Origin: Ricordea florida | Taxonomy: Eukaryota; Cnidaria; Anthozoa; Corallimorpharia; Ricordeidae | DNA: 64,000 bases | Assembly: GCA_949710005.1 (NCBI GenBank) | Contig: OX453272.1 | Location: forward strand, 7,619,633 to 7,683,632 | Direction: 5' to 3' | Shown here: in pieces, positions 1 through 64,000 of the stretch | How the letters are laid out: every line of letters starts with the position of its first letter | How positions within the stretch are numbered: position 1 is the stretch's first letter | The notes under the pieces: model-generated | Told to the model about the DNA's origin: nothing | Database searches by the model: none | What the model saw: the letters and a program-made list of their open reading frames with translations, nothing else | Translations under genes and position numbers: made by a program

Positions 1-13500: not shown

Positions 13501-16500
13501 TATTATTATTACCAAAGATGTGCATGCCAATTGATATCAAAAGGAGCAAGTTTTAGCAACTTTGTGCCTTACGCACATTTACTATATGACAAAGAACAGT
13601 ATTCACAATTGGTGTGACTGAACAATTTTATGGCCAATCTGGTTCCTAGGGTCTTTTTTATAGCCCCCTCACCCCCATCATCAACCTCACTTTGTCTCAT
13701 TCCTGGGGGGGGGGGGGGAGGAAGGAGGGGGTGAGAAGCTTGTGTGGCATGTGCTCACTTGCCCAGGTTAGGTTGGTAACAAGAGGAGATAACAGGGAGC
13801 TTAAGCACACATGTTTTTGAGACGCAGACAGCAACCAAAAATGAACTGTTTTCCCTTTTAACTTGTCTTCACACAACCGCATTTACATTGATTAGTATCT
13901 TTTCTCCATTAGAGATGATCACTATAAAAATCTGGTTGACACCACTGTCCAGGCACGCGTAATGTTCTGTTCCGGTTGCCATCCGCACCTCAAAAACGTG
14001 TGTGTTTAAGCTCCCTATTCTCTACCCAAGACTGCCTCTTAACTCAAAAAAACTTGGATTCTCTATCTAATAATTACATAAATGCAACTTATATAGAGAA
14101 AATGTATTCTTTATTTTTGACTATAAATGAAAGAAACTTAACTTTGTTCCTGTTCATCATCAATTCAACATTTTTTAAAAAAATTCTTTCATCTACCAGT
14201 ATTTTTTTTTGAAACCAACCTATTCTTAAAAAATACTGTTCAGGTCTCGGAAAGAATGCTTAGATGTAAAGTTTTTCATTCAGAAATGTGGCAAATAAAA
14301 ATCAGCTTACCTGCCAGACACAAGAATGGAACCTTTACAATCAACATCACAAATCAAGTCATTGTGCCCTTTGAACTGTGTGACATAAAACTTGATATTT
14401 TTCCACATCTGGATATTCTGAGATAATGAGGATTGAACTCTGGTGGTCATTTCAGTATTTTCTTCCCTGTTGCTCTCACTCCCCAAAGCTCTTGATGTTG
14501 AAGTCCCTGCTTGTTGTTCTGAGTTTGTATTTGCTGTGTTCACTGTTGTCTGGTTTTCTGACAGACATTCTTCATGTAAACCTCTTGATGATTGAGATTG
14601 ATCATCAGTTTCAAATGTCACTTGCTCATTTTCACTGTCCCTGTTCCCCTGTGTGCTGACATTACCAATGTTTTCTCTAATCTGACTGTTCTCGTCAAAA
14701 GACTCTGAACTGTTATTTCTTGCTTCACTTTCCTGTTGGCTCTGAATTTGTTCTTCTGTGTTGTCCATCATTTGCAACTCAAGTCTGATTGTTTCCTCTT
14801 TTGCTACCATCTGCAACACTTTTACTCGAATTTCATCCTTTTTTGAGATCTAGCAAAACAATGAGCTAGTACATTACACATCATCCCTGAAATAGAGGAA
14901 AATACATGGCCACACATGGATACAAATTTTATCTTTGAGTGCTGAACATATCTCTCACAAGTGAGCGAAGCAAACGAGTGGGAGATACTTTCAGCACGAG
15001 CAGAAAAAAATTTGTATCCCCGCATGGCCATGTAATATGTTCTGTTTACCTTATAGATACTGATGAAATTTTCACATAAAACACAACTTCGATGGGAAAA
15101 TTTAAAAGCTCATCGAGAAAGTCACTGGTAACTGTACCATCCTTGCACCTCCAAGCCACTTTGTGAATGACATTTCAAAAGAACCGGCAGTGTGCCTGAG
15201 TGGGAAGTTCTCTTGTAGTTGGCTTATCATGTTAGTAACCATGATGACACAAATATCCTCACACGTGAAAGACAAAAATAGTATCTTCACTGCGTGCGAT
15301 GAAGGTATGATTGTTTTGTAAAACGAAAAATCCTGGTATTTTATCAGTATCTATAATATAAAGGGAAATATCCCATTGGTAAAACTCAAGAGGCTCAAAA
15401 TTTGTACTTACAATATCTGAAATAAAATTTCATTACCAAAATGTTTCTTGTAGAGTATTAAATCCATGACAGTTTTTAAGAGAGGGAATTAAAATTTCTC
15501 TTCGTAACAGGCCACTTGACAGTCAGGTGCTTAGTTTGTGTAGAAGTTGGGAGTCTGCAAGTGACATAGTGTTGTTACAAACTTTCCTGCATTTCTTGGG
15601 CAAATAAAACTATTTGCATGTGAAATGCAGCCCAGTTCAAAAGAAAACAAAGTCTCTTCCAGGCTTACTTCAACCCAATGGTCATGGACTCATAACTGTA
15701 AAACAGTCTGTTTTGGGAGTAACATTGCAGGACTTTATAGCCTTTTCCATGTGGCTTTCGTGCTGTAAAAACAACTCCCTCATTTGCTCCTTTTGGCTAA
15801 ATTTCAGAATACTTGATCAATTATGAGGTATGGGGTATTTTAAAGTTTTTTACGCTTGGATGTGAAGATCGACTATTTAAAATGAACCCTTATTAACTAT
15901 ACCACTGAAACATTGAGAGAGAAGAAGACGCCTGAAGGCGTTTACGCGGGACGTGTTGGTTTAAAATTGCTGACGAAGTATGTTTTTTTGCTGATTGTGC
16001 GATCATGGATATCCATGGTGCAATCCAACCTGACTTGAACGTGATTCGGAGTTACAGCCAATAAAAATCACACAATTTTTTCGGGACGGGCTCGGGATAC
16101 GGGAAAGTTAATAAAACAGGGCAATTTTTGACTCCCAAGACGACGAAAGGAATGCGCTACCGAATTTTATACACTGGCTGACTACGTCATCCCGCGTAGT
16201 TACCCACAAATATCTAGGGAGCAACTACAGAATACAGGGCCACCTTGGTTCACCTCGTTTACAGGTGGCGAGGTTACGCGTTTCAACTGCATAATTCGAT
16301 ACCACGTTGAATTAATACTACCTACTATCTAAACAAAATTGTCCCTCCAGGAAGATCAAAACTCGAAATTATCATAGTTATTGTAGATTTGCCTGAAGAC
16401 TTATGGAGAACAAATGAAGTGTAGTAGAAAGAAGATTATAAAGTTCGGTCGCGCATACATAGGCAGTAGACGTGGCGACCACTGACTGCGGTCCCTCTGT

Positions 16501-16682
16501 TTACATTCGACATATAAGTCAAACAAAGAACGGTGAAAGAAAACGGTACAGTAGACCCTTGCCTTTTGAATTTCTTCCTCTGTTAAATCTCGTTCAAGTT
16601 CCTCTAACTTCTCAATCTGCCGCAGTTTTTTTCGCAGTTTACGTAGTTCAGTAGTAATATTTTGTGCCTCCACATCCGCCAT
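1711..16682 (-). CDS. WD40-repeat protein with N-terminal coiled coil, nine exons
   Basis: Exons in transcription order: 16682-16563, 14849-14311, 9948-9827, 9342-9256, 7881-7801, 6351-6263, 3587-3359, 2782-2660 and 2066-1711. All phases match (1746 nt, 581 residues plus stop). The start ATG opens MADVEAQNITTEL. Residues 8-60 form a Lys/Glu-rich coiled coil (LRKKLRQIEKLEEL) reminiscent of the conserved C-terminal motif of PYM and eIF2A; that resemblance is from memory. Residues 60-185 are Gln/Ser/Asn-rich. From about 190 come WD40 blades: VSGSRDTMLKLWD, ITGSKDCSIKVW, ASGSEGGKVELWD, VSGSVTGVVKVWD, and a last blade ending GGAELKLWDQLP. The blades are split by introns, and each junction restores a blade. 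Intron 1 appears to use a GC donor (AAAG|GCAAGG). The last ~45 residues are translated microsatellite. WD40 propellers are protein-binding scaffolds. I do not recognise the orthologue. Confidence 0.85.
2195..2560 (+). repeat. ~100-107 bp tandem satellite, locus 1
   Basis: Three to four head-to-tail copies. The phrase ctatacagtgtgg recurs at 2255, 2351 and 2457, and aaaccatgcagtgtgac recurs between them. It lies in the last intron of the WD40 gene. The reverse complement of the same unit forms a longer array at 53.01-53.89 kb. Confidence 0.85.
4069..4216. repeat. MITE-like inverted repeat, 148 bp
   Basis: Outer arms tgatccggatctggattt and aaatccagatccggatca, and inner arms aaagaaaccgatgaatcc and ggattcatcggtttcttt, surround a short centre. 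Intronic in the WD40 gene. Confidence 0.8.
4985..5368 (+). pseudogene. 3' fragment of a non-LTR retrotransposon ORF (R2-like endonuclease region)
   Basis: The frame upstream of the stop at 5366-5368 encodes KLLWDFPIQTD, RRPDIVIQKK and TVDIAVPGD, then a KYQDLGRKIKRIW segment and a tail ending in IVRKVLQV. From memory this matches the C-terminal restriction-like endonuclease region of site-specific (R2-type) retrotransposon proteins; RPD and the following acidic/Lys residues would be the PD-(D/E)XK-like core. There is no reverse transcriptase domain here, so it is a 5'-truncated copy. It begins in an AAT microsatellite (4941-4983) and is followed by a second one. It sits inside an intron of the WD40 gene, on the opposite strand. 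The clade is uncertain. Confidence 0.6.
5430..5560. repeat. AAT/GATAAT compound microsatellite
   Basis: Runs of aat and ataacg/gataat units. It is open in several frames on both strands (poly-Asn, poly-Tyr, poly-Leu), which accounts for the spurious reading frames here. Confidence 0.9.
6603..6840 (+). repeat. tRNA-derived SINE-like repeat, copy 1
   Basis: Contains a box A-like tagctgagtggcagagcg and a box B-like ggtcgtaggttgaacttcc, framed by aaccctttcacttt upstream and tttgcctgtgacagtgctgaaaa downstream. A second copy lies at 41529-41745 with the same framing, which shows a dispersed family rather than a functional tRNA gene. Confidence 0.65.
7575..7700 (+). repeat. tRNA-derived SINE-like repeat, second family
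   Basis: A cloverleaf-like head (gcttgatagctcagttcgtagagc, then atgggttcaaatcccgt) is followed by a short hairpin (cctgagtttttttcagg) and a tail with acagctgctta. The tail recurs at 59282-59375 with cctgaattttattcagg. The anticodon loop is not canonical, so I do not call a tRNA gene. Confidence 0.6.
9420..9520 (+). repeat. Member of the gacgtttcgagcgttagccc repeat family
   Basis: Shares aagttataccaccgtaagg-like and ttcgagcgttagcccttcgtc-like blocks with copies at 56.34-56.88 kb, the palindrome at 58.2-58.4 kb and a fragment at 58.81-58.87 kb. Confidence 0.7.
10040..10175. repeat. GATA/GGAC/GACA tetranucleotide microsatellite
   Basis: Successive blocks of gata, ggac, agac and ggat units, a layered compound microsatellite inside a WD40-gene intron. 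Confidence 0.95.
10439..10530. repeat. ATT trinucleotide microsatellite
   Basis: About 30 uninterrupted att units. It encodes poly-Leu in one frame and is not a gene. Confidence 0.97.
12740..13156. repeat. MITE-like element, ~415 bp
   Basis: Arms gggactcccatatggaatgg and ccactccatatgggagtccc, with inner ggggatgctcgtcg/cgacgagcatcccc. The interior repeats ggtctcgcttaggg and ggtctcttttaggg blocks. Intronic in the WD40 gene. Confidence 0.8.
13794..14016. repeat. MITE-like element, ~223 bp
   Basis: Left arm agggagcttaagcacacatg and right arm cgtgtgtgtttaagctccct, with inner tttttgagacgcagac partly matched by cctcaaaaacg. A truncated relative at 53354-53512 lies inside the satellite array. Confidence 0.8.
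14905..15042. repeat. MITE-like inverted repeat
   Basis: Arms tacatggccacacatggata and ccccgcatggccatgta are paired through gagtgctgaa/ttcagcac around ctcacaagtgagcgaagc. It lies in WD40-gene intron 1 just beyond exon 2. Confidence 0.7.
16563..16682 (-). CDS. First coding exon of the WD40 gene, GC-AG intron
   Basis: Forty codons from ATG at 16682 to ...EEIQK. The only splice point that joins in phase to exon 2 (acceptor tttgctag at 14850-14857, then ISKKDEIR) is AAAAG|GCAAGG. The intron would therefore start with GC. GC donors are a known minor class and normally have a strong AG|GCAAG context, as here. Reading on without splicing gives a hydrophobic tail and a stop. Confidence 0.7.
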
Positions 16683-16848
16683 TTTTCATTTCCCTAAGAA
16701 AGCAACCTCGTCCCCAGGGGTCCCTTTTGTCATGCGCGAGTAATCGGGTCCCCTGGCCAGATTGATTTGAACACGAATTTTCATTGGCTGTTGAAAGACA
16801 AAAGCACAACAACCGGAAGTTTAGATCACTCGCAGCACAAGCAAAAAC
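16683..16848. promoter_or_regulatory. Short divergent promoter interval
   Basis: Only 166 bp separate the start codon of the minus-strand WD40 gene from the ATG of the plus-strand zinc-ribbon-like gene at 16849. This head-to-head spacing suggests one bidirectional promoter. No clear TATA box is seen. Confidence 0.45.
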
Positions 16849-17397
16849 ATGGTAGAACTCCCGATAACGCCAACAAAAGCAGTTACGCGAGTTTGTCGAA
16901 CCTGCAACGAAAACATAATATTTAAGAATCACCCGCTACATCTATTTGGTGAAAAGGTATCAAAAGAAAAAATTATTTCCGCCCTGGAAAGATTTTTTCG
17001 ATTAGAAGTTGCCATTAACGATGGTTTTCCCGCAACATATGTCCAGGTCCTGCTACAATAAAGTTCCAGGAGTTTCTTAGGAAAATAGAGTTCGATAGAG
17101 TTGTCTAGGCAACAGCAAGAGTCATTTCGACGCTTGAAAAGAGGAAAGAAAACGACAAAAAGTCCATCCTTTAAATGCCCGCAAACGCGACGTGAGCTAA
17201 AAAAGAAGAAAACTTGCGAAGGCGAACCACGAAAAGGGCCCAGCAGATCGCTGTTTCAGACGCACATGGACAAAGCTTTCAAAACTCGACCACGTCCAGT
17301 AATTCTTCTTTCACCCTTGGCAAAAGGCAACGGCAAGAAACGAAAACAGTCAACACCATCAAAACAAGATGGAATTCTTTTGGAATCTGGTTTGTGA
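16849..17397 (+). pseudogene. Zinc-ribbon/ZAD-like short protein gene with three frame shifts
   Basis: ATG at 16849 opens a protein with an early CRTCNENI motif, a helical segment (KEKIISALERFF) and GFPATY. A second Cys pair is expected next, and the bases encode an SCYNKV-like segment in the next frame. The frame then changes again (QEFLRKI) near 17067 and once more near 17107 (RQQQESFRRLKRG), after which a basic, nuclear-looking tail runs to the stop at 17395-17397. The three shifts are each +1, so the overall frame is restored. The front resembles a treble-clef/ZAD-like Cys4 module; I recall similar coral proteins of unknown role. Either the gene is decayed, or there are sequencing errors or unrecognised splicing. 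No known function. Confidence 0.5.
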
Positions 17398-17429
17398 AAC
17401 CCAGTGGTATTTGCCGAAATTTTTAAAAG

Positions 17430-18354
17430 CAATGTCACATAATAATATATATTATATACTAGAAATACGACTCCCGTAAAACCTCGCGAAGCTGGTTTTT
17501 AAAGAACTCGTTGTTGTTTTTCCTGAGGGATAAAACCCCAATTTATGTATTTACTTATTATTATATCATTATAACTTTTTGTATTTTCTCATTTCTTGTA
17601 TTTATGATTATTATTATTGTAGGGAGTTTTAGCCCATTTTTCCTTAATTTTCATCACCCTTGAAATCACTGCTAAAACATTCTCCCAATTTTTCTGAACA
17701 TTTTGCTTTTTGAATGATGGAAATCGGCCTTTTAGAAGCAGAGTTATGAATTTTTAAATAATATTTAATTAGCAATTTTTATGGACATTTAAATACAAGA
17801 GCAAGTATGGATCTGATGAATTTCCAGTGGCACCATAATTAACACTATGAATTACACTTTCAGCCATAACTTTGGAATGAAGCAAGCTATGGCCATGAAA
17901 CTTGGCCATCATGTACAACTTTCACAGAGCTATCATCCTATGCGTCAATCAAGTTGCCATGACAACCCTGATGACGTCAAATTATTAATTAATACAGAAA
18001 ATACTAAGAAATAGGCCTAATTTTGATCAAAAGACAATAAGTATTCAATAAAAACAAACAACCTGGCATTTTCTAGCCTATCCGAGATCAAGGGTTGTGG
18101 GATTAAGGGTTCTGTTTCCATGGCAACCACCTACTTTGGTATCATATGTCAGCATATCAAGTAAATGGAATCTTATGATATTCAGTATAAACAACACAGA
18201 CCAGAAACAATAAAATTAAAGGTGGCTGTTTCTGTGGTAACAAGCTAAATGGGGCTGCTCCAAGTTAAAAAACCCTTCTGTGGTGGAGGTATGGATATTT
18301 ATGGAACTACACAATTCTAAAAAATATGTTCAAGTAAATATTAGTTTAGTAAAA
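17430..18354. other. Intergenic DNA, no gene seen
   Basis: AT-rich sequence between the zinc-ribbon-like gene and the minus-strand exon at 18355. Every frame is broken by stops. I see no clear repeat arms or RNA gene. Confidence 0.5.
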
Positions 18355-18591
18355 TCAAATCCCCTTGTCTAAATCTTCAAGTAATGCCATTGTCGATTCA
18401 TCATCATCTTCATCAATGTCGTATTTTATAATGTCCTCAGGATCTGCTTCAGCAGTAACACCTTCAGCAAGGTGCAAGACAGTTGCATTGAACCATTCTG
18501 CTGCCACATGCAAACCATTTCTCAGAGAGTAAGGTCCCCCAAAACTGCTTTTGTTCAACAAAACATTATCTGGCAATGGAATTAAAAACAT
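18355..18591 (-). CDS. Terminal exon of an unidentified acidic protein
   Basis: Read on the minus strand, a splice acceptor (ccattgccag) near 18570 leads into NVLLNKSSFGGPY... and ends in a strongly acidic C-terminus (KYDIDEDDDESTMALLEDL) before the stop at 18355-18357. A candidate preceding exon ends at a donor GTAAGC near 19010; in the matching phase it reads SLSDSNKTE, so the join would be in frame. No start codon is found for that exon in the same frame, so the 5' end is unresolved. I do not recognise the family. The exon looks real because it combines an acceptor, an open frame and biased composition, but the gene may be short or partial. Confidence 0.45.
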   Translation of the reverse strand: MFLIPLPDNVLLNKSSFGGPYSLRNGLHVAAEWFNATVLHLAEGVTAEADPEDIIKYDIDEDDDESTMALLEDLDKGI

Positions 18592-19226
18592 TATTAAATC
18601 TTCTTATAATCTGTAACAATTCAAAATTTGAGCACAAAGTAAAGCTCAGTCCAAAACAATACTCAATATGTCAATAGCTAAAGGCCATAGATTTTCTCTT
18701 TGGTGAAATAATAATATACAAGCAAAACAACACTAATGTTAGAATATTACACAATAGGATACCTTTATCATACATTCAATATTCCAATAGTAGTAGCGAA
18801 TTCAAGTGGGACATGAACATGTTTTACTAATTTACACAATTTACTGAATACAATAAGAACAATCACCAAGCTTCTGCGTCAGGTTCAGCAGGAAAATTCT
18901 TAAAGCCATAAACAGCACATTTTATTTTATTTTCTAATAGGTTGCACGTAAGGTGAAGCATAAAATCAATTGTCTAAAAACGCTCAATAAAGCAAAGAAA
19001 TATCTGCTTACCCTCCGTTTTGTTCGAATCCGAAAGGCTTGTTGTAGTTGATGGCCCATGACTTCTCGGTGCGCGTTAGAACTCACATATTATAAATCGC
19101 TCTCCGGCGCATGAAAACACGTCAAACTCGACTGATGTTTCGCTTAACAAAAACCTTAAGAGCTATAAAACACTTCAGGTGTAGTTTAAACCGAATAACG
19201 ATAACAAATCTCTTCGAAAATAGCTT

Positions 19227-19517
19227 CTAATTTAGATAATCAACGATATTTCGGGCACTGCGGACGTTTGACCAAAGAAACCACTGCCTAGGAGTCCCCT
19301 GATCCTTTAGCCCTATTGTTTCATACAATAGCGATTGTTTTGTAGCCAATGAGCACTGCGGAATCGAATTTTGCCTTCCCCGGGTCAGGTCAGGTTTACG
19401 CAAGCATGGTGGCCACGTTTCACTTTCGATCCCTGACGCCGAGTGACGGTTTAGTCGGATTATTAGCAATAGAAATAATCCACCAATCACGATGAAATTT
19501 AAAGGTTTTATTCTCAA
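19227..19517 (-). CDS. Possible small membrane-anchored ORF
   Basis: A 96-codon minus-strand frame whose N-terminus is a convincing signal anchor (FIVIGGLFLLLIIRL, residues ~8-22) followed by a basic residue and a soluble-looking remainder with one Cys pair. It could be the first exon of the gene whose last exon lies at 18355-18591, or a chance frame. No family recognised. Confidence 0.2.
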   Translation of the reverse strand: MRIKPLNFIVIGGLFLLLIIRLNRHSASGIESETWPPCLRKPDLTRGRQNSIPQCSLATKQSLLYETIGLKDQGTPRQWFLWSNVRSARNIVDYLN

Positions 19518-19871
19518 AGGTATGTTCTAAAGGTGGGTGAATTTTAATTGTAGAAGAACTCAATATATTAACGAGAATAAATGGAAAGTTTGGAAGTGGT
19601 AATGTTTTGGCTAGATTCGCATGAGAAAATCACGTGACTTAAACTCCCTAATTATTGTATTATTATTGTATTATTATTATTATTATAGTTCACCTTAGTT
19701 TTGTAATATTTTAACTCGTGTACATAGGTAGGCTATTGAAATTTTTACTGACATTATTTCATGGGAAGAACTTAAGGAAAACAAAATTTGTATATATATT
19801 ATATTTTTAATAAAGTTGGTTGAAATTATTATTATTATTGTTATTATAATTACTGGTATTGATATTATTAT

Positions 19872-20930
19872 TATTGTTATTTTTTTATGTTTAACATAAT
19901 ATACTGTTATGAGGTGGGGGTGTATGTCCTAATCTGGGAAAAGGTTCCTCTGCAACTACAAGCAATACAGTTTTCTTCTGAATAGGGTTTGTATCAGAGG
20001 TGGTAAAAATTACTCAGCTCTGAACAATACCATTTCTTCTTTTAGGCTTAGAATCTAGTCATGGTTGCCACAGCCACAGCGTCTTGAAATTCCCTGACTT
20101 TCCCTGAAAAAATGTAAAATTGCCCTTACCAACTAAATTAGAAAAGTCACAAATTAGTCCTGGTACTGGCCTCCAACCTCTCCTCACAGCAACCTCTCCA
20201 CTCATTTATTTAATATGCTTTCAGAAAGTCACATGCAGTGTACATGGATTTTAGTTTCGTAAGATAACAAAGTCGTGGAAAAAGGATTGATTTTCTTGGA
20301 AACCCAAAATTAGCTTTTAATCAGTCATGTAATTCTACCAATCCAACACATTTCATGTCACATTCTTGATTACACCAAACCTTCACTGAATTGGCAAGAA
20401 TTAAATCAGTACTCTTAAATTTCACTTTTCCCTGACTTCTCTCAAATACTTAAACTTTCCCTGACTTGATTTGAAATTCCCTGACTTTTCCCTGACCTTG
20501 AAAAATTTTTTCCCTTACCATTTCCTGACCTGTGGCAATCATGCTAGTGCAGTCATTTGTCCATACAGTTAGTGTTGAAAATCATGATTGAAATCATTTA
20601 GGAAACTTCAAAGACTTATTACATACAGCAGCCTTGCAATGAATATATAAGAAGTGTTTCAAGTTTCCTAAATGCCCTATGCTTTCAATCATGATTTTCC
20701 ACACTAACTTTATGGACAAATGATTGCACTAGATTCTAAGCCTTAAAGAAGAAATGGTATTGTTTAGAGCTGTTTTAATTATTACCACCTCTGATGGAAA
20801 GCCTATTAAGATTTTTGTATTGCTTGTAGCAGTAGAGAAACAATACCTTTACCCAGATCAGGACATACCGGTACATGTACATCCCACCCCATAACAATAT
20901 ATATTATGTTAAACATAAAAAATATAACAA
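19872..20930. repeat. ~1.06-kb element with ~190-bp imperfect inverted repeats
   Basis: The left arm carries tttaacataatat, gaggtggggg, agaggtggtaaaaatta and ataccatttcttctttta. The right arm carries their reverse complements in reverse order (20700-20930). A second nested pair, catttgtccatacagttagtg and cactaactttatggacaaatg, lies inside. Part of the inner sequence recurs at 21021-21130. No coding potential, so it looks like a non-autonomous fold-back transposon. Confidence 0.75.
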
Positions 20931-20977
20931 TAAGAATAACAATTATTTTTGCAAAATGATAATAAAAACATCAATAC

Positions 20978-20979
20978 CA

Positions 20980-21020
<41 letters not shown>
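20978..21020. repeat. AAT microsatellite
   Basis: Run of aat units. It is joined directly to a partial copy (21021-21130) of the core of the adjoining inverted-repeat element. Confidence 0.9.
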
Positions 21021-21130
21021 TGTCCATAAAGTTAGTGTGGAAAATCATGATTGAAAGCATATGGCATTTAAGAAACTTGAAACACTTGCTTCTGCATATA
21101 GCACACTTGCAATGAATATATGAGAGATCA

Positions 21131-22710
21131 TAAAAATTTTGGCATTACAAACTTTACTTTCTTCTTTATAGTTTTTCCAGTGTAAAAGGTCAACTGTATG
21201 TTGTGGTTTTTACCAAATATTGGTATTTGACATCATAAAAATGAAGTAAACAGCAGTAAGTAACAAAGTTAATATGTTATGTCTAATTTTGCAAATTAGG
21301 GCTTAAATTAACTTTTCATTTGTGGGAAAAGAGCAGGAGTCCTAGATAGCAATTTTATCACTGGGTCATTGAACTGTAAGGTAAAACTGAGCCATTGTGA
21401 AAAGGCAATGAAACTTGTCTCTCCCAGCGCACTATTACTGAAACCTTTCAATCAGAGAATACATATATAGTATAGTCAGTAATAACATGTGCTTTTATTT
21501 TAAATGATGGCATTGATGACTGATAATATTGCAGAACCAGTACTTTGTGACACTGGGTATATATTCTGTTGAAAATGCTAAACGTAATTGCTAGATCAAG
21601 AAAATTTACAATATTTTCACTGTTGCAATGATATCAGATCACATAGTTATAAATGATTGCTATCACAACTGCAACTCTCTGTGTTGGGAATTTCCTGAAA
21701 ATGAAAAGGCTATGGTTTTATTACGAAAAATATCTTCATACATTCTCCTGCTATCTGTTGCTCGTCTTCCGATCCCGTTTTTAGACTAATAGAACTACTT
21801 TCCAGACATCTCTAATCGTTCTAATTCTAATTCTAATCTAAGTCGTTCCTACCCGGTTTTTCCTTCTAAGTCGTTTTGCTCAGTTTAGTTCGCCAGTATA
21901 TTTTATTTTATTTGTGGGCAACAATATTTAACTTTTTGACAAGGTATTAAAATACCTTGTCAGAATGATACGTATATTTTAAAGGTATAATGAATTTAAT
22001 AGTTTTCAGGTACTCTGAATTCATGAAAGAAACGTCTGTCGTTAACGGACTTCCAACATTACTACCTTATATATAATCAATCCAAGCATGGAGATGTTTG
22101 TCGATAGCCTTTTTCTGTGTTTGTCTATGGCCGGAATCCATATAATCCACAACTGGCGGGTGGAAGGAAGTACCTTAATTACCGATTGCCAGTAATAAAC
22201 CCGTCGGGAGAACGACCACAAAATCTTATTGCTCTAACAACGATCACATTACAAATCTCTTCTTGCTTCGCTTTAAGCTGGATGCTTCTCCTAATCCATA
22301 CCTGATTCTATCTATAAAATTAATGCCCCAGGAACGCTAATCTCAACGCTTATCTCCGCCATCTTTGTTTAGTAATTTCGATTTTGCGCAGTTTGACCGG
22401 AAGTCCGCGATTTGCGGACTTCAAATCCCTTCTGGCCAGAGGTCCGCGTAACGACCAAAGACGAGCGGACTCTGGGGACGAGATTGCTAAGAAAGCTACT
22501 GGGCTCTAACAACCTTGACACAGGTTCCCCAAGCTTAGGGTGCCTAACGTCACTCATGCAGGCCCCGTCCACACGTATCCGGATACATTTGCATCCGCAG
22601 ACTTTTCTTTGCGGATGCACCTTTCACCTTTTGTTGTGAATCCTGTTGTTACAGAAAAGCCTTGTTTGGAACCATGTCAAGGTCCAGTAGAGCAAGTATT
22701 TCCAAGCCTT
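21131..22710. other. Intergenic DNA, no gene seen
   Basis: AT-rich, with short frames only. Bases 22380-22640 hold GC-richer sequence with gtccgcg phrases that looks like repeat remnants, but no clean arms were found. Confidence 0.4.
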
Positions 22711-22711
22711 T

Positions 22712-23002
22712 AGGAACGGACCATTAGAAAAGTGATGGGGGGGAGGGGGGTGAGGAATTTTCAGCTTGCACGAATTTTTTTTTTCGCTCACTGCTTGTGC
22801 AGGAATTTTTTTTTGAGGTGAACCTCTCAGAACGAATTTTTTTTTTACTACTTGTGAAAAAGTCACAATTGGACCTTCCTTCTGCATGAATTTTTTTTTA
22901 CCTTCTTCTTTGCGTGAAGTTTTTTTCTTGGCATTTTCCCTTGCATAATTTTGGTTTTTCCCCACCCCCCCCCCCCCATCACTTTTCTAATGGTCCGTCC
23001 CT
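22712..23002. repeat. MITE-like element, ~290 bp
   Basis: Terminal arms ggaacggaccattagaaaag and cttttctaatggtccgtccc are followed inward by G-runs and C-runs. The interior has tandem phrases of ttgcatgaattttttttt type. It sits directly upstream of the gypsy remnant. Confidence 0.85.
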
Positions 23003-23279
23003 TATTCAGCGTGTGTCGTGACAAGAGAAATGAGAAAACTCAGGGAAAGGAGGAAGAGCTCGAGCTAGCGGATACAATTATTGGAAAAGAATTCAATGGA
23101 GAGCCCTTGGAAACTCTTGAAGTTGATGTTGGAAACAGTTTGCATGTCAGAGGATGGAGATAAGATGTCTACCCCCAGTTTGTTGCAGAACAGCGGAAAG
23201 ACTCAGATATTTCAAGCTTATGTGATAGAGTGGTTGACGAAACTGAAATTTCACAAGAACCTTTGTGTTACTTTGAAGA

Positions 23280-25195
23280 GAACGAGATACTGATTTGAAA
23301 GCTGAGGATGATTGGGCAATGAAGTATCAAATTGTGGTCCCGAAGAGCTATAGGAGAGAGATTCTACAAACAGCACACGAGAACCCCCAGCTGGACACAT
23401 GGGAATCAACAAAACGTACCAGAGGATCCTCAATCACTTTTACTGGCCAAATTTGAGGAAAGATGTAGCAGCGTTTTGTAAGTCTTGCCACACCTGTCAA
23501 ATGGTCGGAAAACCAAAACAGACCATTCTGAAAGCGCCTCTTCAATCAATATCAGCAGCTTACGAACAATCATCGATTACGTTGGCCCATTACCAAAAAC
23601 AAGGTCCGGGAATCAGTATTTGCTTACCATCATGTGTGCATCGACCAGATTCCCTGAAGCTGTACCACTGAGAAATATCAAAACCAAGACCATCGTCAAA
23701 GCGTTAACTAAGTTCTTTTCGTTTGTGGGTCTTCCGAGTTCTATACAGTCAGACCAGGGCTCGAATTTTTGTCTGGTATCTTCCAACAAGTCATGCAGGA
23801 GCTTGGAATCACTCAGTACAAGTCCTCTGCCTACCATCCACAAAGTCAAGGCGCTCTTGAAAGATGGCATCAAACTCTGAAGAACATGATAAGAATGTAC
23901 TGTTTCGAGACGGAGAAGGACTGAGACGATGGTATCCATCTTTTGTTGTTCTCTGCACGCGAGTCTGTGCGCGAATCTCTCGGATTAAGCCCTTTCGAGC
24001 TTGTGTTCGGTCTCACTGTGAGAGGACCTCTGAAATTACTTAAAGAGAGGCTATTATCTAGTTCCAATGACCCTCGTATTAATCTTTTGCAGTATGTATT
24101 AGATTACCGTACTAAGCTATCTAGAGCTTGTGAATTAGCAAGGGCCAATCTTAGTTCATCTCAGAAATCAGTTAAGGAAAGGTACGATTTAGATGCTGTA
24201 AAACGAAGTTTCAAGCCAGGAGAGAAGGTCCTTGTGTTTTTGCCAGTACCAGGCAATACATTGGGCCCTAATATATGTTATTAAGAAGAAGTTAAGTGAT
24301 CTTAATTATGTAGTAACTACTCCAGATAGGCGTAAGGAAACGCAGCTGTGTCACATTAATATGTTAAAGCCGTATATTGAACGAGGTAGTTTTTTCTGAA
24401 GAGGCACAGCCTACAAATGTTAATATAGGTATTTCAGAACCTAAGGAAGAATTTAGTTGTGAGTTAGGTACGGATAGTCCCACTGACACAGCAAGACTCT
24501 CGAACTCTGATGTGCCGCGTGACCTGGATTCCAAGCTGTCTCCCTTACTAGAAGCTCAAAGAAAAGACCTGGAGAACCTGCTCTTTAATATAAGCATCTT
24601 TTTCCTGATGTGCCATCAAGAACTGATCAACTTTATCATGATGTTGATGTCGGTGATGCTTCTCCAGTGAAGCAACATCCATACAGACTTAGTCCTCAGA
24701 AAAACAGTACCTCAAGAATGAGATAAAGTACTTTTTGGAGAATGACTGTATTGAACCAAGTACCAGTAGCTGGAGTTCACCATGTATACTCAGTGTCTCA
24801 AAGCCAGATGGAACTTACCGTATGTGTACGGACTACCGAAAGGTGAACAGTGTCACCAAAACTGATATCTTTCCAATCCCGAGAATGGATGATTGCATTG
24901 ACAGACTGGGACTGAGGGCAAAATCATTGTTACAAAGTTTGACCTGCTCAAAGGTTTCTGGCAGGTTCCATTTAAGGGAACGCGCAAAGGAAATTTCAGC
25001 CTTTGTAACTCCAGACGGATTATACCAGCACAAAGTTATGCTGTTTGAAATGAAGAATTTGCCGTCCTCTTTCCAGTGCCTGATCAACAAGGTCATTGCA
25101 AACCTCGACGGATGTGAAGCCTACACCGATGATGTCATCACTTTCAGCGACACTTGGGAATAACATTTAAATCGAACCAAGGGCCTTCGTATCGT
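23280..25195 (+). mobile_element. Decayed Ty3/gypsy retroelement, integrase before reverse transcriptase
   Basis: Integrase comes first. Its zinc-binding HHCC region (TAHENPQAGHMG ... CKSCHTC) is at 23360-23510 and its catalytic core follows with all three acidic positions (IDYVGPLP; QSDQGSNF; GALERWH) in different frames. The C-terminal part (KRSFKPGEKVLV, then CHINMLKPYIERG) ends near 24385. A ~200-bp linker leads straight into reverse transcriptase (FPDVPSRTD, KQHPYRLSP, SSWSSPCILSVSKPDG, AYTDDV) until an in-frame stop after SDTWE at 25163. RNase H, gag and protease are not seen, nor are LTRs. Several frameshifts make it inactive. The IN-RT order is the gmr1-type arrangement, unlike usual gypsy elements. 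Confidence 0.8.
24560..25163 (+). pseudogene. Reverse transcriptase fragment of the gypsy element
   Basis: Palm/finger motifs are legible: proline-rich entry (HPYRLSP), DCIEPSTSSWSSP, RMCTDYRKVNSVTKTD, then frame-shifted FDLLKG-like and ISAFVTPDGLYQ, and AYTDDV holding the two catalytic Asp. At least two frame shifts occur, near 24700 and 24920-24975. Similarity to the integrase-first gypsy polyproteins of fish is from memory. Confidence 0.75.
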
Positions 25196-25344
25196 TTTTG
25201 AAAAGATGGTGTTTGAACGCGCGATGCCTTCTTCTTCCACTCAGAATGTCTTGACTCAATATTTGTCGAGAATTCTTACTGAAGTATTACGCCAGGAGGA
25301 AAATGATTTCGAAATTGATTATATTGCCTTTCGACTTGAACAAT

Positions 25345-25632
25345 TATGTCTATTTGAGTTGTGCCTTTTCGCGTGGTGCCTTTTTGCGTTATGTCTGTTT
25401 GCGTTATGTATATTTGCGTTATGCCTATTTGCGTCATGCCTTTTAGCGTTATGTCTATTTGCATTATGTATATTTACGTTATACTTATGCCTATTTGCGT
25501 TATGCCTATTTGCGTTATGCCTTTTCGCGTTATGCCTTTTTGCGTTATGTATATTTGCGTTATGCCTATTTGCGTTATGCATTTTCGCGTTATGCCTACT
25601 TGCGTGATGACTTTTACCATTATGCCTTTCTG
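25345..25632. repeat. 15-bp minisatellite (ttatgcctatttgcg)
   Basis: About 18 units of a 15-bp motif with variants (cctttttgcg, cctatttgcg, gtatatttgcg). Because 15 is a multiple of 3, long frames stay open on both strands. These are artefacts, not genes. It abuts the truncated 3' end of the gypsy element. Confidence 0.92.
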
Positions 25633-25639
25633 CCATTCA

Positions 25640-27105
25640 GCTTCGGCTCGATGCATTCCTCATCTGGAAATTACTATATCAACAGAGGATTGCATTTTCT
25701 CATAGATATACCTCCAAATTGGACAAGTATGTCACACCCTGAGTGAAACTGAAAAATCAAAGATTTTAACCCCTAAAATGACATTGTTTTTAGTCTTCGC
25801 TAAACGATCGTCTAGGTCATGTTCAGGACTCATCACTGGTGATAGGTTCCTAGCATGATTAGGTTCTCTCAGGGTTTTGCACCTTATGAGCGGCGTGAGC
25901 TGGGGAATGCAAGCGACGAAAATGGCGAGAAGAGACTTTCTTGAGTAAATGTTTCATTTTGTGTTGTCTCATTAACATGCTGAATCATTTCAGTTATATC
26001 TGAATAAGCTCAGCTCAGACTGGGTTTTAAACCCCGGCTCAATTTATCCTGAAACATTCCGTTGCGGCCATCAGAGTGTGGAATAACCTTAGGCAGGATA
26101 TGTTGGAGCAATGGCAACAATAGCATTGTCTGACATCAATTTCCCGCGCCTCAAACGCCTGTAATTTTTCTTATATTATTTATACTATCTTAAGAATGCA
26201 TATGTCTAGAAAATTATATTGCCTTCTAGTATTAGCCCCAAAGCTATTCAGAATTGAAATAAACTAAGAAACTAAGGGTCATGCATTTTGTACAGCGAGC
26301 TCTTCCTCAACTTTTAGCAAACAAATGGGTAAATGAATGAAGTAAAAAAGATAATTAAATAAATAATAGATTCCAAATTTATCAGCTGGCAGCATCGGTT
26401 TTGAATCATTCATTAGGATTCATTTGCAAAAAAGAGATCATTTTTCTTTTACGAAAATCTCAACTGCTTTTTTTGTTAAAACTTCGTACGCAACTTACTG
26501 TCGACGAGTTTCTCGAGGTTTTATCCATGTGCTAACATTTACATTTTTACAGTTCATTTTTGGGGGGTCGATGCTTCTTTGTCTTTCAGGGGAATAAAAG
26601 TGAGTGGTCTAGTACTCTAAAATATCTCTGTTGTTTCAATTGAACAACATTAATCGTTGTCGGTAGAACAGCATGTCGCGAAGGTCTGTGATTGGCTGGC
26701 GGTTGACCACTGGAGTGTGTTTGATTTATGTCGCTTCCATCTGATCGAAAGATAGATTAATTCCATGCGATGCAAGGCACGAGGGCCTGTTCCTAATTGC
26801 TAAACAAAATTAGGCATTCGCTGAGCTTGCCAAGCTGTCATCACAAAGTGGTTTATGAGACTGGTGTGTTTGTTGAGGGTGATCCCACTCAAGCATATCA
26901 GTGACGGCAATGCTCAAAAACCCTCTCACTTCAAGGACTTCGTTCTTGTGTCAAGTACTGTGATATTAGTGTTTCTGATGACTGGCAACTGACAAATTTC
27001 AATTTTGGCTCTTGAGGATAAATTGCTTCGACCGATTGCTTCGACATACTTTATAAGTGACCTCAATTTTCACCAGCGGTGGGTCAAACGGAGGCGATCA
27101 GTTAT
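25640..27105. promoter_or_regulatory. Upstream region of the CUB receptor gene
   Basis: No reading frame or clear repeat is seen. The stretch holds the presumed promoter and 5' UTR of the gene starting at 27106. An in-frame TGA at 27058-27060 shows that the coding region does not continue upstream without splicing. Confidence 0.35.
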
Positions 27106-28821
27106 ATGGCCGTGATATTGTATTGGATTTTGGAGCTCTTAATCGCTGTGGTGAGGATTTGTTCTTCATCTTGTGGTGGACACCTTGAAGGAACATCCGG
27201 AGAGCTACGTTTTCCCGTCAGCAGTGGAAAAGTCGGCGAGCTGATGTTATGTGAATGGAAAATAACAGTGCCCGAGACATACCGCATTAAAATTACTTTC
27301 ACCGATTTTGTTATGAAAACAACATGTTGTTCATGTATACACGATTTCGTTGAAGTTCGCGACGGGCCGTCGCATAATTCTACTTTAATCGGAAGATTTT
27401 GCGCGAAGAGTGAACCAAAATATGTGTTCTCGACTAAAAATATGATTTGGCTTCAATTTGGTTCGAATTTTCGAACTTACCGTAGGAATCGTTTTGGACT
27501 CTCATATGCAGCGACATGCGGCCGCCATTACACGGATCTTTCAGGGAACTTTCGGTCACCCGGTTATCCTTTTCCTTACAAAAACAACCAAGATTGCACT
27601 TACACAATAGAAGTGCCTAAAGGGAGGATTAAGGTGAATTTTGAAATATTCAATGTGCAAGGCCGAATGCCTTTATGCTTGTACGATTTTTTGGAGGTGA
27701 AGGAAACTCGATATGTCGAGCTTTTGAGCTTGCAAAGGCAGACTCCAAGTCGTCGCTATTGCGGAAATGAAAAGCTGCCATTTATATACTCAACAAGAGG
27801 GAACTATTTGTGGTTTCGATTTCACAGCGATGATTCCGGAGCGGCAACGGGTTTTGTCGCAAATTACCGCACAATTTCTGTCGGGGAAGGTACATGCGGT
27901 GGAACCCTTAGAGACCCCTTTGGGTTTGTTTACTCGCTTAATTATCCCTTCGATTTCCCACCCAATCAGGAATGCACGTGGAAAATTCAGGTCGCTTCTG
28001 ATGTGCACGTATACTTATATTTCGACACGTTAGACTTTGGTATAAACTCAGGAAATTGTGTGAATGGCTTTGTGGAGGTTTATGATGGGTTTAGTGTTTC
28101 TTCCCAGAAGATTGGACGGTATTGTGGTGATGTGTTACCAAATCAAATTATTTCAAGAACAAACCAGTTGTTAGTGAAAGCAGTGACATTTGGTGCATAC
28201 AAAACGGGTTGGTTCTCCCTGCGTTATGCTTCTTTGGTCGGGGGTGTCTGTGGATCGCAGAAATTCACCTGCGTAAACAGGCAATGCATAGAAAACCATT
28301 TAACATGTGATGGCAAAGAGGACTGCAAAGATGGTTCTGATGAGAGAGACTGTTCAGACTCTGATGGAGGGGGATTTATCTCTTGGTACAGATTTTGGCC
28401 TGTCAGCGTTGTTGGTGGGGTGCTTATTATCGGCATTTGGCTTTGGCGAGCATGGAAGAAAGTCTTGTCAAGTAGGTCAGAAGTGGGTGGACCTTGCACA
28501 TGGTCGCCCTCTCCTGGTTGCATTGAAATGCAACCACAAACAGCTATCACTGAACCACCAAGCTACAGTGAAGCCGTGGCACAAGATGGCAGGCCACCAC
28601 CGTCATATGATGAAGTAGTTAGATATAGCAATGTGTCTAGTATTGAGGGTGATAATAGTGAATTCAATGAACCAGACAGTGCTAGTAACGACAATACAGA
28701 TTCTGCTTGCCTGCCACTGGATTGCAGTAGACATGAGAGTTCTTCTGTAGTAGTATATGGCATGGTAGTGTCCAGTGACAGTCACAGATCCAGGGAACAT
28801 TCTCAGGCTAAACCAGTGTAA
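27106..28821 (+). CDS. CUB-CUB-CUB-LDLa single-pass receptor-like protein
   Basis: 571 residues from the ATG at 27106, without introns. Residues 1-~20 are a signal peptide (MAVILYWILELLIAVV). CUB1 spans about 23-137, CUB2 138-254 and CUB3 264-375, each with the conserved Cys and the F.EVRDG, FLEV or FVEVYDG strand. One LDL-receptor class A repeat (382-416) keeps its six Cys and the calcium loop DGKEDCKDGSDE. A transmembrane helix (~431-450) is followed by a basic stop and a ~118-residue cytoplasmic tail with two PPSY motifs (484-487 and 498-501). PPxY motifs bind WW domains of Nedd4-type ubiquitin ligases, so endocytic control is likely. CUB-LDLa-TM order recalls NETO and the LRP3/10/12 group, but three CUBs and one LDLa match neither exactly. 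The ligand is unknown. Confidence 0.88.
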   Translation: MAVILYWILELLIAVVRICSSSCGGHLEGTSGELRFPVSSGKVGELMLCEWKITVPETYRIKITFTDFVMKTTCCSCIHDFVEVRDGPSHNSTLIGRFCAKSEPKYVFSTKNMIWLQFGSNFRTYRRNRFGLSYAATCGRHYTDLSGNFRSPGYPFPYKNNQDCTYTIEVPKGRIKVNFEIFNVQGRMPLCLYDFLEVKETRYVELLSLQRQTPSRRYCGNEKLPFIYSTRGNYLWFRFHSDDSGAATGFVANYRTISVGEGTCGGTLRDPFGFVYSLNYPFDFPPNQECTWKIQVASDVHVYLYFDTLDFGINSGNCVNGFVEVYDGFSVSSQKIGRYCGDVLPNQIISRTNQLLVKAVTFGAYKTGWFSLRYASLVGGVCGSQKFTCVNRQCIENHLTCDGKEDCKDGSDERDCSDSDGGGFISWYRFWPVSVVGGVLIIGIWLWRAWKKVLSSRSEVGGPCTWSPSPGCIEMQPQTAITEPPSYSEAVAQDGRPPPSYDEVVRYSNVSSIEGDNSEFNEPDSASNDNTDSACLPLDCSRHESSSVVVYGMVVSSDSHRSREHSQAKPV

Positions 28822-30975
28822 GGGAGTGTTTTGGATTAAATTTGTCAGTTGCAACACAAATTAATGACATTATCTCGAGCTGCTTTTTCAGAAATTTGCT
28901 GCCGGCAAATCTTAAGACAGGGAAAATATTATTCAGTAATATTCACAGAGAATTACATTAGCAAGCTGAAATTCCTTCAAAACTGGCAATTTCTTGACCT
29001 TATAAAGTCACAATGCCATAAACCACATAAAGAACAATTCAAAATCACATCACTACAAGCTTCTGGGTACCCGTCAGCAATCTGAAAGCTGGAGTTGTTT
29101 TAAAACAGCTAAGCAATCAAAGCATAAAAATTATGTTTTTGTATATAGATCCTTCACTATTCAGATTCCACTGCTTTACTTCTATTTCATGGATAACTTC
29201 ATGGGGTTGACTTCTTCAAAACACTTAACTGTCTTTAAGCTTTACTCTCTGGTATGTAAGAATAATCTCTATGGTCATAAACTATATTTTTTCATTGAGG
29301 GAATAGAGTCATGATCAGGAGGGGTCACTCCCAAGTACGTAAGTGTAAATATTTAACAATTATGATCATCCTGAAAACTGGCACAGAGTATTGCTATGGT
29401 AAAATAAGTAGATATCTACTGTGGGCTTCAAGTATGTTAGATTGGTAGCAAAGCTTTAAGTAGTCACGTAGCAAGTCATAATTCTCAAATTCTAAATCCA
29501 TTGAAAGGCATCTTAAATGTCAGAGTCTTGTCAACACTGTTTGCTTCCCGGTTATCAATTTTTCTTGTACATCCCAGCTGGTTTGCACAAAATTGGGTTT
29601 AAGTTACTGTTGTAAATTCTCTTTGAGAATCTGTGGTCATGGTGATTTGCAGTGCCAATTTAACCTCAATCCAGATTTTTTTTGTACCACTGTATAGACA
29701 TATATGTTTCTGTACTTGTTTCAGTTCCTGACATACTTTTTGTTGCATTTGACAGAATGCAAAATAATAAATAACATTGACTTAATATCATTTCAAGTGT
29801 TAATGCTGTAGCTACAGAAATTATGATAAAGTCTTAATTGTGATAAGTCTTAAGTGAATGAAGAGAACTACTTTGAAAAGTGGAATTTCCCAGACATGGG
29901 AGCTGGAAAGTAGACATATTCACACAACTTTTGGTCTTCACTTAATTGAGAGATGGAAAAACTGTACAAATATACTACAAAACAATGCTGAAGGTTTTAA
30001 CAATTTTATTGATTGGGTTTACAAAGTTCACAGTTTGAATATCATTTTTACCAAAAATATGTATTTACCTAATATAAAGGTTCTTAATCATTCATACATT
30101 CGTTCATCATTTATTTCCTCAAACACTTTTTCATCATCTCTTTCAATCTTTCACTCATAACAGTTTTTAGTTCATGTTTCAGTACTACAAAAAAATTTAA
30201 TGCTGCCAAGCATCTTATTTGAAACAAACTTCAATTAATGACATTAAAAATGAAGGGTTGGTAGGCAAATGCTGTGCATGGTGCAAAACTTATAGCATTT
30301 CAAACTGTTTTCAAGCAGCAAACCCCATCAAAAAGGCAAGCATTTTTTAGCTTCACACGAATAACTTAATTGGTATAATGAATATTCAATAAAAGCAGAT
30401 CTGTTATGTTAAAAAAACAAACAAAAAAAAAAAACATTGGACTAATTACTTTAATATTTACATACTGTCCAGACAAACAAAATAAACTTTCACAATCTAA
30501 TGAAGATGCTCAATAGTATCAAAAATCTCCTATAATGACACCCAGCTGACTTAATTATTCAAACTGCTTTTTGGGGATGGTTTATTAGAGGGATGAATCT
30601 TGTTGATTTAGTGAAATGCAGCATTCTAGGGACATGTGATGTAACTTTACTCAACCATTACCGGTAACTCAATGACTGACGTTGACTCTAACTGCCACGT
30701 TTCTGAGTTCAAGTACAATGAAACACTTTACAGTCATTGACCATTTGGTGGTTTTCACTTAGTGTATTCATATAACTGAATTGCTTAGATATGAATAAAT
30801 CATAGTACTTGATTTTCTAGGGAATTGTGTATGATATTTTTCTTCAGGGGAGGAGGGTGGCTAAATAAATTTCTTCTAGAGAGGGGTGGCTTACATAAGG
30901 GAGTAGGGGATGGATGGCTTCATAGAGGTTTCATGGGAAGTTGAAGAAATGAGCTAATTCATGAGATATTATGCC
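28822..30975. other. 3' UTR and intergenic DNA
   Basis: The interval lies between the convergent 3' ends of the CUB receptor gene (plus) and the caspase gene (minus). A possible AATAAA poly(A) signal occurs near 29766. A short A-rich run lies at 30411-30434. I see no further gene. Confidence 0.5.
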
Positions 30976-33541
30976 CTAGTTGAAGACTGACAGTGATGGA
31001 TTAAATTGTTCAGAAGCAGGATGAAAGAAGACCTTTCTAGTAAGCCTTACAACAGAACTTGGCATTTGCTTCTTCTTGCTGTTGGATTCAAACTCTAACG
31101 CAACCTTATTGTTTACTCTGACCAACATACTGACTACATCTTCGCTTGATGCATAAGTTCCAAAAACATCAAACAATGCTTGCACAAGCCAAGAACCTTT
31201 CTCCAAATTGCTCCATGACACATAACCAGGCACTGTGGAATATGCAATCAACATGTCTGCTTCTGCAGGTAATGTTGTTGGTTCAACAATTTTTTCTGGC
31301 ACCTCAGAAGGAAAAGCTTCATTCAACAGTTCTTCGGTTGTCTTAGTCACTTGAAAATCAACATCACCATCTGTCATCTCAATGCCATGATCAAAATCAC
31401 TTCCTCTACATGCCTGAATAAAGAACAGCTTGGGCTTTCCTATCAGATTCTTTGCATGGTGACCATTAAACATGGCAAGCAATTCGGAGACGGACACAAG
31501 AACACCATCAACACCGTAAATCTGGCCTTCTAAGCCATGACTCAGGAGACAAACCACTACAGAGTCTGCTTGTTGATGGTCATTTTGTCTGGCAAACGCA
31601 AATAGAACTTCTCTAAGTTGCTTTGCTTGTAAATTCCGGTGAAGCTCTACCTCATACTGAAGGTACTGGAAAAGCGCCTTGAGCTTTTCTGCATCTGTAT
31701 CAGAGCCTCCTCTTCTACGTAAATTGATAAAATCAACATTATTTACTATAAGACACCATCCATGGGGCCTGCTATTCATGAGATACGATGTCTTGTCATC
31801 ACTGGACTCTTGATGTGAAGTTGTCTTGACTTCCGAGGGCTTTACCTGAGGATGTGTGTCTGCTTTATCTTGAACTAACAGCCCGCTGTCTTGTGATTCT
31901 GCCGCAAGGTTATTCTTTTTAAAAACTGTAGTGTATGGGTTTCCTAAAATATAAGTTGCAGAATAATTAAAAACTAAGCAATCATGCAATGATGTATAAT
32001 TTTAACTTACAGAATTTTAAAAGAAAAGTGCACATTACAACCAGGTGGACAATCAAACATAATATAAGATATTAGAAAACGGTCCAAAGAAAATATCCGC
32101 GCTGATTGGTTAGAATTCATGTTTCTATTAAGCAATTAGATTATGAGCTCGAGATTTCTATCGCATGATAGTTGACGAGGGCGCAGCCCGAGTCAACTAA
32201 TGTATTTCCATCAACATCGCTTTGGCTCATGTCAAAAAGTTTTTTTCGATTCTGCTTATAAGCCCTCCCCCCCCCCTCCACCACTGCTATAAAAAGCACA
32301 GGCCCTATAACTAGAATTTTATAGTACTCTACTCAATCTAGAAACTTTGCCAATATGTTTGATAAAAAGAAACTCTGATTAACATGGACATTGGGAGGTT
32401 AAAAATTCAGTACCATTGACCAGTTTGTAATAATAAAACTAAATGACATTTGTTGAATGCTAAAGACTTCATAATAAAAAATAGGTCCACAATGCATACA
32501 TGTGTGGCTTACTAGACCACATGACAGGCACTTGACTCTCATTGGCTGAAATAAATAACTAAACAAGACACCCAGGGGCAATTCCATGGGATGCACTGGC
32601 CTATTAGGCATGGTTACCCATGGTCACAATCAGTTAACAAAAATCGACCACTTACAGTAACCTGCAATGATTAGTCAATGCAACCAGGAAAAGAAATCAT
32701 GGGTGAAATAACGGAAGTGGCAAAAGTTACCAGACTGATGAGCCTTTGGAAAACTCAATGGATTTCTGTGTGAAAGCTGTGTAAAAACCAACCTCTTCCT
32801 ATGAATACTATACCACAGGGAAAACATTGGTGCTCCGCTGATCACCGAACTTAAGCCCTGTCAGGGGGGGTTAGTACTTGGATGGGTGACCGCATGAGAA
32901 TGACCCTGTGTTTTCAAGTGTTTTAGGCTTAAAAATATATACTATTAATTGCCAAAAGCAAAATAATCAACATAAACCTTTCCCAGTCAAAACCTTTACA
33001 ACAATAAACAACACATTTGCTATTGGAGGCATAAAACTTTCTATTTTATTGCGTTCTTGCAAAAGACATTCCGTGTTTGTTCAAAGCGATTACCCGGCAG
33101 TAAATTGCGATGAAAATAAGAGAAGTCATTGGTTCAAATGATCACTTAAGCTGTTAGCAAAAGGCAAATGAACATTTGCAAACAACATTAACAATTACCC
33201 TGGTCTTGTATTTACATATAAAAGTCTGTTTGAAGCCAGAGGTTCGGTTTTTAATAGGGCTATATGTAGGTAGTATCCATGAAATCGAAGAAATCTCAAC
33301 GCAAAACGGCTTTGTGCTGCTCTTAAGGCCTCCATGTCTTCTTTTTTGGTGGTAGGTTATTCTTTAGGAATATTTATTTCCATTGTGAGCTTAAAAAAGA
33401 ATGTACTTCCTTTAAGAGATAAAAATCTTGTCTTAAAAATTTAGGATTGATTCACGTGCCAGGTCATGTTATATTTTGGTGCAATGCTTACCTGTGTGGC
33501 TTACTAGACCCCGTGACAGGCACTTGACTCTCGTGGACAAA

Positions 33542-33576
<35 letters not shown>

Positions 33577-34171
33577 ATCCGATCATGACATGTGGCTAAA
33601 CACTTCGTGTAAGCAACACAAAGTGTCAATTAACCGTCAACTAATTAATCGTGTATTTTCAACAATTCATATTAATCACATTATGTCTCCTAGATCATTA
33701 AGGGGTCTCCTGAATTTAAATCGAAGCCCTATCTCTAAAGTGAAAGTCGTTAAGTCTCCTAGATGACAACGACTTTCGCTGCATGCGCATTAATTGTTGG
33801 CTTGCTGTCATCGAACCTGACTAAAACAGATTAGTGTCTAAAATTTGACTGGATCGTTCAATGTTGTTCACTTTACCTGATGATGCTGAACCACTCCCTA
33901 GTAAGCTGTCCAAAAGATGCTTCTGTCCGTCACTTTTCTGTAGAGCGATGCAGAAGATGTCGAACGCTTTAGGCCCACGACGAGAAAGAATGTCTAGGAA
34001 CTTTTCCGCCTTAGCAGTCCGAGTTGGCTGCGTTTTGATATTGTCCAAATCAGTTTCTTGCAACGCTCCCTCTTGAAAAAGGCAGTTTAACAGCTGTTGC
34101 GGTTCTAAGTCCCGTACCAATGCAACTCTATTTCTTCTCAAAAGCTCCTTATAATTACGTCTTTTCTCCAT
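30976..34171 (-). CDS. CARD-containing initiator-type caspase
   Basis: Two exons, 34171-33877 and 31943-30976; the phase-1 junction rebuilds a Gly codon (420 residues). Residues 1-~88 form a CARD (MEKRRNYKELLRRNR ... LLNCLFQEGALQETD ... KAFDIFCIAL), the adaptor-recruitment domain of initiator caspases. A ~60-residue linker leads to the large subunit (~152-290) with catalytic His234 in CLLSHG and Cys277 in QACRG. An Asp-rich linker (TDGDVDF) suits autoprocessing. The small subunit (~328-405) has the substrate-pocket strand SWSNLEKGSW. Family knowledge: cysteine protease cleaving after Asp, activated by CARD-driven dimerisation in apoptosis. The architecture is that of caspase-2 or -9; I cannot tell which. 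The start at 34171 was chosen because the CARD helix begins there. Confidence 0.92.
31944..33876 (-). other. Caspase intron with repeat copies
   Basis: Donor AG|GTAAAG at 33876-33871 and acceptor ttttag at 31949-31944. It contains a 5S rRNA-like copy, an AATA microsatellite (33538-33578) and two related ~50-bp segments (gtggcttactagacc...gacaggcacttgactctc) near 32503 and 33491. Confidence 0.8.
32797..32930 (+). pseudogene. 5S rRNA-like sequence
   Basis: Near full-length similarity to 5S rRNA: ctataccac at the start, ctgatcaccgaacttaag, then the internal promoter core ttagtacttggatgggtgacc and an ending ttttaggctt. Mismatches and a small insert near 32911 suggest a retroposed pseudogene or the head of a 5S-derived SINE rather than an active gene. 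It lies in the caspase intron, on the opposite strand. Confidence 0.7.
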
Positions 34172-34868
34172 ATCTAGTGGAGGAAAGTACGAAATTTCCC
34201 GAAAGTACCTGGTATAAGACTTACTATTATGTCCCCGCCGTCTGTCGGTTACTAAGTAACACAATTTTTTCTCAAGGACTTTAATAAGTTTTTTTTTTTA
34301 ATTTATTTATTTATTCATCACAATTTTTAAACATTACAATACAATACCTTATACTATACTGTTAAACTACTACACTATTACAATACTGACATTACTTATA
34401 ATATAAAAAGTACAGAGCCTTAGATAAAGGGTACAAACACTCACACATAGCTTACCGTGATATACATGATATCTTTTATGCAATATTCAACTTAGTTTAC
34501 TTTTAATTCACATGTGTAATATGTATGTATATATAACTTACTGCGGAATGCAAACTAGGTAGACTTACTATTTACCCAGTCATAGTAAACCTTTCATAAA
34601 CAAGACTTGTCATCCTTACCCATATTTAAGCAGTGTTTATGGACATATTACGGTAGTTGGGTACATAATAATAAATTCTACACCAATGACCAGCCAAATT
34701 TTACGAAGACTGACTCAAAATTCCCAACGCAGTATCCCATTGGCTAGTGTAATCGAGCGAATCTAAAACTCAGCGAATGAAAAAAGAGTTTTACAAAAAT
34801 GAATTGTCTCGGAGCTTACACAGTCCGTAGCGGTCAGTGGTAAACCCCATGGGTACAAGAAAGAAAAC
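34172..34868. promoter_or_regulatory. Divergent promoter interval between caspase and NEURL4
   Basis: 697 bp separate the two start codons, which point away from each other. The interval is AT-rich with no reading frame and should hold both promoters and 5' UTRs. No convincing TATA box or binding site was identified. Confidence 0.5.
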
Positions 34869-35388
34869 ATGGCGGAATTTCACAGACGCCATGGAAGTCT
34901 AATATTTTTAAGCAACGAGAACCGTAGCGCACGACGAAGAAGTTCCGCCGCAGAGTTTAATAATGGGCTCATATTTAGCAAGAAGGCTCTTAGGGATATG
35001 GACATTTTCGAGGTACGGCTCGACCGCAAAATCGGCAATTGGTCTTGCTCGTGGGCGATTGGCGTGACAACAAGCGATCCTAACGTGATGGAAATTCCTT
35101 CGAGCTCTTCTGGCCTTAAAAATGGCTCGTGGATTATGTCTGGAAGGTCAATCTTGAAGGACGGTTCATCTGTTTTGGAGGATTATGGGCAAGACCTCGA
35201 CGAGTTGGACGAGGGAGAAAGAATAGGCGTTCAAAGACAGTCGGATGGAAGCCTTCATTTTTATGTAAATGGACAGGATATGGGAACAGCAGCGACAAGT
35301 ATTCCTTCAACTGTATTTGCTGTTGTGGACGTGTACGGAAAGTGTGTAGAAATATCCATTTACAAACCCTACGCTCCTCAAAGGAACG
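34869..35388 (+). CDS. NEURL4: NEURL4 exon 1: NHR domain 1 on one exon
   Basis: Encodes a whole NHR domain ([16 protein letters not shown] ... [20 protein letters not shown] ... GSWIMSG ... [20 protein letters not shown] ... [13 protein letters not shown]). The other five NHR domains are spread over three or four exons each. The donor AACG|GTTCGT is weak but is the one that gives the phase required by exon 2. Confidence 0.85.
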
Positions 35389-36413
35389 GTTCGTATCATA
35401 AACCTTTTGGCTTTTACATGTGTGTCTCGTATGGATTGGTCGGTCGGTGCCCATACATTAGCTACCCCCAGTCTGTTTGATCCGCCCTGTTCTTTGGGTA
35501 ACCTTATGCTAAGATATTGGATGAAGTTTAAATCTTAATCATGCTGTGATTTAACTGTGTAGGTGACTTTCTTTTTCAATCTCCCAATAAATAAAGTGTG
35601 CCGGGTATTCTGCAGTCTAGCCATAGTCATGGATTATATAGACCTTTGAGCGTGAACACTTTATCTCCAAGTACATTTTGACAAGTCTTATTTGTTTGCT
35701 GATAACGCGGGGAAAGAATTTGGTAAGATTTTCCGCACAGGTTCCTACTTCATTATGCATTCTGTAACTATCCTATTTCGTTCTTCGAACACAAAAATAT
35801 TTGCATGTGCATTACACCAGACAAGACAGCTTCAGCATGCATAATGAAGTAGGGACCTGTGCGGAAATCTTACCAAGAATTTCCATACCGTTGATGGTAA
35901 GCTTTAGGTTGCCTTAATAGCTGTTATGTCTTTAAGGTTATCGCATAGTAGTTCAAAGCCAAGAAGTTGTCAAGACAACTCCAGAGTAATCTGTTGGCTC
36001 TCCAGTTCTCTCACATTTTCAAAAGTTTTAAAAATTATTTTAAAGTTTTTAAATATTTATCCCTGTTGACCTTGTCACTCTGACGCAGTGCTTTAGTGAA
36101 AAACTGCAGACATAAAGAAAACTGAAAATACCATGTGTTTTGTTATTGTAATTTATTTCTTGAAAAAAAAAACACATATTAATGCTTTACACCTTATACA
36201 ACCTAATCACTTTTCAAACTTTTGCAGTAGGCTCATAAAGCCGTCGGAGTATATACTACCTGACTCTTTTCTGGAAACTTTTGCATATGTATGATTACTT
36301 TCACGATTAAATTTTTATGACTCAATGTATATGAAATACTTGTAACGAGAGAGTACCTGGAGACTGTCCCACCACTCGTCCTCAAATAACAGTGCCTTGC
36401 TAGGCAAACTGAG

Positions 36414-36478
<65 letters not shown>

Positions 36479-39400
36479 CAAATTTTTATCCAGGATAGCC
36501 CTTTTGTACCAAGTACTGTTTTCAGTGGGTCCTGCTAACTAAAAAAGTTAAAAATCTAGCAAATAAGAATAAACAAAAATAGTTAAAAAGAAAACATGCA
36601 CTAAGTTAAAAACCGTTAAAAGCTACAATAAAAAGTTAAAAGTAAAAATCATCCATGGCTTTCCTAAATAAAACTTTAGAATTGATGTTTCTTAAATGTA
36701 ATGGCAATGAATTAAAAAGCGAGGCACCTAAAAAATAAAAACTACAACGCGCAAAATCCAGTTTCACTTTGGGTAGTTTTGCTGCTTTCCCATTGTTTCT
36801 AGTGTTTAAGGAATTATGGTGAAAACATTATTTGCTTGTTGAACTCTGTTGATAGATATGCCTACAGTAGTTTTATTTTAGTTTTTGAAGAATCACATTA
36901 CATACTGCTTAACACCTCTTAATGTATTGCATGTAAGTACTTGCAATTAGCCGCATGCAATTATTGCGATAGGCGGGTGTCCTGCCCATCTCATGTGAAG
37001 CGTTATATTATTGATATAGTACTGATTAGTACAGAAATCGGAAGCATTTTGCAGTGTAATGTTAACTGACATTTTTCTCTAACTTAGCCTTTCCATCTAA
37101 AGTAGTAACATGTGTGTATATAGTGGTGGTCTTTTTTTACTTATTGTGTCTTACAGGCTTGACAAGGATTTCATCCACTTCATCTGTGTGTTTCCATCCT
37201 CACTGTGGGTCCTTGATTAAACTGTCTAATAATAACAGAACAGCAGAACGACAAAAACCAACTGAAGAATTCAAGAATGCTGTTACACTAACCAATGCTC
37301 CATTGATCAACGACAAGTTATTTGAGGTAAGTTATCCGAGATAAACCATTTATTTTAAATTTAATTTTTTATCTGTAATTTTGGATCAGTGTGTATAATC
37401 GTCTAGATTATAATTATAGTGCATACCTGATTCAAGCTTCCTATGCAAACATTCTTTTTTTTTCATCATGGATTCCTATCCCATAAACAAAGTTTAGAGA
37501 ATTTCTGTGTAAGAGGCTAGTCAGATTTTAGGTTACAGAATAATATTTTTCGTCACTTGAGAGATTTCTGTTCAAACGAAAGGGCAAAAAATTAATGACA
37601 ACAGATAGTTGCTACCAATCAATCAGGTTTCCTATGTACAGTGTTTCAGAAGTACATTTTGTCAGATCAAGTGAGCAACTACAGGCAAAATTTTAGATTT
37701 TAGTTAAAAAATGTTTCAAATTGTGACAAACTGCTAGATTCTAATTTCAAATTGTCCTGTATTTGCTTGTGAAACAAAGGGAAGATTTGACATTTTATAA
37801 AGAATAACCTAAGGCTTTGCATGCATTCCAACCTCCCGGCCTCAAGTGGAGTTTTGGTATTCACTAACTTGCCGTGAATAACCACCCAGATTCTGGGGAG
37901 CAAGGAGGTAAACACAGATGTTTTGTGAGATACTTTGTTGTGTTTCATGTTTTTATTGTGTAAGTATTATTTGTAGGTTGAGCTGGAATGTGTGACTGAA
38001 CTGTGGGCTGGATCTATAGAGATTGGTGTTACAAAACACAACCCTGAGAGCATTAATTTACCGCCAACCATGACGGGCATGCAAACTGGGACATGGATGC
38101 TTAGTGGGACATCAATCATTGTAAATGGAAAAGAGGTTCGGAAGGACTACAGTCAAGTCAGCCTTGAAAGCTTAAAGGTATGGCCTGTCTCAGTAGACGG
38201 GGTTCATGTTCTGGACAACTTGTTTCACTCCTGATGAAGAGCTCAAAGATTGATTATATTCCCATTTTGTATCCTTTTAAAATTACATCTGCTCAGGTTT
38301 TAGGAATTTTAGTTAACATCAACAACAGCTCTTTTCAGAACATCATACATCACAACGATCAAACTTAAAAACCATTGAGACTCTTGGGTTTAATCCAACT
38401 TTGAGGCACTTACATGTAGCTTTTTTTGATCCAGGAATCTGGGTAATGAATACTGCTATAAAATGCTGGGGTAAACCTGGCCATAGAACAATGTCCCATC
38501 CACTGCATTTAATCCACCCAGTTTGTAGCTCTGGGCCGGGTTGTTTGAAGCGGGGTTAAGGTAACCCAGGGTTAGTGCGAAATTGAAATGCAGATATGAG
38601 AGCTTAAAAAGCACATTCAGTATAATTCTTTTTTAATACAATTTGATGATTGCATGCTCTGAAAAAATTGAGGAAGTTTTAACAAGAGGAAAAGAAACCT
38701 GGGTTAAAATTTAACCCTCGTTTAGCATTAATTGGCCTTCGAACAACCAGTCCCAGAAGGGATAACTAGCCATGTGGTTTGACAGTGACTTGTGCATGCT
38801 TTTAGCTTGTGTTATCACATTGCATATCTGGAAGAAAATTGCAAGCATTGTCTTTATAATAGTATAAGATGTTTGGTATGTACCTATTCAGACAACTACC
38901 AGTGCAATTATATTTTTGCATGAGCACGAGTTATGAATTTTGTTCTGCTTCATACGTACTAGACAATAATTAAACATGCTTTTGGTCAGATTTGACCATT
39001 GAGAGTGATGATGTTACATGTAATTGCAATTATATTTTTGCATTTTGATTTACATGAGCATGAGTAATGAATTTTGTTCTGCTTCATATGTACTAGATAA
39101 TAATTAAACATGCTTTTGGTCAGATTTGACCCTTGAGAGTGATGTTACATGTAATTGCTATTGTGAAGTATTAGCATATTGGATGTCATAGTATGACATG
39201 CTTTTGCATTTTTCAGGTAGGAGACAAGGTTGGAATAATTAGAAAAAGTGGTGGATCTCTTCATTTCTTTATAAATGGAGAAGACCAAGGTGAGGCAGCA
39301 GTTAACATTCCTGAAGTTGTGTATGGTGCTGTGGATATCTACGGTGCTGCTGTCAGAGTGTCTATACGCAGTGATGAGCCAGTTGACACACCCTCATCAA

Positions 39401-42400
39401 CTGAAACAATTACAGCCCAAGCCTCACAGTCCTCTGCCACAGGTGAGTACCATTTAACCCTCTACTCCCAAGATCCATATTGCAGTTACTATTAGTGAGT
39501 TGCATATGCTTTCTTAATTAGCATGGCAAATTTGATATTACATCAAATAAAAATTCTCAGATCTGTTGATTACCATAAGTCCGTTATCAAGCCACAAACA
39601 AGCTGCACCACCTTGTAATAAGCCACCCCTCTCTAGAGGAAGAAAATTATTAAGCCACCATTCTCTTTTTCAGCCACCCCCTCCTCTGAAGAAAAAAATA
39701 TCATGCAATGTATTTCAACCAAATGAATGAAATTTCTAATTGTTACTGTTATCTGAGATCTGTTTAGAATCAGAGATTTGATTAACCCTATCACTCCCAA
39801 AGGGTCTCCATTTGATGAGTAAAATCGTCTGGTGTTAGACAGAGGAAAACCTGTAAAGTCACTCTTGCAAGTGAAAGGGTTAAAGCTCGCATATCACATA
39901 ATTTATTCCAATAACTGATGTTGAATTTAGCTGAATCGATGAGCCACCTCAAACACCATTATTTAGCCACTCCCTTCTAATACCCCCCCCCCCCTTCTCA
40001 AAGATACCTTGAATAGATAAGACACCTGGTTAGGTTAATAGAGGAATTTTACAGTATTGCACAATTCTCCCCATCTGCTCTGGTAGCTAATGTATTGATA
40101 TAGTTTGGAGAAGTTAGATTTGGATCTCTCATGGCAAAGGTAACTGGACTATTCTTATTTGATATATATGTTGTGGTTCAATTGTGTCCCTGGTTTAAAT
40201 TTTATTTTCCTTTGTTTCAAACTCATTATCATGCATTACCATACCAAAAAACAAAGGAAAATAATATTAAACCAAGGAAAAAATTGAACCACAACATTTG
40301 CATGTATTCTTTGATCGGTTTGCTATCTTGGATTATCAGCCGATAATCACCTCAACAAACAAAATGGCTGCCAGTCATTCGCACACTGATGATGAAATAA
40401 ATTTTTTTCGTGTTGTACAATGCTTTTTCTTTTCTCTTTTTGAAGTAATCACCTGTGTATTTATACTAAAACAATTATTCACCTCAGGCTGTGATTGTCA
40501 GCGAATGTTCACCTTGACTTTATCTTCGGCAAGTGATTGTTAAATATTGTGTAGATACCCGCAAAAACGACACAATTTTGTGAAATTTGTTTTAAGGAGT
40601 GTTCCATGATAAGTACAGATATTGAACAAAAACTCATAATGGGTCAAAAGTACATTGTTTCAACTACCATTGGAACATATTTTCGCCAAGTGTCATTGCG
40701 CACTTCTTGGCATGGAGGGGTGTGTACTTGGGTACCCGCTGTGAGATACCTATAATTTTGGGGCAGGTCAATCTCCTTCAAAATCAGTCTGATCACAGCC
40801 AAAATTGGCAAGGAGATACAAAAAGCATTGTAGAATGCAATGATCTACTTTTCATAAAGGTCTGGGGGGGGTGATGTTTCCATGGCAACGATCAAAGTTG
40901 AAAAATATTTTTTCTTCATGTTGGCATGCTTTTACTGAGCCAAGTTTTAGTCTCATGGCTTCAAAAACCACATCATTGCATTCTACACCTAAAAAAACAT
41001 ACGGTCATCAAATTTCAAGAAAATTGAACAATTCGTTTTCTCAAACGACCTGCCCCAATACAGCATTATAGTAAAAAACGCTAACTTTTTCTATACATAA
41101 AATTTCCACTTTTTTGAGAAACAAAGCCATTTTACGGCATATTAACCAGGTAAAACTCACTAAAATAATCATTAGAAGCATTAGAGAGGGTCTTGACATG
41201 CATAAACCTTTAGTTTGGAAATGGTCAATTTTTTACAAATCTGCGGGTATCTACTACCTTAATCTCTATTTCTCCATAGGTAAACCCACCGATCGTCTTG
41301 CATTTCACCCTTGCTGTGGTCGGGCTGTCTCTCTGTTTAATGAATTCCGGAGTGCACAGAGACCTCGGTAGGTGAACAAATCTAGTATTACGTGGCACTG
41401 TGTAGCATTCTTAGCATAACAATAAGTTCAATATTAACAGTGTGAACTGCTATGAAGCGATAACAGTCTATGATATTCCAAGATAATATGCCCAAGATAT
41501 CAAAATATCTCAACTTTTTTACTGGTATTTCACAACCCTTTCACTTTAAAATTCAAATCCTAACAGTATGCAGGATGTTTGTCCCATGAACCTAGCTTAA
41601 TGGCCTTGCTCCCACGAGTCTCCTTCATCTCAGTGGTAGAGCGTGTGAACTAGTAATTAGTAGCTCAGAGGTATGACTCCTATCAGGAGAACTCAGATTT
41701 GCTTTTTCTGAGTTTGCCTGAGACAGTGCTAAAAGTTTAATCTTTCACAAATTCTCCAGGTGCAAAATATACCGTGTTCATTATTTCACAAGATATAAGT
41801 TTCTTCCATGTTCCTCTGTATGTAAGAATAATCTTTTAGTTCAGGGGCCGGTTGCTCAAAGGCCGATTAGCGCTAACTTAGGGTTAAATTGTAATCTCGG
41901 TTTCTTTCCCTCTTGTTTAAAGGCATTTTCTGCAATAACTTTCTGTATATTTGTAAGAGCATACCATCATCAAATTGTATTCAAAAAGAATTATACTGAA
42001 TGTGCTTTTTAAGCTCTCATATCTGCATTTCAACTTCGCACTTACCCTGGGTTACCTTAACCCTGCTTCGAACAACCCGGCCCAGAATGATGTCCTTCTA
42101 GAAGATTAAAAGTATGACATTTTAATCTCTCTAAAATGTTATCTAAAGGGTTGTTAAAGGTATGTCTAGGGTTGGCCCTAATTATGGTAGTTGCAGCAAG
42201 TCCTCATGATTGTTATCACAATGTGTCCTGATCATTAACATTGTTCTGTCCTAAAAACACAGAGTTTTGGCCCTCATGAATTCATTTGGAAATGATAAAT
42301 CTCACTGTCTGGCACAAAATGCTTGTTAACTAATACTCACATTGGATTCTAGACATATTTGCTGGCAATAATGCTTTCTCAGACCATTGAAATGTTCTTT

Positions 42401-45400
42401 GCATCTTAGAATAAATGTGAGACCTTGAGAGAATATTGATAAATGAATATTGATTAATGTAATTTCTTAGAAAATTATTTAAATAGTAGTTTGGCCTGTA
42501 AAGATAGATAACTACTACAGTAGCAGTGCTGGGTATAACTTTAAAATGCAATGCTCTGATCATTTGTTCTACACCATCCTCAGAGCCAATGAAGAGTTTA
42601 ACAATGCTGTTGTCTTGACTAATCGTCCTTTAAAACCCAATGAACTACTGGAGGTTCGCATGGATATTCAAGTTGAGAAGTGGGCAGGTTCATTGGAGAT
42701 AGGGGTTACCACTCATGATCCTGCATCATTAGAATTCCCATCAACTATGACAAACCTGCAAACTCCCAGTAACTGGATGATGTCTGGAGGGGGGATAATA
42801 CATGATGGCATTGCTGTTAATGAACAGTATGGTCCAAGTCTAGAGACACTTAAGGTTTGTTACAAAAGAGTGCACTCTAAGCATGTTAGGGGATGTAATG
42901 GAGGCCCAAATACAGCATAACCACACGGACAAAAGTCAAAACACTGCAATCATGCAGTAACAACCAAAAATGCTAGGATTCAAGTGAAAATGGTGGAAAC
43001 AGTACCTAGAATCTCAAAACAGCACAAACAACCTAGTTTGGCAAAACTGCAATACCATGCCTTAAAATGAAAATTACCATAAAACCGCACCAAGAATGAC
43101 TGAAATCCATATAACCGCAAACCCTTGCATCCCCCTCTAAGTATTATAATATAATAGGACATCTGACCCCTGCAGTGTAGACATACATGTAATTGTCTAG
43201 CAGTTGCGATTCAGCCTGAGAAATGGACAGGCAGGAATGGCATTCAAATCCATAACCTCAAATACTGATGTCAGGCTCTAATAGCTAAGCTAAACAAAGC
43301 AGCCATTTACACTTAGAGCAGGTCAAAGGTGTGTTCAGGTGAGTGACGAGGGACATATATGAATTGCATGAATTAAATATGAGTCCTCTAGAAGGACATG
43401 TGGTTACTGGTATTTAGGCATTGAAAAAAGAAGTCATGTCAAAGGAGGTATATTTCTTTATTTGAAAATGGTGGACTGTAACAAATATTAAATTGAACGA
43501 TAACAAGACAAGTGAAACATTGGTGTCCTCAATAGAGTACCGAAGCGCTGACGTCACGTTACCATGGAAGCATTTTGGCTGGTTCTAAACAAAAGATCAA
43601 CATAGCGTCTCTCTTTCGGTAACGTAACGTGGACAAGTCGAAAATGGTTCAATGTTTTGCCCCAGATTGTAATCATCAATCAGAAAGGGAGACATGTAAA
43701 TTTTTTAGGTTTCCGAAGGATCCTGTGGAGTTCAATTGGTGGAAAAAGCTCCTAAGGTAAGGTAAAACACGCTAGAAATACCGGCGCTAGGTAGTGGCGT
43801 GACGACTCGAACAATTGAACTTTGACTCTTTGAATTCTTATTCTTGTTCTTAATCTTCGATATCCCTCATCAGTTACTCTTTAAAACAACGGTTTTTAAT
43901 ATGTATTAATGTTCGTTTGAAATGAATCTGCTTTTAATAGACGAGAAGACCGAAGTCCGGGAAGCAATTCTCGAGTTTGTAGCTGTCATTTTCGTGAAGG
44001 ACTGAAAGTAAATGGCCCTGAGATATTTAAAAGAAATGCCGATAAACTCTTTCCAAATGCTGAAACACGTACGCCAAAGCGAGCTAAGACGAAGAAGACA
44101 AGTTCAGAAGACTCTGTTCCGGTTTCTGATATAATCAAGCAGTTAAACGATTCGTACTCATCAAGTGGGGAAGCCTCAAAGTGTGAAACCAGCAATGCCT
44201 CTAAGCAAAATATCCTTCTTGAAGTCGAACTGGAAAACTTGAGAAAGGAATTGCAGGACAGGAAGTCAAATGAACAATATCAAAGAGAAATATACTCGGT
44301 AATGGCTTTAAGAGATGAAGTAATATGTATGGAAACAGGTCTACCAAACAAGCAAATATTTTCAATTGTTGTGAACTATGTCAGACGGTTCTCGGCAGAA
44401 ATTAACTATTTTTATGGCTGGAGGGTTGAAAGGATCCTGTTGGAAGATCAAGTTTTTATAACCCTTATGAAGTTACGACAGAACTACACAAACCTGCACT
44501 TGGCTGAGCTCTTTCACTGTAGCACTGCAACAATCAGTAATATAATACTTACATTGGTTCATGTATTATACAAGCTACTATATGAAGACTGTTTACAATC
44601 TGTGCCATCCAAAGAGAAGAACAGAACCTCTATGCCAGAATCTTTTTCTCTGTTTGGGCATTGCAAAATGGTCATCGACTGCACTGATATAGAAATTGCA
44701 GCGCCTGGTTTAATGAGTGATCAAAAATTGACTTACTCAACATACAGGGGAATGAACTCCTTCAAGACACTTATTGGTGTTGCACCAAATGCTGTTATTA
44801 CCCATGTTAAATTAAGCTAACAAAGACTATTGCACGGTGCAGAATTCATGTTGAAAGGGAAAATGCACGCATCAAAGATTTCAAGATTCTAACCTTCATT
44901 CCACCATACTTGAGATGCTACACTGAAAAAGTTTTGAAATTATGTGCTGGCTTGGTAAACTTACAAAACTCCCTCATTAGAGAAGTTAGAGATTCTGTTG
45001 ACATGGAATAGAATTATTTTTTTCTAATTCTTGGTTGGGTATAGTTGAAATGAAACATGCATCCCTAGCTGTGAGCTATATTTTGATACTTAGAACATGA
45101 TGCATGTATATATAGCATAATATGATTTTGTTTGATTCCATTAAATGTTTATATCTCTACAGTCTACCCAAAGACTTAAGTTAATTAACATCACAAGTTT
45201 GCAAAACACAACCAATTTATTCTGTACATCACATCAGATGACCACAACCCAAAGTTGTTTTTCACAAATGCTGAAAAAACATGCATGAGATTTTAACAAT
45301 GTTCAGTCTCCAACAATTTCATATGTTCATGAAAATCAGTCTGCAGAGCTGCTGACTGCCTGTAGCCTTACAGTAGATCATTAGAGAATGCTGGAATAAT

Positions 45401-48400
45401 ATGCTTAATATAAAAGTCCTTTAAGAGTTGAAGATTGTCAGCCCAGGCAGGATCTTTTTTGATTTGGAGGATGAGGGTTTCTTTTGTTGTCCACACAACA
45501 AAAAAGCAAATCTCCCTTCCAGTTAAATATAACTGTCCTTGTACTTGATGCCAGTAAACATGTCCTTTATCGAGTTCATAGTGTCCTTGTGAATTCTTCT
45601 TGATATAAAATTTACCTGATGATACTGCTTCTTCTATGGTTAAATCTCTTTGGGTGAATGGGCACTTCACCTCTAGCAGTGCATAAGTGCCTACCAATCC
45701 ATCAGGAGAGGCACCTAGCATTCCTGACAGCTCAAGCCAAATCCCAGATTCTTCAACACATAGCTTTGTTTTTTGTTCAAACATTTTCTTTGCCTGATTT
45801 TCGTTAATTATGCCCCAATTAATGGCTTGTACCCTTGATAAATCGTACTGGCCAAGCACTCGCTTTAGAAGGGATGGAGTGACTCTCTTGCAGTTTAAGA
45901 CATTTCCAAAATTGCTGGCTGTGAGTCTTCCTTTCCTTATCATTTGCCAGGAAGGGTTATCTCGTTGTCTTACGGTGGCTTTATTTACGGCTATACGCTG
46001 CTCTTCAGAGATACGAAGTTTCTCGGTAAGGTATCTCTTCTTATCCGCATGATTTAGAAATTCCCGAGACAACACAATCTCTTCTACAGTGATCGCAGGC
46101 AGGGCGTTGTTCTTTTCAGGCTCTGGAGAGAGAAGCCACAAAGTGCCGGTAAAGTTGCCGTACTTTTTCAATTCTTGGTATAACCAGGAACGATCCTCTT
46201 CGTTTACTTCTCTTTTAAGGCAATTATACTCCTTTGGGCAAGGATATAACTCTTCTACGGATTTCACTTGGTTTGGGGCCCTGGGCTTTTTCCATTTGCA
46301 TTCTACATCTGTTCGGCTAAGATTATGGATTCCATAGATAATAAGTGCCGCGGCATGGCTACATTTATAGTTTCCACGGGGACATTCGCACTTAGCAGAC
46401 TTTATTTCATTTCCATGAAGAGAAACCTGTATTGCAAAGTAAACATAGGGAACATTAAAGTTTTATACAAACGATTACGAGTGTTCCGAACTTGTGAGTT
46501 TACTTACCGTGACCTTGTAAGACTTGTCCTTCATACTGGCATGTACCAATCCTATAATCATTCCATTGGAATACTGAAAAGACTCTATATGGTCGGATTT
46601 GTAATGATTTTCACCACGTTCGATTGATTTCGGCTCACCAGAAAAGAAAGAAGTAAGAGAAGTTATCGTTATGGCCGCCATGTTGGTTCGAATGCTCTTT
46701 GTTTAGAACCACTCAAATCGTGCCCATGGTAACGTGACGTCACACTTCGGTACTCTATTTCCATAATTATTTGAATAACGTCATCTTATAATACATAAAC
46801 TCAAAACTCTTAACTTGTCATTCATTTTCATAACAACTTGAATAATGATATATTACATTTTAATATTTAATCTTCATTCAATGTACTAAATCCATGCGCG
46901 TGATTGGCTAAACTCAATCACGTGATTTTGTGATACGTCACGTCATCACCTAGTAACCGTGCACTAATGAGAATACATCATGCCATCACACAACGGCTGG
47001 CATCAAAATGGCAAGTTTTGTATTTCATTGAACTCAGATTGAATATTAAAAGGGTTAGAGACTTGAAATTCATGGTTTGTTTACAAATACACGCACTTGC
47101 TGGCTGTAAAATGAACTCGAAATTGTCAATACTGCACTCAGCTTCGCTTCGTGCAGTATTGACAATTTCTCGTTCATTTTACAGCCAGCGTGTGTGTGTA
47201 TTTGTAAACAAACCACTCATTTCAGTCTCTAACCCGTAAATAAAGTTAGAAAATAAAGGTGTCTTCAATTCTCATAATAAATTTCAGCAATAACATATTA
47301 AGGTATAAAGTTAGAATATAAACGTTTCTATAACTTTCATGATAATTTGAACAATAACATACCATATTCAAGTACCTATATAAGCTAGAGATGTAAACAT
47401 GTCTCTAAAATTTTCAATTTACAGTCGATAAGCAGTTTCACCAAATACTGGGCATTTTGAATTGTCGATGGTTGATATTGATATTGATTCTAAAAGTTGT
47501 TAGTTTTCATTTGGAATTCTCATATTTGCCGAAATCCTAACAATTCACAACTGTAAGAAACATTTTTTCACTTGGAAACAGCGACAAAAAGAGTTTGACA
47601 AACCCTCAAGCCATTTCCGAACACTGTTGGTCATACTTCACACTTCCGAAAACAGGATTTACTTACAGGACCATGACATAGTGTGTTGCTGGCTCTAAGC
47701 CAGTACCTACAACTACCTCAGAAAAATACCTAGCCATATTAAAAAACTATCTGTAAAATAACATCCATAAGAACTGAAAAATGAGTCATACCCACCTTTT
47801 AAAAATGAGGCTAGACCATCAAATAAAAAATAGAATGTAAAAATTGTGCAATATCCAAGAGATCAAGCTATTTTATTTCTTCAGTGCTTTGAAATTTGAA
47901 CCTTAGTTTCAAATTACTGTAGTTGCAGTTCTTTTGATGGAACACAGATTTCTGTCATGTCTTCATGACTTGAAGTGAAGTGGAAAGCATTCTGACAGCA
48001 ACTGTATTTTGTTAGGTTGGTGATGTCGTTGGTGTGATGTATAAAGAAGATGGGACATTACACTTCTTTATAAACTGTACAGATCTTGGTGTTGCTGCAA
48101 GGGACATTCCGTCTGACGTGTATGGTGTAGTGGATCTGTTTGGCCAGTGTGGCCAAGTCAGTATCGTCACCACGTCACCAGAGCCTTACAACATTGACTT
48201 GCCCAATGGTAGTTTAACCACACCTTTCTGTTTCTTTACGTTTTGAGATGCATTATATATTATGATCACACAATTCACTTTGAATATTTTACTTTAATTC
48301 TCCTGTGTTTCATAGGCTTTGTAATGTCTGTATTATACATAATCTGTAATATACCTTACAAGAATGGGTAAAATCGTCAACTCTGTTACATGATTAATCT

Positions 48401-50330
48401 CAGGCTAAATTCTCCAAAGAAACAGATGGGGAAGTGTACAGCATTTATTAAAGTGAATTTCTGTTCAGGTATTGGGAATGAAAGTACTTAAAATGCTGCA
48501 GTAAATGCTGAAATATTTCTGATTGCAACACTTCAGTGTTAAAAAGAAAATGATCTTCCACCCTTGAATTTTTTTTAGGTATTTTAGGTTTTTATGATGT
48601 CAGTTCCCTGTGATACAGAGAGGAGTCATTGATGTTATTTTATTAGGTTTCGAGGAATTATTTAGTCAAAGTTTTGAAATTTGTTTTTCATGTTAGGAGT
48701 CACTGAACCAATTGTAAAAGATCAATTGTCTCTTCAAACATTCACTTCAGAAACAAACCAGGAAGTTCACGCTGCAATCACAAATGACGGCTCTTTTAAA
48801 TTCAGCCAATTTCATGGCGGACAAGTTGCTGTGAGTCATGACTGCTGTTGTGCTGTTCGTATCAATCCACTTTGTGAGTTTAACAATGCCATAGTGATGA
48901 GTCATCGTCCTCTTAAAGATGATGAGTTGTTTGAAGTGATTGTTGAGAAACTTGTGAGTCGCTGGTCTGGCTCAATGGAAGCAGGTTTGTTTACCAAATG
49001 ATGTGTTTACAAGTCTGAAACTTGAAAGATTTAGATTACACCAGGTATAGATCCTGCCTCCATGCCGACTTAAGATAACATTTGTGCCAATGAGATTTCA
49101 GTCATATCAAAGTAAAATTAATTTAGTTCAAGTTTCTGATGAAAACAGACAGACAGTAGACACTGAAAATTCAGTACCAGAACTTAGATAATTTTGGCTG
49201 TAAGTGGAGTGTTAAACATATTGCATAACATTGTGGGGTTTTCATTTGCCACTAATATAAGTTAATGGACTTAGAAATCTTATACCGTCACAGCATGGCA
49301 AAGCATTGGTTTATGTTATTCAAGTGACATTATTTGCAGCAAGTGAACCTCCTACTTTAGGCATTCATGTTGTGAGATGGCATGAGTGTAAACAATGGAG
49401 GAAGAACAAGCTTGAAGTTTTCCTATTTGTGTGTCCTGCTCTGAGAAATGATGTACATCCAACTCTGGCAACTTCAGACACTAACAAAAATGAGAATTAT
49501 TAGTCCAACAGTTATTGTTGTTCTTTAGCTTAGAGTTTTTTCTGTGCCAAAAGGAACAAGGTTTCTGTTATTGAATCTATAGTCTATCTAACTGCTTTAT
49601 ATAAAGGATGATGAGTTTGCGTTTGTGTTATAGACACCAGCTAGCATAACTGGTACATCCTTTAGATCTTGTACAAGAATTTATGGTTTTGTTGCTTTAC
49701 TTTGCTCAAAATCCCAGTTTTTTTGCTTCATGCTATCTACTAAACAAACAATTTATCATATGGAACTTGGTTCCCGTGAACTAAGAGCCCATCCCTTATG
49801 ACATTTGCATGTACGCCAAGATATTATACTTGTGAATGTGGTGATTAGATAAACTGTTAAAAAGAAATGCAGTCCCACATGCAACTTCTGCCTGTAATGT
49901 CAATACAAATTAAGAAAATTATGAATTCAAGGTTATTGAAAGGATCAAACACCAAACTCTTCCATTTAACATATAAGGCAGTGTATGGCACTCACTTTAA
50001 AAGAGAATTACTATCAAGATCATGGGCTAAGAAGGGATAATAATTTGATTATATAATCAATAAAGATTATGACTGAAAGAGTGCCTGGAATAAAGCCCCA
50101 AGTGACTACTAATCAACTGGTCAATTCTCCTTATAATTTACCCTGTATTTGCTTGGAAATTGAAGGGAGAATTTGACACTGGATCAGGCATCCTTAAGGG
50201 CTTTATTTGACGTGCCCCTTCAGTTAACTATGTGAGATGTTTAAGAAATAGAAAACATGTACCGTGTTTCTATCGAGTTATAGAAACACGAGTGGAAGTT
50301 TCGGAGAACGAGAAATGCTGTGGGAACACG

Positions 50331-50361
<31 letters not shown>

Positions 50362-50376
50362 GAGTTCTCCCAAACT

Positions 50377-50415
<39 letters not shown>

Positions 50416-53400
50416 CATGTTTTCTATTTCTTTTAGAAAACACCGCGACGAAAAAAAGAAAAGCAACTTGTTAACTTTGAATATCAAAATGTAAATTCTC
50501 TTTGCTTGCGTCATCATTACGTCAACAGCTCGTGCTAGTTCTGTGTTTCTATCGAGTTATAGAAACACGATTTCTAACCAATCAGCGCGCGTACTTTCTT
50601 GGGACTGTTTTCTAAAGGTATGTGGTGGTTATGTCTCCATTCAAACTAATTGGTGATTGTATGTTACAGGAGTATCGTCAACACCTCCTAACCAGCTAGA
50701 GTTTCCTTGTACTATGACAGACCTGGACACAGGAACTTGGATGGTATCAGGATCTTCAGTCCTTCATAATGGTGCTACTATAATGAATGGATATGCATGC
50801 GATTTGGACAAACTAGACGAAGGGTCACGCCTTGGTATAATGCGCAAATCAGGTGGCACTTTACATTTCTTTGTGAATGGGCAGGACTGTGGTCCTGCTG
50901 CATTTGAAGTCCCCTCAGGTAATGCAAATTCAATCACCAATTGCATTTTCTCTATTTTTACTTTCTTGTTTTTTTTTTATGGAAAATGGAAGAATCAAAT
51001 CAGGAAAAAAGGATTTGCTGTTAATCTTGACAAAATCTCCTTTTACCATGATCACCATTTTTTAGAATGTTTCACATTCTAAATCAGCTATTGTTGTGGT
51101 TTTTGGTGATAGGAATATATGCCATGATTGATTTGTATGGACAGTGTGTCCAGATCTCTGTATTTGAAGAAGGTTATAGAGGACCACAAGCTGTGCAAGT
51201 TCCACAGTTGGAGATTTCAGCTTCTGTTCCTGAGGAATCAAGTAAGTTTAGTGTTCTTAACCCATTGGCTACTACTTGTAGCTATTGGGCTTCACAAAAA
51301 CTTGAATCTCAGCTTGTCCCCTAGGCAAGAAACTCTCAAATTTTGCTTGTGTGGAGTTTTTTGGTAGTTTCAATTTAAGTCAAAGTTGAGTCTTTGTAAA
51401 TCAAAAGTTTCTTTGCAATACGTTAATAGTTCTAAGTCATTTCACCCCTTGTTTCACCCCAACTCTGAGCTTTAAACAGAACATTTCTAAATCACTAGAA
51501 TACTACCACAAGGCCTCTTGATCTGGGTGGCTTTCCTATCAGTCAAGTTTTCAGGCAATTTTACTTTCCCAACTGCAAAATCCACCCATCCCAGATGACT
51601 GGACAGGGCTTTTGTTGAGCTCTGCAACTGGTGCAGTCATCAAAACCTGCTGCATAATGCAAGGTAAAGCTTGCAGCAGCTATGTGACTCTTTAACTCCA
51701 GGTAAATATACTGCCTCAGCCAGTGATAAAGATTATCTCCTATATAAATAGCACAGCAAGCCTTACAAATGTCTGATGGAATCTTTATGGAAAAGATCTC
51801 CAATTTAAATTGGTGAATGATGTCAGAGCAGTGAGTGGTGAAGTATGATGTGGAATACATGCCAATAGTTGCTTAGGGCCTTCTTGCATTCCGCCCTTCA
51901 TTATTTTACTCTAACAGATGGTTACTAATAGAGACTATTATTGCCACTTTTGCATATCTTTAATTGCAGGTAAAGTAAAGTGTGGCTTCCATTCTTGCTG
52001 TGGGAAAAATATTGGTCTTTTAAATAACAAGATGTCGGCTGTGAGAACTGTTGGATTCAATCATGGCATAGTTTTCAGTGCAAAGTCCCTTGATGACGAT
52101 GAAATTTTTGAGGTACACTGTGTAATTTTTCAGTTTCAACCTCTGATAGTTTTATTGGTCTCACCTGTAATATTATTTACATCTTACAGTCACGTTTCCT
52201 GTGATTTGAGAAGTATTTTGAAGAGGGGGTAGGTATATGGGAGCAAATTTTCCTGGCTGTCAGTAGTGTGATTCTCAAGACATTTTTATTCTCAATTACA
52301 CAGTCTACACTATTCTCAGTGGTCACTACATAATTTGTGTACATTTTTCACCCTTAGAGCCAAAGTATGTTTAAGATCTCTTATGCTTTTGAAGAAAAGA
52401 AAAAAGGGACTGTAGTTTATGTCAAGGCTGAATGCTCTAGTTCTTTTTCTGCCATTAGAGATCAGAGAGCATCATCCCCTTACCATATCCATTCATTGTC
52501 AAGCAATAGAATTATTTGATGATGAGAACTTAGAACATTATCAACTCAAGGATACTGAATTAATCTACCTTCAAATCCTCCAAACTAACATTTCAGGAAG
52601 TGTATAGTACTCATTAAAGAGAATTGCTACTCAGATCATGATATCGGTGTTGAACTGAAGCTTTTTTTTTCTTGGAGATTTTGATTGATAAAGTGGGTAA
52701 CCTGTGGTCAGGTTCATTAGCAGTTGGTGTCAGCACAGCTACTGTTCCATTGCTGGTTGTTCCTTCTACTGCGATGGAGTTACGGGATGGGACATGGCTA
52801 ATGACAGGGTCTTGTATATTGAAAGATGCTGTTATGGTAAAAGAAAATTATGGACACAGCCTTGATAGACTTCAGGTTTGACGTCCAGTATAAATACTTC
52901 AATATAATATGAATAGAGCAATAATCATTGAACTGTGTCAGTTTGTTGTTTTTGGTGGTTTTGTCCTGAGCATCTGTGACAGCTTAGATACTAAAGTCTA
53001 CATAACTAAATTAGTAGCTTCCAAAAGAATGGTCACACTACATGGTTTGATCCACAGATGAAAAAGTTATAGCGACACTATATAGTGAATCAAACAGTAC
53101 CACAGTACAGTTCTGTTCAGTAGCTTTACTAGGAAATGACCACACTGCATGGTTTGATCCACAGATAAACAAGTTAGAACCACACACTGTATAGTGAAAC
53201 AAACAGTATCGCAGTACAGTACTGTTCAGTAGCTTTCCAAAGAATGGTCACACTGCATGGTTTGATCCGCAGATGAAAAAGAAAGAACCACACACTGTAT
53301 AGTAAAACAAACAGTATCGCAGTACAGTACTGTTCAGCATCTTTTCAAAGAATTAGGGAGCTTAAGCACGCGCATTTTTGAGACGCGGACGGCAACCGGA

Positions 53401-53786
53401 AGTGGGCTGTTTTCTCTTTTAACTTGTCTTCACACAACCACATTTACATTGAATAGTACGTTTTCTCCATTAGAGATGATCACTTTAAAAATCTGGGAGA
53501 TACCACTGTCCTGTGCACGGTTTGATCTACAGATAAAAATGTTAGAATCATACTTTATAGTAAATCAAAAAGTACCACAAACGGTACTGTTCAGTAGCTT
53601 TACAAAGAATGGTCACACTGCGTGGTTTGATCCGCAGATGAAAAAGAAAGAACCACATTGTATGGTAAAACAAACAGTACCACAGTACAGTACTGGCCCC
53701 GGTTGTTCAAAGGATGGATAACGCTATCCAGCGGATAAATCGCTATCCAGTGGATAAGTGCTGGCAAAAGAAACTACGCTATCAAC

Positions 53787-53823
<37 letters not shown>

Positions 53824-56425
53824 CTTTGAACAACCGGGGCCTGTTCAGTAGCTTTTCAAAGAGTGGTCACGCTAAATGGAACACTGTATTGTTTCATGTC
53901 ATGTTTTATTTTTGTTGACTTAGTTGCCAGTTGAATGGCTTATTCCTCTGTATGCTTAAGTGTGCTGCATCATTGAACATTGACGTGATCGATATGAACT
54001 TGGAGGCGTTTGCGTGGTGGTAACAGTAATTTTGCTCTTGTTTCTTCATATTTCAGCCCAAGACAACAATTGGGGTTCAGCGTAAGAGAGATTCGACGCT
54101 TCACTTTTATGTTAATGGTGAAGACCAGGGAGTTGCTGCCATGGATGTGCCTCAGGTGAACCATTTAGTCAAAAGCAAGTTGGTGGTTTCAGTGTGCTAT
54201 GGCAATCAGATATCTAATCAGCAGTTGTTGTCAGCCAATCATCTGTTGTGCATAGTATTGTAAGACAAAAGCAATTGCATAAATACCTCTTACTAACCGA
54301 GCTCGAGGTCCGTACTGTAAGTTACGGACCGAGTTTTTTCCTCGCGAATGTATAGCCCAAGTGCGAAGCGCGCGGGCCATAATTTCGAGCGGGAAAAAAC
54401 GAGAATCCGTAGCTTACAGTACGGACCGAGAAAACGAGGTTTTTAAGTTATTTATTATATCTCAAAAGAAACTTTTGAATTTAGCGGGCCGAACAGTGCA
54501 GTACGGCCCGCTAAATTGACCAATTACAGAGCGCGTACTAACTGAGAGATATAATAATTAATCTTATAACAGTGAATTGAAAAATACTTTGTATCAACTG
54601 ACAGGTTGTACATGCCATTGTTGATGTATATGGTGTGACTGAAGCAATCTCTGTTTCTCATCCTCCTGGTAGGTTTTTATGTCATTATTCTGTGTCAGTT
54701 TACTAGCCTTTTATTACCTCCGCCAACGGAGTTGGACGGAGGTTGAGTTTTCATCGGCGTTTGTTTCTTTGTTTGTATGTTAGCAGCCTGGCGTCCACAT
54801 CGCTCAACCATTCATCACCAAACTTGGTCAAAACATTCGCTATGGTCTGACTTAGAACTGATTTAATTTTGGGGTATCTAGGTCAAAGGTCAAGGTCACG
54901 GAGAAACGTAAAAGTCGTTATTTCGCAATAAATAGCACTAGAATCATCATATCAACTAAAATGTGCATCTCTCAATTCTGCATCTGCCCATATGTCACAT
55001 GATGCAGTAACATCAGTACCCTTGCTAGCGGTAGGGGGTTGAATGCACTGGCGCAGGTCTGCGCTCTCGGAGTGCTCTTGTTTTGGATGCTTTCCAAATT
55101 TTCGTTGTAGTTGAAATTGAATACAGGCATTTATACGTTATTTATAAAGCCATCTGTAACTGTTGGAGTTTAAGTTACTTTACTATTTGTTGATTAAAAA
55201 CTACTTTCTTTTGCCAAGAAATCCGAGTACCTCCCTTGATTTTTTCTCACATTGTTGGTTATGTTTACATTGATTCCAAAGCAGGTGTGCTGGTACCCAC
55301 AGGACCCGGGGTGGGGATCAATGGAGATCAGTTAGGAGGTCCAGTCATTGAGGTACGATACATCATCAGGGTGGACAGGTTGGGAGATAATTGACCTGGA
55401 ACTTAATAACTTTTCTGTGCTTGTTGGTACATTGTAAAAGGAAAAGGATGTTTTAGTGTCTCCATACATTTCGTACTGAAATTATGTGCTTTTTCGCACT
55501 GGAATCGGCAGAGTAATGATCAGTTATTTTTGTTAATAGACACAAGTGAGAGTTGAACAAGATGACCGCGACTCCAAGCGTAATTTACAAAGGTAGGAAT
55601 AGTAGGAAATATTTCCTATTTTCGCGAAATATTCTTGTTAAGTGGTTGTGAAATTACATCGAGTAATGGGCGATCAAGACGTACGGTAGATATTCATCAA
55701 TTCTATAACAAGTGAGGTAGCTTGTGTGGCTGGCGTCTTACTTAGCAACCGCGCTCGACCTAAATATCCTGATGTGATTGCTCATGTAATCTCCTCTAAT
55801 CATTAAGTTGTGTATCCTTGAATATATACTTGGCCTCCACTCTTCGTTTCGCCTCCGATAATCGCACAGCGTCCAAGGAGGAGAGGGGGGACAGGGGGGG
55901 ACAGGGGGGGACAGGGGTCGGAGAGTTCGGGTGAGAGGAGTTAGAGCACGAGAAGGGCGAGTTCGCACCCGAACAACCCCCACCCCCACCCTCCCACCCC
56001 TACTCTTAGATCGCCGTCCGCACAGGCTACAAGTGAGGTTAAATTAATCATGATAATAACTGGTTGTCACTGAAGTCTGATTGTGTTGTTGTAGTTTCCT
56101 ATTCCATAAGAACTGTGGACAGTTTATTGCGTTGGACAGTAATCGTACCACAGCCAGACGCACAGACAGCTATAACCATGGAGTGGTGCTGAGTGAAACT
56201 CCCATTCCAGATAATCACCTTTTCCAGGTAATCAACGCTTTTGCTCGTCTCTAATCCAATAAAAGGATAAAGATTCTCGGCAGCGACTTGTTCCCGTGAT
56301 CCATATCGCTTATGGAAGAAAGGTGCAATGGAATTATTATGGGGGTAGTTTTTAAAGAAACTGGTGCTGCGTCGGTGGGGAATTGAAACACAAGAAGTTG
56401 GGATAATCAAACGAGTTGATTAGTG

Positions 56426-56470
<45 letters not shown>

Positions 56471-56771
56471 AGTAATATTTCAAAATTGTCCAAAATTTTC
56501 GCTTCGTATCTGACAATGTCATCGTTGAGTTGAGGCCGTTGCTTTCTATCCACGACTTCCAAACATTCATCCGCGTCTTAATAGTTTTGACTGTATTTTT
56601 ATCTACAGTAACTGCTTTTTCGGTGAGCTTTTCGTATTTCCTCATCTCCGCCATTTTCAGTTGAAAAACAAAAGCAAAAAGGTAATGTGTTCAGTGTTGT
56701 CATGGTAACCTTGTTATACCATCGAATTTTGCTGTTATACCACTATTACGCGGAAATAGTGATGCTATCAT

Positions 56772-56810
<39 letters not shown>

Positions 56811-59800
56811 GTAAGTTATACCACCGTAAGGTAAAAGGGAGGTGCTGACGTTTCGTGCGTTAGGCCTTCGTCGGAGCGAATATGGAATGCAATTAGCCTG
56901 GGGAGGAGATATGAATGTTATTTCCAGGATTTTTTTCTTCCGAGGATGGTATGGGTGATGGTAACAAGTTGGGATCGAATTTAACTTGTGGGTCAAGTAC
57001 AGTATTTGCACTGGGACCTATTTTGTGAGCGCGCATTTGCAATTCAACGGCCTCGTACCTAGGTCCACGTTTTTAATAACGAGCAGTACTCTGATTGTTC
57101 TTAAATCATTTCAAACATAATTTGCGTTTAAAAAAATCAGGAACGAATGTTAAGAGTTAGATACACGTGGCGCATTTCTACCATTAGACGTGAAGACATA
57201 CCACCGGTGTATGCTGTAGCATTTGAAATACCCACTTATAGTCAATTCTGTATTCTACTATTTGATCTAAGTGATAACTGGAACCTTCTTACACCAAGGT
57301 CTGCATCCGGAGACTGAACAGCCGCTGGACAGGCTCAGTCATGATTGGTGTCACAGCCCTGGATCCAGACTCCATAACAAATCTTCCTAGCACGGCCAAC
57401 AGTATAAAGATAAGCCCGTGGATTGTCGTCAATAATGCGGTGTATGTGAATGGTAACAAGGTGAGAAGCTGACCGTGGAAGGTGTGGTCAACGTATTTTG
57501 AATACAAGAATGTGGCCTCCTTCTATTTCTGGTTTGAAATGCATCATGGGTACACTTACTTTGATCCTATGCAGCTTTTGTTCTTATAGTGAGGTTGTTA
57601 ACTTGTTCGTTCGTACTGTGACATTTAGGTGAATGATAATCTGCGACGCAGTTTGGACAGTCTACAAGAAGGCGACACATTAGGAGTTTTAATTGACAAG
57701 GAAAGCCGACTACACCTGCTTATCAACGGTGAGGACCTGGGTCCAGTTGCCCAGGCCATCCCCGCCAGACGATTTGTTGTGATAGACCTGTACGGCTGCT
57801 GCGAGGAGGTGGCTATTGTGACCTCTGACCATGGTGAGCGGGCGCATGTCTCTTCAGAGGAAGCGAAGGCCGAAAGGAATACAGGTGAAGTTGACTTTTC
57901 TTCTGTCTTTACCAGTCGAGGAAGTGCGCAAAACCATTGCGAGAAGAGAAGGGTACAGGCAGACATATTCAAGCTTGCATGCACTCTTTTTAATGAACAA
58001 GACAAAGGATCAAATCTCCTGAGTATCATTATATGATCTGTATTGGGAAAACAAATTGTACAAGCGAGTAAGGTCTATTGTGGCAATAACAAAATGCTCG
58101 AACCTGATTGGTTGTTAGCAGCCCATGTTTATGACCCGGAGCGTGCAACTCCCATACAAGGTCTGTGAAACGGCGTTTTACCAAATAAGGTTATTTTTAC
58201 ACAAGAAATTGGATAAATCAAACGAGTTGATTGAGTAAGTTATACCACCGTAAGGTGAATGGGAGGTGCTGACGTTTCGAGCGTTAGCCCTTCGTCGGAG
58301 CGAAGGGCTAACATTCGCTCCGACGAAGGGCTAACGCTCGAAACGTCAGCACCTCCCATTCACCTTACGGTGGTATAACTTACTCAATCAACTCGTTTGA
58401 TTTATCCAATTTCTTGTGTTTCAATTTCCCACCGACGCAGCACCAGTTTCTTTAGAAACTATCCCCACAATAAAGGTTATTTTTAGATCGTCTCTCCCGC
58501 GAATTGGTTTGGGAGAACCAATCACAAGCTAGTGCATTATTGATATGTAGCATGATAACCGCCTGTAGCGACAACGAACACAGCCGACATACACGAGTCT
58601 TCATCGGAGTGTTCGGACAGCATTTCTGAAGATAGTCAAGGTATTTACACAGAGAATAGTAGCTCCGATGAGATAACTCAGACAGCGGAAACAACTTTTT
58701 TTCGCGGGAGAAGCCTCTCTAAAAATAACCTTGCTTGTGAAAACGCCGTTGTATGAACCTATAGCAGTTGCACGCTCCGGGTAATGGGCTCCTGCCCCAC
58801 ATTAGTTTATCAGACGAGTTGATAACGTAAGTTGTACCACCATAATATTTAATAGAAGCTGACGTTTCGAAATTCTGAGTTAAATGATTTCGTGTTTTCT
58901 TGTTTGTAATACAGGCGAGCATTACAAAGGTCCGTGTGATTACAGGCAGCTGTGTGAGCGATTCCGTGCGAGTTTGGCCATTCCAGGTGCGTAACACTGA
59001 CGCCTCTTGTCGGTTGACTTACTTTGCAGTTAGATTTCAATCCGATTTGTGCGGATATTGGCGAACTAAGCTACAGCACTATTGGCCCCTGTGTCACCCC
59101 TAAAAAGGTTTTACGGCTTGTCGTGTAAAGCTTGTGTACAAGGTAACGCCCCAAAATAAGACACTTTTTTGGCAAGTGAAAGCTCGTCGCAGTTATGTAT
59201 GCAGTTGTGAAGGTAACGCCGAAAGCCGGAAAAAAAAAAATAAGGAGTAAACGGGATTCGAACCCATGGCCGTGCGATACCGGTGCAAGATCATGGGTTG
59301 GAATCCTGTTTAAGCCTGAATTTTATTCAGGTCTTACCTTGGCAACTGCTTAAGGAGCGTACATAAATGCGATGATCCTTAACTTGCTAGATCTTTCTTC
59401 CACAGTTCACAGATATGAAATTTTCTTATATTCACATTCACACGTTTTCGGCCGTAGTATAGATCCCAATCTGTTAGTTAAAGCGGTTGTCATACTTCGA
59501 CCGGCTTGCTATTCCTGCTTTTCCTTTGAGTCTCCTTGACTAGTTTTCAAACGCATTATCTACATATGAACCGTCTGTCAATCCTCAGATGAATACTTCA
59601 ATATGGACTCCAACCTGAGTGTGTGTTACTGCCAGGCCTGTCATGAAGCCCGCGGTGAAAAACGCTATGCTGTCAGCGGTGATCCACCATGCCGGTATGC
59701 GTTGCCCCTGGGATGGTGTCAGTTTGCTCTCAGGTGAGCATGTGCGTTTGTTTCTTGCAAACGGTTTGTTAAGCGATGTTTGTCCGCCAAACTTGGGTTT

Positions 59801-60590
59801 ACCTGCCTTAAGTGCCTACTTTTGGCAAAAACTAGGTACTTTTTATGTCTTTTTTATTCAGCATGAAGCAACATGATATTTGATATATTTTCTATTCTGT
59901 CCGACTGTAATGTGCGCCTCTGTAACGGTTGCGTTGGTGTTTACTTCAAGTTTCTTCAATGCGGTTTCTTTAATTTTAACACAACTTCCTAAAGCTAAAC
60001 CTTTTTTTCATGTGATTGCAGAATTCCCCCAAGAGTGGAAGGATATCACGTGTGTGACCGATGGCACGTGGCTTTCTATGGCACTCTGATTGGTCGGCTG
60101 AGAAGAATTCTTGACGTGGGAGATCTACCCGTCCCAGGTAGGTTTTACGTCCGCCCTCTGTCCCTAATCTCTCTTCAACCCTGCAGTAGCTCGGATCCCG
60201 TGCAGTTTGTTTGCATTCAGTCCATTGATGTAGGAGATACACTCGTCCCAGGTCAAAATGAATACAGTCAATGAGTCAAACCTCAAACACTCAAGGGAAA
60301 CGAACAATAGTTCGAGATAGCGAGGGTTCAAGAATACCAACGGTATGTGACTGAAAATACAATCCAAGAGAAATGAGTTTGAGTTCAAGAAAGCAGGGAG
60401 ATAACCGAGCACGACACCGCGAGGTTCGACTTTGACATTATGACGTATCTCCCACCATTAGTTTTTTTTATTATTTTGTTTCCCTTACGCATTGACGAAG
60501 CTATTTTGACCAAGATAGCCAAAGTCTGGGCCGTTTTTTTCTCTCCCCGTTTGTTATTTCATGCTTGCGTGCTAGCTGTTTTTTTACCTC

Positions 60591-60625
<35 letters not shown>

Positions 60626-62334
60626 CTGGCATTGTCCAATCACCTGACTTGACGCATGGGCAATAACCCATATTTCTTTGCCAGCCCGACGCAGCGGTCA
60701 GCGGAGGAGTAGCTCTTCAAATAAGGAGAATGATTTTCCCCACCTGTGTGTTTCTCCCACAATCCTATGCGCATGTGGAGCGTATGCAAGGCGACAAGAG
60801 TAAGTATATTAACGCAGTGGCGGTTGGGAACCACTCAGTTTGGTACAACATGAACTTTTTCACTGCGGTAAAAAAAAATTATTTTCTATTGATAATTATG
60901 TCTGGCAGTATTAACATAATGGGAGAGTCGACAACGTTTGGTTCGGAAAAGAAGATGCTCGATCGACTTAACAATATATACTTACTGTACGGTCCCGATG
61001 GAAGCAGTTTTGCTTTCCCGAGAGTCCTGATGTTTCCCTGGACTTCGCCTTGGGAAACATAAGGCCTTTTTTTTTAATCACTTGGTTTACGGGACCGCCG
61101 ACGTTGAATTTCCCGATTTCAGAAAAAAAATAAAATTGAAAATTTTGTATTAGTTTTTTCCCGCCGATCGTATACTTCAAATGTGCTTTTTTATTTTCAA
61201 AAGCGGAGAAAATAAAACCTCATATTGTCATATTTTCGGAAATAAAACTATTCAAATGACCAAGGTGTGTTTTATTTTCATTCATTTTCGTGAGATGTAA
61301 TAGTCTACCAACACAACCTCGCACCCAGTGCCAAGTTACACTCAGGAATGTAATGTATTAGAGCACCAAACTGAGCCCTAGGTACGAGGTTTGTGTTACA
61401 TTGGCCACGAAACATCTTATTTTTCCCTCCGATATAAAATTGTACACGTTGCCTGAAAAAAAGGTTGAATACTCTATTTTATTTTTATTTTTATTCCCCC
61501 CTCCGACATTAGTTTTTTCCAGAAATGTCCCGTAAACCAAGTCATTAAAAAAAAAGGCCTAAGTCATGTTCTGATCGCGCGCGGTTGTTTGATCAGGGGC
61601 CCATAACCAAGAATCAACCAATCACAGTGCTCGTTTTATTGAGTGAAAGTCTAAGTATATAATGAATGAGTGAATGAAACTTTGACACTCCCCTGAGGGG
61701 CTTTTCGCTGATCAATACATCACTTTAAGAACCTAAGATAAAATATATTACCATGCATATGTTGTAGTTCATTTTTTTCCTTGGTTCAAATTTTATTTTC
61801 CTTTGTTTTTTGGTATGGTAATGCATGATAAAGAGTTTGAAACAAAGGAAAATAAAAACCAAGGATAAAATTGAACCACAACATATATGAAAATGATATA
61901 TATAAAGGGGAAAAATTAATAATGAGAATTCTAATATCTAAATATCTAATAACATTTGCTTAAGTTTACGTTTAAAAACTTAATGATTTTTGCTTAGTTT
62001 AAGATCTTTATCTAAGCTATTCCATAAGCTAACAGCTCTATACTGGAATGACCGCTGCCCGTTGGCTGTTATGTAACTGTGTGTCTGAATCTGAGTTAGT
62101 CTGAACTCATGTTTTAGGTACAGGGACCCCACTACAGGAAAAGTATACACGGCTCAAGTTGCTCTTCAGCTCCGAGTGAAGCCTGGCGCCTACAGAGCTG
62201 CTGATAGCCGATGTGACGTAGATGCCAATGAACTTCTTGATCAGAATATTGGAACTGAAAATCTGGAATGGATTCTGGAAAACAAAGGACTAGTGGTACT
62301 TACTTCGTTACTTATCAAAATTGAGCCTACATAA
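34869..62334 (+). CDS. NEURL4: Neuralized-like protein 4, 24 exons, six NHR domains
   Basis: Exons: 34869-35388, 37157-37326, 37977-38177, 39217-39442, 41280-41367, 42584-42854, 48016-48208, 48697-48984, 50670-50918, 51113-51241, 51970-52112, 52678-52875, 54057-54155, 54605-54668, 55285-55352, 55540-55592, 56095-56227, 57299-57460, 57629-57884, 58915-58986, 59589-59733, 60022-60137, 60685-60799 and 62118-62334. Every GT-AG phase agrees: 4176 nt, 1391 residues (human NEURL4 is somewhat longer, about 1560). Six NHR domains are followed by a Cys-rich region ([28 protein letters not shown]) and a C-terminus close to vertebrate NEURL4 ([13 protein letters not shown]). Family knowledge: NEURL4 lacks a RING, partners HERC2, binds the centriolar protein CP110 and has been linked to Notch-ligand control. 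The gene is complete within the window. Confidence 0.93.
35714..35884. repeat. MITE-like inverted repeat, 171 bp
   Basis: Arms of ~47 bp (35714-35760 and 35837-35884) share ttggtaagat, tccgcacagg and ctacttcattatgcat in inverted order. In NEURL4 intron 1. Confidence 0.88.
36419..36479. repeat. AAT microsatellite
   Basis: About 20 aat units in NEURL4 intron 1. Confidence 0.95.
37157..39442 (+). CDS. NEURL4: NEURL4 exons 2-4: NHR domain 2
   Basis: Residues ~174-372. [20 protein letters not shown] opens the domain, WAGSIEIGV and GTWMLSG form the middle, and [14 protein letters not shown] with VYGAVDIYG closes it. Exon boundaries fall at the ...LFE|VEL and LK|VGD positions, and later NHR domains repeat this pattern, pointing to tandem domain duplication. 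Confidence 0.88.
38531..38755 (-). repeat. MITE (gggccggttgttcgaa family), minus orientation
   Basis: Starts gggccgggttgtttgaagc and ends ccttcgaacaaccagtccc. The copy at 41843-42085 matches it closely in reverse-complement orientation, for example in aaggtaacccagggt and gcacattcagtataattct. Confidence 0.88.
38895..39150 (+). repeat. Tandem duplication of ~125 bp
   Basis: Two adjacent copies share gcaattatatttttgcat, atgaattttgttctgcttc and catgcttttggtcagatttg. They lie just upstream of NEURL4 exon 4. Confidence 0.88.
40169..40297. repeat. MITE-like inverted repeat, copy 1
   Basis: Arms atgttgtggttcaatt and aattgaaccacaacat; inner ttattttcctttgttt/aaacaaaggaaaataa. A second copy lies at 61759-61884. 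Confidence 0.88.
41280..48208 (+). CDS. NEURL4: NEURL4 exons 5-7: NHR domain 3, split by a transposon
   Basis: Residues ~373-556. Exon 5 carries [15 protein letters not shown], exon 6 [14 protein letters not shown] and NWMMSGGG, exon 7 [14 protein letters not shown] and [15 protein letters not shown]. Intron 6 (42855-48015) is 5.2 kb because it holds a 3.2-kb DNA transposon. Confidence 0.88.
41529..41745 (+). repeat. tRNA-derived SINE-like repeat, copy 2
   Basis: Same framing and box A-like block (ctcagtggtagagcg) as the copy at 6603-6840; the box B region is degraded. Confidence 0.65.
41843..42085 (+). repeat. MITE (gggccggttgttcgaa family), plus orientation
   Basis: Begins gggccggttgctcaaagg and ends ttcgaacaacccggccc. 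Inverted relative to the copy at 38531-38755; together they flank NEURL4 exons 4 and 5. Confidence 0.88.
43534..43593 (+). repeat. Left terminal inverted repeat with CRE palindrome
   Basis: TGACGTCA at 43549-43556 lies 88 bp upstream of the transposase ATG. It is matched by TGACGTCA at 46735-46742 in the right repeat. Confidence 0.9.
43644..45011 (+). pseudogene. THAP-domain DDE transposase with internal deletion
   Basis: Exon 1 is 43644-43756 and exon 2 starts at 43941 (phase 2). Residues 1-~85 are a THAP zinc finger: CFAPDC, then FFRFP, a WW, and CSCHF, with the family's closing FP. A Ser-rich linker and a coiled coil ([13 protein letters not shown]) follow. The catalytic part begins in [15 protein letters not shown] (first Asp) and [13 protein letters not shown]. 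The frame ends at 44820 just after [11 protein letters not shown]. From 44811 the other frame resumes with [19 protein letters not shown], which carries the expected Glu, and ends at 45011. The block that should lie between, with the second Asp, is missing. So the enzyme is predicted inactive. Confidence 0.85.
45012..45367. other. Gap between the two convergent transposon genes
   Basis: AT-rich non-coding stretch holding the two 3' UTRs. No further gene is visible. Confidence 0.6.
45368..46681 (-). CDS. SWIM zinc finger plus YqaJ-type nuclease of the transposon
   Basis: Two exons, 46681-46508 and 46426-45368, joined in phase 0 (donor ACG|GTAAGT, acceptor atacag) to give 410 residues. Residues ~70-85 form a SWIM finger ([12 protein letters not shown]: CxC-x6-CxH). 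The C-terminal half is a YqaJ/lambda-exonuclease-like PD-(D/E)XK domain: [19 protein letters not shown] (Asp), LLEVKCPF (Glu-x-Lys) and [13 protein letters not shown] (the Gln motif). All expected catalytic residues are present and there are no stops. In ISL2EU elements this protein is thought to help transposition or repair; its exact role is unknown. Without splicing the frame would begin downstream of the zinc finger, so exon 1 is essential to the call. Confidence 0.88.
46698..46756 (-). repeat. Right terminal inverted repeat with CRE palindrome
   Basis: Inverted match of the left end with small substitutions and one short indel. It lies 17 bp outside the nuclease ATG at 46681, so it must hold that gene's promoter or 5' UTR. 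Confidence 0.9.
47052..47235. repeat. Long hairpin repeat, ~85-bp arms
   Basis: Arms gggttagagacttgaaattc... and ...ttcagtctctaaccc pair almost fully, with loop tcagcttcgcttc. Inner arms include ttacagccagcg/gctggctgtaaaatgaac and gtcaatactgcac. NEURL4 intron 6. Confidence 0.9.
48697..51241 (+). CDS. NEURL4: NEURL4 exons 8-10: NHR domain 4
   Basis: Residues ~557-778. It begins with a ~40-residue linker ([14 protein letters not shown]). [16 protein letters not shown] then opens the domain, followed by [33 protein letters not shown] and [15 protein letters not shown]. Here the first NHR intron falls later (MEAG|V) than in NHR2 and NHR3. Confidence 0.87.
50243..50432. repeat. MITE-like inverted repeat
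   Basis: Arms aagaaatagaaaacatgt and acatgttttctatttctt, plus the shorter palindrome gtgtttctatcgagttatagaaacac within each arm. A further copy of that palindrome follows at 50542-50570. Confidence 0.88.
51970..54668 (+). CDS. NEURL4: NEURL4 exons 11-14: NHR domain 5
   Basis: Residues ~779-946. Signature parts: [51 protein letters not shown] and [16 protein letters not shown]. An extra intron splits the last strands (exon 13|14). Intron 12 (52876-54056) holds the inverted satellite array. Confidence 0.87.
53354..53512 (+). repeat. Truncated MITE inserted in the satellite
   Basis: Matches the left two-thirds of the 13794-14016 element (agggagcttaagcac ... ctccattagagatgatcact). The right arm is missing and satellite sequence resumes at gtgcacggtttgatc. 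Confidence 0.85.
53696..53840. repeat. 145-bp MITE with 3-bp target duplication in the satellite
   Basis: Near-perfect arms gccccggttgttcaaag and ctttgaacaaccggggc; the interior repeats ggataacgctatcca and cggataaatcgctatcca. ctg stands on both sides (53693-53695 and 53841-53843), while intact satellite units have a single ctg there. Confidence 0.93.
54297..54555. repeat. MITE-like element with ctgtaagttacggaccga arms
   Basis: ggtccgtactgtaagttacg is answered by cgtagcttacagtacggacc. A second small palindrome, agcgggcc...ggcccgct, lies in its right part. NEURL4 intron 13. Confidence 0.8.
54711..55090 (+). repeat. Dispersed repeat starting cctccgccaacgga
   Basis: Starts cctccgccaacggagttgg, carries tgtttgtatgttagcagcc, caccaaacttggtcaaa and aggtcaaaggtcaaggtca, and ends tctgcgctctcggagtgctc. 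I recall closely similar repeats in many marine animals (fish, sea urchins, molluscs). This is from memory only. Confidence 0.5.
55285..57884 (+). CDS. NEURL4: NEURL4 exons 15-19: linker and NHR domain 6
   Basis: Two micro-exons (68 and 53 nt) encode a Gly/Pro then charged linker. Exons 17-19 encode NHR6: [48 protein letters not shown], and then the divergent [13 protein letters not shown] and [14 protein letters not shown]. Confidence 0.87.
56340..56880 (-). repeat. Composite repeat of the gacgtttcgagcg family
   Basis: Left end gtttttaaagaaactggtgctgcgtcggtgggg and right block taccaccgtaagg...gctgacgtttcg flank ~400 bp of unrelated sequence. The same blocks adjoin each other at 58.2-58.46 kb, so this copy is a longer relative or is interrupted. 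Confidence 0.6.
58201..58418. repeat. Near-perfect palindrome, ~103-bp arms
   Basis: Arms 58201-58303 and 58315-58418 are almost exact reverse complements from acaagaaattggataaatc to ccttcgtcggagcga, around an ~11-bp spacer. NEURL4 intron 19. Confidence 0.95.
58915..62334 (+). CDS. NEURL4: NEURL4 exons 20-24: Cys-rich C-terminal region
   Basis: Residues ~1171-1391. The order is [17 protein letters not shown], the CxC-x2-C-H cluster ([10 protein letters not shown] ... [14 protein letters not shown]), a segment [19 protein letters not shown] typical of NEURL4, a Ser/Arg linker, [15 protein letters not shown], and the final strand-rich tail. The metal-binding-like Cys pattern is visible, but no RING is formed. 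Confidence 0.87.
59235..59375 (+). repeat. tRNA-derived SINE-like repeat, second family, copy 2
   Basis: catgggttggaatcctgtttaagcctgaattttattcagg followed by caactgctta matches the 3' part of the copy at 7575-7700. It is preceded by an inverted box B-like gggattcgaaccc. Confidence 0.6.
60592..60622. repeat. GT dinucleotide microsatellite
   Basis: Fifteen gt units in the intron before NEURL4 exon 23. Confidence 0.95.
61062..61561. repeat. ~500-bp element with ~35-bp terminal inverted repeats
   Basis: aaggcctttttttttaatcacttggtttacggga at the left and tcccgtaaaccaagtcattaaaaaaaaaggcct at the right. The interior has no gene. NEURL4 intron 23. Confidence 0.85.
61759..61884. repeat. MITE-like inverted repeat, copy 2
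   Basis: Same arms and core (ttggtatggtaatgcat) as 40169-40297 but in reverse orientation, as its core reads the complement. Confidence 0.85.
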
Positions 62335-63906
62335 GAAGGCCTAACAGGCAATAAATGACTCACTGCAGGAACCCATGAATGAATGGACTCCTCCTCACAG
62401 GGATCGATTGATGAATAATGGAGAGAACTAGGATGTGAAAATCTTATTACCGTGAAGGAGAAAAATGGATTGTATTTACTTCAAGATGTTATTTATACCC
62501 GGCAAAAGTGCCGGCAGACACGAATACGTTGGGTAAGCATGTGGTGAATATTTGCACGTAGAAAAAAAAAACTTGAAACTGGGCCTTGGAGTTTCTAGTT
62601 TGTAACGCCATTCCTCCTGTATCGATTCTTAATCAGCCAGAATCTGGAGTTCTGTTTCAGAAAAACTGAACATAGGAATTAAATTCAAACCGACTGCTTA
62701 TCAAATCAGCATCCCGGTTTGCTATTGTTAAGGTAAAATCCAGTTAAACCTGTTTTATGGTAAGCTTATAATAGCCACCGTACAGTCATGGAAAACTCAT
62801 GGATAATTTTATCGTTGGTTTTAGTAACAAAGAATGAGCACGGCAGTAGTTGGTAGCGCGTTATCGTATGACATAAATGTACACAGGTTCTGAAGTTTTT
62901 ACAGTTTTTTTTTTCCTCCGGAAGAATTAGGAAATTAAATTCCAGATAATGCATTTTCATTTAGCTGCAAGGCAGACATGATAAACTCCTATGACCTTGG
63001 TTTTGCATATTTATAAATGAAATTTCTGTTCTGTCTAGAAAACAATTTTGAACGGTTCACGACTTGCTGTAGAACACGAACTGAGTGGAAATCTTATGAG
63101 TTCTTGCTCTCTTTCCAGGCCGTGCCACGTAAAAACACAGCGATTCACACTGTCTCGGCCTCCGAACTGGTTCTCGGACGGAATTTTTTTGCACAGGGGT
63201 GGGTTTAGAGAACTTTGCTCGCTGCACAGTTTGGAACTATTACTCCTGTAAACATTGAATGCCGCACGATAGTGCTTGCTAAACAGCTACTGTCTTACCA
63301 AACGAGTCCCTTTGCTAGCTTGGGTGGTACTGGTCTTGTGAATGAGTTTTTACAGTAGTGTTGCTGACAGAGCGACGAACTACATTTAGAAGATACTTTC
63401 TTTTCCTGTACTAATTTTTTTTTCTTGGGAACTTTCTGGTCCGGAATCCGGGTCATTCCGAACCGCTCGCTTATCAGAGCGCGCGATTTTATAGATTCCG
63501 GGATGGAAAGAAGAGTACATTCGTCTCACTATACTGCTCTGCTATAACACCACAGGAAAACAGAAAATTCTAGAAGTTTTTGGTCATTGATTTCTGAAAA
63601 CAGTTAGTTTTTTTAATTGTCCATGCTGCATAGCTGTCTTGTATGCAGTTAAGATTATTTTTTTTCATTTTATAAGTTGTGTATTTTTTTAGAGATTCTT
63701 TTTGCTGTTACATTAGTCCGGTACAGAACCACTTCGTTTCAAAACAGTAGTGGCTGCGAAGAAGAGCGTCATATTGGATGGAGTAATTTGGGAATCGAGT
63801 TCGTTTTCTCCGCCATTTTTCAAATTTTCGTGACAAGACGAAAGATTGAACAAAATGCAGACGGAGTAATGAAAGAGTAATGTAAAAGGAAACCCCTAAT
63901 AACTAA
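62335..63906. other. NEURL4 3' UTR and downstream DNA
   Basis: No gene is recognised. Short open frames near 63017-63251 and 63677-63880 have no supporting splice sites or motifs. Confidence 0.45.
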
Positions 63907-63998
63907 CCTGCGATCAGGCGATTTTTTTTTGGTTTTTGGTTTTTTTTCACCGCCAAAAAAAACAAAAACCAAAAAAAAATCGCCTGATCGCAGGTTAC
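63907..63998. repeat. Perfect hairpin at the window edge
   Basis: aacctgcgatcaggcgattt and its exact complement close a stem of about 42 bp whose inner part is a T/G run facing an A/C run. It looks like a small fold-back element. Confidence 0.9.
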
Positions 63999-64000
63999 CA

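Follow-up and report, generated by a model that had tools for sequence, protein, structure and literature searches.

A non-autonomous ISL2EU-type transposon copy in a NEURL4-like gene of Ricordea florida, with a truncated transposase, an open SWIM-YqaJ nuclease frame and probable mobilisation in trans

ISL2EU elements belong to the same superfamily as PIF/Harbinger; as described in PMC4482050, most autonomous ISL2EU candidates carry a YqaJ open reading frame (ORF), the extra ORFs are of unknown function, and a GG tip of the terminal inverted repeats (TIRs) is called usual, not defining. The word "SWIM" has no occurrence in the main text of PMC4482050, nor in PMC9179366. We followed up a sequence-only reading of 64,000 nucleotides of the Ricordea florida genome (contig OX453272.1; the whole stretch is hereafter "the window"), which had proposed a transposon pairing a THAP transposase with a SWIM-YqaJ nuclease inside NEURL4. 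That reading considered a nuclease in such an element unusual, which the account in PMC4482050 corrects, and the role of the nuclease in transposition unsettled, with which the same source agrees.

The transposon spans positions 43534-46756 (3223 bp), has imperfect TIRs and an AT duplication, and sits within a NEURL4-like gene, in one of its introns. Its features and those of the adjoining host gene are as follows.

42585..42854, + strand: host gene exon with a Neuralized repeat, upstream of the element (Pfam Neuralized 1.4e-20)
43532..43533, no strand: left AT target duplication, read from the sequence and preceded by A at 43531
43534..43593, + strand: left terminal inverted repeat, starting AGAGTACCGAAG
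43644..43756, + strand: transposase exon 1, start of the THAP domain (ATG and GT donor in the sequence; THAP matched in Pfam at 2e-11 by the spliced product)
43757..43940, + strand: putative transposase intron, GT..AG, predicted from frame and splice signals
43941..44820, + strand: transposase exon 2, truncated, covering HTH_Tnp_4 and the beginning of DDE_Tnp_4; the frame ends at 44820 (330-aa product)
44808..44811, + strand: junction of a 184-bp deletion, region of the second catalytic Asp lost (alignment to 3407-bp copies)
44811..45011, + strand: C-terminal remainder of the transposase, out of frame, including the motif of the catalytic Glu (HVER)
45368..46426, - strand: nuclease exon 2, ending in the stop codon and encoding the SWIM finger and the YqaJ domain; 410 aa including exon 1 (Pfam; lambda exonuclease match)
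46427..46507, - strand: putative nuclease intron, 81 bp, GT..AG, phase 0, from sequence and frame
46508..46681, - strand: nuclease exon 1, 58 aa (ATG kept in 40/40 copies mapped)
46698..46756, - strand: right terminal inverted repeat
46757..46758, no strand: right AT target duplication, read from the sequence and followed by T at 46759
48016..48213, + strand: next Neuralized repeat piece of the host gene, downstream of the element (tblastn 4.8e-15 against an upstream repeat, same gene)

Both ends of the element, as first read, are confirmed by complementary pairing of 15/15 nt at 43531-43545 and 46745-46759, flanking AT included, with AT on either side; the next 45 nt pair at 84%. The location also holds, for a NEURL4-like gene: its Neuralized repeats, on the + strand, extend over 34953 to 57817 on both sides of the element, which falls between the exon end at 42854 and the repeat piece at 48016. 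Within the window, the inner 17-mer of the TIR has just two sites when as many as 3 mismatches are allowed (0.09 expected) and the outer 12-mer matches exactly only at the two element ends; allowed 2 mismatches, the 12-mer gives 6 matches against 3.2 expected, which is not beyond chance. AT..AT flanks were found in 31 of the 32 complete genome copies, the window copy reading A/AT...AT/T. The base before AT is A in 17/31 copies and the base after it is T in 17/31 (p 0.003 each), and the two occur together in 6/31. The TIR tip of the copies read is AG, where an ISL2EU element would usually start with GG.

That the window copy holds a working two-gene pair we reject. Compared with its 3407-bp relatives it has lost 184 bp of the transposase gene, which shifts the frame, leaves 330 instead of 455 aa and removes the region of the second catalytic Asp. 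Pfam recognises THAP and HTH_Tnp_4 (1.2e-13) in the truncated product, where the DDE match is limited to profile positions 1-46 of 158; in a full-length relative it covers 1-158. The THAP, HTH and DDE combination of ISL2EU is complete in the 455-aa frame of one relative, L036, which has a full DDE_Tnp_4 and an Asn in place of the second Asp, and is partial for DDE in the window copy, in which the intact catalytic triad of an autonomous element is missing. As judged from its sequence, the window copy is a deletion derivative that is non-autonomous, its transposase being dead and its nuclease frame intact.

The nuclease half of the two-gene proposal stood, together with its exon and intron limits: the gene, convergent with that of the THAP-HTH-DDE transposase, has a 410-aa stop-free frame with splicing predicted from the sequence. 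Pfam searches bore out the proposed domains and ISL2EU layout, the nuclease matching YqaJ (2.4e-15) and SWIM (1.1e-4; 22.1 bits, cut-off 19.6), the latter through a CxC...CxH motif. Sister nucleases missed the SWIM cut-off (L066 at 14.6 bits; L064 and L065 without a match up to E 0.1). In a young sister family of the same genome, the nuclease carries an Ulp1-like domain. A match to lambda exonuclease (3.8e-8) covers residues 143-262 of exon 2, with SPDG...LExK aligned. Its Arg, Ser, Glu, Asp, Glu and Lys columns, which we take to be the catalytic ones of lambda exonuclease, are invariant in four divergent nucleases of the host genome, those of the other families being just 26-30% identical to the window protein, and in 40/40 copies of the window family (here the 32 complete copies, L050, which is without recognised ends, and seven partial copies, L024-L030; not all counts have this base). 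Given a whole frame, catalytic residues of the lambda exonuclease type and a SWIM finger, the protein is most likely still made as a DNA-binding 5'-to-3' exonuclease.

Its main contribution might instead be DNA binding, as a partner of the transposase comparable to the Myb-like ORF1 of PIF/Harbinger, acting in end binding or nuclear import with nuclease activity secondary. We consider this rather unlikely, if the strongest of the competing explanations. PIF/Harbinger, from the same superfamily, requires two element proteins, and zebrafish ORF1 has been suggested to bind the TIRs and to be required for nuclear localisation of the transposase, as reported in PMC2836001; the SWIM motif lies N-terminal of YqaJ in the window family, and of its four ligand columns three can also be aligned in three further families, all below the Pfam cut-off. 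A pure adaptor, however, would have no use for catalytic columns that stay invariant among such divergent nucleases and in every copy of the family, and the transposase has a THAP finger of its own.

Genome copies of the element are counted here as lower bounds, 40 of 194 DNA, 115 of 715 nuclease and 150 of 638 YqaJ candidates having been scored, and the 32 complete copies read are a non-random sample because L031-L050 were those that matched the window copy best at the DNA level. Both genes are intact in 6 of these 32, so that further intact copies, which the sequence-only reading had proposed to look for, do exist; 15 retain the nuclease alone, 6 the transposase alone and 5 neither. Copies lacking one gene or the shared TIRs had been named as evidence against a two-gene element: one or both working genes are indeed missing from 26/32, whereas the TIRs are common to 32 of the 33 stretches fetched as full copies (L050 being the exception). 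An open transposase frame with the second Asp was found in 12/32 copies; the second Asp is changed to Asn in 5/32, and genome-wide 6 places have Asn against 111 with Asp.

Lesions of the nuclease gene have spread as well. A lineage with an insert in the gene was recognised by match pattern, the match being broken at the same residues, at 18 of 115 scored places, two of which were read, and 4/32 copies have a stop at codon 262. In a tree of 29 copies (L055, L056 and L060, with large deletions, left out; 24 inner branches, 10 well supported, 8 open), the transposase is under purifying selection on inner branches. For the nuclease no such selection could be detected within the family, where the inner-branch omega is 0.96 with a wide range of 0.44-2.33 and N:S is 27:9 against an opportunity of 3.1:1. 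With no detectable selection and a common nuclease-insert lineage, a need for the nuclease in recent spread is unsupported. The spread of broken lineages and the neutral N:S would suit a dispensable passenger serving another purpose (e.g., competing extrachromosomal DNA or host repair) and lost at no cost. This we find improbable: exon 2 is full-length and stop-free at 70/115 scored places (exon 2 only), a DDE transposase adjoins the nuclease in 4/4 families looked at in the host genome, and supply in trans can mask loss of the nuclease as it does that of the transposase.

The 184-bp deletion junction of the window copy occurs at exactly 2 genome places at up to 1 mismatch (control 0), and the 500-bp flanks of these two copies have no mutual match at E 1e-4; the broken form was thus most likely moved in trans, as far as such comparisons can tell. 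Since lineages with either gene broken have spread, neither protein seems to be required in cis. Segmental or assembly duplication is a very improbable source of the common lesions: the copies that have them are nearly identical and 13/32 copies have flanks of just 8 to ~100 bp, but neither the 19 copies with 500-bp flanks, both deletion copies among them, nor shorter flanks of at least 20 bp gave a between-copy match at E 1e-4 (the sole hit joined the two flanks of L049), and a real head-to-tail tandem array, on C11, with trimmed and fused ends, was set apart. We have high confidence both in the assignment of the element to ISL2EU and in the mobilisation in trans of the lineage of the window copy.

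Termini were paired using the first 100 on each side (of 131 left and 138 right ends), and 15 per side stayed without a partner. Of the 85 resulting pairs none was shorter than 2 kb, a result that does not extend to derivatives reduced to their outermost bases. Four very long pairs (13.5-18.7 kb), one of them spanning the C11 array, were set aside.

The best overall explanation, which we favour with somewhat better than even confidence, is a recent non-autonomous ISL2EU copy, mobilised in trans, whose nuclease would act as a trans helper in end processing. Judging by the AT flanks and by what is known of the family, the THAP-HTH-DDE transposase of intact relatives would bind the ends and cut at the TIR tips, and the element would be joined to an A/AT/T-like target to give the 2-bp AT duplication. 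The window copy has lost 184 bp of its transposase gene and has spread, as two insertions with the deletion and with unrelated flanks show; the transposase would have come from other copies. Nuclease supplied in trans may process DNA ends during or after excision, which could favour filling of the donor gap by copying a homologue; this helper role is put forward tentatively, at somewhat less than even confidence. Internal-deletion breaks speak little for resection and annealing: L053 and L056 have no bases in common at the junction, L055 has 3 nt of filler, the window copy has ~1 shared nt, and L060 a 4-nt overlap from BLAST coordinates alone. For the window deletion, a 4-nt microhomology from BLAST coordinates was rejected on inspection by eye. 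It is more doubtful still than the passenger explanation that lineages have split into transposase-only and nuclease-only suppliers, both acting in trans, with the nuclease a true second transposition factor channelling donor-site repair; if so, the missing short derivatives and the trimmed, fused ends of the C11 array would be products of the repair step.

The host genome offers natural tests, near-identical lineages without one or the other gene having moved; both proteins can accordingly be supplied in trans, and the nuclease is seemingly unneeded in cis. In PMC7826175, a clam with expanded YqaJ domains has these counted among 'endogenous viral elements'; judging from the host genome studied here, those counts may be of ISL2EU nucleases instead.

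With viral alkaline exonucleases (Pfam PF01771) the window nuclease has a partial profile match (2.5e-7). Two scans of viral contigs with few peptide patterns gave matches, none confirmed as nuclease relatives, and phage tblastn gave matches in 146 records, all below 60% identity (28.5% for the top-ranked). Lambda exonuclease (PDB 1AVQ, 3SLP, 4WUZ) shares the YqaJ-type nuclease core with its SPDG and LExK motifs. It has no match beyond the core stretch, and thus no SWIM finger. Its gene is phage-encoded and adjoins a gene for an annealing protein; unlike that of the window nuclease, it is not beside a transposase gene. The PIF/Harbinger elements Ping, Pong and Harbinger3 resemble the window element in having a DDE transposase and two element-encoded proteins, as set out in PMC2836001. 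They differ in that the duplicated target is TWA and the second protein is of the Myb/SANT type, in place of which we found AT, YqaJ and no Myb match in Pfam; they also mobilise abundant MITEs, whereas the window family formed no short terminus pairs. Spy elements have no target duplication and a single ORF, compared with the AT duplication and two genes found here. Relative to ISL2EU as described in PMC4482050, the window copy differs in its dead transposase and in the AG rather than usual GG tip; the AT duplication with its A/AT/T preference, the THAP-HTH-DDE transposase, the YqaJ second ORF and the TIRs are alike. By layout, domains and duplication the element fits ISL2EU (PHIS superfamily) and is an added member of a group already known.

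The window element, an ISL2EU-type transposon of 3223 bp at 43534-46756, is bounded by AT at 43532-43533 and at 46757-46758 and carries imperfect terminal inverted repeats (TIRs), whose inner 17-mer occurs within the window only at the element's two ends (0.09 expected); the TIRs and flanking AT of the sequence-only reading were thus borne out. Its placement "inside NEURL4" stood as regards a NEURL4-like gene: the element is intronic, in a plus-strand gene with many Neuralized repeats, and the name NEURL4 is presumptive, consistent with the number of repeats. The relevant features are:

34953-57817, + strand, Neuralized repeat matches of the host gene (two exons have Pfam matches of 1.4e-20 and 1.5e-10)
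ends 42854, + strand, host-gene exon before the element (Neuralized repeat match)
starts 48016, + strand, next host-gene Neuralized repeat match after the element
46508-46681, - strand, nuclease exon 1 (from sequence and frame)
45368-46426, - strand, nuclease exon 2 (from sequence and frame)

The two nuclease exons join across an 81-bp GT..AG putative intron into a 410-aa protein without stops, in which Pfam recognized both proposed domains, YqaJ (2.4e-15) and SWIM (22.1 bits, cut-off 19.6), as well as Viral_alk_exo (2.5e-7). Exon 2 matches lambda exonuclease (3.8e-8) with SPDG and LExK motifs aligned. The nuclease core has been kept over a longer time: columns of Arg, Ser, Glu, Asp, Glu, Lys, and Gln are common to four nucleases of the host genome, the other three being 26-30% identical to that of the window copy. 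The transposase, also read initially as intact, is not. The THAP-HTH transposase frame of the window copy starts at 43644 (+ strand) and stops after 330 aa vs. 455 aa in full-length relatives, having lost 184 bp that included the second catalytic Asp (most relatives read ADKGF here), with a frame shift downstream of the gap. DDE_Tnp_4 is matched only over profile positions 1-46 of 158, and in full (4.8e-34) in L036, a 455-aa relative. The transposase of the window copy is dead, and its 184-bp deletion form was found at two places in the genome.

In the host assembly of 537.8 Mb in 48 contigs, termini with at most three mismatches numbered 131 left and 138 right (control counts 0). Pairing the first 100 of each end gave 85 pairs, 81 spanning 2.1-4.2 kb and four 13.5-18.7 kb, with 15 left and 15 right ends unpaired; none spanned less than 2 kb, and therefore no short derivative with the 34-bp end was seen among the termini paired. 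AT lay on both sides of 31 of 32 complete copies (exception L060), a non-random set consisting mostly of the best DNA matches to the window copy. Flanks of ∼500 bp per side were available for 19 copies and of 8 to ∼100 bp for 13; no flank of at least 20 bp matched that of another copy at E 1e-4, the sole hit being between the two flanks of L049, so at least the 19 copies with ∼500-bp flanks are independent insertions.

A search for further copies with both genes intact succeeded for six of the 32; the other 26 lacked one or both in working form, 15 of them having the nuclease alone intact. Copies in the remaining classes were:

both genes intact (6): L038, L042, L043, L051, L054, L061
transposase only intact (6): L041, L044, L048, L049, L057, L058
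neither gene intact (5): L045, L046, L055, L056, L060

Open 455-aa frames with Asn as the second Asp were scored as broken, as was L053 (frame altered at the C-terminus), and L044, which lost 24 bp in frame, as intact. Asn replaced the second Asp in 5 of 32 complete copies and at six places genome-wide, vs. 111 with Asp. Other transposase lesions were a frameshift plus stop (L059, L062), a 7-base loss (L045, L046, whose nuclease is also broken), a 2-base loss plus large insert (L033, L035), and the loss of one base at coding position 816 (L052, L063, and six partial copies), which lies in a T run and could be a shared assembly error. The L033/L035 insert (nearly 590 bp, ∼element base 914-1500) has repeated GATCGTTCCA-like motifs and is perhaps another small transposon. 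Nuclease stops fell at codon 262 (L041, L044, L045, L046) or elsewhere (L048, L049; 213, 218). In the 3515/3521-bp class, the two copies read, L057 and L058, carry a nuclease insert of ∼100 bp, at which 8 bp of the target are repeated, and keep an intact transposase frame. This insert (∼element base 2222-2330), flanked by the target repeat and ending in a CATTAT-type repeat, presumably resembles a retroelement tail. Among 115 scored places, it was inferred from a broken match at 18 (17 with both pieces among the matches listed), and exon 2 matched at full length at 81, of which 70 had no stop.

On a tree of 29 of these copies, transposase state changed at least eight times and nuclease state at least three; since the stops differ, nuclease lesions number at least four. 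Broken forms occur at several places, and therefore lineages defective in either gene spread; both proteins can, on this pattern, probably be supplied in trans. On inner branches, non-synonymous and synonymous changes stood at 23:18 in the transposase (omega 0.42, range 0.21-0.82; one-sided p 0.005) and at 27:9 in the nuclease (omega 0.96, range 0.44-2.33); on end branches, the two genes were similar (38:15, omega 0.82, and 22:9, omega 0.78, respectively). Because the inner-branch difference between genes was not significant (p 0.10) and the sample is a biased one of closely related copies, moderate selection on the nuclease may also have acted.

YqaJ genes are abundant in this genome, with at least 150 places over the profile cut-off (150 scored of 638 candidates) and open frames up to 2226 aa. 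A second, very young element family (identity of 98-100% at 31 or more places, with 33 of 2985 candidates scored) has a 994-aa frame on contig C3 (L064 1605-4586, +) with YqaJ (3.9e-15) and Ulp1/C48 protease (5.8e-6) domains and, by eye, a SWIM-like motif and PHD-like cysteine clusters. Convergent with it is a 519-aa THAP-HTH-DDE transposase (- strand, L064 5438 to L067 1193; DDE_Tnp_4 7.8e-52). For the YqaJ-Ulp1 pairing, a survey of titles found only giant-virus work. Two additional ISL2EU-like families of this genome have a YqaJ frame convergent with a DDE transposase frame:

L065 656-2620, + strand, 655-aa YqaJ frame; 2713-4092, - strand, transposase
L066 989-2524, + strand, 512-aa YqaJ frame; 2711-3328, - strand, transposase

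Stretches L068/L069 (contig C11, ∼6815982-6824946) form a head-to-tail array of parts of at least three elements, with the same end-to-end fusion at both junctions read (CTTCGGTA adjoining GTACCGAAG, a few bases missing per tip), which is unusual for a cut-and-paste element.

Copies of the window type would move by cut-and-paste using transposase supplied in trans. The nuclease would act as a lambda-type 5'-to-3' exonuclease, an activity that may serve to process ends or to repair the donor gap; these findings are compatible with the SWIM-YqaJ protein as a nuclease, as an adaptor, or as a passenger. Among open-licence papers mentioning YqaJ together with SWIM, titles, abstract openings, and YqaJ passages from two of them gave no description of a SWIM-YqaJ transposon protein, and PMC4482050 gives the functions of the extra ORFs as unknown. 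Transposition of the related PIF/Harbinger needs two proteins (PMC2836001), which makes a helper role for the nuclease plausible by analogy. The element is assigned to ISL2EU because it has that group's target site, combination of domains, and second ORF, upholding the layout proposed initially by comparison with ISL2EU as described. A precedes AT in 17 of 31 copies and T follows in 17 of 31 (p 0.003 for each), with 6 of 31 having both, in agreement with the ISL2EU target A|AT|T in PMC4482050, but the TIR tip of the window family is AG, whereas that usual for ISL2EU is GG.
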